A program made the position numbers and the translations under genes. Source: Physcomitrium patens (taxonomy: Eukaryota > Streptophyta > Bryopsida > Funariales > Funariaceae). From it: a stretch of 64,000 nucleotides of DNA. This document shows positions 1 through 64,000 of this stretch, piece by piece. Within the stretch, counting starts at the first letter, position 1, and the number at the start of each line of letters is the position of its first letter. The notes beneath the pieces are model-generated. The model was not told where the DNA came from, made no database searches, and saw only the letters and a list, made by a program, of their open reading frames with translations. The stretch spans positions 2,235,958-2,299,957 of the forward strand of contig NC_037253.1 of assembly GCF_000002425.4 (NCBI RefSeq). Direction: 5' to 3'.

Positions 1-605
1 ATACTGCTCAAGACAAAAGAAAAGAAAGACTTGATAACAAAGAAGATACTAAGAATAATATCAATTTAGAAGTGGATAATCCGCAAACTTCTAATACGCT
101 TAGGTCTTGTCAAGAGAAAGGGGTAATCCACTCTTACTCAAGAAAAACAAAGCTCTGATATTGTAAGTGTACTCTTGTCAATCAGCCAAGGACAAGAACT
201 CGATGAAAAATAATTCAGTCAAGTGAGCCTTCACTCAAAGAGAGGTAACAAAATATATATAAACAAGTATATATATTGTAAGAGAAACTGGAATGGCTAT
301 TGCCAAAAGACAAAAAAACTAGAGACCCTTGAAACTAGACTAGAAGCAAGAAAAGAGTTGACAAGAGTGAAGAGAGCTATAAGACCTCTAATATGTGTTG
401 ACTTTCTAGGCCACATGTCTTTGCATGTAAGGCAAGTTTTCTATGAGTGGACTACGTAGTTAGCTTGTCATTCAAGCTACCAACATGTGTGGCTCATCGC
501 TAACTTGTTGATCAAGTTTCTAACCAAAAAGACAACTATGGAATCCTATATGGTCGAAGCAGCGTCTATGAAGCTTCTAGGAAGCTTCTCTAGAAGATAT
601 TGCAG
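1..605 (-). mobile_element. Left-edge family D chromovirus, 5' LTR and leader only
   Basis: Read on the minus strand this is a family D 5' LTR (605 down to 184), then a leader (183 down to 1). It matches the element starting at 57803, including the leader motifs around 120-160. The gag gene would lie left of the window. About the first 125 bp of the LTR are missing: at 605/606 it abuts the truncated LTR of element A, so the two were joined by nested insertion or rearrangement. No real coding sequence is visible here. Confidence 0.8.
171..181 (-). promoter_or_regulatory. Candidate self-priming primer-binding site
   Basis: Starting 2 nt after the inferred LTR end (184), the minus strand reads TTGACAAGAGT. 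This is the exact complement of an 11-mer inside the same LTR (358-368, minus-strand ACTCTTGTCAA), placed where the transcript should begin. In Tf1/sushi elements the RNA 5' end folds back and primes reverse transcription in this way. The inference rests on position, length and co-variation with elements B and C. Confidence 0.6.
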
Positions 606-904
606 AACACTAGAGAGGTGAGGTAGAGCTCGAAGAGGTGTATTGTCGAGCGTGAGGATCTCCTCAGTTCTAGCTCCTATATATACTACCAGCTAGGAAG
701 CTTCTCAAGTAGCTTCCACAAACTAGGAAGCTTTTCAAGCAGCTTCTACGAGTTAGGAAGCTTCTCAAGCAGCTTCTACAATCTATGAAACTTCTCAAGG
801 AGCTTCCATGAGCTAGGAGGCTTCTCAAGCAGCTTCCACTAACTATAAAGATTTTCTAGAATCTTCTAAAATCTTCTACAACTTCCTAGTGTATGTCCTT
901 AACA
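606..904 (-). repeat. 3' LTR of element A (truncated)
   Basis: The LTR start is at 904 on the minus strand, directly after a purine-rich tract. The terminal part, about 85 bp present in C (51398-51482), is missing. It contains a TATA-like tatatata near 680 and the 30-bp tandem repeats at 691-840. Confidence 0.8.
691..840. repeat. Five 30-bp tandem units inside the A LTR
   Basis: Five consecutive units of exactly 30 bp start at 691, 721, 751, 781 and 811. Each contains a variant of ggaagcttctcaag followed by cagcttc. The minus strand therefore shows repeated GAA and TTC blocks. The same array is in C at 51567-51716. Adjacent units differ at several positions, so the array is old or evolves by partial conversion. 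Confidence 0.9.
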
Positions 905-954
905 TCACTCCTCCCTTTAGCTTCGAGGTCTTTGAGAAGCACTCCTATTGCGAG

Positions 955-1308
955 TTAGTACCAATGTCAGAAGTTGAAAATTTATCGCATAGTATCTGTA
1001 ATATACTCCAATTGTTGTTTGAGTGACAAATAGTTCATTGATCCTTGTAACCAACGATAGTGTCCTACGCCTTTGATTTTTGACCAGGCATGAACTTCCG
1101 TGTCTTCATTGTAAAAATGCCTTACAAATATTCCTTTGGAAAGATCATCCTAGGTAGGGTCTACCTCAAACACAATCATTAGCGACTTGTTACTATGTAT
1201 CTTTTGTCGTCTTTGTAGTACAGGTAATTCTTCATCTCGGGGTCATTTTTGTGAGATATTCGGTTGACAAGACATAACCGGTATGGTATCTATCTCTTAT
1301 CTATTCAT
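955..1308 (-). pseudogene. Extra 3' ORF of element A (broken)
   Basis: A 118-codon frame, ATG at 1308 and stop at 955-957, between the chromodomain and the LTR. It aligns without indels to the ORF at 19410-19763 in B and 51831-52184 in C. All three are exactly 354 bp. Recognisable blocks are the N-terminal QEIDT, then NEDTEVHAWS and GHYRWLQGSMN. Several in-frame stops break it. I do not recognise the family. Confidence 0.6.
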
Positions 1309-1454
1309 ATCACACCAAAAAATATAAGCACTAAACATAGAAGAATGGGCTCAGGTTACAGATTTATAGTCTCTAACTATGTCTTTTAGAGGTTCCTTCT
1401 CTCCTTTCTTTGTAAGACCGAGGATTAAGAGGCTTCAAGGGGAAGGAACTTCAC

Positions 1455-4400
1455 TGTAAAACTTTCATCGAAAGGGCTTAGGTTTCTGAGGATAGTGCAA
1501 GTGAAACTCATGTACCTTTTGCGATGCATTGATAAGATTTTTCAATGGTTCCCATGTATGCTCATTGATATCATAGCCGCTCTAATGCACTATGTACTCC
1601 AATTTTTCTACTTACGTTGTAAATCTAGTACCTTTTTTACCTCGTATTCCTCGTGGTTCTCAATTTCAATACTAGGTGGCGGACATTGTACTCTTCCAGA
1701 ATAATCTGACTCTTGATAAGGTTCCAATAAAGAAACATGAAAGAGTAAGTGTACCTTCATAGCAGCTGGTAATCCCAAATGATATGCCACTGGATTGATT
1801 TACTTCTGGATGACAAATGGTCTCAATCTCCAGTAGTCCAATTTATGACATGGCAGCTTGGTTTTGATATTCTGTCGAAGCAGCCATACTTTATCTCCAA
1901 TTTTGAAAGTAGGTGCCTGATTCTGAAATTTGACTATGGACGCCTTGTAAGCTTCTTGGGTGGTTTGCAATTAAAGCTTCAACATAGTTTGAAGCTCCGA
2001 TAGTTGTTTTGTAAATCCTTTAGTTGCCAGATTGTTATTGGTTGATGCTCTCAACAAATCAAGCTTCGGATGATATCCATAGTTGAAAAAGAATGGTGTT
2101 TGTTGAGTCGACGCATAAAGGATGTTGTTATATGCAAACTCAGCTAATAATAGATATACAGTCCAATCATCTTGCTGATAGTTGATGCTACATCGTAAAT
2201 ACTGCTCTAAAGTTTGATTCAACCATTTCATTTGGCCATCAGTTTGAGGATGGAAAGCCAAAGAAAGCTTGATATCTACCTTCAATATCTCAAAGAGAGA
2301 TCTCCACAACTTTGATACGAATTGGATTCCTCAATCCGACACGATATCATCTAGTAAACCATAATATTGATATACACTATCAAGAAAGAGCCTTGATGTA
2401 TCTTTGCTTATGGATATTTTCTTGCAAGGGACAAAGTGTGCCATCTTTGTAAGCCGATCTACTACAACAAGGATGCTCTCAAATGAATTCGATGGCGGCA
2501 AGTTTATAATGAAGTCCATCGAAATTGAAGATCAGGGTTGATGTAGAATAGGTAATGGCTAAAAAAGACCATAAGGAGGATGCCGAGGGTTCTTGGATCT
2601 TAAACAAATGTCACAAGAGAGGACAAAATCCTTGACATCCTTCTACATTTGGGGCCACCAAAAATCTCGAGAAATAAGTTTCAAGGTCTTATTGAATCCA
2701 AAATGTCCCACAACTGGAAAGTCGTATCGAGATTAGAGAACTTGGAATCGTGTTGGTCTCTTTGGAATATACAACCGCTCCTCAAAATGTAAAAGATCTC
2801 CTTCTATCTTGAACTTGTCATTATTTACACGTTGCATGATATTGAAGGCTACAGAATCTCCAATAGTCACAATACGTACTTGGTTGAGGAAGTCAACATC
2901 AATTGGCATTATAGCAGAGCAAAGCTTGAATTATTCTGACTTCAACAATGTCGTATACTATTGATCAAACGCTGCCTCTACAGCTTTGGCGCTAGATACG
3001 ATCTCCTTGATAATGCATCGGATAGTCTTTGTTGCTTCCTAAGCCAATAAGTAATAATAAAATCAGATTTGGATAGCAGTATATTCCATCAAGCTTAACA
3101 ACGATTGAAAACCCGAGCCCACATGAAATACTCCAAATTCTTGTGATCCGTGTATACGGTCACCGGATGTGCAGCTCCTTCGAGAAAGTGATGCCACTCT
3201 TGGAAAGAATCTACTATTGCAAGAAGTTCTTTATCATGGATTTCATTGTTGATCTCAACAGCACAAAACTTTCAAAAGTAGAACGCAACCAGATGAAGCT
3301 TCTCGTCTATGCCTATCTGTGAAAGTATAATTCTTATAGCAAACTCTGAAGCATCGATCTCCAAAGAGAAGGCCTTTACAAAGTTCGGATGTACCAAGAT
3401 TGGAGCCATAGTAAATGCCATCTTAAGATCTTAAAATACTTTTTTCGCTAGAAATCTTTATTCAAGCTTGTCTTTACATGTCAATCAAGTGAACGGAGCA
3501 GCAATTTGAGAGCAATTCTTGATGAAGATCCGATAGAAGTTAGCAAAGCTAAGAAAGCATTGTACATCTCTAATCGTTTTTGGGACTTCCCATGATACAA
3601 TTGCTTCCACCTTCTTAGGGTCCATCTTCAAACCTTCCGTAGTTGCAATGAATCCCAAAAATTCCATCTCAGTTTGGTTAAACAAGCACTTCTCCAATTT
3701 GGCGTAAAATCCTTGCTTGCAAAGTTTTTCAAGGACCAGATAAATGTATTTTTCATGCTCTTCTAATTTTTTGGAAAATATCAAAGTATCATCTAGATAG
3801 ATGACAACAAAATCGTCAAGGTGCTCCCGAAAGATATCATTCATCATATGTTGAAAGATCACCGGAGCATTGATAAGACTGAAAGGCATGACATTATATT
3901 CAAAATGGCCATACCTTGTACAGAAAGCTGTCTTCCATTTGTCTCCTTCCTTGATTCGTACAAGGTTGTAAGCTCCTCTTAGATCAATCTTTATAAAGAT
4001 CTTTGCATGCCCAAGTTGCTCTAGAAGACTGGATATCAAGGTTAATGGATAATGATTCTTCTTTGTCACCTTGTTGAAACCTCAATAATCCACATACATT
4101 CATGGCGAGCCATCTTTCTTCTTCACAAATAGGTTTGGTGCCCCAACTAGCGACTTTGAATGACAAAAGAAGTTCTTGGCTAGATTCTTATCAATATACT
4201 TTCACAACTCCGCTAACACCATCTCCGAAAAATTATAGATTGGACCTAAAAGTGATTGTGCTTCTTCTTATAAGTCTATGACACAATCATATTATGGATG
4301 CTCCGGTAGCATGTTGACATTCTTCTTTTGAAACACGTCTTTAAAATCCATATATTGCTCCAAAATACTTGTTGTCAAAATCTTCTCTCCGCTAGTTGGA

Positions 4401-4985
4401 GTCGCATAAATGACAAACGGTGTACCTTCTTGGGACGATGTTAGAAATGTTCTTCCTCCAATAAATAAAGATTTTTGATTCGAGATCTTCTAACAGGCTT
4501 ACTCTCAGGATGTTTTATAGAAAATGTCATCTTTTGTAACCTCCAATCTACGGATGGATTATGCATTTCTAACCAAGAAAGACCAAGAATAACAGGGTTT
4601 GATGGGATTCTAATAATATTGAAAATAATATAATTACTATGGTCTTTAAACGTCACCTCTATAGGTTCTGATTCATGGATGATACTACTAGATAATAAAA
4701 GTCATCCATCTATTACTTCTATGTGAACGGGTTTACATTTTTATACTAGAAGTATCTCATGATGCTTAGTAAATTCTTCATCTAAATAATAAGGAGATGC
4801 TCTTGAATCTAATAACGCTAAGGTTTTTAGTTTTTGAGGGCCAAAAGATAGAGGAATGGTAAAGCAATGAGTACGTTGAGCAAAAAGAAAGGAACTTCAT
4901 TGTTGTTGTGGTAATGAATTGTCCAGCCGCACGGTCCCTATTATGACTGGGCATCCTCATTTTTCTGAACAAATACACCTCTGGT
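1455..4985 (-). pseudogene. Element A pol remnant (PR-RT-RH-IN-chromodomain)
   Basis: Minus-strand pol in pieces. Protease lies near 4640-4980. RT is the longest open stretch (3485-4069) with the YLDDTLIF active-site block. RNase H is about 2950-3470. The integrase core (1971-2519) has HPQTDGQ followed by MKWLNQ, so the catalytic Glu of the DDE triad is Lys, as in C. The GPY/F-like C-terminus (1608-1790) and chromodomain (about 1460-1640) follow. Stops and frameshifts make it non-functional. Confidence 0.85.
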
Positions 4986-5189
4986 CAAGTTGAGCCTTCT
5001 TTTTCTTCTAAAGTGGTTTATTGCTAAAGATCAAGTAAGGCCTTAATCTTCACCATCTTCTATTTAACCTCAATTTCATCAAAGTGCAACCTTGATGAAC
5101 CGATAGGCCTCAAATGCCAAAGACAAATCCTGCTACTTTGGTAATTGAATCAATAGGAAGGCTCACTAGATCAAGAGTAAGTTTACAAC

Positions 5190-7107
5190 AAGAAATCAAG
5201 ACTTAATGGAATTAGAACAAGGACTTGGAGTAGATTCATCGAGAATGGTAAATGGAGAAGTGCAGCCTCATATATCTACTCAACGACCTATGCCAAATTT
5301 TATACAATAAGCTGAACCATCACATATATCTATAATTCTACTTGTGGATGTGGTAAATAACTCGAGGCAAGCTCTAGCTTCTCTACCAACAGTGTCGACT
5401 ATTATACTATCTCGACCTTCTCAACTAAGGATGCTACCATGAGGAATACCTATAGTAGTGCCTCGAGGACTTCTTGAGAGGACAATGCCTCTTAATTTTT
5501 CACAATTCATAGGCTCTAGACATGAAGATCCTATAGCCCTTGTTGAAAGATTTTTGGAATTAATGACCTCTTATATGGTGTCTAACGATGGTTATTATTT
5601 GATTTGGTTTTCTACCATATTAGTAGAAGGTCCATATGCATGGTATATGTCCTACAATGCACAAACATTCAAGACATGGGATGAATTGTTAATGGCATTT
5701 TTAGATCGATTCCAACCTTCAACGGGACAACAACAAGTAGTTGCTGCTTTAACAAGTACATGCCAGCATCCCATAGAGGAAATTTTGGCATATATAAGGC
5801 GTTTTAAAGAAGTTTGTAGTAGCTTTGTCAGTGATTTGCTCCATAATACTACTATTAGAGATTACTTTCTTAAAGGACTAAATCGGTCCTTAGTATCTTG
5901 AGAAATTTGGACGCATAGGCCACAAATATTGGATCATGCAATCGGAGTTGCTCTATTCATTGAAGAGACTAAACAAGAAAATAAAAGAGCTAGGGGTCAA
6001 AGAGAAGATCTAATCCCTAGCTACCTTCCAATAAGATATGACCTTCATGCAGGCTATGCACAAAATCCTATGAAAGATTCAAGATATGGTCAATATGCAT
6101 ATCCATAGGTACCACAGCTTAATTTTGTGCAACCTTTGGCTTCAAGAGAACCTCCTCTTTTAGCACCTACTACTTATAATCTTGTAGTAACTTTGGAGAG
6201 ATTAGATATTGACAAGGCTGGAAAAGCACGAGAAGATAGAATGCTTAAGGCTATAGAAACTTTGAAAGAATAGATTTCATGCTTGATAAAGGATGGAGGA
6301 AGGCCTCTATCATTTCAATATGAATCAGGAGCTCATACAATATTATTATGGTATCCAAGTTGTAGACAACAAGGTCATTCAATGCAGAATTGTCCCTATG
6401 CTCGACAATTTCAAGATATAAGGTAAGCTAGTTAATTACTACCACCTTATAGGCCTCTACATCTTCACCAAGGCAAAGAGGCTTCTCAACTACAAAAACA
6501 AAGATATCCACTATGTAGAACATGTGGAAAATTCCATATTCTTGATACATGGTAGATAGAAAATAGAATTAAGTATTCTACTTATAGAGGAATTCATCTA
6601 TTAGACCGATGCACAAGACTTAATAAAGTCATTCCATTGCAACCACCAACGGGAGATTATGTAAGACAAGCGGTAGAAAATTTGTAGGGTATAAGGCAAT
6701 TGGGGCCTGAATTACAACCAAAAAGACCACCTAATCTATATTATGATAGAAAGAGTGATAAACAAACACATCATCTACCAATGGCTATGCAAACTTTACA
6801 AGGTGTGGTTCCTTTATCACATAGACAAAACTCTCAAGATAATTGTTATATGGAGCCTCAAAAATTACCAATACAAGATACCAATTTGATATCTGCAGTA
6901 CCAATTGAGAACTTATTATCCAAGTTGCACTTACCAACTTTGGTGGTTATACAAGGAGGTGCTAGAACTACTCCCTTAGGACCGAGGGAAGAAGAAGTGG
7001 AAGACGTGAAATCCCCATCTTCATCAGAAGAATCACTTCAGTTCCAAGAATTGAATAAGACCGCTAAAGAAACAACAAAAGAGGTGCAATTTGAAGATAC
7101 ATATTAG
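5190..7107 (+). pseudogene. Element F gag remnant
   Basis: The longest clean piece is 5458-5901 (147 codons), typical of the retrotransposon gag domain: a WF..L.EGPYAWY block, a FLDRFQP block and a HPIEEILAYIRRFKEVC block. Downstream lie two decayed zinc-knuckle candidates. One near 6340 has CRQQGHSMQNC but its first Cys is Tyr; one near 6510 has CRTCGKFH but lacks the last Cys. A Glu/Ser-rich linker follows (6950-7100). Several stops interrupt the frame. Confidence 0.75.
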
Positions 7108-7380
7108 ATGGAGCTATTTGATCATGATGAATTTCAATTTGTAAATAACAATGATTTCAAAGCATCCTTCTTATCAAAGACTAAAGCTAAGAAATCCAAG
7201 GTGAACAATCCAGCAGACCTTTATGATTTGTGGAAAGACCTAGCTTGTATAAAGGTAAATATATCTTTTGGGTAATTCATCTAACTAATGCCTTTATTGC
7301 AAAAACAATTAAAAGAAGTTGCTACAATACCAAGGCAATTTAAGAAGTTTGGAGAATCTTGAAGGATTGAAGAAGAAGAG

Positions 7381-8381
7381 TTGGATTGGCTTAATTCAAA
7401 AGAAAATTATGATACAGTTGAAATAGAAGTGGAGATTGCAGATAAATTCATATCAAGTACTATTGTAGATGATGGTAGTAACGTCAATATCATGCTCCTA
7501 TCCACAATGTTGAAGTTGAGACTCCAAGTCACACACCGTTCTATTTTCAATTTGAAGACCGCAGACTAAGGAAGTTGCAAGCCACTGGGTATGATTAAAA
7601 ACTTAAGGGTATGATTAAGAACTTAAGAATTAGGACCGGTGGAGTTGATTATATCTTCAATTTTGAAGTAGTGAAGATGAAAGAAGAAGAAGGCAGTTAT
7701 CCACTATTATTAGGCTGGAGGTTTTTGATAAAATGTGGAGGCATTGTAAATTAGTTATCAAAAAGACCATACTTTATTTAAGGAACTCAAGAAAATAGAA
7801 CAACCATATTAATTAAGCCTGTATTCTTCATAAAGAGAGGTGAAGAAATGGTAGTAAGACAAAAAGGCTTTGGATCTTTGTTGGTAGGATCTTCCACAGA
7901 CCTAGGATCTATTAAGTGCATTGGACCGGATTTATATGATTATGAAGATGATGGAACTTTTGCACAATAGTTGGTAGAGAATCCCTATTTGGAAGAAGAA
8001 CAATCAGTACACTTTTTAGAAGCAATACCAATCATAGAAGAGTCCTCAGATTCTTTTTGTTGGAATATGGCTACGTTGGTTGAGGAAGTGGAAGAAAAAG
8101 AAGCCCTCCGATTTGAAATAGATGATACACAATTAGAAGAGTTTAAAGCTTTAATGCAAGATGAAGACATTCAACTCCCTTTGAACTTCAAAAAGACTTC
8201 AAGTGGCATCCAAGTAGGCCATACTCTCTCAATCTATTCTTCGGTATCGAAGGATTGGTACCATGGATCTACAAACCATGTGCATGTATGTTCTTCTGAT
8301 TGGCAAGAGATAGATATGGCACTAAAGAGAAAAGAGCCCAAATTAATTAAGATTGGCTCTCATTTAACACATGAAGAGGTA
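7381..8381 (+). pseudogene. Element F protease and RT linker
   Basis: The aspartic protease block reads VDDGSNVNIM at about residues 28-37 of the 7381-7569 frame, where relatives have D-G-G-S. A 20-bp tandem duplication at about 7587-7627 and a frameshift follow. The frame 7971-8381 is a Glu-rich linker ending LTHEE, where E interrupts it. Codons after 8382 belong to the E LTR and only look coding. Confidence 0.7.
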
Positions 8382-9081
8382 TGTAGAATAGATATTAATT
8401 TGTTTTTGAAAGATATTGATAAAATATATTAATAGTCTATATAATAGGAAATTCAAGAGGACGGATGAGTGATTTAATTCTTAAAAGCAATTAATTACAG
8501 AATTACGTTTAGAATCTGGAGAATCAAGGAAAAGTATATAGGAGTTGTAGAGGTTAATTAAGGTGCCAGATTGTAATAGTCATGAGCCGAAGGCCATCGT
8601 TGTGATAGTGTGAGCCGGGGTAAGCTTCGTGCTACCTCTTTTCTTTTGTTTGTTATTTTCTTTGAATAAGAGGATTGAGAGTTTTTGAATATTGTGAAGT
8701 GAATTATGGAATGGAAATGTGATTGGTATTATTTGAGAAGAAGAAAGATTGAATGCTGAAATTTGATTGTAGTTCAATAGAGAGAATGAGTATGTGTTTG
8801 TGTGAAACACCGTAATGTGAATGGCAGTTCTATGTGAAGAATTCCAGTGATTGGAATGAAGGTAACTGTGTGTTGAAACCTATGAGGGCGCAGTATTACA
8901 GTTGGAGATTATGAAGGTGAATATATTAGTAGAAATAGTAGTTATTGGTATGACTGAATTGCTGTAAGGAAGAGACCGATAAGGTGAAGGAAGAGATTAT
9001 AGTTTCTTTGTGTAATTAGATATTAGAAATAGAGACGATACATTCAAGAGGTAATTGATTGTGTGACCCTAATGTGAACAC

Positions 9082-9234
9082 TATTGTACTGTAAATGCTT
9101 ACAGTATGTAAAAATTAGTTAAAACATATTATATGTTGATAAATCTAAATGTATGTTAGAGTGGCTAGTAGATTAAATTAAAAGGAGTTGGAATAAGAAA
9201 CTTTACATTGTTCTTTATTTCTTTTGATTTTGAC

Positions 9235-9275
<41 letters not shown>

Positions 9276-10358
9276 ACCTTAATGTTTAGTATGAAACCTT
9301 AGGAAAAGGTAGAAACCTAAGGATGAAAATCTAAACTAGTAGGAAGCTAATTGGCAGGGATGAAAGCAAGGCATGGTCGCATGAAGGCAAGGAATGGGGG
9401 ACTTCATTCCTATTGGTCGAATACCATGCCCAATGGACTTTAAGGAGGCTGCCTGTAATTTTAAGAAGGGTTTTGGCGACTTTATAAGAGGCATTCGGAG
9501 ATTAGAAGCTAGGTTTGTAAATTTTAGGATTTGAAGAACAATTTGTGTACAAAAATTAGAGGATTTGGACTTAGGATGAAAACATTATAACCGTTTGAAG
9601 TTAAGGTGTTTATTTAAGACATACTGTTATTCTTTTGAAAGTACGAGGAGTTTTACAGTAGCTTTTGAAGATCAGAAGGTGCGACTGGAACGGCGATTTC
9701 AAGGCCTACATCTTGTATATAAGAATTATTACTTTTGGAGTCCATATGAAAGAATTATAAGGAGTTGAAAGCGACACTTCCAAATCAAAAGTAGTAAGTA
9801 AGCGGATTTTTTTTGTAGTAATGGTTGGAGCCATAACTTGAGTTTTTGAACGAATTTTTGGCTCAAAATTTTTAGAAAATGTAAAACTTTGTGTTAAAAA
9901 GCTATACATATAAATTTCGTAGCATTTGAGCTTATATTTTGTGAGATATGAAGAAAATTGCGTGTGGATGTATAAAGACAAGGGTTTGAAGCGATTGTTA
10001 GGGATTTCAAGATATCTCAAGATCTGCAATGAATTAGCGGTTGAAAACTGTTGTAAAAATTAATAAGAATACATCAGTACCTCATGTAAAATTTGAATTT
10101 GTTTCGACGGTCGGATTAAGAGATATGAGGTGTTGAAGTTTGAAAAAATTTCCACATAAGAATAAACAAGGATTTAGAAGATTTTATCATATTTTGGAAG
10201 TTGTGGGTTACTTGAGGATTGTGTATCTAGTGTAATTACTCAAAAAGAGAAAAATTATATATAAACTTAGGGCTTCCCTTATTTTCAAGCTTGATTGAAT
10301 AATTAGTGACAGCCAGAAGCCAAACATTTTTTCGAGGCAAACTCTCCCTACCCCAACA
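9082..10358 (+). repeat. Family I solo LTR, copy 1
   Basis: About 1.28 kb, ending CCCCAACA. It closely matches the inverted copy at 13802-15064 and the shortened copy at 49570-50475. The 3' LTR of E supplies the empty site (near 30870). Four-base flanks are acac and acgc, one mismatch. A (TA)n run lies at 9239-9273. No internal genes of family I occur anywhere in the window. Confidence 0.85.
9239..9273. repeat. (TA)n microsatellite
   Basis: Uninterrupted TA dinucleotide run within solo LTR I-1. Copy 2 has a T run and copy 3 an A-rich stretch at the corresponding place, so this is a slippage-prone spot. Confidence 0.95.
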
Positions 10359-10456
10359 ACGCTTAAGCAACTAGTTATTTCCCGTGTTCGAATCCTCTTA
10401 TATGGGTTTATTCAGGGAAGTTTCTTCCAAAATAAGTAAAACAAGCAATCACATTT

Positions 10457-10474
10457 TGGCGCCACTGCCAAGGA
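10457..10474 (+). promoter_or_regulatory. tRNA-type primer-binding site of E
   Basis: TGGCGCCACTGCCAAGGA begins 3 nt after the LTR end. It starts with TGG, the complement of the tRNA 3' CCA, and resembles TGGCGCC-type sites of plant Ty3 elements. This contrasts with the chromoviruses in the window, which lack a TGG site at this position. Confidence 0.75.
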
Positions 10475-10566
10475 GTGATAATAGCTTTGAGTGTTAGGAA
10501 TTAATTACCAAATGTGTGTTAAAATTGGCAATGGAAGGCGATTTCAATAGTATTTGAAGCAAGATT

Positions 10567-11871
10567 ATGGTTAATAAGAATGAGAGCATTGCATCGAGAA
10601 AAATAAATCAATTGAGAAAAAGACAGGGAAGAGCGCAAGGAAGGAAATTACTTAGAGATGAGCAAGAACGTAATCTTAAAAGGAAGCATCGACAGAATTG
10701 GATTAAACCATGGTTGCAAGCTTATCGACGCATCCAAACATATCAAGAATTGGACAGACAGGTAATTCTGCAGTCGTATGTACCGTTAGAAAAACTGCCA
10801 AGAACACTTGTGGGAAATTTTATTAACATTCCAGTGGAAATCTTGAGGCCGTTAACTGAAAGAGAAAGAGGCGTAGAAGAATTTGGTACTCTATTGGATA
10901 TTTTTCTAGTAGGGGGTACTGCTGAAACGAGCAATAGTGGCTCTTTAGAGTGGCACAAATTGGTCGCCAATAAAGTTAACTATATTGTATTTCAAAATCT
11001 GATGTTTTTACCTGCACATCAATCAATAAAACTAATTACGGAAAATAACAATAAATCAAGGAATAATAAGAGCTTAGAAATTAGAATAAGAAAAAGCAGA
11101 GATTATTTTAAAATGGAGTTTAGCGAAACAAGAAATTCAATGGTGTTAGGAGGACCAGCCATTTCGATTGCAGTACAAATTGGTGCAGTAGGTGATCGTA
11201 CGACTAGTATCGCGCCACTACCTACTTTTCGGAGATTTTTGGATGTAAATCTTGATCAACATTTATCTCAATTTCTTACAGCATGTATAACTAATAATGG
11301 CAGAACTGAAGATATTTGGTTGCGATGGCTGCCAGCGACCTTAAAAGACACGATGTTTGAATGGTACAACCGCCAACTAGTGGGTCAATTTTCGAATTGG
11401 GAAGCATTGAAGAATACATTTTTATCTCAATTTTGGCCAATTGGTTTTGATGACCGCCTTCGAGAGAGGTTAATGAACAACAAAATGATCCTAGGGAGGT
11501 GATGGAATCGTACTATGGCCGAGTGGTTGATATACTCAGTAAGTGGCCGAATCACCAAATGCTAGAGGTATTTATCTTACCCATATTAATCAATAGTTTG
11601 CACCCACAAGAGCTAAAAATGTTTGTAAAGGAAGCTCAAACTGTTATGGTGGCTGCATCCCTTAATAGAGCCAAGGTTTGGGAGGAATGCCATTATGATC
11701 AGTTTTTAACTTCGGGAGCCACAATGATTTTAGTTCAAGGTAGATATCAAAATCTGACTTGAAATGAATCAGTGGGTAGTTATCCATGGATGTTAGAAAC
11801 ATGGGCCAATTCCAATACCAATATTCAGGGGCTAGTTAATGTCACCCCATTGCAAGCTATACCACCGATCG
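10567..11871 (+). pseudogene. Element E gag, N-terminal part
   Basis: An ATG at 10567 opens a 311-codon frame to 11502, starting with a very basic N-terminus (many Arg/Lys in residues 1-60). A gag-like core follows near residues 215-311, with WLPATLKDTMFEWY and FSNWEALKNTFLSQFWP. A frameshift near 11500 shifts into 11499-11762, and a degraded Pro/Thr-rich stretch runs to the H solo LTR at 11872. The ATG lies about 110 bp past the primer site, a normal leader length. Confidence 0.75.
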
Positions 11872-13251
11872 TGACAACAACATACGCTCCATACATGAGT
11901 ATACCGTGAAAATATAAAGAAAGGAGACTTTTATTATTGTTCAGTTACCTCGAATATTAGGAGCAACGACCAACTCCAGTGCAAATACTGAGTGGCCAGG
12001 TTCAGTCACCTCGTTACAGTTAGCCAAGACATACTGAAATGCTCCGTTCGATTCCAATAACGGGAGTCAGCAAGAAGGGAAAGGACCAATTCACGCGACG
12101 GGTGAGCTTGGTTCGAAGAGCCAATTGGATCCAATTTTGAGAATCCAATCCGGGTCTTAATACTGGGCTCTTATCCAATATGAGACCTGAATTGGCCGAG
12201 CAACCCAATGCAGTCTAATTACGGGAAAATCTAGGTCTTACTACGGACCTTAGCCAATCTGATGCGAAGACCAATTGGACCCAATTACGCAAACATCTAT
12301 ATTACTACAGGCATCTTATCCAATATGAGACCTGAATTGGTCGGGCGATTCAATGTGGACCCGAGTACGGGGTTTCGATTCTGTTTCAGGCTGTCCTATT
12401 CTCTGTGCCATTTTAAGGAACGTTGTTTTCGGTAAATAGATCTCTTAAAGGTAAAAATGGAGGAGAAAGCTTTGATGGCGAGAGCCAATTTCGGATCTAA
12501 GCTCTGACGGTGGGAGCCAATTCCAGATCCAAGACGGAAGATTGAAGAAATTCAGAGGATAAGGTTAGGGGGAGATTAAGTTTTGGAGAGGGTTTTTTTT
12601 TTCAGATCAGAGGAGGGGGGGGGGGGTTTTGGATCGAAGAGCTAGCTTCAAGTTTTTTTCAAGCTTACTAGTTCGGTTTTTATTGGAGGTTTTTGAAGAT
12701 TAAGGGGATTGGAGAGGAGCTTCATGCTTCGGGTCGGGGAAGAAAAGACGGAGAATTGGATTTTTCTTCTTCATAGAGTTTTGGGAAGACTGAGGCAATC
12801 GTTGCTGAAGTCAGTATTGTAATGGTGAATCGAGATTTTTAATGAAGTGGGTGTGATTACTCCTAACTGTTTGTGAAATCGAGTTACGTCTGTGATTGAA
12901 GGATTAAAAGGGTGTCTATAGGATTGAGTATGTGGAGTGAATGAAATTTATTGGGTTAATCTAACAAGACAGTCAGTGGATACAAGATTCTAAGTTCAAA
13001 GCGGTATCGGAGATTAGCAGATTGGGTTGTTCGTGGTTCTCTGTTATGTCTAGAGACCTACCGGCTGGGACAAAAGGGACTTTGACAAGCAGTCGAAGGG
13101 CATCCGTATAGATTTACGGTGTATTCTTGCAGTCGTTTATATTTCAGCAGTCAAAAACTGATAGACTGCTTGATTATTGGCAAATCTCCATACTACCTTC
13201 TACTGCCAAATGCCCGGCGCGTTCTCGAGCAAGAAAGCACGTAATACGACA
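11872..13251 (+). repeat. Family H solo LTR (long form) inside E gag
   Basis: About 1.38 kb, sharing both ends and most of its length with the 1015-bp LTRs of full-length H, but inverted relative to that copy. Gag codons stop before it and resume directly after (PYQQQAL at 13252). It is longer because 12100-12430 has extra, partly duplicated sequence related to E coding sequence at 15555-15750. The left end is uncertain by a few bases. Four-base flanks are about tcgt and ccgt. Confidence 0.8.
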
Positions 13252-13801
13252 CCGTATCAACAACAAGCGTTAACTACGGCAGAGATACGAATAATGTCAG
13301 GCCTAAAAGATTCCAATGAAATCTTGTTATTGAATTTGATGAAGAAAATGGAGGAAATGGCCGTCAATATGGTCAAAGATAAGGAGAAGAGGCAAAAGTC
13401 TACCAATACTAGGACCAATGTATGGTGAGGTAATTGTAAGGGCCACGGTCATTCTGTAAAAGAATGCTCCTTACCCTCACAAATAATGGATCAATGTACA
13501 TTTTATCAAGGAAAGCACCTAACAGCAAATTGTTGGAATTGGTAAAGACAAAAATAATAATTTAGTAATCAGACCATGTTCCCACCAACCTAGTGAGACA
13601 TCAATCAAGTACAAATGAGAAATACGTTTGGATGGAATGGAAATCGATTCAATCGATAAAATCGAGCATTCAATAACTTTCAAAGTTCCAATTTTAATCA
13701 AGGGTCTGTATCGAACCCCCAGAACTATGGTAAGAAGCAGTAGATGTATGAGCAATATGCTCCACCGACGTCATTAAACCAAGTTCTCTTAGTACCAACG
13801 G
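13252..13801 (+). pseudogene. Element E gag, middle part with CCHC remnants
   Basis: The frame 13177-13428 is partly LTR; the gag part begins at 13252. It has a helical segment ending MKKMEEMAVNMVKDKEKR, then a Cys/His-rich stretch (about 13430-13545) including CKGHGHSVKEC and CTFYQGKHLTANC, a decayed pair of zinc knuckles. The segment ends at solo LTR I-2. Confidence 0.7.
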
Positions 13802-15064
13802 TGTTGGGATAGAGAGGTTTTGCCTCAAAAAAGCGCTGGGCTTCTGGCTGTCACTAATTGCTCAATCAAGCTTAAAATAAGGAAACCCTAATTCTATACA
13901 TATAAGTTCTCTTTTTGGGACAATTACACCAAATACTTAAGTCTTAAATAACCAACAACACCCAAAATATGGTAGAAGTACTCTAAAACCTTGTATATCC
14001 TTGAGTAGAAATTCTCCCGAAACTCAACACCTCATAACTCTTGATCCAACCGTCCAAACAAGATCAAAATTTACATGAAGTACTGATATGTTGTTATTAA
14101 TTTGTACAACAAATTTCAACTGCAAATTCGTCGCGGATCTTGAGATGTCTTCAAAACCCTAATAGTCGCTTCAAACCCTAATCTTTATATACCCGCGCGC
14201 AATTTTCTTCATATCTCACAAACCATAAGTCCAAATGCCACGAAACTTATATAAATAGCTTTTTAACACAAATTTTTACATTCTCGCAAAGTTTGAGTTA
14301 AAATTTCGTTCGAAAACTCAAGTTATGGCTCCTAACACTACTTTGAACAAAACCGTTCACTTACTGCCATTGATTTAAATGCGCTGTCTTTAACTCCCTA
14401 TAACTCCTTTACACAAACTCCAAATGCAAAATTTCCTTCGCAAAAGATGTATGTCTTGAAGTCGCCCTTTCAGCCGCTTCTTCCGATCTCCAAAAGCTTC
14501 CGTAAGACTCCTCTTAAACTCAAAAGAGTAACAGTAGGTCTCAAATTGACACCTTAACTTCAAACGGCTATAACTTATTCACCCTAACTCCAAACCCTAT
14601 AAAATTTGCACAAAAATTGTATCCAGAACCCTAAAATTTACAATCCTTGCCTCTGATTTCCTAATGGCTTCTTTGAAGTCGCCGAAACCCTTATCCAGGT
14701 CGTGGGTAGCCTCCTAAAAGCCCATTGGGCATGGATTTCGACTAATGGGGATGAAGATCCTTATTTCTACCTTCATCCAACCATGCCTTGGTTTCATCCC
14801 TCCCAATTAACCTCCTATTAGTTTAAATCTTCATCTTTAGGCCCCTATCTTCTCTCAAGGCTTCATACTTAACATTAAGGTTCTATAACTTTTATATACT
14901 ATAATCAAACTAAATAAGGAAAACAAAATAAAGTTTTTTTTTTTTTTTTTTTTACCAACTCTTTTTAATTTAATCTATTAATCACTTTAACACACATTTA
15001 GATTTATTAACATATAATATGTTTTAATTAATTTTTATATACTGTAAGCATTTACAGTACGACA
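13802..15064 (-). repeat. Family I solo LTR, copy 2 (inverted)
   Basis: 1263 bp, the reverse complement of copy 1, with perfect terminal TGT and ACA. Four-base flanks are identical: acgg at 13798-13801 and 15065-15068. Removing it rejoins the E gag frame, so it is a clean solo LTR. It contains a T run near 14935-14954. Confidence 0.9.
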
Positions 15065-15805
15065 ACGGGACGACCAAGATCATTTTCTAACCCTACATGG
15101 AACAAGCCTAGTAGATATATACCGATGGAGGCACCCAATATGCCTAATGGGGGTGGAAGAAGACCACTTCGTTGTTTCCATTGCAGATAGATTGGTTATT
15201 ATGCCAATGAATGTCCTAATCCAAGGGCCAGTGATGACTTTGCTCCAATATGTAGAAATTGTAAGCAGTCTGGTCACACTTATCAATAGTGTAATGCGCC
15301 CTTTAATTATAATAACCGAGACTAGCAAATGCAAATAAGCCAACCGGCGGAAGACAAAAGCCTTGTTCAACGAGACACCAGTACATCATATCGAGGTGGT
15401 GAACGCAGTGCTTATCAAAAGCCAACAAAAAGAAAAGAATCCAATTCAAGACATAGATGAACAAATCGCAAGAGAGCAAGTAGCACCGTCCATGGGACTA
15501 AATGAACCAATATCGGTATTGGAACGTATCCCAATATTGAGACTTCAACAGACTAAGGAACCTAATTTGGTTCCACGTGCCAATTGGTCGGGACCATTCA
15601 ATCCAGGTCCTGTTCTGGGCTTCGTACCTAGTATGAGACCTGACTTAGTGGCACAACTCAATGAGGTCCCAATTACGGAGGCTTCGGTTCCGTTCCAAGC
15701 AATTTTGATCTCTATGCAGTTCCAAGAAACGTCCTATCCGTTGAAAGATCCTCTACGGGGTGGAAATTCCAAAGAAGCCCGACTGTTGTTCCAATTTCAA
15801 GTCCA
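15065..15805 (+). pseudogene. Element E gag C-terminal part
   Basis: Begins with two clear zinc knuckles (15160-15305): CFHCRQIGYYANEC (with a stop at the Gln) and CRNCKQSGHTYQQC (with a stop at one Gln). The open frame 15363-15805 is Pro-rich, with repeated Asn-Trp, Pro-Gly and Met-Arg-Pro motifs (RANWSGPFNPGP, SMRPDLVAQ). That part is also found at 57458-57802 and, degraded, inside the H LTR. Chromovirus B interrupts the frame at 15806. Confidence 0.7.
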
Positions 15806-15823
15806 TGTTAGGGACATAATCCT

Positions 15824-15943
15824 TAGAACCTTCTAGAGACAAGTTTCTAGAACCTTGTAGAGACAAGTTTCTAGAACCTTCTAGAGACAAGTTTCTAGAA
15901 CCTTCTAGAAGCAAGTCTCTGGAACCTTCTAGAAGCTTCCTAG
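15824..15943 (+). promoter_or_regulatory. Five 24-bp units resembling heat-shock elements
   Basis: Exact 24-bp periodicity (starts 15824, 15848, 15872, 15896, 15920). Units carry TAGAACCTTCTAGAGAC or close variants, giving overlapping TTCnnGAAnnTTC arrays. The best stretch, 15893-15910, is TTCtaGAAccTTCtaGAA, four alternating blocks at the 2-nt spacing expected for heat-shock factor trimers. The array lies just upstream of the TATA box. Function is inferred from motif shape only. Confidence 0.6.
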
Positions 15944-16012
15944 TTGATAGAAGTTGGTTGAGAAGCTTCCTAAATAGGAGTATATATTAGAATCGAGGCT
16001 GAAGAGTTCTTC

Positions 16013-16023
16013 AGTCTCGACAA
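16013..16023 (+). promoter_or_regulatory. Predicted transcript 5' end and self-primer of B
   Basis: AGTCTCGACAA begins 32 nt after the first base of the TATA box. It is the exact complement of the 11 nt that start 2 nt after the LTR (16147-16157). In a self-priming element this would be the first 11 nt of the RNA. Confidence 0.6.
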
Positions 16024-16146
16024 CACATCTCTTCGAGCTCTAGCTCATCTCTCTGGTGTTTTTCTCATCTGATTAATTTAGTTCTTGTCAGTTCTTTTTA
16101 AACTTCTTGTTAGTTCTCGAGTCTGTATTTCTGTGTCCATGACAGT

Positions 16147-16157
16147 TTGTCGAGACT
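16147..16157 (+). promoter_or_regulatory. Candidate self-priming primer-binding site of B
   Basis: TTGTCGAGACT, separated from the LTR end by 2 nt and fully complementary to 16013-16023. The initiator-tRNA-Met-like TATCAGAGC at 16172-16180 starts 28 nt past the LTR end, too far to define the LTR terminus by tRNA priming. Confidence 0.6.
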
Positions 16158-16423
16158 ACACTCACCTCAGATATCAGAGCTAGTTTTTCTTTATTAGAGT
16201 GTGGATTACCCCTCTGTTTGGAAGTGTACTAGCATTTTAGAGGTTGCGGATTACCCTCCTCTAAATTGATACTTCTTTTGTTAGAATATTGGAGTCTTAT
16301 TCTTCTTGGAAAGAGTGGATTACTCCTTCTCTTGAAGCTCTTAAGGCATTTTTGAGGTTGCGGAGTACCGTCCTCTAAACCAATATTATCTTCTTGTAGA
16401 GTCATTTTTGTCCTTCTCTTAGA

Positions 16424-17400
16424 ATGGCCGAGGGCCAAGACATAAGTATGACGGAAAGTTCGGAGTTCAAGTTAGATGCTATCATGAATGCCCTCTCTAC
16501 GTCATCACAAAGAACTGCAGAGATTGAAGGAGTCGTGGCAAGGCTTCATAATGATGGAGCATTTGGGATGGTACAATCTAAGTTGCACCAGCCTCAAACT
16601 ACTGCACTTGGAGAAGCAACTTTGCCTCAGGTTCGACAAGCACCGCTGATTCTACAACATAAAGAGTCCCGAGTTAGCCTTCTGGACAAGTTCGATGGTA
16701 TGCATTCTAAGTTTCGAAGATTCGTCAATCATATCAGGTTGATAACAGTTTTAGAGCTCGAACGCTATCCAACGGAGGAGTCACGTGTTGGACTTGTTGG
16801 AACCTTATTTACAGAACAAGCTCTATCATGGTTTGCTCCTTTGATTGAGAAATGATCGTCCATACTAAACAACTTTGAAATCTTTTTGGAGGTATTTGCG
16901 GAAGCATTTGGTGAACACAACAAGGTTTAATGGGATATAACAAAGATCCGGTCACTATGACAAGGGATGCGCTCTACATCAGTCTATGCATCGGACTTCA
17001 CGCAATTAACATGCGACATCAATTGGGACGAAGAAGCGTTGATGAGTCAATTCTATTGGGATTTAAGGGACGATGTGAAGGATTTGCTGTTAACTCTTCC
17101 TGATCCACAAACGCTCAACGAAGCTATTAGCCAAGCTGTGAAGTACGATAACTGCCTATTCTAATGCTGCCAAGACCAACGTTTAAGACAACATATAGTT
17201 TGCCACACCCCAACTATGTCAGTAAGCAATGTGAATTCACATTCAGAGGTAGAAGACATATAAATTGATGCGGTACTTGTCAAATTCCTTACTCTAGAAG
17301 AAAAAAAGTGACGTATGGAGGAAGATCTATGCTTGTATTGCGGTGAAGAAGGCCACAAAGTTGGAAACTGTCCCAAGAAGCAAAATCGACGTATTGTCAA
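16424..17400 (+). pseudogene. Element B gag with CCHC knuckle
   Basis: The ATG at 16424 begins MAEGQDISM. The first open part runs to a TGA at 16853-16855; the frame resumes at 16967-17163 after damage, with DINWDEEALMSQF and LLTLPDPQTLNEAISQA, both shared with the D gag. The zinc knuckle CLYCGEEGHKVGNC is at about 17335-17376 (CX2CX4HX4C). Gag would package RNA into virus-like particles. Several stops make this copy inactive. Confidence 0.85.
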
Positions 17401-17454
17401 GACTAGAGGTGTGTTTACTAAAGAAAATGAGGATGCCTAGCCACAATAAGAACC

Positions 17455-18296
17455 GTGCAGCTGGGCAGTAAAATATTGCAACAACAACCAGGTTCTTTTC
17501 TTTCCGCTCAACCTGCCCTTTGTTTTAGAATCCTTTTGTTTATTGGCCCTCAGAAACTAAGAACTTTAGCATTATTAGATTCAGGAGCATCTGCTTATTT
17601 TTTAGATGAAGAATTTACAAAGCATCATAAGATCCCTTTAGTATAAAAATCCAAACCTGTTCACGTTGAGGTCATAGATGGGCGACCTTTATTGTCTGGT
17701 AGTATCACCCATGAATCAGAACCTATAGAAGTGACGTTTAAGGGCCATAGTAGTCATATTATTTTCAATATTATTAGAATTCCATCAAATCCTGTTATTC
17801 TTGGTCTTTCCAGGTTGGAAAAGCATAACCCATCCATAGATTGGAAGTTGTGAAAGATGACCTTTCCCACAAAACCACCCAAAAGCAAGTCTAGTAAAAA
17901 ACCCCGAATAGAGAAATCCTTATTTATTGGAGCAAGAGCATTTATAAGATCATCCAAGAAAGGCACACCATTTGTCATTTATGCGGCTCCAACTACTGGG
18001 GTGAAGATCTCGACAACAAGTATACCGGAGCAATGTAAGGATTTCAAAGACATGTTTCAAAAGAAAAATGCCAACATGCTACCAGAACACAGACCATATG
18101 ATTGCGCCATAGACTTATAGGAAGTAGCACAACTACCTTTTGGCCCAATTTATAATCTATCGCAGATGGAATTGGCGGAGTTACGGAAGTACATTGACAA
18201 GAATCTAGCCAAGAACTTCATCCGTCATTCAAAATCGTTGGCTGGAGTATCCATCTTATTTGTGAAGAAGAAAGATGGCCCATTACAGATGTGCCT
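17455..18296 (+). pseudogene. Element B protease and truncated RT
   Basis: The protease active site [13 protein letters not shown] is intact (about 17572-17610). The linker includes [11 protein letters not shown], the 17857-18120 frame and the FGPIYNLSQ motif. RT begins (KNFIRHSKS, then FVKKKDG) and stops at about 18296, where the sequence jumps into the integrase core. Two or three in-frame stops precede the break. Confidence 0.85.
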
Positions 18297-19272
18297 GGCG
18301 CACTTTGTTCCTTACAAGAAGACATTATCCAGTGAAGTCATAACAAGGCTCTTTCTCGATAATGTGTATCGATATCATGGACTATCAGATGATATCGTAT
18401 GAGATCGAGGAACCTTGTTTGTATCAAAGTTTTGGAGATCTATCTTTGAGATACTGAAGGTGGATATCAAGCTTTCTTCGGCTTTTCATCCTCAAACTGA
18501 CGGCCAAATGGAACGGGTGAACCAAGTCTTAGAACAATACTTACAATGCAGCATCAACTATCAGCAAGACGATTGGACCACATATCTGTTGCTTGCCGAG
18601 TTTGCATATAACAACACCCTCCATGCGTCGACTCAATACACACCATTCTTTTTCAACTATGGGTATCATCTAAAGCTTGATTTATTGATTCTGTCAACAA
18701 ATAACAATCCAACAGCTGAAGGATTTGTGAAACAACTATCAGAGCTTCAAAATATGTTGAAGCTTCAATTACAATCCGCTCAAGAATCCTACAAGGCGTT
18801 TGCAGATAGATTTTGAAATCAAGCACCTACTTTCAAAATTAGAGATAAAGCATGGCTTCTTCGATGGAATATCAAGACCAAGCAACCATGTGATAAGTTG
18901 GACTATCGAAGATTGGGACCATTTATCATCCAAAAGCAAATCAATCTTGTGGCGTATCGTCTGAAATTACCGGCTTCTATGAAGGTACATCCCGTCTTTC
19001 ATGTTTCTTTGTTAGAGCCTTATCGAGAGTCAACTTTTCCTGAAAGATTGCAATGTCCGCCACCTAGTATTGAGATTGAGAACCATAAAAAATACGAGGG
19101 TGAAAAGGTACTGGATTCACGACGAAGGTGGGGCAAGTTGGAGTATCTTGTTCATTGGTGCGGCTACGACATTAATGAGCAAACATGGAAGCCAACTAAA
19201 AATCTCGCCAATGCGCCACAAAAGGTACAGGAGTTTCATCAACAACATCCTCATAAACCTAAGCCGGTTTGA
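18297..19272 (+). pseudogene. Element B integrase core, GPY/F region and chromodomain
   Basis: Starts in the integrase core (AHFVPYKK), keeps the second Asp region (DDIV then a stop, then DRGTLF) and the catalytic Glu (HPQTDGQMERVNQ). The C-terminal LGPFIIQKQINLVAYRL and HPVFHVSLLEPY blocks follow at 18898-19025. A chromodomain lies at about 19090-19260 (LEYLVHWCGYDINEQTW). The last 124 codons are open. Chromodomains in this clade direct integration toward methylated histone H3. Confidence 0.85.
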
Positions 19273-19409
19273 CGATAGCTTCCTTTTGAAGCTTGCTCAT
19301 CCACGAATATAAGAAAGGGAGAGAGCACTACCAAAATTTGTAGTTGATGTAGTTATTTTTTCCAAGATAAAATAGAATTTTTTCAATAGCCATAGTTTGG
19401 TCTTCTGAT

Positions 19410-19763
19410 ATGGATAGCCAAGAGATAGATACTATGCTAGTCAGATTATCTCAACTGACTAGCTCACGAAGGCGATCCCAAGATAAAGAACTGCCTACAC
19501 CATGACGACGACGGAGGATACCGAGTAACCAATCATTGGTGATTTTATTTGAGTCCAAGCCTGCTTACGATGGTCAGCCAAAAGGCGTGTATGCTGGACA
19601 ATTTCATAATGAGGATACGGAAGTTCATGCTTGGTCAGAAGTTGAAGGAGTAGGCCACTACCGTGGGCTTCAAGGGTCGATGAATCACTTGCCTCGTGAA
19701 CAACAGTTGGAGTTCATAGCAGACGTTATGCGACAGATCTTCATTTTCTTACGTTGGTACTGA
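19410..19763 (+). pseudogene. Extra 3' ORF of element B (one stop)
   Basis: An ATG at 19410 opens 118 codons with a single in-frame TGA near codon 32. Features: N-terminal MDSQEIDT, an Arg-rich patch, a hydrophobic SLVILFE block, NEDTEVHAWSEVEGVGHYRG, and a C-terminal helix-like stretch ending in IFIFLRWY. No signal peptide and no long membrane segment. It has its own ATG after the pol stop and lies just before the polypurine tract, the place env occupies in some elements. I do not recognise the family. Confidence 0.65.
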
Positions 19764-19798
19764 TTAACAACAACATTGCTTCTCAAAGACCTCGAAGC

Positions 19799-19810
19799 TA
19801 AAAGAGGGAG
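19799..19810 (+). promoter_or_regulatory. Polypurine tract of B
   Basis: TAAAAGAGGGAG immediately precedes the 3' LTR, where plus-strand DNA synthesis is primed. Confidence 0.75.
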
Positions 19811-20229
19811 TGATATTAAGGACATAATCTTTAGAATCTTCTAGAGAGAAGTTTCTAGAACCTTCTACAAACAAGTTTCTAGAACCTTCTAGAAGCAAGT
19901 CTCTGGAACCTTCTAGAAGCTTCTTAGTTGGCAAAAGATATTAGAGACATAGTCCTTAGAACCTTCTAGATATAAGTTTCTAGAACCTTCTAGAAACAAG
20001 TCTTTGGAACCTTCTAGAAGCTTTCTAGTTGGTAGAAGTTACTTGAGAAGCTTCCTAAATAGAAGTATATATTGGAATCGAGGCTGAAGAGTTCTTCAGT
20101 CTCGACAATACATCTCTTGGAGCTCTAGCTCACCTCTCTGGTGTTGTTCTCATCTAATTAATCTAGTTCTTGCTAATTCTTTTTAAACTTCTTGTTAGAT
20201 CTTGAGTCTATATTTTTGTGTCATTGACA
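19811..20229 (+). repeat. 3' LTR of B with internal duplication
   Basis: 419 bp rather than 339 because the first part of the LTR, about 126 bp with the 24-bp units, occurs twice (the second start is near 19938). The 11-mer AGTCTCGACAA is at 20098-20108. It ends TTGACA at 20229. Confidence 0.85.
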
Positions 20230-21660
20230 GTCTAGGGCGAAAGACTATCTTACATCACGGAGTAAAATCAAAAGCAATGAAATGCAAAAGAACATTGGAA
20301 ATTACTCTCAATATGGAATCCTACGACATTCTGAAGGATTTGGATGTTATTCAGCCTTGAATTACAATGAAGCAACTTTTGGCTGTAGCATTGGAATGTC
20401 GATCTACATTGAATTCAGTGCTAATACGACGAAGATTCCGCACTAAAGAAATTCATGAAGTTAGCTTGAACCCTGATCCGAGAGCACCAACAATCGATGT
20501 ATCAATCGATGGCATTTTAATTCCAAGGATACAAGTCGATGGTGGTTCCAGTGTGAATTTAATGAACACGGATACAATGGAGGATTTGGATCTAATGCAA
20601 TTGCTATCTACGACATTGATCTTGTATTTGGCAGATCATAGTCGGATAAAGCCAATGGAAATCTTATGAAGTATTGCCACTGTAATCGTGGGATTGACAT
20701 ACAAAATCGATTATATTATATTTCGATTATTGAGTTCTACGTTATTGTATCCTATTTTATTGAGCAGACCTTGGCTTTATCAAGCCAAAGCTAAGAACGA
20801 TTGGAGCTGTGGCACATTGACAATTGGAAAAGGCTGGGACCAGATTATTCTATAGATGTATCTAGTATAATATCATGGAGAATCTCAATTGCCAAAATCT
20901 GAATTTATATCGGACAACAAGAGTCAATCGATTGAAGAAGATGCCGATGCTATATGTTCACCACAATTTGGGGTAGGACAAAACACTTCAACAACAAAGG
21001 CAGGAGTCTACCAATGTGGAGGTCTTGATGAATATTTACTGCATCAGGAGGATGCGACTAATTCGGATCATGCTATTGCCGAATGGATGAATAATTTTGC
21101 AATCAATAGAATCAACACATTGGAACCAGATTTGGGTGGTTCCCATATGTTGGATAATACAAGATATTCAGATCAAGAGAATATAATTAAATCAGAGGTT
21201 GTTGATGACTATATGTATCAATCTATTAACCTGAGCACCAACGAAATGCCACAGCTAATTAAAATATATGCCGATATTATCGATATAGATTTGGATGCTT
21301 GGAAATAATTTTTCATCCATCTCAAATCTACCTTTGCGTAGTTGTATGCGGATTTGAAAGGGATTGCAGCCGATGTGTATGAACACCAGATTATTTTAGA
21401 GGAGGGTGTTACGCCAGTTCGTCAAAGACAACACCAGCTTATCCTAAATTTTTTCCTTTTAGTAAAAGAATAATTGGATAAACTTCTTGATGTGGGTTTT
21501 ATTTATCCTGTTCCGCATAGGGCATAGGTGTTGCCAATTGTGATGGTGCCAAAAAAGAATGGAAAAATTTGGATATGTCAGGATTTTTGAAAGTTAAATG
21601 CGGCCATCAAGAAAGATAACTTTTTATTACCTTTCACGGATAATATGGGTAACATGTTGT
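20230..21660 (+). pseudogene. Element E protease and start of RT
   Basis: After B the E frame resumes, including NMESYDILKDLD and a 100-codon frame (20367-20669) with the protease block VDGGSSVNLMN. The 20889-21308 frame is an acidic linker ending DIDLDAW. RT begins about 21470 (LLDVGFIYPVPH, VMVPKKNGKIWICQDF, stops included), but the catalytic YxDD region never appears: similarity ends near 21660. Confidence 0.7.
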
Positions 21661-22155
21661 CATTATTACCAAGTAGTAAAAAAATAGGAGTGGGGCACCA
21701 GTTAAAGTCATTCTGTGGTATTGTTTTGGGTTGGCTAGAGTACCATTTTCTTGTATTTCTTGTATTTTTGAGAGTAGTAGTTCCAGTTGAGACATAATAG
21801 TGAGGAACCAGTCACAAGTGTCGATTGAAGATATTCTAGAATGGATGAGTCAGTAGCAACAATAATTGGAACTTCGGGATGTCCAGATCTTAAAACTGGA
21901 TGCTCAAGTCCATGTACTACGTGAATATAATGAAGATCTCTCAAACCAATTGAGGAAAGAATCGATTGACTCACGGAAGAAGAAGGAGATTTGTAGTTGG
22001 AACCGGAATCAGTAGAACCAATAACAGATACTGCGGCAATTGATTAATTAAATAGGCTAGAGGGATCGTAAGTTTTGTGGAGATTTGTAAGATAATTTTT
22101 AAATAGGTATCAAATGAATGATTGCGAGGACGCTGCACAGATAGAAGTGGAGCTA
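21661..22155 (+). pseudogene. Element E tail with coiled-coil-like frame
   Basis: The rest of pol is missing. In its place one frame (about 21790-22000, with stops) reads SIEDILEWMSQ, then LDAQVHVLREYNEDLSNQL, which has the heptad look of a coiled coil. It may be a separate small ORF or a decayed fragment of another protein. Purine-rich AGAAGTGGAGC just before 22156 is a plausible polypurine tract. Confidence 0.4.
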
Positions 22156-22282
22156 TACAAAATAGATATTAATTCATTTTTGAAAAATATTGATAAAATA
22201 TATTAATAGTCCATATAATAGGAAATTTAGGAGGATGGATGAGTGATTTAATTCTTAAAAGTAGTTAATTATAGAATTACGG

Positions 22283-23297
22283 TGTCGTATTACGTGCTTT
22301 CTCGCTCGAGAACGTGTTGGGTATCTAGCTATAGAAGGTAGTATGGAGATTCGCTAATATTCAAGCAGTCTATCGGTTTTTGACTGTTGGAATATAAACT
22401 ACTACGAAAATATACCATAAATCTATATGGATGTCCTTTGACTGCTCGTCGAAGTCCTTTTTGTCCCTGCCCGTAGGTCTCTAGACATTACAGAGAACCC
22501 CCAATAACTCAAATTGCTAATCTTCAATAACGCTTTATACTCACGATCTTGTATCCACTGACTCTCTCGTTAGATTAACCCAATAAATTTCATTCACTCC
22601 GCATACTCAATCCTATAGACACCCTTTTAATTCTTCAATCATAGACGTAACTTCGATTTCACAAAACATTCAAGAGTAATCACACCCACTTCATTAAAAA
22701 TCTCGATTCACCAATACAATACTGACTTCAGCAACGATTGCCTTAGACTTCCCAAAACCCTACAAAGAAAAAAAACCTCAATTTTCTATCTTTTTTCTCC
22801 TCCCAAAGCATGAAGCTAGCTCTCCGACCTTTCTAAAAAAATCTTATTCTCTCTCCCTTCATTTCTTAATCTATCTTCTCTTTTAACCCTAATTCTCTCC
22901 TTTTTCAAATCCTAGCCTCTAAATTTCTTCAATCTTTCGTCTTGGATCCGGAATTGGCTCCCGCCGTCAGCGCTTTCTCTGACCAATTCAGGTCTCATAT
23001 TGGCTAAGAGGCTCGTACTAAGATTTGGATTCGATGTCTTGAAATTGGATCCAATTGGCTCTTCGAACCAGGTTCACCCGTCATCAAATTGGTCCTTTTC
23101 TTTTCTGCTGACTCCTGTTATTGGAATCAAACGGAGCATTTCAGTATGCCCTAGCTGACTATAACGAGGTGACCGACCCTGGCCTCTCAGTATTTGCACT
23201 GGAATTGGTCGTTGCTTCCAATATTTGAGGTAACTGAACATTAATAAAAATCCCCTTTCTTTATATTTTCACGGTATACTCGTGTTACAACACGACA
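22283..23297 (-). repeat. 3' LTR of H
   Basis: 1015 bp, about 95% identical by eye to 29282-30296. CCAATT/AATTGG motifs are frequent. The part at about 22960-23110 is related to E coding sequence. Confidence 0.9.
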
Positions 23298-23329
23298 TCT
23301 ACCCCCTCTGAACCTGTGCATCCTCCGGT

Positions 23330-24643
23330 ATGCACCAATTTATCCAGTTACTCTTTGATTTAAAATATATTCTCTACGTCTTTGTCTAGTTTGTCTTCGT
23401 CGCCTTTATTATCCAAACCACTTTCTTCTTCTTGCTGCAAAATCTCTATACCTTCATTAAGGTCTTCCATATTCATCTCCACGTGTCTTCATTTAAATAT
23501 TTTTACTCGCTTCCCTGCAATTGGTATTTTCAATTTTGTACCATCTAACTCCCATAATGAGTAAATCGCATTATCATGAACAGTTGTTACTACATATGGT
23601 CCAAACCAACGTTCTGAAAATTTCCGCAAAGTACTATATTGATTATCCAGACTATTGTCATAAACAAGTACCTAGTCACCTTCCTTGATTGCATTAGGTC
23701 TCGATCAATGTTGCTTATCGAATCGTGCCATATTTTGTAACCTTGTTCTTTTTAACCTTTCCAATGCTATCTGCACATCTTCCGATCTTTGCTCCAATTG
23801 TTGAATCCTAATAGCCAAAAGTTCTTCTCTTGTTAATCCATCTTCCCATGGTGGCATACTCCAAGTAAGTACCTTTTCTTCAATCGGCATAATTGGTTTT
23901 CAAACTGTCATAAGTTCTACTGGCATATATCCCGTCACTGAACTATGTGTTGTTCGATCAGTCCATAATGTAAATGACAAAAGCCGTGGCCACTCTTTAA
24001 CTTTCCCATTACAAGCTTTAACTAATGCTTTCACAATTGGTGGGTGACTACGTTCGCTTTTTGCATTCCCTTCCGGATTATAAGCAGTAGTCAGTGATAG
24101 TTTAACTCCACATCTTTCAAAGAACTTATGAGCTTCTTGTGCATTTAATTCTCCAAGATTTGCAGTGATTTTTCCTATGCATCCGTAGCGGCAAATGACA
24201 TCTTCAAGCAAAAACCTACAAATCCCCTCTGTAGATTTTGTCCTCAATGCTCTTCCTTCTACTTGATTTGATAAATCTTCACGAGCTAAAATCAAATATC
24301 TCATCTGCCATAACCCAACTGGCATAATAACCAAATCAACAATCCATTTAAAATGAATAGCCAGAGGATACGTAGGATGAAGACCATCTCGATGTCAGAT
24401 ATTAGAATACGATTGACAAATTTCACATGACTCTACAAATGAGAGTACATCTCGATACATATTTTTCCACCAATATCGTTCCTTGAGTTTAGCAAAAGTA
24501 GCCCAGATTCCTCTATGCCCTACCCATAAACTATCATGAAACTCTTTTAATAATTTTAGTTTTTCTTCCTTTTTGCCTATCACTCGTTGTGGCATCCCAA
24601 TTCCTTTCTTCAGTCTCTTCCATAAGAATCCATCTCGAAGCAA
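23330..24643 (-). pseudogene. Element H integrase
   Basis: The zinc-binding HHCC part is in 24395-24643 (HDSLWVGHRG and CEICQSY). The core is 23900-24334: the second catalytic Asp region reads TANLGELNAQEA where Asp-Asn-Gly is expected, so Asp appears lost; the Glu region YNPEGNAKSER is kept. WTDRTTHSSVTGYMPVEL follows, a block I recall from fungal elements. A C-terminal part is at 23705-23890. The lost Asp would abolish integration. Confidence 0.75.
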
Positions 24644-24944
24644 AAATCCATATACTTTTTTTCTTATTTATTTGAATTTTTCTGTAGACTAATTTTTGTG
24701 CTTAGTCAAGGTATTCAAGTAATGACCAATATCTAATAATTCTCCTTCATAAGATTCTTCAAAGAAATAGCTTGTCTTCTCTGTTGAGATTTGATATTGA
24801 ATAGAATTTCAATTCGACGTCATCAATGTCTTCAACCATTTTGTCCTCCCTCTCGTATCTTACTAGAGATAGCATGTCTGCTACTAAATTATCCTTCCCA
24901 GTAACATGCTTAAATTCTGGATTTAGTGACTTAATATAAGCAAT

Positions 24945-25532
24945 CTATCTCAACATTGTAATATCTGGCGTTGAACAGTTAATAATCATTCCAAGCAATG
25001 GCAAGCAATCTGTTTCAATTACTACTGTTGCCTCAATCAAATAGTCCTTTTCAGCTTTCATAGCCGAAACAACTCCCCAAAGTTCTCTTTTAACTTGCGA
25101 ATATGCACGTTGACAAATACTTAAAACTTTAGCTCCAAATCGAACTACGAATCTATTTCCACTTGAATCATCTTGACCCACAACCCATGCAAAGGCAATT
25201 GGACCAGTGACCACAGTAAGAATCACTGGTCTATTACACTTATAATCAACCTTCCTTAATATTGAAGGTGACATCAATAATTTTTTCAATCTTTGCATTG
25301 CTTGAATATGCCTTTCTTCCTATTTAAATCGGTAGCCCCTGCATAACAGTTTATATAATGGATCTGCTATGTGAGCATAATGAGGGATCCAGATTCGATA
25401 AAATACACATGCACCTAAAAACCTGCAAACCTCTATTAAAGAATCACAATCCTCTTTCATCCTTCCAATTGCATCAACTTTAGTTGGATCTGGTTTTCTT
25501 CCGTAAGATCTACATAAATATCCAAAAATCAC
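24945..25532 (-). pseudogene. Element H RNase H and RT thumb
   Basis: The frame 25320-25532 holds the RT connection (GYLCRSYGRKPDPTKVDAI, then FLGACVFYRIWIP). 24945-25298 holds RNase H, with FGAKVLSICQRAYSQVKREL and the TDCLPLLGMI block. The two frames are offset by a frameshift. Confidence 0.75.
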
Positions 25533-25538
25533 AACCTC

Positions 25539-26084
25539 TCATACTATAAATATGGACTTCATATCTGATAATGTAAGATGAACTTCTCGAAGCCGAGTTA
25601 AAATCTTTTTATAATCTTGTATATGATCAACAACATATTTGCGACACCCCCTCTTGTCTAGAGTTTCATCCTTGTCTCCTTCTTTGCTCCTTTTTATAGA
25701 AACATCATCCAAAAAAGGCATAGTCTTCTCCGGAATAAAATCTCTCAATACCTTATTCATTCCATTCATCATATGCACAACTGAGTTGGTTGCACCTTGA
25801 GGAAGAGTGCACATTCTAATCAATCTAAGTGTTGTCTTCATCATCGTTATATCTCTACTTCCTTCGGCAAGTTGAAATTGATCATAACCTAAATACAAGT
25901 CACCCATTGAATAGATCGCCCTTCTTGCAAATGCCTCAGTAAATTCATCCACAATAGGTCCAATTCCTGTGTTCCTGACAGTTATTGCATTCACCGGTTG
26001 CATATCTTGAATAAACCATAGTGACCCATTCTTCTTAGGTATCGTAAACCATCGACTAGAATACGGCACAAATGAGGGTTCCAA
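25539..26084 (-). pseudogene. Element H reverse transcriptase core
   Basis: 181 open codons: FTIPKKNGSLWFIQDMQPVN, GDLYLGYDQFQLAEGSRD, TLPQGATNSVVHMM, and an active site MPFLDDVSIK in place of the YxDD box common in plant elements. The NAITVRNTGIGP and FLDD combination is what I remember for fungal Ty3 lineages. The N-terminus overlaps the previous frame (26056-26760). Confidence 0.8.
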
Positions 26085-27330
26085 TATTTTTCATCTTTAT
26101 CTTTTTTCTTAATAGTTCCACCAATTTAGGTAAATGTGTCTTCGATACTGGAATCGGTCTTTGATTCCAAGGTACATGTAGTATAGTGAAGATAACCATA
26201 GGTGTTATAATATTCGGATCCACACACTCAATTTCATGAGATTCGAAGGTAAACGATCTACCTTGTTTAGCCAACATCTTTTTGAAGCAAGTAATTTCCT
26301 TCAGCAATAAAGAACCATCAAAACCAATCTTCAATTCTTCAAAATTCTCTTTAGTAAACTGATGTCCAATACTCATTGGATCTATTAAACTTGCTTCTTT
26401 TGATGCTTCTCTCATTTGTTCCTTAGAATCTTCTGATAATCGTTTGGCAACAGGCTTTACCTTCTTATCTACCATTTTATATCTTGTCTCTACAGTGACT
26501 TTTGGTGCTTGAAAAGATTCAAGTATGGTATAAACCTCTCTTGAATGAATCTCAACAATCTTATCATTATCTCCTAACCCAATAGATGTAATCAATTCCA
26601 ATGAATCTTCCAGTCCATTTTCTTCATAAACACCTAAAATCCTCTCATCATCTTGCAATGTACCTAATTTGTGTAATTCTCCTTCAATATTATATAATCT
26701 TTTTCTTTCTTTTCTTTTAAAATCATCAACTTTCTTATACATAATATTTCCATTCTCCAATATACCAATAAAACTCGCATCAAAGGCACCTTTATCTTGC
26801 GAGAGTACCTCCTCTTTTGTACCTCCATAATCTCGCTTTATAGTGGTACCTCCCCAAAATCCTTAAATCCTTCAACAATCTTTGGCAATGGTTTCTCCCT
26901 CAACCTATCTCGATTCCATTCATGGTTAGAAGATACTGTTAGAAATTGTACAGCTTTCTTTCCCATCTTTGCTACGTACCCTGCATAAGCAAAACCATCG
27001 CCAAGTACTTTTGTTTCCATCCGTGTTGCCGTAATATAAGGTTGTCTTAAAATCAACGGATAAGATGTTGTATCTTGAACAAAAAAATATTACTCCATTG
27101 CAACATCCCCAATCCGAATTTTGACATTTGGACAAGCTCCATATAATTCGCCCCATGTGTTATTAGTTACTCGTATTGCCCATCCATGTTCCATATCAAT
27201 TGGCTATTTTTGCTTCTTATAAAGATCTTTAGACATAAGATTTATTTCAGAACCATGGTCGACTAAAGCAACAATTGGTTCTTCTATATCTCCTACTTTC
27301 ACCAATACCTCAGTAGTTGCCCTTGCCCAA
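26056..27330 (-). pseudogene. Element H protease and linker
   Basis: Protease is at about 27240-27300 with VALVDHGSEINLMSKDLY; the Asp is kept but Gly replaces the usual Ser/Thr spacing (D-H-G-S). Next come NNTWGELYGACPNVKIRIGD, QPYITATRMETKVLGDG and KKAVQFLTVSSNHEWNRD, blocks I recall near fungal proteases. The 234-codon frame 26056-26760 is the acidic linker leading to RT. Confidence 0.7.
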
Positions 27331-27350
27331 TACTTTTGAGTATAATGGCT

Positions 27351-29210
27351 CTAAGTTTTCATTTCCTTATCACTATAATCTTCGAAACGTACTCGTTGAT
27401 TATACCCATTCTTTTCATTTGTTGATTGCTTGTAACCAATATCAACCTCTTCTTTATCTTTATATATTCTTGCATCAATAGCATGACTCATTCCAATTTC
27501 ACCCATTAATTGCCTCTTTTGCTTAATGCTGTCAATAATAACATCATGAAACTCTTTCTTTCCAATTTCCAAAACTTCTTTCAATGTGAATTCCATCTTA
27601 GCATTTAATATACGTTCTTCCAACTCTCTTTTCAAATTTGTTGCCGCTTCAATGTCAGAAAGTAGCTTATAAGCAATTGATTTGCCCTTATCTTTTGTCT
27701 ATCTTATTTTTTCTTCTAATGATGCTGAGGTATCCTTTACAGGCAATTCTTGTGAAGCTGCCTCCCGAGCCTTGTCTCCTCGAATTTGCCTCTTAGAAGA
27801 ATTTTCTTCTCTCGTATCATCAAAATTTCCTCGTCTCTTTTCTTCCATCAAAGCTTCATGTTGGCTCTTAGCAATATATGCATGAACTGAAAGAGATTAA
27901 ACAGGATCCTCCCAACCTATTGCACCTCATATTGTAGCTGCAGTCCTCAATAGCGCTTCTCGAGATAATTTCCCTTCTTTCATTGTAGAAATGGCAGAAG
28001 CCCAAAATTCACTAGTTTTCGTACTTCCACCAAGGTCATCATCTACTCTAGCACCATAACTTGCACTTTCTCGTGTTGCTGTTTTGCGCTCTTTTAGGTA
28101 ATCTTGAACCAACGCTCTCATTCTTCCCTTACCAAAATTGGTTTGAAGAAGATCCTCCCTATCTTTTAATGCTATCTTTCCATCTTTCCAGCAAATAATT
28201 CCTTGTCGTATCATATTATTAAATTCATTGCAATCTTTCCTAGTGTATGAAGCGTCATGACATCAAATGCATCTTCGTATATATCTTTGTTTTGAAACAT
28301 TCTTTGAATTATTTTTAGAAGTATTCTCTTCAAGTCTTGCCAATTTGATTTGAAGATCTTGCATTCATTGCATAATTTCTTCCATCCCCATATCTGCTTT
28401 CTTTGATAAGGATGTCGAAGGTTGAACAGTAGGTATTGTTGGTGGTGTTGTATGTACTGGAGCTTTGGGTGCTTGTATTGTTTTTGGAATATTGCTCCTA
28501 TCCTTCCTCCTTTCTCCTTTTGTAAACAATCCCACTACATCTTCAACGTTCTTCCACTTTGTTGTTAATCCTTCATCTTCTTCTTTGTCTTCAAGAAGGA
28601 GTTCTAATTTCCCTTGCAATTCTCCATCAGCAGCTTGAAGAAATAGATCAACTTTGTTCGGCTCCAATGTCAATTTTTCTACCTTCGATAATTGAGAGTA
28701 CTGCCTCTCAAATTCCCTTAGTAGCTATGTTGCTTGCAAATTCTTATTAGGCCGTTCAATCCATTCTAGAAATAGCTTCTTAGTAACGCAATCAACATCT
28801 TCTAAGAAATATTTGACTTTCAATGCATGTGAGAAAACCTCCCATGAATTCCCATAATGATCCGTAATCGATGTAATATGGTCTCTTATCTCTAGTATCG
28901 TAGCAAGTCCAAATAATTCAACCATTTTCTTCTCAGAAACCTGATTAAATTCCATTTCACGAACATAACATCTTAAATACTTTGAAATATTCCTTCCATC
29001 AAATTGATCAATTTTATTGACCACTGCTTGCAATGCTTTGGTTGCCAAAGCTTCTTTTCGATCATTGCTTTGTTGTTGCTGCATTGATAATGAGAAGGCT
29101 TGAAACATACTAGTAATAGACGGATCCATGTGCATACCTTCTCCTTTAAAAGAACCCCCACAAGAAACTCTTCCCAAAGATCCTTCAAAATTTTTATTTT
29201 CATTTTCCAT
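27351..29210 (-). pseudogene. Element H gag
   Basis: Starts at 29210 (MENENKNFEGSLGR), about 70 bp past the LTR, and is open for 161 codons with a gag-like QFDGRNISKYLRCYVREME block. Further frames at 28365-28673, 27927-28214 and 27351-27635 continue it with frameshifts. No clear CCHC knuckle is seen; a Cys/His pair near 28250 is not convincing. Confidence 0.7.
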
Positions 29211-29260
29211 AAAAATAAAAATAAAATCAAACGAAATCCAATACCTTCCATTTCAAGCTT

Positions 29261-29277
29261 TCACGTCAGATTCACCA
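29261..29277 (-). promoter_or_regulatory. tRNA-type primer-binding site of H
   Basis: On the minus strand, 4 nt after the 5' LTR, the sequence is TGGTGAATCTGACGTGA. It begins with TGG as for tRNA 3' CCA priming. I cannot name the tRNA. Confidence 0.5.
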
Positions 29278-29281
29278 CTTA

Positions 29282-30296
29282 TGTCGTATTACATGCTTTC
29301 CTGCTCGAGAACGCACTGGGCGTCTGGTTGTAGAAGGTAGTATGGAGATTCGCTAATATTCAAGCAGTCTATCAGTTTTTGACTGTTGAAATATAAACAA
29401 TTACAAGAATATATTGTAAATCTATACGGATGTCCTTCGACTGCTCGCCAAAGTCCTTTTTGCCCTAGCCGATAGGTCTCTAGACATTACAGAGAACCCC
29501 GAACAACCCAAACTACTAATCTTCGATACCGCTTTATACTCACGATCTTCTATCCACTGACTGTCTCATTAGATTAACCCAATAAATTTCATTCACTCCG
29601 CACACTCAATCCCACAGATACCTTTTTAATTCTTCAATCATAGACGTAACTTCGATTTCACAAAACATTCAAGAGTTATCACATCCACTTCATTAAAAAT
29701 CCCGATTCACAAATACAATACCGACTTTAGCAACGATTGCCTTAGACTTCACAAAACCCTATGAAGAAAAAAAACCTCAATTTTTTATCTTTTTTTCCCT
29801 CCCAAAGCATGAAGCTAGCTCTCCGACCCTTCTAAAAAAATCTTATTCTCTCTCCCTTCATTTCTTAATCTATCCTCTCTTTTAACCCTAATTCTCTCCT
29901 TTTTCAAATCCTAGCCTCTAAATTTCTTCAATCTTTCGTCTTGGATCCGGAATTGGCTCCCGCCGTCAGCGCTTTCTCTGACCAATTCAGGTCTCATATT
30001 GGCTAAGAGGCCCGTAGTAAGATTTGGATTGGATGTCTTGAAATTGGATCCAATTGGCTCTTCGAACCAAGTTCACCTGTCATTGAATTGGTCCTTTTTC
30101 TTTCAGCTCATTCTTGTTATTGGAATCGAACGGAGCATTTCAGTATGCCCCAACTGACTGTAACGGGGTGACTGACCCTGGCCTCTCAGTATTTGCACTG
30201 GAATTGGTCGTTGCTCCCAATATTCGAGGTAACTAAACATTAATAAAAGTCCTCTTTCTTTATATTTTCACGGTCTACTCGTGTTACAACACAACA
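29282..30296 (-). repeat. 5' LTR of H
   Basis: 1015 bp, equal in length to the 3' copy. Ends in ACACAACA on the plus strand. The stretch at about 29960-30115 is the shortened form of the E-like sequence seen in the solo LTR at 12100-12430. Confidence 0.9.
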
Positions 30297-30964
30297 ACGA
30301 TTAAAATCTTGAGAATCAAGGAAAAGTATATAGGAGTTGTAGAGGTTAATTAAGGTGCCAGACTGTGATAGTCATGAGCCGAGGGCCATCGCTGTGATAG
30401 TGTGAGCCGGGGTAAGCTTGGTGCTACCTCTTTTCTTTTGTTTGTTATTTTCTTTGAATAAGAAGATTGAGAGTTTTTGAATATTGTGAAGTGTATTATG
30501 GAATGGAAATGTGATTGGTATTATTTGAGAAGAAGAAAGATTGAATGCTGAAATCTGATTGTAGTTCAGTAGATAGAATGAGTCTGTGTTTATGTGAAAT
30601 ACTGTAATGTGAATGGCAGTTCTGTGTGAAGAATTCCAGTGATTGGAGTAAAGGTAATTGTGTGCTGAAAGCTGTGAAGGTGCAATATTACAGTTGAAGA
30701 TTATGAAGGTGAATATATTGGTGGAAATAGCAGTTATTGGTATGACTGCATTGTTGTAAGGAAGAGATCGATAAGGTGAAGGAAGAGATTATAGTTTCCT
30801 TGAGTATTCAGATATTGAAAATAGAGACGATACATTCAGGAGGTAATTGATTGTGTGACCCTAATGTGAATGCTTAAGCAACTAGTCATTTTCTGTATTC
30901 GAATCCCCCTATACAGGTTTATTCTTGGAGTTTTTTTTCGAAATAAGTAAAATAAGCAATCACA

Positions 30965-31810
30965 AGGTGTCTCAGTACAAAGATTTAATTATGGAATTTA
31001 GGAATGTCTTTACATGGTCTTATTTAGATCTAAGAGGGATTCTAGCATACATTGTGGAACATCACATTCCTTTATTTCCTAGTACTATTTCCATTAGACG
31101 AAAAGAACGCATGATGAATCCAAAATTGTACATATAGTAAAAGTAGAATTGGAGCGACTTTTCAAGTTGGATTCATTAAACCAGTAGAAATCACAAGTTG
31201 GATGTCTCCAATGGTATTGATAAAGAAGAAAAATGGAAAATTCCATATATGCATTGATTATAGAGCCTTGAACAAGTATACTTGTAAAGATCACTTCCCT
31301 CTTCCATTCATGAATACCATTCTAGATGAAGTGGCTAGACACGAGCTCTATACTTTTATGGATGGTTACTCAAGCTATAATCAAATTTCAATAGCACCAA
31401 AAGACTAGCATAAAATAGCCTTTATCACACTATGAGGAACATTCATTTATGTAGTCGTGCCTTTTAGTCTTTGCAATGCACCATCTGCATTTCAACGAGC
31501 AATGACATATGCATTCTCGGACCTCTTATACAAGTCAATGATGGTTTTTATTGATGACTTTAGTATTCAATTTAAGGCTATAGACCACTTAAGTTGGGTA
31601 AAAGAGGCATTAACTCGATGTCATCAAATTGGTATAGCCATTAATCTTGAAAAATTTTATTTGGTAGTACGACAAGATGCATTGCTTGGTTATATTGTAT
31701 CTCAAGCAAGGAAAGAACCAAACACTGAGAAGGTTAAAGTGATAGTAGAATTACATCCACCAAAAGATGTGAATGGAATACGGAAGGTTTATGGTCATAT
31801 AGGTTGATAT
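30965..31810 (+). pseudogene. Element F reverse transcriptase
   Basis: Resumes directly after E with SQYKDLIMEFRNVFTWSY. RT blocks: VLIKKKNGKFHICIDYRALN, FPLPFMNTILDEV, FMDGYSSYNQISI, VPFSLCNAPSAFQRAM and active site MVFIDDFSIQ. Frames 30925-31137, 31202-31408 and 31457-31807 are separated by stops. The active-site Asp pair is kept. Confidence 0.85.
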
Positions 31811-32400
31811 AGAGATACCATGAAGGACTATGCAACTTCAATAGCCTCCATCACTAACCTAATGAAGAAGGGGACTAAATTCTAATAGATAGAGGAGTGT
31901 CAAAGAGGATTTGATGAGTTGAAGGATAAACTCACTAGTTTTTCAGTTCTGAGACCTCCAGATTGGTCCAAACCATTTCATATATACTATGATGCTTGAG
32001 TAGTAGCATTAGGAAGCGCGTTATATCAACCAACTAATGGAAGCAAGGTATACTATCCTATAGCATTTGCTAGTAGGTAATTATCAGCAGCAGAGAGAAA
32101 TTACACTACTACAGAACAAGAATGTTTGACAATGGTATTTTCGACAAAGAAATTTTGACATTACTTGATAATGAATCGTGTAGTCATTTTTGTAGACCAC
32201 ATGGCTATCAAATATTTGGTGAATAAGCCAGACTTAAATGCAAGACTTGCATGATGGGTACTACTGCTGGCAGAGTTAGATTATACAGTTCATTACAAGC
32301 CAGGAAAGATGCATCTCCAAGCAGATCATTTGTCAAGAATTTCTAATAAATTGAGAATGAAGGATGTAGATGATGAGTTTTCAGATAGTAAATTATTCAT
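31811..32400 (+). pseudogene. Element F RNase H
   Basis: Recognisable as VLRPPDWSKPFHIYYDA, FASRxLSAAERNYTTTEQEC and FVDHMAIKYLVNKPDLNAR (x is a stop). Four or more stops break the frame. Confidence 0.7.
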
Positions 32401-32431
32401 GATAAAGGCCATTCCTATATGATACAACCAC

Positions 32432-33667
32432 TTGACAAAAATTTTATCATCTCAAACTTATCCTAAAAGATTAGACAAAGAAGAGAGGCGAAAGATTAGG
32501 GTGAACAGTACACATTTCATCTTATTAGGTGGAAAGCTCTACAGGAGGGGCATTGATGGAATTCTAAGAAGATGCATGATATATGAAGAAGTTCCTATTA
32601 TCCTAGAAGCTTGCCATGATAGTGCTTGTGGTGGTCATTTTTCAGGAAGACTCACCTCACAAAAAATCTTAAGAGCAGGGTATTTCTAGCCCACTCTCTT
32701 TACAGATGCAGAGGCCCACGCTCGATGTTGTGATACATGCCATGGATATACACATAATGGTCTACACATGCAATTGCCTTTGCATCCACTACTGCCATTA
32801 GCACCTTTAGAACAATGAAGAATTGACTATGTTGGACCTATAGTATCCACTTCTTCAAAGAGAAACCAATTTATTATAGTGGCCATAGAATACTTGACCA
32901 AATGGGCTGAAGCCAAGGGAGTGAAGTGTTTAGATAGTAAACAAACTATAATTTTTTTATATGAAAATATCATTGTAAGATTTGGAAGCCCAAAAATCTT
33001 AATAAGTGATAGAGGAACTCATTTCCTCAATGAGAATGTCAAAGAAATCACATCTATCTTTACCATCTAACATCGAAAAACTACACCTTATCACCCTCAA
33101 ACCAGTGGAAGAGCAAAATGAATGAATCAAACGTTAGTAAGGATTTTACACAAAACTGTAGTAGACAACAAGAAGGATTGGGATGTGAAGCTCACAGCAG
33201 CTCTTTGAGCATATAGATTCACATATAAGGTAACTACAAGTACTACACCATTTGCATTGATGTATGGAATAGAAGCCATTTTACTCATTGAGCTTGAAAT
33301 ACCTTCATTACGGATTGCAAACCAGGAAAGGTTGGACTGGTCGAGATCAGTGAAAGATAAGATGGAACAATTAGAAGCTTTGCATGAGTTTAGAAAAATG
33401 GCAATCCAAAATATTGAGGCCATTCAATGCCAAAGAAAGGTAACTTTTGATAAAAAGATTAAAAAGAGGGCATTGGAGCTTGGTATGTGAGTCATACTTC
33501 AAGATGTACAAAAAATGGAATTCTCAAGAAAATTTGATGCTGTATGGATTCGCCCTTATATTGTGGTGGATGTCTCCACCAACAACTCTATACAATTGAA
33601 GACCTTAGATGGCTCATTATTTCCTACACGAACAATAGGAGAACGGTCTAAAGAATACAAAGTGTGA
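32432..33667 (+). pseudogene. Element F integrase
   Basis: The zinc-binding part (32432-32770) has CHDSACGGHFSGRLTSQKI and CCDTCHGYTHNG. The core includes EYLTKWAEAKGV and ISDRGTHF. The third catalytic position reads TSGRAK, then a stop, then MNQ, so Glu is Lys. The C-terminal part (33257-33490) is open, and the frame ends at KEYKV and a TGA at 33665-33667. No chromodomain follows. Confidence 0.8.
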
Positions 33668-33911
33668 CGATAGGAACAAAATTCTTTTATAGATTATATT
33701 TTTTTAATATCAAATAGTATGTTGGAGAGCAAAATAGAAGCTATAAAAGATCAATATTAATCAACCCTCAAAGACGGTTGATTGGAGATTTATTAGCAAC
33801 CACAAAGGTGAAATACTAGCTAAGTGCCTCTTTTTATAATATTCTTATTATATCTCAAATTTTTCTTCTTCTCTTATTCTTTTTTTATTTCTTTATAGTT
33901 CCAAGAGAGGA
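33668..33911 (+). other. Element F 3' untranslated segment and polypurine tract
   Basis: AT-rich, no ORF. It ends CCAAGAGAGGA, a plausible polypurine tract directly before a TGTTAATATT LTR start. Confidence 0.5.
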
Positions 33912-36070
33912 TGTTAATATTATGAAGTTAAGCGAGATAGTATGATTTATAGGGCATTCACACATTTATTAAAAATACATAAAATTAAAATATAATATGA
34001 ATATTCTTCCATGTGTTAGGCCCAAGATATAGTGTAGACGGCATTGAGTGAGTAATTTTCATCTTTTGCTCTTATTATTCAATCTTATTTCACTTTCTTA
34101 ACTTGTATTAGATGATTTACATAGATTAGGTCCAAATTGCTAAGAAAAAGACATTGCTTCTCATGTAGTAATTAACAACTTCTTATTTTATTATTCTTCT
34201 TCCGTTTTCACTTCTTTTTTTTAAATCAAAATCCACTTTGATGGAGGAGGGAGGCCAATTGAATTAATTTATTATTTATAGGTTAGAATTTGCTCTAAGA
34301 AGGGAGGATATGGTTATTTTTATTTTCAACTTTTTAACTTCTAATTATTTTTCTATAGTACTCCAAATTGACATTATTTGAGGAAGAAGGATGAGTTCCA
34401 ATATTTTAATTTATAATATTAATAAATGGATATTAGAGTTGAGAGGATTTGATATCGGATTTTATATTATGATTTTATTATTTTTAAGAATCTTATTCTT
34501 CGAATTTCAATTGACCATGTGCCCTTGGAAAAGACACTACCTTCACTTGTAAGAGACTCAAGGGTCCATTCTATTTGCATGGCAAATAGCCCACAGATGG
34601 TGCACCACATGTTAGCTCTCAATTATACTCTAAAATTTAAATTTTTATTATTTTCCTATTTTATAATAATTAAACATGTTAGATTAGGATTTATATAAGT
34701 AGAATTCAATTTTATAGAATTTTTAGGATTACAATCCCTCATGATATAAATCATAGCCTAATTTTTTGAATTAGATTAATTAGGACTAAAGTGACAAGAG
34801 TTAGAAAATTAGAATAGCAACTTAGTTAGTTTAATAATTTAAAGGTTGTTGGTCATTACTATAAGGGTTGACTAAAAGCCAATGAGTTCGTCTATAATAA
34901 TTCACATGATTTAGGGGTTGGAATTATAATTCTCTAAAAGATTTAGGAAAGTTAGCAATGGTAATTTTGGATTTTTCCTCCAAATTCGGCAAATTTAAGC
35001 GGCATGGTGGTTCTTCTACTTAATGGGAGTCTCTTTAATGCAATGGTGGCACCGGATTTACTTCGTGGAGTGAAGAAAACAAGATCAGCAACCTCTCCTT
35101 CTAAATACAAGAGAAGCAATGAAATTCTCATTTTGAAGAATTTCACAAAAAAATTGCCAAGATCCTTATAAGTAAAAACTTCCATGGAAATTATAATTGA
35201 GCATGGATTGGGGCATAAGAGTAGTCGATCTTAGCTTAAAAAGGTGTTTTGAACACAATAGTGAAGTTAGATTTGCAAAAAAAATGCCTTCTTAACTACT
35301 TACAAGGGCTATCAGCCTTGGTAACGAGATTTGGTCTTGGATGAATGAAGGCCATAGATCTAGATTAGGAATCTGAAAAATCAAGGGTGGAGATGTAGCC
35401 ACCCTTCTACGAGCCTCCACTCAATTGTATAAGAGAGGCTTGATTTTCCAAGCCCTCTCTCTCTTCTCTTTTGGTGAAGGATGAAGCCATGCTAAAATTT
35501 GGCCAAAAATCCTAATTTTAATTTCATTTAGATTTTAAATCTCATTATGAATTTTATGGGTGGATGTGGATGGATTTCGAGTTGCGAATGATAGTCATTG
35601 GGTCTTAAAACACGTTTCATTGTGGTGAATAGCTCCTTTGGCCTCTCAATTACTCCAAGGATTTCAAGAGCCTCAGATTTCCCTCCATCAGTCATTCAAT
35701 TATTTTAGTTCTAATGTGATTTTTTTTGTGGTTTTAGCTTTTGTTGTTAGCTTTTTGACAAAGAAGTCTCGCTCCATTCAGAGTTGAATTAAATTTTTGG
35801 TGAAATTTTGAGTGTGAGGGGGTTGACAACCTTCGCAGTTTGGATTAATCGAGTTTAGGAAGACATTTATCAGTGCTTGATTGCTGGATTCATTTGAAAT
35901 TTCGGAAGCATCAAGATTTATAAGCTAAGCTTTGAAGGGCATAAGTTTCGCTGGATTTGAAGATAATTTGAATTTTTAGCAAATTTCTAAGTGAAGGGGG
36001 TTGGTCGCCGCGGTAGTTTGGATCACTCAACTTCAAAGGAGCAATTTTCACGACTGGATCTATAGATTGC
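33912..36070 (+). repeat. Probable 3' LTR of F
   Basis: Starts TGTTAATATTATGAAG after the polypurine tract. About 2.1 kb, AT-rich, no credible ORF; short frames here are chance. A TATA-like tgtataag near 35426 precedes a pyrimidine-rich stretch. No second copy lies in the window, so the right end is a guess, placed before the copia fragment. Confidence 0.4.
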
Positions 36071-36279
36071 AATGAGATTTGTTGCAGCAAGGGTGTTGTA
36101 TTATAACTTATTCTATTTTTATTTTTATTTACTTATTTTAATACTCTTACTTTTCTATTGGTCAAAGGCTTTCAATCCTAATTCTTTTATTAACATGCAA
36201 TGCCTATCCTTTACTAATGTCTTTGTCAACAAATCAACAAGTATGTCTTTTGTTGCATAATACTTTATATTAATCACTC

Positions 36280-37260
36280 TCATTTCAATCTTCTCACTTA
36301 TGAAGTAATGTTAAATGACAATGTACTTGGTCTTTGATGATGCTTTGGATTCTTTGTAAGCGCAAAACATCCTTGATTGTCACATTCTATTGTTGTTTCT
36401 ATTTGTACTACTCCAATGCCCTCCAAAAGTTGTCTAAGCCATATTATCTCCATTGTATCATAATTTACTACTATGTATTCTACCTCCATTATTGATCTTG
36501 CAATTGTTGCTTGTTTCTTGCAATTTCATAAAACTGCTTTCATTCCAAGAAAGAAAACATACCTCGTTATTGATCTTCTATCATTTGCAACTCTAATCCA
36601 ATCCGCATTACAATAACTATGCAAAGTAATGTTATTACTTTCAAGATATAATTTAAAATATAAAATACCTTTTAAGTATTTCATAATCTTTTTAATGGTT
36701 GCCAAAGGGATTGCTCTAGCCTTTGATATGTATTGGCTCATAATACTCACTACATATGCAAGATCCACCCTTGTGCCAACCATTGCATACATAAGTGAGT
36801 CTATTGCTATCTAATATGGAATATCTAACATTTGACCTTCAACTTTAGCAAATTCTTCATCTATGAGCTTCATCAACATCAAATTGGCCTCCAAAGGTTT
36901 ATATGTAGGCTTACATTTCTTCATGTTAAATCGTTTCAACACATCTTCAATGTACTTGCTTTGGATTATTATTATCATCTTTTTAGCATAATCTTTCACA
37001 AATTCCATTCCTAAATAATAGTGAAGCTCTTTCAAATCAATCATCTTATACTTCTTTTTTAACTTTATTTTCAACAAATCTATTATCTTTAAGATATTGG
37101 TTAAGATGATTAAATCATCAACATAAAAGTTAAAAATTAATATAAATTCATTAGATTGTACTGCTTCAATATTACAACCATATGATCCCAATCTTTCATG
37201 TATACTTGACATTGAAGCTTCCAACTTTGCTATTGGCACAGTTCTTCAATAAGACTTTGG
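36280..37260 (-). mobile_element. Ty1/copia fragment (RT and RNase H)
   Basis: Minus-strand frames 36811-37239, 36526-36792 and 36298-36489 form the end of a copia polyprotein: FYVDDLIILT (RT active site), LGMEF, then YAMVGTRVDLAYVVSIMSQ, CNADWIRVANDRRSITRYVF and EVEYIVVNYDTMEIIWLRQL. LTRs and the remaining domains are absent. It is the only clear copia piece seen. Confidence 0.85.
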
Positions 37261-37339
37261 TATGAGCCTTCAACATGTGGCATATGAATTGTGCAAGGTC
37301 AAAAAGATAGAAAACAATTTATTTAGAGGTTTATCTATT

Positions 37340-37925
37340 TTTATTATAGTATTTATATTATGTAAGATTTATATATTTAGTATAAAGCTTAAGAAAAGGT
37401 TGGAGTCTAAAGATGAAAGTCTAAACTATAAGGAGGCTTATTGGAAAGGATGAAAGCAAAGTATGGTTAAATGAAGGCAAAGAAAAAAGATTTTCATCCC
37501 TATTAGTTGAATGTCATGGCCAATGGACTTTAAGGAGGCTACTCAAGTCCTTATTAGGGATAATGATTTCTCTTCCAAGGTCATTTGAACTTTGGAGGTT
37601 AGGATCAGCAAGTTTAGGTTTTTGGATATGGATTGGATGCAAATTTTGTGTGATTTGGAGTTTTTATGAAGGAGTTATAGGTGTTCAAAACTAAAGTGTC
37701 AATTTTGTACCTATTGTCATTCTTTGAAGCAAAACATATGCTTACAAAGAACAATGAAGGGCAGCGATTAGGATTAGAGAGAGCACTTTCTAAGCTATAC
37801 TGTTCATATACTGTTTGATAAATTCTAAGTCTACATGAAGGAATTATAAGACATTGAAGATATCTTATGTAATTCAAAGAAAGTAAGTTATTTTGTTGTT
37901 AGTAATGATTGGAGTTGTATCATGA
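37340..37925 (+). repeat. Decayed fragment of a family I LTR
   Basis: Matches the middle of solo LTR I-1 (from about 9270: aggatgaaaatctaaact, then gatgaaagcaaggcatgg, and further blocks) in the same orientation with many changes. It ends abruptly at 37925, where GC-rich sequence begins, so its right part was lost. Confidence 0.7.
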
Positions 37926-38200
37926 GTTTCCTAATCCCCCGCTTTTTCCATCATGGAACCCCCCCCCTCCCCCCACCTCTGATGGTACTCCTCTCGTAGT
38001 CCATGGAGCTCGTGTTGTCCGCAACTCCGATGATCTACACGGAGCTTACTCCGTGTACACTACTTCGAACCTTGACTGCTTGCGACAGCATCGTGTTCAC
38101 CGCCGACGGGGTTTTCAAAGTGGATGTCCAACTTTGCCCTCTTTGAGAAGAGCTCTAAATCCTACTTCTGATCTCTTTATTTGCTACACCATTTAAAGCT
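37926..38200. other. Orphan GC-rich segment with a perfect hairpin
   Basis: C-rich start (37958-37976), then mixed sequence unlike the AT-rich DNA on both sides. 38037-38056 is a perfect 8-bp stem with a 4-base loop (ACACGGAG-CTTA-CTCCGTGT). A 95-codon frame (37909-38196) spans it, but starts in repeat sequence and I recognise nothing in it. It may be the edge of the gene island or a captured fragment. Confidence 0.4.
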
Positions 38201-39018
38201 TCATTACGAGTATTGCGGGTTGTGTTAAAAAATTGCTGAAATTGCTAACATTTTTGCCTAGAATGGTATGGCATTGCTAGAAGATGCTAGGTGGTTGTAC
38301 CAAGTGTGTTCACACTTTGAATCTTAACAGGTAATACTGTAACCTTGTCCATAGGGAAACAGAAAATGTGTACTCTTCTCATATATATATGTAGATACAT
38401 ACAAACATGTATGTATGTATGTATGTATGTATGTATGTGTGTGTGTGTGAATTGTATGACAAACAAATTAAACATGTTTTCTTTATATGTTTTTTAAAAT
38501 GACAATTTGCTAAAAAGCCATTTCGTTGTTAAGGATTTAGAGTGTGGAGCTTGATGATATTTGTTTTCAAATTGATTTGATGTGATATAGAATGGACTCT
38601 TGAAATAGTTATATAAAGAGAAACATTTTAAGTATATCTGGATTTTTACTCAAGCAATACCATTTTTAAACTGTTTTCCTTTTCAAAGTAGCTTATGTAG
38701 TAAGATTTGTTCACTTTAGAAAACATAAAATTAGGCGATAACAATGTAAATGCACATAGTCAAAAGAATCGAAATTGAACAAGAAAAATTGTATTAAATT
38801 ACAAGTATCTGTAGATGAATCCCATTTAATTCGAATTATATAATGATTTGAGTATCAATTACTAGAATTTTAAGATACATAAAATATTCAAAATAAAATC
38901 ATCAATAAAAATGCCCACAACAAAATAAACTAATGAATGAATAAAAAATCCTACCCTAAAATTATCAAAGGTGAACACAAATACTATAAAATGAAAAAAA
39001 AATATATCTATTTACATG
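38201..39018. other. AT-rich spacer with (ATGT)n microsatellite
   Basis: I see no gene or recognisable repeat element. A tetranucleotide ATGT run ending in GT repeats lies at about 38402-38448. This would be the 3' flank of the ATPase gene; composition changes sharply near 39018. Confidence 0.6.
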
Positions 39019-39167
39019 TCACCCAGAGCGCTGTGTTTGAGGCGACACCCGCCCCTGAGCCCAGGCACGAGCGGGCGCCGCCTGAAATACAGCTCCCCGA
39101 AGACGCTGTGCAAAACTGATCTGCTTCGCAAAACTGTGAGAAGGCACTGGAACGTGCTCCGCGCCTA

Positions 39168-42100
39168 CTACCGCTGTACACTCGTGTCTATCTCCTCCAC
39201 CACCTTCGGCCTTTTGTAGCGTTTCAGCCACAGCGACGAACATACTACCGACACCGATGACGCCGCCATGGCTGCACCCGCCACCCACGGAGGCAACCGG
39301 AACCCCGTGCTTGGGAACAGCGCCCCCGCAGCTATGGGGATGCCCAGCACATTGTACCCCAACGCCCACACGTAGTTCAGCCAGATCCTGAAGAACGACT
39401 TCCGTGACAAGTCTATCCCTGTGATCACGTCCTCCAGGTTGCTCTTCATCAGCACGATGTCCGCCGCCTCGATCGCGATGTCCGTCCCCGCTCCTATCGC
39501 CATCCCCACGTCCGCTGCGACCAACGCTGGCGAATCGTTGATGCCGTCCCCCACCATGGCCACCGACGTCCCTGCCGCCTGCATCCCACAAACCTCAGCG
39601 TCAGCATGCTTGTTCACCAAGCGTCCTCATCACTCGCCTCTGCTTCCCCCATTACGCAATCCAATCCCACCCCGGCGCTCGCGTTCCCTCCCCAGGTCAA
39701 ACTCCCCCCGCAGCCCCCACGCATGCTCGTGCACCAGGCAAACCACGAACCTGCATTTCTTCCACGATCCTGGCCTTGTCTTCTGGCAACGACTCTGCGT
39801 GCACGCATGGCCTCTCGATTCCCAACTCCCTCGCAATCGCCACGGCTGTGCCCCAGTTGTCCCCCGTGACCATCATGCTGCGCACGCCCATTGACTTGAG
39901 GATGCTGATTACTCTGGCTGCTTCCGGCTTCACTGGATCCGCGATGGACACCACCCCCACCAACTCCCTCTCGATGGCAACCATCACTCCCGTCCTGGCC
40001 AAAGTCTCCACATCGCGCAAGTGCTCCTCCGCTTCTTCCGATATGTGGATCCCGTGCTCCTTCATCAGTCGCATGTTCCCCACCAGGGTCGCCTTGCCGT
40101 CCACCACGGCGCGCACTCCCTGCCCTGGAATGGCCTCGAAATCACGCACCTCGTGTTGCTGCTGACCATGGGACGAATGCTCGCCGCTGATCTTCCTGGA
40201 GTACGCGACGATCGCTTTTCCCAGTGGGTGCTCGCTGTTGACCTCCGCTGCTGCGATTGTGTCGTAGAACACGTGCAGAGGAATGTTCGTGAGCAGCTTG
40301 GTGTGAACGACGATGGGCTTCCCGATTGTCAGCGTCCCGGTCTTGTCGAAAACCACCGTCTTCACCTTGTGTGCAGCCTCCAGTGCCTGACCCCCTTTGA
40401 TCAGGATCCCCTGCGTCGCGCCCTTCCCTGTGGCAACCATTATTGCGGTGGGTGTGGCCAGGCCGAGGGCGCAGGGGCACGCGATGACGAGCACTGATAT
40501 CCCGAACTGAAGTGCCAGCTCGAACTCGTCCATCGCAGCCGGAATCCATGACTTTGGGTACGAGCGTGCTTTGCCTCCAACGTACCAAGCCAGCCACGTG
40601 ACGAACGCCGCGACCACCACGGCGGGGACGAAGTAAGTGGAGATGCGATCCGCATACTTCTGGACCGGGGCTTTGCCCATTTGGGCGGCTTCCACCAGCC
40701 GCACAATTTGTGCCAATGCGGTCTCCGCCCCTACGTGTGTGGCTCGAATGTGTATCACGCCGTGGTCGTTCATGGTGCCTCCTATCACCTTGTCCCCTAA
40801 TTTCTTCGGTACGGGGCGGGCTTCGCCTGTTATCATGCTCTCGTTCACGAAGGATTGTCCCCACACCACCACACCGTCCGTGGGCACTTTCGAGCCCGGT
40901 ACCACCTGCGCAAGCCAAAACGACTTTTCATTGCAAGAACGGGCACAACTACAATCATGGCTGCCACGCTACCCACTAGGACCGCTTCACGGGAACGACA
41001 CGCACCGCAACTCTCTAGCACAAGCTTCTACAATGGCCCACATACAAACCCGACTCTGTTTCCAACCGTCCGACTCTCCGAATCGGTATGGACAGCCGCA
41101 TCCAACAACCCCCAGCGAAAGCCCAAGCCTGAAACGTAGCACCTACAACACCAGCGCGTAGGCCTACCTTGATGATGTCTCGCCGCTGGATGAGCTCGGC
41201 CCCGATTTCCCTCTCTCCTGCCACGTCCCCCTCCTCGTCCAGAGTGAGCAGAGTCGCCTTGTCCGGAGCGAGGTCCATCAGCTTGGCAACGGCTTCCGAG
41301 GTCTTCCCCTTGGCCATTACTTCCAAATACTTTCCCAGGATGATAAACGAAATGAGCATCGCGCTCGTTTCAAAAAAATCCGTGCCCTTGAACGTAGGAG
41401 ACGTAGCCGCCCGCAACACTATGTACACAGAATAAAAGTACGCTGCGTTCGTGCCCATGGCAATTAGCACGTCCATGTTCGACGACCCTCGCCGGAGCGC
41501 CTTGTACGCTCCCACGTAGAACCTTCTCCCGATAACGAACTGCACCGGAGTCGCAAGAATCCACCGCAGCAAAGCTCCGATCGACAAGCCGTTCAGCCTG
41601 CCGTGCTCCAGACCCTCCATAATGCCTGGTATGTACATAAACACCATGGACAAAAAGAACACTGGGACCGTGAACACCAAGCTCCAAAGGAAGTACTTCT
41701 TGTGGTGCTGGATCTCCAAGCCCCTGTCGTGACTCCCACGACCACGAGGTGCCTCCAACTTCGCTGTGAAAACTCCCGCCTGCTCGATGGTCTCTATGAA
41801 AGTCCTCGGCCCAGCCCTGTCGGGCTCGTACGATACTGTGACCATCGCATTGCTGAAATCCAAATCCACCGATGTCACGCCGGACAGAGCCACCAGCATC
41901 TCTTTCACGAGCTGGAAGTCCGCTGCAGCCGTCACGCCTTCCAGCTGCAGACGGATTCTGTTCGTCTCTTCACCTGCGATCAGAAGCTCGGCCTCGTAAC
42001 CCAGGTCATCTATGGCGGCGGCAAGCTGGACGTGAGAAATCACTCCAGCATCGTGCCTCACCTCGCACTCCTCCGTGGCGAGGGCTACTACGGCCTTTTG

Positions 42101-43381
42101 CACTCCATCCAGCTTTTTCAGCGAAGACTCTATGGAGTTTGAGCAAGAGGTGCACGTCATGCCCTTGATACGAAAACGGCTGATGCTCCCGCTCCGTTGA
42201 CCGGCATCGTCCACAATTGCTTCCGCCTCGAACCCCGCGTCCTCGATCGCCTCCCGAATGCTTTCCTCCTGGATTCCACTTTCCCCGTGTAAGATTCAAT
42301 GCCTTCCAATTCCACCGCTGCCCACATCCATCTTACTTCTGAGCTCCTAGCTGCCACGGTCCATCTGGCGGATTGCTAAATTGACCCTCTCACCACATGC
42401 AAAGTTTTGGAGCACCCCTCACTGCACACCTTTCAAGTCGTTTCCTACAACATTGCTACAAGCATCTTCTTGCCGTCCGCATTGCACCGCGTGCTGCGCG
42501 AACGATCCCCGCTTCACTGGTCCCGACGGAATTCTGAACAACACGGAGTGGGAGGAATTGTACCTGTACGAAGGCGGGCCTGTACACAACTTGAGCCCGG
42601 TTCTGCAATACTGACACCGTTGCTTCCTCGATGCCGGGCAACCTCTTCACGGCTTTCTCGATGGACCCCGCACACGCTGCGCACTCCATCCCTGTAACCT
42701 GTACACCCAATCAACACATACATATGAAATGACGACCCCGTGGAATCAATTGCCAAACCACACATGTCCCATTTGAACCAGCCCCACGCACGTTCTACCA
42801 CTGGATCAGAAAGTCGAGCGGCGCCGCTAAACGTTGCTAGCACGATCCGCTTTCGGCCCCTGGGGTTCTCCTATGCAACAGACCTTTGAGGAATTCTGCT
42901 CCCATTCATCGCTCTCATGTTCAAGTGCTCATCACTGCTTTTCTCGCGAAATCCCCGACTTATTCCAGCGCCAAGCACTTTCACCACGACCGTTCCTACT
43001 GGAATTTAACAGGGACTCACAACAGAGATCTCCCCTCCTCCCAGGCCGGGCGATAACCTGCCCAGATATGGCGTAAACAAGAAGGCAAGAAAATCACTCC
43101 AAAACAACTCCACAACCACGCCACTCCGGCGTTTCAATGCCGCTGCTAAACCCGCACTTTGTGAGGGTTGCATTACAGACCTTCAAGTTTGCTTTGCGAA
43201 TCTCCGAGACGTCAACTTCGCCATGCAAGGGCGACAGCGGGTACCGCGGCATTGACGGATACCGAGTTGAAGACGACAAACTGCGCTCCAGCAAAACATC
43301 CTCCTTCTTCTTCTTTCTCCTCTCGCTCTCCGTCGCCGACCCCGTTCGAGGTGCAAGCACAACTTTCATCAGCGACTGCAT
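39168..43381 (-). CDS. HMA5: Copper-transporting P1B-type ATPase, HMA5 clade (5 exons)
   Basis: Plant Cu(+) export ATPase. Exons on the minus strand: 43381-43181, 42698-42564, 42268-41168, 40905-39751, 39578-39168 (stop TGA included). All four introns (482, 295, 262 and 172 bp) are GT-AG and phase 0, giving 1000 residues, about the usual HMA5 length. Metal-binding domains: CAAC at 73-76, CTSC at 151-154, and a third HMA-like domain (about 214-280) without its Cys pair. TGE at 505-507, intramembrane CPC at 622-624, DKTGT at 666-670, SEHP at 703-706, TGDN at 826-829, GDGIND at 874-879, YN at 939-940 and MxxSS at 968-972 are all intact. A His/Gln-rich loop follows SEHP. No premature stop or frameshift. 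MKSNLEDVI and [13 protein letters not shown] favour HMA5 over RAN1/HMA7. The first exon is the weakest part: ATG at 43381, or a second at 43369. Confidence 0.9.
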
Positions 43382-44478
43382 CGCTCCACAACCACCTCAA
43401 TCCAGCTCTCACGCTCTTCAACTCTCTTCTGCTCCCTCTCTCTCTCCCTCTTTTACGAGCCTCTCAAGAAATCCTCTACAACCTCTTCTACCTGCAATCA
43501 CGACCGTCCCCGCTCCGAAGCTTACCGCAATTCTCACGCCTGCGCTCTCAATTCCCGCCCACGCTAATCCCAACGACACAAGGTCCTATTCAAACAAGCG
43601 GCTGATGCGACACCAGGTCCTCCCCACGTCACGTTCCCCGTCATGCAACTCAGACAGCAGCGCGAATAGGCGCAACACGAACCGTATCCAATTTCAATCC
43701 CTACGCTGACTCTACTCCACCACTCTCTCCCACCCCTCCTAATATACCTCACGAAATCGCTGCGCCGTCACCACGGAACGAATTCCTTGTGTCGCACTTT
43801 CATGGTGGATCCCAGGATCTCGAATAAGTTCTCGAGGTCTCGAGAGCTGCAGGACCCTTGCGTTGTTCATGAAGGTGGGCCCCACTGTCAATGCCGTGCT
43901 CGGCAGGCTTGTCTATTAACAGCTGTCCAATGAAACAAAGCGAACGATCCCCCAACACCCAAGCAAAATATACTCGACCAGAAGCTTCATGCCCAGTTTC
44001 GACCCCAACCCACTCACGGCATCAGGGCATGTCCAGATAGACGTCGGAGGGGTCGGGACAGGAGGCCGCGAAAGCATCGCAGACGGCTCACGTTCACTGA
44101 TGTCTCGCGGATGTCGCCATTCACGATTTCCAATGGTTCATGAACACACTCATCTACTGCAGTGCCGCATTGCGATGCCGTTGCGAACACAGTTGCGAAC
44201 GCAGATGCGGAGCAACCCGATGACGAACACTTCTGTCCGGGTATCTGCGTCTTGCGGACGAATCCTGGTCGTTGTCAAGGAGTAGCTCCACCGCTTGGCC
44301 TTCAATCTCCTCAGCAGTGCTCAATTTCAGTGTTGCTGTCACACCGACATCTCTGTGTTGTATCCATTGAGCGCATGCACGCCGGCTGATGGTGATGGGG
44401 CTCCTTTGCTGTGCGTAAGGTAGACAACCCATTTCAGATAACTTAAGCATTTCAGCATATATGCAGTAGGTGCATAAA
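43382..44478 (-). promoter_or_regulatory. Upstream region of the ATPase gene
   Basis: GC-rich flank, with pyrimidine-rich tracts such as 43420-43470 and no convincing gene; the frames here lack recognisable content. A weak TATA-like tatatta occurs on the minus strand at about 43740-43746, some 360 bp before the ATG. I see no clear metal-response element. Confidence 0.4.
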
Positions 44479-44518
44479 TGGAAAAAAAAAAAACAAAACA
44501 AAACAAAAAAAAAAAAAA
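44479..44518. repeat. A-rich tract (A and CAAAA repeats)
   Basis: About 40 bases of A runs with CAAAA units, close to where GC-rich sequence gives way to AT-rich sequence. It could be simple slippage; nothing shows it is a retroposon tail. Confidence 0.8.
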
Positions 44519-44639
44519 CGGGAAAGATCCGGCAAGCTCCTCCTCACTGGCGCTTGGATTACTGCGAGGATGTGTAATACCACATATCTGGCCTGCGAGC
44601 TATTGCGAGGTCCAATGCTCAATACCCTGACACATTGTG

Positions 44640-46189
44640 TTAGGATTTGATAAATTTATATACAATAATTTAAGCAAGTAAGATATCAATTGAGGATAGG
44701 ACTTTTTTAGGATTAGGGTTTTAGTTGAGCCTAGCAGTGGAGGTTGCACTAAAGTGAGTCATAGTGCCTATAGTACCATTTGTAGTGGGATTGTAATAGT
44801 GTGAGGAGACAACATGACGATAACCACGACCTATGCTGTGATACTAAAAAGCAAGTTGACACATGCATCCCTGTCTCTTACAACATTGAAGGTGTAGTAC
44901 AAGAAGAATAGATCTAAGAAAGAATAATTGGAATTTGAATTGGTTGCTACTATTGAACAAATGGAGCGGCTCATAGATATCCATCCCATGCGAGCATCAC
45001 CAACTAAGATCCTTTCTAAAAGATTTTTTTGTAGCAAAAAAGATTTCATACTAACAAAATGTGTTGTTTGGGTGATATTAAACGAGGCCAAAGTACCAAA
45101 AGAAATGGATTATTTTTAAAAGAAAGTCATAATAGCATATATTGTGGAAGACAATCAATTACCAAAAATCATATAAGACTATGTGACAAGTATCTCAAAA
45201 GAACTTGGAAAAGAATTGAATTTAAGTCGCAAATTAGATCATGGCTTCTTCTAGGTCATAGGAAAGGATGTGTCAAGGACATGAATCTCAAAGAAAGAAA
45301 ACTCAATACACTCTTGTATCACTCAAAAAGATTAAAAAATCACTCAAAGATAGTAATATATTGAACTAGAATGGCTATTGCTAAAGACAAGAATATTAAA
45401 AAGTCTTAAAACAAGACTAAGGACTATAAAAGCAATGACAACAATGAAGAAGGCTTTACTCTTGCTTCTATATTTACTATCTAACAAGGAGCTATATGAC
45501 AATGTTCTATAGGATCTCCAATACGTGTTCATTTTATAAAGCATATGTTTTAATTTGCAAGACAAGTTTCTTATATATGCACCATATTGTTGCCATATTG
45601 TAACACAACTATATGGTAAAAATATAATCAAAAATAAAATTTTAATTAATATTTAATCATCTTAGTTCAATAGTAATTCAAGACATTTAAGCATGGCTTT
45701 TATAAAAATCTCTTAGTTTATTTTCTTATCTTAATAGCTAGTAGATTCAAGGTTGGTTAATAATTTTACCTTCTAAACTATTAAATTTCTTTTATTGGCT
45801 TAGAAAGGCCATAAATTGATAAAAAAAAAAATAGTAAAAAAAGATAAATAATTAATATAATTGATACTAGACTTAAGTTGAAGATAAGATCAAACTAAAA
45901 AATCCCTAGGATAGATTGGATTGATATCCGAGGATTAACCATTTGTGGAACATACTTGAAATCAAACCTCCAGTCACTAAAATGGCTGCCTAGAGCAAAA
46001 TAGGGATTCATTTGAAGATCGGCAATTGGAGTTTGTAAGCTAACTTCAAGCTTATTCCAAAGTTCTAAGTCTTGTTTTCTTAGGATTTGGAATGAATTTT
46101 TAATTGTTGTTCAAAATCAAGATTTGTATCAATAATTTGGAATTTATGCAATATAATCAGGGCTAGCACTCTTCACTACTTCATGCAAT
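44640..46189. other. AT-rich spacer with a decayed family D LTR
   Basis: Composition drops to AT-rich at about 44640. No gene is supported; short frames at 44831-45364 have no recognisable motif. About 45240-45640 resembles the family D LTR on the minus strand (compare gaatggctattgc at 45370 with 291). 45650-46189 holds nothing I recognise. Confidence 0.5.
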
Positions 46190-46389
46190 TGATGTCACTG
46201 CTCAACATTGTCCAAAGAAGCGATACAATTACAAAATGAGGAATACTACCATCAAAGAAAATAGTATGTCAAAAAATAAGTTTGTCTAGCTACAATAGGG
46301 ACAGTGTAGCTAGAACCTTATACAATATCTAATGAAGGTCTTATTCTCTCCTCAGAACCTTCTCTTTATTTTACAATAAATATTATTTT

Positions 46390-49300
46390 AGGACCTTAAC
46401 ATTACAAAGCCTCTACCTTATTAGATTCAAGAGCCTCAGCTTGTTTCTTAGATGAAGAATTTGCTAAAAGATATAGCATATCTTTAATGAAGAAAACTAA
46501 ACATATTCATATAGAAGTCACAGATGGTCGTCCATTGTCTTCAAAAAATTTTATTCATGAAACTCTTCCTATAGAAGCAATAAATAATAATTATAGTAGC
46601 TTTGTAATATTTAATATGATTAAATCTTCTTCTAATTGAATAATTTTAGATTTATCATTGCTAAAAAATATAATCCAAAAATAGATTGAATTTCTTGTAG
46701 TCTTGATTTATTTGAAAGTATAACTAAGAATATAATTGATCAAGTAGAAAGACATAAGTCTACTATAATTAAATCTATATTTGTAGGTGCAAAAGCTTTC
46801 TTGCATGTTAGAAAAAAAAGATTATCTTATGTCATTCATATTGTATCCATTTCAAATAGTAGAAAGACTTCAAGCGACATTCTAAGCCAATATTAAGATT
46901 TTCAAGATGTATTTGAGAGAAAGAATGCTGATACTCTACCAAAATATTATCCCTATGATTATTCAATTGACCTTTAAGAAGGAACTCAAGTGCCATTTGG
47001 ACCAATTTATAATTTATCATAAAATAAATTGGCTAAATTCAAAAAGTATATTGAAGAAAATCTAGCCAAGAACTTTATATGCCATTCCAAATTTTCGACA
47101 AGAGTTCTAATTTTATTTGTAAAGAAAAAAGATGGATCATTGCAAATATGTATCGATTATCAAGGACTCAATAAAATCACCATCAAGAATAGATATCTAC
47201 TACCTTTGATATCAAGACTTCTTGATTAATTATATCAATCTAAGATCTATACAAAAATAGATCTATAAGGGGCATACAATTTGGTATGCATCAAAAAAGG
47301 AGATGAATAGAAGACTACATTTTGAACAATGTATAAACATTTTGAATATAATGACATGCCTTTTGGACTTATAAATGCACCAATAGCTTTTGAATATCTA
47401 ATGAATGATGTTTTTTGAGAGTTTTTAGATGACTTTGTTGTTTGTAACCTAGATGATGTCTCAATCTATTCTAATAATATATAAGAATATGAATTTTATG
47501 TTTGTTGTGTATTACAAAAACTAAGAAATACAGGACTTTATGCCAAGATAGAAAAGTGTATATTCTACACTACTCAAGTCGACTTCTTAGAATACATCAT
47601 TTCAAATGATGGATCCTAAAAAATTTCAAACTATTATAGTTTGGAAGATTTCAAAAATGGTAAGAAATGTCCAATGTTTTGTGGAATTTGCCAACTACTA
47701 CCAGATCTTCATCAAGAACTTCTCTCAAGTTGCAACTCCACTTATCCATTTGACTTATAAAAACAAACTTTAATGAAATCAAGAAGTAAAAGTAATATTT
47801 AAAGCTTTGAATAAAACCTCTATTTTTACACCAATCTTATATTACATTGACTCTTGTAAGATATTTTGTTTCAAAATAGATGCATCAAACTTTACTTTGG
47901 ATGCCATATTATTATATATAGAAATAGATAATAAACTTCATCTAATAGCTTTTCATTCAAGAAAATTTCTAATAGCCAAGATCAGCTATAAGATTTGTGT
48001 CAAAGAACTTCTTGCAATTATAATTTTTTTTGAAGAATGATGCAATTATCTAAAAGGTGCTTCTAATCCAATATTTATTTATTCCAACCATAAGAATCTT
48101 AAATATTTTATATAAGAACCTGTTTTGAATCATGGCCAAGTCAATTGGAGTATGTCTTTATCAAGATTTGATTTTAAGATTACTTATCGACCCAAAAAAT
48201 ACTAAAGTTTGTTAGACGCCTTTTTTAGATATTTTTTTCTTGTATCATAAGAAGAAAATACATCTTTTCATCAACAAAGCATGATTCTCTTGATGTTGGA
48301 GCATTTTCATCTTCAAGCAATAAAATCAATATTGACTATTGATTCAACTCTTGTCAAGTAGTTTTGATCAAGTATATCCTCTGATCCTTTCATTTATGAT
48401 ACCAAGAATCTTTCTTCTAAGTCTTATGATGCTTCCAAGTTCAAGTTCAAAAAAAACCTACTCTATTTTAAAAGACACTTATACATTCTAGAAGGAAAAG
48501 CATGTTTATGTATTTTGTAAATATGTCATAACTTTCCAACGGCTTGACATTTTGGATACAACAAGACTTTAAAACTTATATCTAGAGATTTTTAGTAGTC
48601 ACAAGTATGAAAGGGAGTGAAAGACTTTGTTTAGTTATGTAACATTTTTTCAAGGTCAAAAACTCTTTATTATTGACTTTATTGACTTTTCCAATTGTTA
48701 CCTATTCAAGAACAACCATGGTCTTTTGTTTCTATGGATTTTATCAAGGATCTTTGAGTCTCAAATTCTTATGACTCTATATTTATGATAATAGATCATT
48801 TCACCAAGATGGCACATTTTGTACCATGTACAAAAGCTATTATATATAAAAAAGTAGTCAAGCTTTTTCTTGATAATATCTATCGATATTATGGATTACT
48901 TAAGTTAATTTAGTTTGTATCAAGATTTTAAAAAAATCTTTTCAAGATTCTAAAAGTAGACATAAAACTATATTTGGCTTTCTATTCTCAAATTAATGGA
49001 CAAATAGAGTGTATAAATCAAGCTTTAGAATACTATTTAAGGTGCACCATCAATTACCAATAAGATGATTAGACAACTCTTTTGCTATTGACAAAGTTTG
49101 TTTATAATAACATAGTATATTTTTCTATATAATAAATATATATATATATAATTTTTTGCTAATTATGGTTATTATCCACAACTTAATGGTTTTAATTTTT
49201 GAAAAGTTGATAATCATGTGGTGGAAGATTTGGCAAAATATTTATTTGAATTACATACAATAATGAAGGGACGTCTAAAAGATGCTAAAAAACAATAAAA

Positions 49301-49569
49301 GAGCAATGTGGATGCTTATCATAAGGAACAACCTCATTTCTACATTGGTGATAAGGTATGGTTACTTTGTCATATTATTAAAATTATTTGTTCTTATGAC
49401 AAGTTGAATTATCATAGATTTGGACGATTTCCTATTTGTGAACAAGTCAATTCAGCTGCTTATCAATTATATCTATCATAGTTTATGAAAATCTATTCCA
49501 TATTTCACATGTTTTTTTAAAAGCCATATAAAACAATGAATATCCTAGGAAGAAGACAAATACCATCGT
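46390..49569 (+). pseudogene. Element G pol remnant, first part
   Basis: Protease DSRASA-like block (46425-46450, Gly lost), linker to [10 protein letters not shown] from 47029 ([28 protein letters not shown]), active site NLDDVSIYS instead of YLDD, RNase H at 47807-48040 (FKIDASNFTLDAIL, KELLAIIIFFEE), and integrase at 48480-49260 (SYDSIFMIIDHFTKMAHF). Dozens of stops. Non-functional. Confidence 0.75.
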
Positions 49570-50475
49570 TGTCGTACTGTAAATGCTTACAATATGTAAA
49601 AATTAATTAAAATATATTATATGTTAATAAATCTAGATGTGTGTTCGAGTGGCTAATAGATTAAATTAAAAGGAGTTGGTATAAGAAACTTTACTTTGTT
49701 TCTTTACTTGTTTTGATTTTGACATTAAAAATAAAAAAATATAGGACCTAAATGTTTAGTATGAAGCCTTGGGAGAAGGTGGAAGCTTAAGGATGAAAAT
49801 CTAAACTAGAAGGATGCTAATTGGAGGAATGAAAGCAAGTCATGGTGAGATGAAGGCAAGGAATGTGAAGGAGTTATAAGGAGTTGAAGGCGGCGCTTTC
49901 AAATCAAAGGTAGTAAGTAAGCGATTTTGTTTGTAGTAATGGTTGGAGCCATAACTTGAGTATTCGAACGAATTTTTGACTCAAACTTTTTGGAGAATGT
50001 ACATTTTTGTGTTAAAAAGCTATACATATAAATTTCGTAGCATTTGAGCTTATATTTTGTGAGATATGAAGAAAATTGCATGCGGGTATATAAAGACAAA
50101 GATTTGAAGCGGTTGTTAGGGTTTTCAAGATATCTCAAGATCCGCAATGAATTTAAAATTAAAAGTTGTTATAAAAGTTAATAAGAATACATCAGTACCT
50201 CATGTAAAATTTGAGTTTGTTTGGACGGTCGGATTAGGAGATATGAGGTGTTGAAGTTTGGAAAAATCTCCACATAAGAATATATAAGGTTTTAGAGGAT
50301 TTTATCATATTTTGGATGTTGTTGGTTACTTGAGGCTTGTGTATTTGGTATAATTGCTCAAAAGAGAAAATTTATATATAAACTTAGGGCTTCCTTTATT
50401 TTGAAGCTTGATTGAATGATTAGTGACAGCCAGAAGTCTAACATTTTCTTAAGGCAAATTCTCTCTACCCCGACA
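49570..50475 (+). repeat. Family I solo LTR, copy 3 (internally shortened)
   Basis: 906 bp, starting TGTCGTACTG and ending CCCCGACA. Compared with copies 1 and 2 about 360 bp is missing after 49865. It splits the G C-terminal region just before the chromodomain. Aligned with intact D, the 4-base flanks are tcgt and ctgc, decayed copies of a CCGC-like target. Confidence 0.85.
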
Positions 50476-50680
50476 CTGCCCTCTATAGAAGTGGGTAGTA
50501 ATCAAAAATTTGAGGTGGAAGAAGTTTTAGACTGAAGGTGGCACCGACATAGGTTGGAATATCTTATTCATTGGCTCAGATACAATATTAGTAAATAGAC
50601 ATGGGAGCCAATAAAAAATCCTACAAATGTAGTAGAGAAGGTCAAAGCTTTTTATCAATGACATCCATCAAAATTAAGAT
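50476..50680 (+). pseudogene. Element G chromodomain remnant
   Basis: Continues D-like sequence after I-3: a frame resembling LEYLIHWLRYNIS, stop, TWEPIKNPTNVVEKVKAF. Frames and stops are decayed. Confidence 0.7.
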
Positions 50681-50784
50681 AAGAGTTAGTAAACCTTTAC
50701 TATAAAAGAATTACAATTTATGAAAGATTACATTCTACCTCCTATCCTTGTTTGTAATTTCTATATAATTGTGGTGTTAAGGAT

Positions 50785-51207
50785 ATGGAGAATCAATAGC
50801 CAACGAATTTAACTCAAGAGCCATCATTTACTAACTTATTAGATGAGATATTGCAACTATCAAAGCCTTTAAGACAAGATAATAAGGGTGAAGACTTTCA
50901 AGAATGACATGTTTTTTTTCAAATAGATGGCAAGATACAATGTGTTTAATTTCATGACCTAGGAAGAGTCTTTCAATGTTTGTTGGTTTTATTGGAGGTA
51001 GAAACAACTCTTGATGGTATAACAAATATTTTATTTGAAAGAAATTTTGAAAGTTTTAACAATGATTAAATAATAGGGTGGTCTTTTTGCATTGAAATAG
51101 GACATTACCGATAGCCAAGAGGACCTATCAACTACCTTCAAAGAAAACAAATATTAAAAAATATGATAAATATATTTTGCCGCATCTTAGACTTCTTCAA
51201 TATGTAA
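50785..51207 (+). pseudogene. Extra 3' ORF of element G (broken)
   Basis: ATG at 50785, stop at 51205-51207, 141 codons, exactly the same length as the frame in D (63152-63574) despite several internal stops. Conserved blocks include LTQEPSFTNLLDEIL, LLVLLEVETTLDGI and CRILDFFNM. Confidence 0.6.
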
Positions 51208-51248
51208 TTACTCTTTTTTGTAGAACTTATCTTTAGAAGGGGGAGTAA

Positions 51249-51397
51249 TGTCATAGATATATATCTACTATAATTATTATTTAGATAATATGAATAAATA
51301 GAAGTAGATAAAAATAGATTAATTTTATAATATCTTCTAAAATAACTTTTTAAAAGCTTTTTAGATATTATTTTGACTTTATATGTATTTATAGATG
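51249..51397 (+). repeat. Truncated 3' LTR of G
   Basis: Starts TGTCATAG after the polypurine tract AGAAGGGGGAGTAA and matches the first 149 bp of the D LTR. Element C replaces the rest. Confidence 0.8.
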
Positions 51398-51780
51398 TGT
51401 CACGAATTTAGAATACTGATTGGAAATAAGAAGCTCAAGAAGAATTGGCAAGAATTAGATTAATGAGATGAATACAAGAACAACACTAGAGAGGTGAGGT
51501 AGAGCTCGAAGAGGTGTATTGTCGAGAGTGAGGATCTCCTCAGTTCTAGCTCCTATATATACTACCAGCTAGGAAGCTTCTCAAGTAGCTTCCACAAACT
51601 AGGAAGCTTTTCAAGCAGCTTCTACGAGTTAGGAAGCTTCTCAAGCAGCTTCTACAATCTATAAAACTTCTCAAGGAGCTTCCATGAGCTAGGAGGCTTC
51701 TCAAGCAGCTTCCACTAACTATAAAGATTTTCTAGAATCTTCTAAAATCTTCTACAACTTCCTAGTATATGTCCTTAACA
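51398..51780 (-). repeat. 3' LTR of C (A-like)
   Basis: On the minus strand it runs from TGTTAAGGACATA at 51780 to GTGACA at 51398. It has five 30-bp units (51567-51716) and a TATA box near 51555. The predicted RNA start ACTCTCGACAA differs by one base from that of B. Confidence 0.85.
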
Positions 51781-51830
51781 TCACTCCTCCCTTTAGCTTC
51801 GAGGTCTTTGAGAAGCACTCCTATTGCGAG

Positions 51831-52184
51831 TTAGTACCAATGTAAGAAGTTGAAAATTTATCGCATAGTATCTGTAATATACTCCAATTGTTGTTTGAGC
51901 GATAAATAGTTCATTGATCCTTGTAACCAACGATAGTGTCCTACGCCTTTGATTTTTGACCAGGCATGAACTTCCGTGTCTTCATTGTAAAAATGCCTTA
52001 CAAATATTCCTTTGGAAAGATCATCCTAGGTAGGGTCTACCTCAAACACAATCATTAGTGACTTGTTACTATGTATCTTTTGTCGTCTTTGTAGTACAGG
52101 TAATTCTTCATCTCGGGGTCATTTTTGTGAGATATTCGGTTGACAAGACATAACTGGTATGGTATCTATCTCTTATCTATTCAT
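51831..52184 (-). pseudogene. Extra 3' ORF of element C (broken)
   Basis: 354 bp, collinear with A (955-1308) and B (19410-19763). NEDTEVHAWSKIKGVGHYRW is readable. Several stops. Confidence 0.6.
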
Positions 52185-52330
52185 ATCACACCAAAAAATA
52201 TAAGCACTAAACATAGAAGAATGGGCTCAGGTTACAGATTTATAGTCTCTAACTATGTCTTTTAGAGGTTCCTTCTCTCCTTTCTTTGTAAGACCGAGGA
52301 TTAAGAGGCTTCAAGGAGAAGGAACTTCAC

Positions 52331-55300
52331 TGTAAAACTTTCATCGAAAGGGCTTAGGTTTCTGAGGATAGTACGAGTGAAACTCATGTACCTTTTGCGA
52401 TGCATTGATAAGATTTTTCATTGGTTCCCATGTATGCTCATTGATATCATAGCCGCTCTAATGCACTATGTACTCCAATTTTTCTACTTACGTCGTAAAT
52501 CTAGTACCTTTTTTACCTCGTATTCCTCGTGGTTCTCAATTTCAATACTAGGTGGCGGACATTGTACTCTTCTAGAATAATCTGACTCTCGATAAGGTTC
52601 CAACAAAGAAACATGAAAGAGTAAGTGTACCTTCATAGCAACTGGTAATCCCAAATGATATGCCACTGGATTGATTTACTTCTTGATGACAAATGGTCCC
52701 AATCTCCGGTAGTCCAATTTATGACATGGTTGCTTGGTTTTGATATTCAGTTGAAGCAGCCATACTTTATCTCCAATTTTGAAAGAAGGTGCCTGATTCT
52801 GAAATTTGACTATGGACGCCTTGTAAGCTTCTTGGGCGGTTTGCAATTAAAGCTTCAACATAGTTTGAAGCTCCGATAGTTGTTTTGCAAATCCTTTAGT
52901 TGCCGAATTGTTATTGGTTGATGGTCTCAACAAATCAAGCTTCGGATGATATCCATAGTTGAAAAAGAATGGTGTTTGTTGAGTCGACGCATGAAGGGTG
53001 TTGTTGTATGAAAACTCAGCTAATGATAGATATGCAGTCCAATCATCTTGCTGATAGTTGATGCTGCATCGTAAATACTGCTCCAAAGTTTGATTCAACC
53101 ATTTCATTTGGCCGTCAGTTTGAGGATGGAAAGCCAAAGAAAGCTTGATATCTACCTTCAATATCTCAAAGAGAGATCTCCACAACTTTGATACGAATTG
53201 GATTCCTCAATCCGACACGATATCATCTAGTAAACCATAATATTGATATATACTATCAAGAAAGAGCCTTGATGTATCTTTGCTTATCGATGTTTTCTTG
53301 CAAGGAACAAAGTGTGCTATCTTTGTAAGCCGATCTACCACAACAAGGATGCTCTCAAATGAATTCGATGGCGGCAAGTTTATAATGAAGTCCATGGAAA
53401 CTGAAGATCATGGTCGATGTAGAATAGGCAATGGCTAAAAAAGACCATAAAGAGGATGCCAAGGGTTCTTGGATCTTAAACAAATGTCACAAGAGAGGAC
53501 AAAATCCTTGACATCCTTCTACATTTGGGGCCACCAAAAATCTCGAGAAATAAGTTTCAAGGTCTTATTGAATCCAAAATGTCCTACAGCAGGAAAGTCG
53601 TATCGAGATTAGAGAACTTGGAATCGTGTTGGTCTCTTTGGAATATACAACCGCTCCTCAATGTGTAAAAGATCTCCTTCTATCTTGAACTTGTCATTAT
53701 TTACACGTTGCATGATATTGAAGGCTACAGAATCTCCAATAATCACAATACGTACTTGGTTGAGGAAGTCAACATCAATTGGCATTATAGTAGAGCAAAG
53801 CTTGAATTGTTCTGACTTCAACAATGTTGTATACTATTGATCAAACGCTGCCTCTCCAGCCTTTGGCGCTAGATACGATCTCTTTGATAATACATTGGAT
53901 AGTCTTTGTTGCTTCCTAAGCCAATAACTAATAATAAAATCAAATTTGGATAGCAGTATATTCTATCAAGCTTAACAACGATTCAAAACCCGAGCCGACA
54001 TGAAATACTCCAAATTCTTGTGATCCGTGTATACGGTCACCGGATGTGCAGCTCCTTCGAGAAAGTGACGCCACTCTTGGAAAGAATCTACTATCGCAAG
54101 AAGTTCTTTATCATGGATTTCATTAATGATCTCGACAGCACAAAACTTTCAAAAGTAGAACGCAACCAGATGAAGCTTCTCGTCTATGCCTATCTGTGAA
54201 AGTATAACTCTTATAGCAAACTCTGAAGCATCGATCTCCAAATAGAAGGCCTTTACAAAGTTCGGATGTATCAAGATTGGAGCCATAGTAAATGCCATCT
54301 TAAGATCTTAAAATACTTTTTTCGCTAGAAATCTTTATTCAAGCTTGTCTTTACATGTCAATCAAGTGAACGGAGCAGCAATTTGAGAGCAATTCTTGAT
54401 GAAGATCTGATAGAAGTTAGCAAAGCTAAGAAAGCATTGTACATCTCTAATCGTTTTTGGGACTTCCCATGATACAATTGCTTCCACCTTCTTAGGGTCC
54501 ATCTTCAAACCTTCCGTAGTTGCAATGAATCCCAACAATTCCATCTCAGTTTGGTTAAACAAGCACTTCTCCAATTTGGCGTAAAATCCTTGCTTGCAAA
54601 GTTTTTCAAGGACCAGATAAATGTATTTTTCATGCTCTTCTAATTTTTTGGAAAATATCAAAGTATCATCTAGATAGATGACAACAAAATCGTCAAGGTG
54701 CTCCTGAAAGATATCATTCATCATATGTTGAAAGATCACCGGAGCATTGATAAGACTGAAAGGCATGACATTATATTCAAAATGGCCATACCTTGTACAG
54801 AAAGCTGTCTTCCATTCGTCTCCTTCCTTGATTCGTACAAGGTTGTAAGCTCTTCTTAGATCAATCTTTATAAAGATCTTTGCATGCCTAAGTTGCTCTA
54901 GAAGACTGGATATCAAGGTTAATGGATAATGATTCTTCTTTGTCACCTTGTTGAAACCTCAATAATCCACACACATTCATGGCGAGCCATCTTTCTTCTT
55001 CACAAATAAGTTTGGTGCCCCAACTAGTGACTTTGAATGACAAAAGAAGTTCTTGGCTAGATTCTTATCAATATACTTTCACAACTCCGCTAATTCCATC
55101 TCCGAAAAATTGTAGATTGGGCCAAAAAGTGATTGTGCTTCTTCTTGTAAGTCTATGACACAATCATATTATGGATGCTCCGGTAGCATGTTGACATTCT
55201 TCTTTTGAAACACGTCTTTAAAATCCATATATTGCTCCAAAATACTTGTTGTCAAAATCTTCTCTCCGCTAGTTGGAGTCACATAAATGACAAACGGTGT

Positions 55301-55860
55301 ACCTTCTTGGGACGATGTTAGAAATGTTCTTGCTCCAATAAATAAAGATTTTTGATTCGAGATCTTCTAACAGGCTTACTCTCAGGATGTTTTATAGAAA
55401 ATGTCATCTTTTGTAACCTCCAATCTACGGATGGATTATGCATTTCTAACCAAGAAAGACCAAGAATAACAGGGTTTGATGGGATTCTAATAATATTGAA
55501 AATAATATGACTACTATGGCCCTTAAATGTCACTTCTATAGGTTCTGATTCATGGATGACACTACCAGACAATAAAGGTCGCCCATCTATGACCTCAACG
55601 TGAACAGGTTTGGATTTTTATACTAAACGGATCTTATGATGCTTTGCAAATTCTTCATGTAAGAAATAAGCAGATGCTCCTGAATTTAATAATACTAAGG
55701 TTCTTAGTTTCTGAGGGCCAATAAACAAAAGGATTCTAAAACAAAGGGCAGATTGAGCGGAAAGAAAAGAACCTGGTTGTTGTTGCAATATTTTACTGTC
55801 CAGCTGCAAGGTTCTTATTGTGGCTAGGCATCCTCATTTTTTTGAGTAAACACACCTCTA
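52331..55860 (-). pseudogene. Element C pol (PR-RT-RH-IN-chromodomain)
   Basis: Protease frame 55618-55809 reads LLNSGASAYFLHEE: the catalytic Asp of D-S-G is Asn, so the protease is dead. RT 54362-54946 keeps YLDDTLIF. RNase H is about 53830-54300. Integrase 52847-53395 has HPQTDGQ followed by MKWLNQ, with Lys for the catalytic Glu, as in A. C-terminal LGLPVAMKVHLLFHVSLLEP (52484-52666) and a chromodomain (about 52336-52520) follow. Confidence 0.85.
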
Positions 55861-56839
55861 GTCTTGACAATACGTCGATTTTGCTTCTTGGGATAGTTTC
55901 CAACTTTGTGGCCTTCTTCACCGCAATACAAGCATAGATCTTCCTCCATACGTCACTTTTTTTCTTCTAGAGTAAGGAATTTGACATGTACCGCATCAAT
56001 TTACATGTCTTCTACCTCTGAATGTGAATTCACATTGCTTGCTGACATAGTTGGGGTGTGGCCAACTGTATGTTGTCTTAAACGTTGGTCTTGGCAGCGT
56101 TAGTATAGGCAGTTATCATACTTCACAGCTTGGCTAATAGCTTCATTGAGCATTTGTGGATCAGGAAGAGTTAACAGCAAATCCTTCACATCGTCTCTTT
56201 AATCCCAATAGAATTGACTCATCAACGCTTCTTCGTCCCAATTGATGTCGCATGTTACTTGCCTGAAGTCCGATGCATAGACTGATGTAGAGCGCATCTC
56301 TTGTCATAGTGACCGGATCTTTGTTATAGCCCATCAAACCTTGTCGTGTTCACCAAATGTTTCCCCAAATTCCTCCAAAAAGGTTTCAAAGTTGTTTAGT
56401 ATGGACGATCATTTCTCAAACAAAGGAGCAAACCATGATAGAGCTTATTCTGTAAATAAGGTTCCAACAAGCCCAACAAGTGACTCCTCCGTTGAATAGC
56501 GTTCGGGCTCTAAAACTGTTATCAACCTGATTTGATTGACGAATCTTCGAAACTTAGAATGCATACCATTGAACTTGTCCGGAAGGCTAACTCGGGACTC
56601 TTTATGTTATAGAATCAGCGGTGCTTGTCGAACCTGAGGCAAAGTTGCTTCTCCAAGTGCAGTAGTTTGAGGCTGGTGCAACTTAGATTGTACCATCCCA
56701 AATACTCCATCATTATGAAGCCTTGCCACGACTCCTTCAATCACTGCAGTTCTTAGCGATAACGTAGAGAAGGCATCATGATAGCATCTAACTTGAACTC
56801 CGAACTTTCCGTCATACTAATGTCTTAACCCCCGGCCAT
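55861..56839 (-). pseudogene. Element C gag (B-like)
   Basis: Start codon at 56839 matches the B gag start, but codon 5 is TAA (MAGG, stop, DISM), where B has CAA. The rest is collinear with B, including the knuckle CLYCGEEGHKVGN near 55925. Multiple further stops. Confidence 0.8.
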
Positions 56840-57105
56840 TCTAAGCGAACGACAAACATGACTCTACAAGAAGATAATATTGGTTTAGAGGACGATACTC
56901 CCCAATCTCAAAAATGCCTTAAGAGCTTCAAGAGAAGGAGTAATCCATTCATTCTAAGAAGAATAAGACTCCAATATTCTAACAAAAGAAGTATCAATTT
57001 AGAGGAGGGTAATCCGCAACCTCTAAAATGCTAGTACACTTCCAAACAGAGGGGTAATCCACACTCTAATAAAGAAAAACTAGCTCTGATATCTGAGGTG
57101 AGTGT

Positions 57106-57116
57106 AGTCTCGATAA
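57106..57116 (-). promoter_or_regulatory. Candidate self-priming primer-binding site of C
   Basis: Minus-strand TTATCGAGACT starts 2 nt after the 5' LTR end at 57119. It pairs with the LTR 11-mer at 57240-57250 except for one position, consistent with a C-to-T change since insertion. Confidence 0.55.
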
Positions 57117-57118
57117 AC

Positions 57119-57457
57119 TATCATGGACACAGAAATACAGACTCGAGAACTAACAAGAAGTTTAAAAAGAACTGATAAGAACTAAATTAATCAGATGAGA
57201 ACAACACCAGAGAGATGAGCTAGAGCTCCAAGAGATGTGTTGTCGAGACTGAAGAACTCTTCAGCCTCGATTCTAATATATACTCCTATTTAGGAAGCTT
57301 CTCAACCAACTTCTATCAACTAGGAAGCTTCTAGAAGGTTCCAGAGACTTGCTTCTAGAAGGTTCTAGAAACTTGTCTCTAGAAGGTTCTAGAAACTTGT
57401 CTCTAGAAGGTTCTAGAAACTTGTCTCTAGAAGGTTCTAAGGATTATGTGCCTAACA
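57119..57457 (-). repeat. 5' LTR of C (B-like)
   Basis: 339 bp, nearly identical to 15806-16144. Five 24-bp GAA/TTC units lie at 57320-57439. The terminal TGACA is mutated to TGATA. Confidence 0.9.
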
Positions 57458-57802
57458 TGGACTTGAAATTGGAACAACAGTCGGGCTTCTTTGGAATTTC
57501 TACCACGTAGAAGATCTTTCAACGGATAGGACGTTTCTTGGAACTGCATAGAGATCAGAATTGCTTAGAACGGAACCGAAGCCTCCGTAATTGGGACCTC
57601 TTTGGGTTGTGCTACTGAGTTGGGTCTTATACTAGGTACGAAGCCCATAACAGGACCAGGATTGGATGGTCGTGACCAATTGGTATGTGGAACCAAATTA
57701 GGTTCCTCAGTCTGTTGAAGTCTCAATATTGGGATACGTTCCAATACTGATATTGATTCATTTAGTCTCATGGACGGCGCTACTTGCTCTCTTGCGATTT
57801 GT
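57458..57802 (-). mobile_element. Fragment of element E flanking C
   Basis: Reverse complement of 15461-15805, the E sequence directly upstream of B, with the same insertion point (gtcca, then LTR). The frame 57565-57771 reads ERIPILRLQQTEEPNLV and so on. Element D interrupts it at 57802/57803. Confidence 0.85.
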
Positions 57803-58350
57803 TGTCACGGCCATAATCATGTAAGCTAATAATTACATATAGAAATAGGTAGAAGTAAGTAAAAGTAGATAAAAGTAAGTTAATTCTATAATATTTAATA
57901 TAGAAGCTTCCTAGAAACTTTTTAGACGCTGCTTTGACTTCATAGGTGTCTTTAATTGACTTTTTGGATTAGAAACGTGGACAACAAGTTGGCCATGTGC
58001 CACACATGTTGTTAGCTTGAAGATCAAGCTAACTATGTGGCCCTCACGCAAAACAACTTGCCTTGTAAGTCAAGGCATGTGTCCTACAAAGTCAACACAT
58101 ATTGGAGGTCCTGTAGAACGTTGCCACGTAGCCCCTAGTTAGATAGTATACAAAGACAAGAGTGAAGGCTTCTTCACACTTGTCAACTCCTTTCTTGGTT
58201 CTAGTCTACGTTCAAGAGTCTTTAGTTTCTTGTCTTGTGGCAATAGCCATTCTAGTTTCCTTTTAATATACCTACTTGTTTATATTTTGACTTATTATAT
58301 CGAGATAGCTTTTTTGTATATTTTCCCTCATCGAGTCTTTGTCCTTGACA
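57803..58350 (+). repeat. 5' LTR of D
   Basis: 548 bp, TGTCACGG to CTTGACA. It has a heat-shock-like GAAGCTTCCTAGAAAC block (about 57915), a TATA-like tatacaaag near 58147, and the 11-mer ACACTTGTCAA at 58176-58186 (one mismatch to the intact ACTCTTGTCAA). Confidence 0.85.
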
Positions 58351-58352
58351 GA

Positions 58353-58363
58353 TTGAGAAGAGT
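58353..58363 (+). promoter_or_regulatory. Candidate self-priming primer-binding site of D
   Basis: TTGAGAAGAGT, 2 nt after the LTR. It differs by one base from the intact family D site TTGACAAGAGT at the left window edge. The tRNA-Met-like TATTAGAGC (58374-58382) lies 24 nt past the LTR end. Confidence 0.55.
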
Positions 58364-58560
58364 ACTCTTACAATATTAGAGCTTTGTTTTTCTTGAGTGA
58401 GAGTGGATTACTCCTTTCTCTTGACAAGACATAAGCGTATTAAAAGTTTGCGGATTACTCACTTCTAACTGATATTGTTCTTAGTATCTTCTTTGTTATC
58501 AAGTCTTTCTTTTTTTTTGTCTTGAGCAATATCAAACAAATTTTTCTTTTTAGTGTCATT

Positions 58561-59490
58561 ATGGCAGAGCTTGTTGAAATGAAGAGTGCAATGGCACAAA
58601 TGCAAGAGCAAATGAGGGAGTTAATGCTTGCGATGCATCAACTCAATTCTCCAACACAGGAAAGAACAAGAATAGCAGAAAGTGGCGATATAGAGATGAT
58701 CGGAGCTGCTTCAACATCTACAACAAATCACGTTCCTTCTCCAATTGTAAAACACCCTATAAGCACTAGAGAACCAAGAATTGCCTTACTTGAGAAATTT
58801 GATGGTACGAGATCAAAGTTTCAAGGGTTCAACAATCAAGTACAATTGGCAATTGAACTTCAACCGCAAAGCTATCCAACTCCAGGATCACAAGTCAGAT
58901 TTATTGGCACTCTACTTTCTGATTCTGCATTATCGTGGTTTTCGTCTTTTCTTGAACAACGAAATCTAATATTGGACAATTTGGAAGCATTTTTGGCGGA
59001 GTTTCGATCTATGTATGGTGAACACGATGTAATTCGTGTTATAAAAAATAAGATCCGAATTGTGGGACAAAGAAATCGCTCAGTTACAATATATGCTTCA
59101 CAATTTCGACAACTTGCAATTGACATCAAGTGGGATGATGCTGCACTCATCAATCAATTTCTTTATGGATTGCAGTATGAAGTAAAGAAATTGATGCTCA
59201 ACTTACCTGATCCTCAAACTTTGAGTCAAGCAATCGATTTTGCGGTAAAATGTGATAATCGACTTTTCGAATTTCGATCCGAGAATCATTCAGGAGAACC
59301 TCAACGTTATTAGTCAATGGCAACATCAACATCTTTGCCAAACGTACATTCAGAAGTAGAAGACATGCAAATTGACGCGGTACGTTTTAAACCTCTAACT
59401 GAGCAAGAAAAGATTCATCGTCGTCAAGAAGGATTATGTTTATATTGCGGAGAACCTAAGCACACTGCTCAACATTGTCCAAAGAAATGA
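58561..59490 (+). pseudogene. Element D gag with CCHC knuckle
   Basis: I choose the ATG at 58561 (MAELVEMKSAMAQMQEQ), aligned with the B start; upstream codons lack ATG context. 251 codons are open to a TAG at 59311-59313. They include a coiled-coil-like N-terminus, RIALLEKFDGTRSKFQGF, FLEQRNLILDNLEAFLAEF and LPDPQTLSQAIDFAV. The same frame continues past the TAG to the knuckle CLYCGEPKHTAQHC, so one substitution split gag. Confidence 0.85.
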
Positions 59491-59589
59491 CGCAACAATA
59501 AAATGAGGGGTACGATAGTCAAAGAAGACAACATGTCAGAAAATGGATTCGTTCAGCTACAATAGGGACGAGGCAGCTGGAATCTTGTA

Positions 59590-61145
59590 CAATTCCTTAT
59601 GAAGGTCCTATCTTCTCCTCAGAACCCTCTCCTTGTTTTATAATAGACTTATATTTAGGACCTAAGAATTACAAAGCCTCTGCTTTATTAGATTCGGGAG
59701 CCTCAGCATGTTTTTTAGATGAACAATTTGTTAAAAGTCGTAAAATACCCTTTGTACAGAAACCTAAACCAGTATATGTTGAAGTCATAGATGGTCGTCC
59801 CTTGTCTTCTGGAGATGTCACTCATGAAACTCATCCTATAAAAGTAACAATAGACGGTCATGATAGCTACATAGCTTTTAACATAATTAAATCCCCATCC
59901 AATCCAGTTATTTTAGGTTTATCCTGGCTAAAAAAATATAATCCTCGAATAGATTGGAATTCGCGTAAACTTGACTTTTTCCAAAGCGTTATTAATAGTT
60001 CTACCAACCAAGTAAAAAATTATAAGTCTATTATAGTAAAATCCGTACTGATAGGTACAAAAGCATTTATACACGCAGCAAAAGAAGGATCAACTTTTGC
60101 TATTTATGCTGCACCTATTTCTGAAAACATAAAAACTTCAAGTGGCATTCCAAGTCAATATCAGGAGTATCAAGACGTTTTTGAGAAAAAAAATGCAGAC
60201 ATTCTTCCTGAGCATCGTCCATATGATTGTTCAATCGACTTCAAGGAAGGAACTCAGCCACCATTTGGACCAATTTACAGTTTATCGCAAGATGAGATGG
60301 CTGAACTCAAGACATATATTGACGAGAATTTAGCGAAGAATTTCATACGCCATTTAAAATCTCCAGCAGGAGCTCCAATTCTATTCGTAAAGAAAAAAGA
60401 TGGATCTTTACGAATGTGTGTTGATTATCAAGGACTCAACAAGATCACAATCAAGAACAGGTATCCATTACCTTAGATATCAAGACTCCTTGACCAGTTG
60501 AATCAAGCTAAGATCTATACAAAAATAGATCTAAGAGGAGCATATAATCTAGTACAGATCAAAGAAGGAGATGAATGGAAGACTGCGTTTCGAACCAGGT
60601 ATAGACATTTCGAATATAATGTCATGCCCTTTGGACTCACGAATGCACTAGCTGCTTTTCAACATCTCATGAATGATGTATTTCGTGAATTTTTAGACAA
60701 TTTTGTCGTCTGCTATCTAGACGATATCCTGATCTATTCTAAGAATGTCGAAGAATATGAAATACATGTTCTTCAAGTATTACAAAAACTTAGAGATGCA
60801 GGATTGTACGTCAAGATGGAAAAGTGTGTATTTCACACTACTCAAGTTGACTTTTTAGGATACATCATTTCAAATGATGGTCTCATGATGGATTCTAAGA
60901 AAGTCCAAACAATCATGGATTAGAAGATTCCAAGGACAGTAAGAGATGTCCAATGTTTCTTGGGATTTGCCAATTACTATCGGATCTTTATTAAAGATTT
61001 CTCACGAGTTGCAGCTCCACTTACACGCTTGACTAGTAAAGATAAATTGCAATGGAATCAAGAAGCGGAAGCAGCATTTGAAGCCTTGAACACATCGTTT
61101 GTCTCTGCACCAGTCTTATATCGTGTTGATTTTTCAAGGCATTTT
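59590..61145 (+). pseudogene. Element D protease and reverse transcriptase
   Basis: Protease [16 protein letters not shown] (about 59682-59730) is intact. The open frame 59802-60476 covers the linker and RT start ([19 protein letters not shown]). A TAG at 60474-60476 and another at 60921-60923 (Trp in A and C) interrupt RT. The active site [10 protein letters not shown] lies in 60498-60923. [17 protein letters not shown] and the thumb follow. Confidence 0.9.
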
Positions 61146-61816
61146 TTATGGAAACAGATGCATCAGATTTTGCCTTGGGTGCAGTTTTATCACAAATGGG
61201 AACAGATGACAAACTTCATCCGATAGCTTTTCATTCAAGAAAATTCTCAGCAGCCGAGATCAATTATGAGATCCACGATAAAGAACTTCTTGCAATCGTG
61301 GATTCCTTTCAAGAATGGCGTCATTATCTAGAAGGCGCTTCTAGTCCAGTCACTGTGTATATAGATCACAAGAACCTCGAGTATTTCATATCAGCACGCG
61401 TGTTGAATCGTCGTCAAGCTTGTTGGAGTATGTCCTTGTCAAGATTCGAGTTCATTATCACTTATCGGCCAAGAAAACAACAAGGTTTGTCTGATGCCCT
61501 ATCTAGACGTTCTTATTTTGCACCAAAAGAAGGAGATGCAGCTTTTGAGCAACAAAGAACGTTCCTCTTGAAACCGGAGCAATTTCATCTCCGAGCAATG
61601 AAATCAACATTGACTGTTGATTCAACTTTCTCAAGCAAATCTAGTCCAGTATATCCTCAGACCCTCTTGCTTATGATATCGAGAATAATTCTTCCAAGTC
61701 TCATGATCCTTCTAAGTTCGAGTTCAAGAATAATCTATTATATTTTGAAGGACGCCTATATGTTCCAAAAGGAGAAGCATGTTTACGTGTTCTTCAAGCA
61801 CGTCATGACTTTCTAG
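61146..61816 (+). pseudogene. Element D RNase H
   Basis: Offset by a frameshift near 61145. [36 protein letters not shown] and [13 protein letters not shown] hold the catalytic Asp and Glu residues. It then runs into the connection to integrase, with a frameshift near 61640. Confidence 0.9.
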
Positions 61817-62895
61817 CAGCAGGGCACTTTGGATATAATAAGACTTTGGAACTCATATCAAAAGATTTTTGGTGGCCACAAATGTGGAAGTCAGTCAAAG
61901 ACTTTGTACAATCATGTGATATTTGTTCAAGATCAAAAATTCCTCGTCATCGACCTTACGGACTTCTTCAGCCATTACCTATACCAGAACAACCATGGTC
62001 TTCTGTTTCTATGGATTTCATCACAGATCTTCAAAGTTCAAGATCTTATGATTCTATATTTGTGATAGTAGATCGTTTCACCAAGATGGCACATTTTGTG
62101 CCATGTACAAAATCTATCACAGGTGAAGAAACAGCTAAGCTTTTCATTGATAATATCTATCGCTATCATGGATTACCTAAAGATATCATATCGGATAGGG
62201 GAACTCAATTTGTGTCAAGATTTTGGAGGACCCTTTTCAAGATTTTAAAAGTGGACATAAAGCTATCTTCGGCTTTCCATCCTCAAACTGATGGACAAAC
62301 AGAGCGCGTAAACCAAGTCTTGGAGCAATATTTAAGGTGTACTATCAACTACCAACAAGATGATTGGACAACCCTTCTGCCATTGGCAGAGTTTGCTTAT
62401 AATAATACAGTACATTCTTCCACGCAACAAACACCTTTCTTTGCCAATTATGGCTATCATCTACGACTTGATACTTTTGATTTTTCAAAAGTTGATAATC
62501 CTGCAGCAGAAGATATGGCAAATCGGTTGTCAGAGTTAGCTGCAATAATGAAGATGCAATTGAAAGAAGCTTAAGAACGACAAAAGATAAACGCAGATCT
62601 ATATCGTAAGGAGCAACCACAACTCAACGTGGGTGATAAGGTATGGCTACTTCGTCGCAATATCAAGACTACTCGACCTTGTGACAAGATGGACTATCGT
62701 AGGCTTGGCCCCTTTTTTGTTTTTGAACAGATCAACCCAGTTGCATATCGGTTACATCTACCGGAGTCAATGAAGATCCATCCTGTATTCCACGTGTCTC
62801 TTCTTGAACCATATAAGACAGCGGATATACAAGGAAGAAGACAAATGCCACCGCCTCCTATAGAAGTAGATAATAATGAAGAATTTGAGGTGTAA
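61740..62895 (+). pseudogene. Element D integrase and GPY/F region
   Basis: Zinc-binding part: HDFLAAGHFGYNKTLELI and CDICSRSK. Core: SMDFITDLQSS, then VIVDRFTKMAHFV, ISDRGTQFVSRFW and HPQTDGQTERVNQ, so the DDE triad is present. 242 codons (61846-62574) are open to a TAA. The GPY/F region is at 62629-62895 (LGPFFVFEQINPVAYRLHLP, HPVFHVSLLEPY). Confidence 0.9.
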
Positions 62896-63036
62896 GAGAT
62901 ATTGAACTCAAGGCGGCGCCGAAATAAGCTGGAATATCTTGTGCATTGGCGCGGATATGATATTAGTGAACGCACATGGGAGCCATCTAGGAATCTAGCA
63001 AATGCATCAGCTAAAGTCAAAGTTTTTCATCAATGA
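62896..63036 (+). pseudogene. Element D chromodomain
   Basis: After a TAA, NSRRRRNKLEYLVHWRGYD and SERTWEPSRNLANASAKV form a well-conserved chromodomain, with aromatic residues at the usual cage positions (Tyr, Trp, Trp). It ends at a TGA (63034-63036). Confidence 0.85.
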
Positions 63037-63151
63037 CATCCATCGAAACCAAGATGAAAATCTCTCTTATAAAAGAGACAAGATTGAGACAAGATAACAT
63101 TCAATTTCCTATTCTTGTTTGTAACTTCTTTGCATTTGAGATGCTAATTAG

Positions 63152-63574
63152 ATAGAGAGCCAACAACCAACGGATTCAACTCAAGAACCTTCGTTTGCTA
63201 ACCTATCGGACGAGATATTACGATTGTCACAACCTTCAAGACGACGCAATCGAGATGGAGATCTTCAAAAACGACTTGTTCTTCCTCGAACAGATGGTGA
63301 GATACAACGCGTTTGGTATCACGATTTGGAAAGGGACTCTCGATGTTTGGTGATTTTGCTAGAAGTAGGAACAACTCCTGATGGTGTTTCGAATATTCTA
63401 TTCGAAGGAAGTTACGAAGGCCTCAACAATGATCAAATAACTGGGTGGTCTTCCTGCCCTGGTATGGGACACTATCGATGGTTGAGAGGCCCTATCAATC
63501 ATCTTCGAAGAGAATAGAGATCAGAGTATGAGGCGAATACAATTTGTCGCATCATAGATTTCCTCAACATATGA
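63152..63574 (+). pseudogene. Extra 3' ORF of element D (nearly intact)
   Basis: 141 codons with a single in-frame TAG at 63515-63517. The expected ATG is ATA here (G has ATG at the same place). Blocks: SQQPTDSTQEPSFANLSDE, an Arg-rich patch (PSRRRNRDGDLQKRL), VWYHDLERDSRCLVILLEV, TTPDGV, then GWSSCPGMGHYRWLRGPINH and CRIIDFLNI. It lies 115 bp after the pol stop and 28 bp before the polypurine tract. No membrane segment is obvious. Unknown function. Confidence 0.65.
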
Positions 63575-63601
63575 TGACCGCTCCTTGTGGAACTCGTCTC
63601 T

Positions 63602-63615
63602 AGAAGGGGGGGTAA
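63602..63615 (+). promoter_or_regulatory. Polypurine tract of D
   Basis: AGAAGGGGGGGTAA directly before the 3' LTR; G has AGAAGGGGGAGTAA at the same position. Confidence 0.8.
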
Positions 63616-64000
63616 TGTCACGGCCATAATCATGTAAGCTAATAATTACATATAGAAATAGGTAGAAGTAAGTAAAAGTAGATAAAAGTAAGTTAATTCT
63701 ATAATATTTAATATAGAAGCTTCCTAGAAACTTCCTAGATGCTGCTTTGACTTCATAGGTGTCTTTAATTGACTTTTTGGATTAGAAACGTGGTCAACAA
63801 GTTGGCCATGTGCCACACATGTTGTTAGCTTGAAGATCAAGCTAACTTTGTGGCCCACACGTAGAAAAACTTGCCTTATAAGTCAAGGCATGTGTCCTAC
63901 AAAGTCAACACATATTGGAGGTCCTAGAGAATGTCACCACGTAGCCCCTAGTTAGATAGTATATATAGAGACAAGAGTGAAGGCTTCTTCACTCTTGTCA
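63616..64000 (+). repeat. 3' LTR of D, first 385 bp
   Basis: Collinear with 57803-58185. TATATATA (about 63960) lies 32 nt before ACTCTTGTCA, the intact form of the predicted RNA 5' end, at which the window stops. Confidence 0.9.

Follow-up and report, generated by a model that had tools for sequence, protein, structure and literature searches.

Sequence evidence for self-primed reverse transcription in RLG1-like chromoviruses of the moss Physcomitrium patens and for a U3/R hairpin that may sequester the primer

Self-priming is established in retrotransposons of the Tf1/sushi group. In Tf1 and Tf2 of Schizosaccharomyces pombe the first 11 nt of the RNA are complementary to the PBS and the LTR ends in CA, and for Tf1 a three-duplex “pretzel” has been described (PMC10085805, PMC7175516). 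The moss elements analyzed here are alike in the 11-nt complementarity and in the CA end, and a crossing duplex predicted in them resembles one arm of the pretzel; they differ in having a plant host and, as far as a comparison by description goes, in a U3/R hairpin that the consulted parts of the Tf1 descriptions do not mention. In plants, self-priming has been predicted for most Tcn1 chromoviruses of mosses and club-mosses and also for the TAR elements of Ty1/copia (Houba, Osr-1), which are likewise predicted plant self-primers of another superfamily (Neumann 2019, PMC6317226), meaning that the initial annotation of this DNA, in which no well-described plant case was known, has to be corrected on this point. 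Selaginella SM-Tcn1 was reported with neither a tRNA nor a self-priming site (Novikova 2010, PMC2864245). The moss elements resemble the Tcn1 clade as far as the prediction goes, and no analysis of a hairpin or of co-variation was found in the parts of PMC6317226 and PMC2864245 that were consulted. The P. patens element PpatensLTR2 is among those compared in PMC10085805, where nonseed plants are counted in the Tf1/sushi group, and 5' hairpin priming in chromoviruses and hairpins in LTR promoters are treated in general terms in PMC3601003. RLG1, a chromodomain gypsy family that is transcribed in protonema, is the most abundant family of P. patens, with 5092 complete elements (PMC7466625, whose consulted sections do not mention priming); its abundance is matched by the thousands of leader matches obtained here. 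As argued below, the moss elements very probably use the initial 11 nt of their own RNA as the primer of reverse transcription.

The window (the whole stretch of DNA analyzed, 64,000 nt) contains copies of two types, B and D, with the following features:

15806..20229, + strand: LTR element B, an RLG1-like chromovirus copy of 4.4 kb, delimited by direct repeats, TG..CA ends and the flanks GTCCA/GTCTA
15806..16144 and about 19814 to 20229, + strand: 5' and 3' LTRs of B, from direct repeats
15981..15988, + strand: TATA box of B, from the sequence
15992..16004, + strand: left arm of the U3/R hairpin of B, upstream of the predicted start, first base unpaired
16009..16021, + strand: right arm of this hairpin, including primer nt 1-9 (folding, -18.9 kcal/mol, z -5.1)
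16013..16023, + strand: predicted RNA 5' end and self-primer of B, AGTCTCGACAA
16024..16046, + strand: LTR stretch beside the primer of B (CACA 16024-16027, CTAGCTC 16040-16046), with a predicted partner in the leader past the PBS
16145..16146, + strand: 2-nt spacer GT between the GACA end of the LTR and the PBS of B
16147..16157, + strand: PBS of B, TTGTCGAGACT
16172..16180, + strand: TATCAGAGC of B, resembling a tRNA-iMet PBS, without TGG
16177..16183, + strand: GAGCTAG of B, predicted partner of CTAGCTC in the LTR
57106..57116, - strand: PBS of a second B copy (L017), TTATCGAGACT, one change; its primer lies at 57250-57240
358..368, - strand: self-primer of the D copy at the left window edge, ACTCTTGTCAA
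171..181, - strand: PBS of the D copy, TTGACAAGAGT
57803..64000, + strand: element C, D-type, extending to 64156 past the window, with a TTTGT target duplication at both ends
58176..58186, + strand: primer in the 5' LTR of C, ACACTTGTCAA, one change
58353..58363, + strand: PBS of C, TTGAGAAGAGT, one change, a variant that recurs across the genome
63970..63999, + strand: U3/R hairpin in the 3' LTR of C, perfect over 13 bp (folding, -21.3 kcal/mol, z -6.1)

Coding remnants of C include pieces of gag, protease, RNase H, integrase and a Tf2-1-like SH3, the integrase piece being 54% identical to an Anolis gypsy integrase. Among the 120 matches listed (7778 in total) six were named by organism, all of them vertebrate (four Anolis, Xenopus and Leptobrachium) at 50-59% identity. 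SH3_Tf2-1 was detected in C, and no chromodomain in the two downstream pieces that were scanned; a relative, P0003, 75% identical, has a chromodomain. The window elements are most likely Tf1/sushi-type (Tcn1-like) chromoviruses of family RLG1, their placement near fungal and vertebrate chromoviruses otherwise following the published classification.

The initial annotation had proposed that the RNA of these elements begins with 11 nt complementary to the sequence located 2 nt past the LTR. In B the pairing is complete, AGTCTCGACAA at 16013-16023 being the exact reverse complement of TTGTCGAGACT at 16147-16157; the terminal GACA of the LTR (to 16144) is followed by GT, which gives the 2-nt distance, and the first T of the TATA box (15981) is located 32 nt upstream of the 11-mer, as had been claimed. 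The D copy pairs at 11/11 positions as well (ACTCTTGTCAA, 368-358, with TTGACAAGAGT, 181-171), its LTR edge reading GGCT+GA and not GACA+GA. Element C conserves the layout with the decay ascribed to it, one change in each of ACACTTGTCAA and TTGAGAAGAGT, and its 3' LTR at the window edge still reads ACTCTTGTCA.

The pairing was followed in 102 copies, that is, 100 loci picked by their leader (L001-L080 and L101-L120) together with B and D of the window, which came from the original observation; apart from these two, the copies were selected without regard to the PBS. The leader pick was ACACT..TATCAGAGC, copies with an altered leader falling outside it, and it included a third window copy (L017). 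By leader family the set comprises 45 B, 26 E and 31 D copies; among all the fetched copies E, D and B are the large families and F, G (one locus) and H (four loci) the small ones. Further loci were picked because of a changed PBS, namely L081-L100, which are 20 of the 21 such places in that set (L075 is the other), and L141-L160, in which L145-L160 represent 16 of the 30 TTGAGAAGAGT places (L025 is another). L100 was not a real changed-PBS case and was left out, hence the 19 position-6 loci considered below; L161-L180 were taken from the 66 places of family F and cover 20 of them. After dropping L072, 159 of 160 loci were retained, corresponding to 87 distinct rows.

Primer and PBS paired at 11/11 positions in 63 of the 102 copies and at 10/11 or more in 92, taking as primer in each copy the best match to one of two 11-mers. 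When the PBS was slid along the sequence, the mean match was 10.47/11 at the PBS, 2.9 over the other offsets and 5.6 at the next best offset; assuming uniform bases, the probability that 11 nt match by chance at some position of a 330-nt LTR is estimated at about 8e-5. The 11-mer also begins where a transcript would be expected to begin. TATATA was present in 97/102 copies, 31-32 nt above the predicted start in 94 of these 97: the distance from its first T to +1 was 32 nt in 67/68 B/E rows (41/42 B, 26/26 E) and 31 nt in 27/29 D rows. C|A occurred at the predicted start in 96/102 copies, and the canonical TATA box and pre-start sequence were lost in 2/31 D rows, the window D copy and one other locus. 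The TATATA spacing together with C|A suggests that the 11-mer begins at the expected plant Pol II start.

Several searches addressed the specificity of this arrangement. The leader pattern ACACTNAC..TATCAGAGC produced 2114 matches in the genome (470 Mb, 101 contigs) and 0 in the reversed control. A sequence-blind scan of 256 kb (TATA, an 11-mer with GC of at least 4, a downstream complement with at most one mismatch and CA two bases before it) returned 5 sites, all of them known types of this element family, and 0 in the reversed sequence; no new self-priming family was revealed in these 256 kb under the GC filter and the CA edge. Keeping the GC filter and omitting the CA condition gave 25 matches vs 18 in the reversed sequence, and the unfiltered combination of TATA, primer and PBS gave 440 vs 498 over the same length, with AT-rich noise among the matches listed. 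Other repeat pairs of the window and L122-L140 reached a self-complementarity of at most 9/11, a value attained by at least 18 of 200 shuffles, in a control in which not all the repeat pairs were true LTR pairs and C entered with a shortened repeat only, hence no test of C. A codon-excluded integrase pattern for other gypsy families gave 0 matches, and in a viral contig collection 5 stretches matched a search pattern, none of them a relative.

The claim that primer and PBS co-vary stands between the two deep types and fails within them. The B and D types differ at 3/11 positions on both sides, primer positions 2, 6 and 8 changing with PBS positions 10, 6 and 4, that is, three double changes at one ancient split; the independent comparison of primers is thus one of two primer types. 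The examination of compensatory changes across copies, which the initial annotation had put forward, was positive at the type level, with 41 B/B, 22 D/D and 0 mixed perfect pairs in 102 copies, and negative at PBS positions 5 and 6: a matching primer base was found in 0/20 loci with position 5 changed and in 0/19 with position 6 changed. Neither L025 nor L075, both with a changed PBS, has the matching primer base, and L157, also changed, forms a G.U pair; altogether 0/41 loci were compensated. The variants at positions 5 and 6 were therefore rejected as independent support, and the co-variation evidence rests on the split of the two deep types. TTGAGAAGAGT, mispaired at one position, accounted for 30/65 loci of one sampled set and occurred on several backgrounds, suggesting that a PBS mismatch may be tolerated and propagated; either these copies are dead and have the change by common inheritance, or one mispair is tolerated.

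A somewhat doubtful but plausible alternative is that the copying cycle alone ties the primer to the PBS, so that the type-level co-variation would be a mechanical echo and not a result of selection, self-priming itself still being needed. This would follow from the retroviral scheme when applied to a self-primer, the plus-strand PBS being copied from the primer RNA in each round. Conversely, the recurrent mispaired PBS variants suggest that the PBS is not always renewed by copying, and the left arm of the U3/R hairpin, which in that scheme is never copied from the primer, also tracks it.

Apart from these comparisons, L100 (G000:C26:427001-427590) combines a B-type promoter and primer with a D-type leader and the PBS TTGATAAGAGT, and has the appearance of a recombinant or of a nested copy.

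The U3/R hairpin is real and common to the families seen. It consists of a left arm from -21 to -9, a four-base loop and a right arm from -4 to +9, giving 13 bp with the primer in the right arm, and was observed in leader families B, D, E, F, G and H, the outermost pair often being absent in B and E; the remnant LTR at 51502-51566 showed no comparable fold (z 0.30). In a set of 85 distinct sequences (the 87 rows minus L099, which is offset by one base, and L100, with its mixed B/D structure; the changed-PBS picks are included) 88.7% of the hairpin cells were paired vs 81.4% in shuffles, which reached the observed value in 0/500 cases, and the covariation score was 0.289 vs 0.168 (0/500), falling to 0.07-0.10 when the hairpin was slid; these shuffles ignore relatedness. 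In the same set, double-change pairs (7 vs 6.6 in shuffles, 295/500) and further pair types (19 vs 17.0, 50/500) were not distinguished from shuffles. Pair 26/33, which lies outside the primer, was AU in 62 sequences, GC in 19 (mostly family F) and GU in 3, and pair 21/38 was AU in 42 and GU in 40. Within a single type, pairing was not clearly above shuffles (68 of 1000 for the B-type, 99 of 1000 for the D-type), as evaluated in 116/122 rows after dropping L037, L059, L072, L077, L083 and the window D copy, which have no TATA. The evidence for co-variation in the hairpin accordingly comes for the most part from the difference between types, with family F in addition. In the GC-filtered 256-kb scan hairpins with at least 11 pairs were equally frequent in the real and the reversed sequence (6 and 6).

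The position of the hairpin bears on a general question about self-primers, namely what prevents the RNA from priming with the same sequence in its 3' repeat. An RNA begun at the correct site would lack the left arm at its 5' end, this arm lying upstream of the start, and the full hairpin would form only at the 3' end or in read-through RNA. Folding energies of -18.9 (B) and -21.3 kcal/mol (3' LTR of C) vs -16.2/-14.4 kcal/mol for the 11-bp primer:PBS duplex predict that the hairpin is the more stable structure. The hairpin may hide every copy of the primer except that at the authentic 5' end, in such a way that only correctly started RNA would prime. This “5'-end proof”, in which a co-varying U3/R hairpin sequesters the primer wherever U3 precedes it and the sequences of primer, PBS and hairpin arm constrain one another as a three-way code, is proposed tentatively, its probability falling a little short of even, and the same tentative weight is given to the role that the anatomy suggests for the hairpin, keeping the 3' and read-through copies of the primer off the PBS. 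No mention of a U3/R-border hairpin sequestering a self-primer was found in the consulted portions of the open-licence literature on self-priming retrotransposons, and the proposal is new in the sense that it was not found in print, the scope of this literature being no proof of novelty.

Alternatively, the hairpin could be a DNA-level promoter or start-site element, or a binding site, and not an RNA device, with the primer merely lying inside it. This explanation is somewhat doubtful, even though the hairpin is placed between TATA and start with a fixed geometry (-21..-9 with -4..+9) and LTR promoters often involve hairpin structure, as stated in general terms in PMC3601003, because many of the departures are G.U pairs (as at 21/38), with which a stem in RNA is kept and a palindrome in DNA is lost, and the arms change together between types.

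In the retroviral scheme minus-strand DNA starts at the primer, and after integrase trimming this start sets the U5 edge of the LTR. In B the similarity between the 5' and 3' LTRs ends at 16146 and the flanks GTCCA/GTCTA have the appearance of a 5-bp target duplication with one change (4/5), while in C an exact TTTGT duplication at 57803 and 64156 fixes the LTR end as TTGACA, then GA. The commonest LTR edges in the 102 copies were GACA+GT in 30/45 B and 20/26 E copies and GACA+GA in 26/31 D copies. The LTR ends of B and C and their target duplications would place the start of the cDNA at the 11-nt PBS and not at TATCAGAGC. The latter resembles the PBS of tRNA-iMet, and we take TGG to be a requirement for the CCA end of a tRNA; no TGG was found at the LTR edge of B, C or D. 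Priming by tRNA-iMet at TATCAGAGC, some 25 nt inside the LTR edge and with the 11-nt complementarity as an incidental feature, is very improbable and was rejected on the missing TGG and the LTR ends of B and C, since, against the presence of TATCAGAGC after the PBS in three large leader families (where it was part of the search pattern) and of TGGTATCAGAGC in one of 122 rows (L086, “G”), TGG is absent at TATCAGAGC in leader families B, D, E and F, a start there would add about 25 nt to LTRs that end in GACA with target duplications, and AGAGC is partly accounted for by LTR pairing in B, E and F.

Altogether, the 11-mer at the predicted start site, its exact length of 11 nt, the 2-nt spacing, the type-level co-variation and the lack of a usable tRNA site, as judged from TGG at the LTR edge, support the self-priming interpretation, which represents a known kind of priming, that of Tf1/sushi, well supported at the level of sequence. 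In this mechanism the TATA box would set the start at an A and the next 11 nt would be the primer; the 5' end of the RNA would fold onto the PBS, separated from the 5' LTR by 2 nt, the RNase H of the element would cut after nt 11, reverse transcriptase would extend from there, and integrase would trim 2 nt (GT or GA), leaving ..CA. These data provide many-copy, nucleotide-level support for self-primed reverse transcription in a land plant, where a clade-level prediction existed, in elements that apparently belong to the family most abundant in a model moss, and the exact predicted starts make RNA 5' ends and strong-stop cDNA checkable at single-base level.

A further duplex is predicted to join LTR sequence just past the primer to a part of the leader located 20-47 nt downstream of the PBS, and it crosses the primer:PBS duplex. 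It was evaluated in 96 distinct segments from 122 rows, with mean energies of -24.0 kcal/mol in 30 of the 66 B-type segments and -18.4 kcal/mol in 30 of the 30 D-type segments, vs -13.7 and -11.1 kcal/mol in shuffles, 0.5% (B-type) and 2.2% (D-type) of which reached these means. The register is common to most B, E and F copies, but only one D copy in two has the commonest pairs. When leaders were swapped between types the duplex lost only 1-2 kcal/mol, and it is consequently counted as compatible with self-priming, not as proof of it. In an unconstrained fold of the 5' end of B the primer:PBS duplex was present, its stability not being above shuffles (z -0.77), and the best unconstrained fold did not contain this duplex in 5/6 further examples.

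Other observations were made on the leader and the LTRs. By eye, a GTGGATTACCCC-like motif is repeated in short possible hairpins in the B leader at 16185-16400 (as TTAGAGG..CCTCTAA, 16237-16264) and also in the D and C leaders, and these hairpins are possible packaging or dimerization signals; a tandem repeat search of the B leader detected none. An inverted repeat, TGTC-CNT-GACA, directly precedes the spacer and PBS in both deep types (B 16134-16144, C 58340-58350). L086 (G000:C6:12082640) has the whole of TGGTATCAGAGC some 25 nt beyond its LTR edge, which would fit a tRNA site that is ancestral or was regained. The U3 of B contains 24-base tandem units (15824-15963, 19808-20048) that are arranged differently in the two LTRs.

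With respect to the rest of the window, positions 15460-17909 and 57803-55355 show an inverted similarity of 94-96% that runs from the flank into element B and the second B copy, which suggests a duplication or nested insertion later broken by C at 57803. On the minus strand, two frames at 39697-42295 match domains of heavy-metal P-type ATPases (HMA, E1-E2 ATPase and hydrolase) and probably correspond to a host gene.
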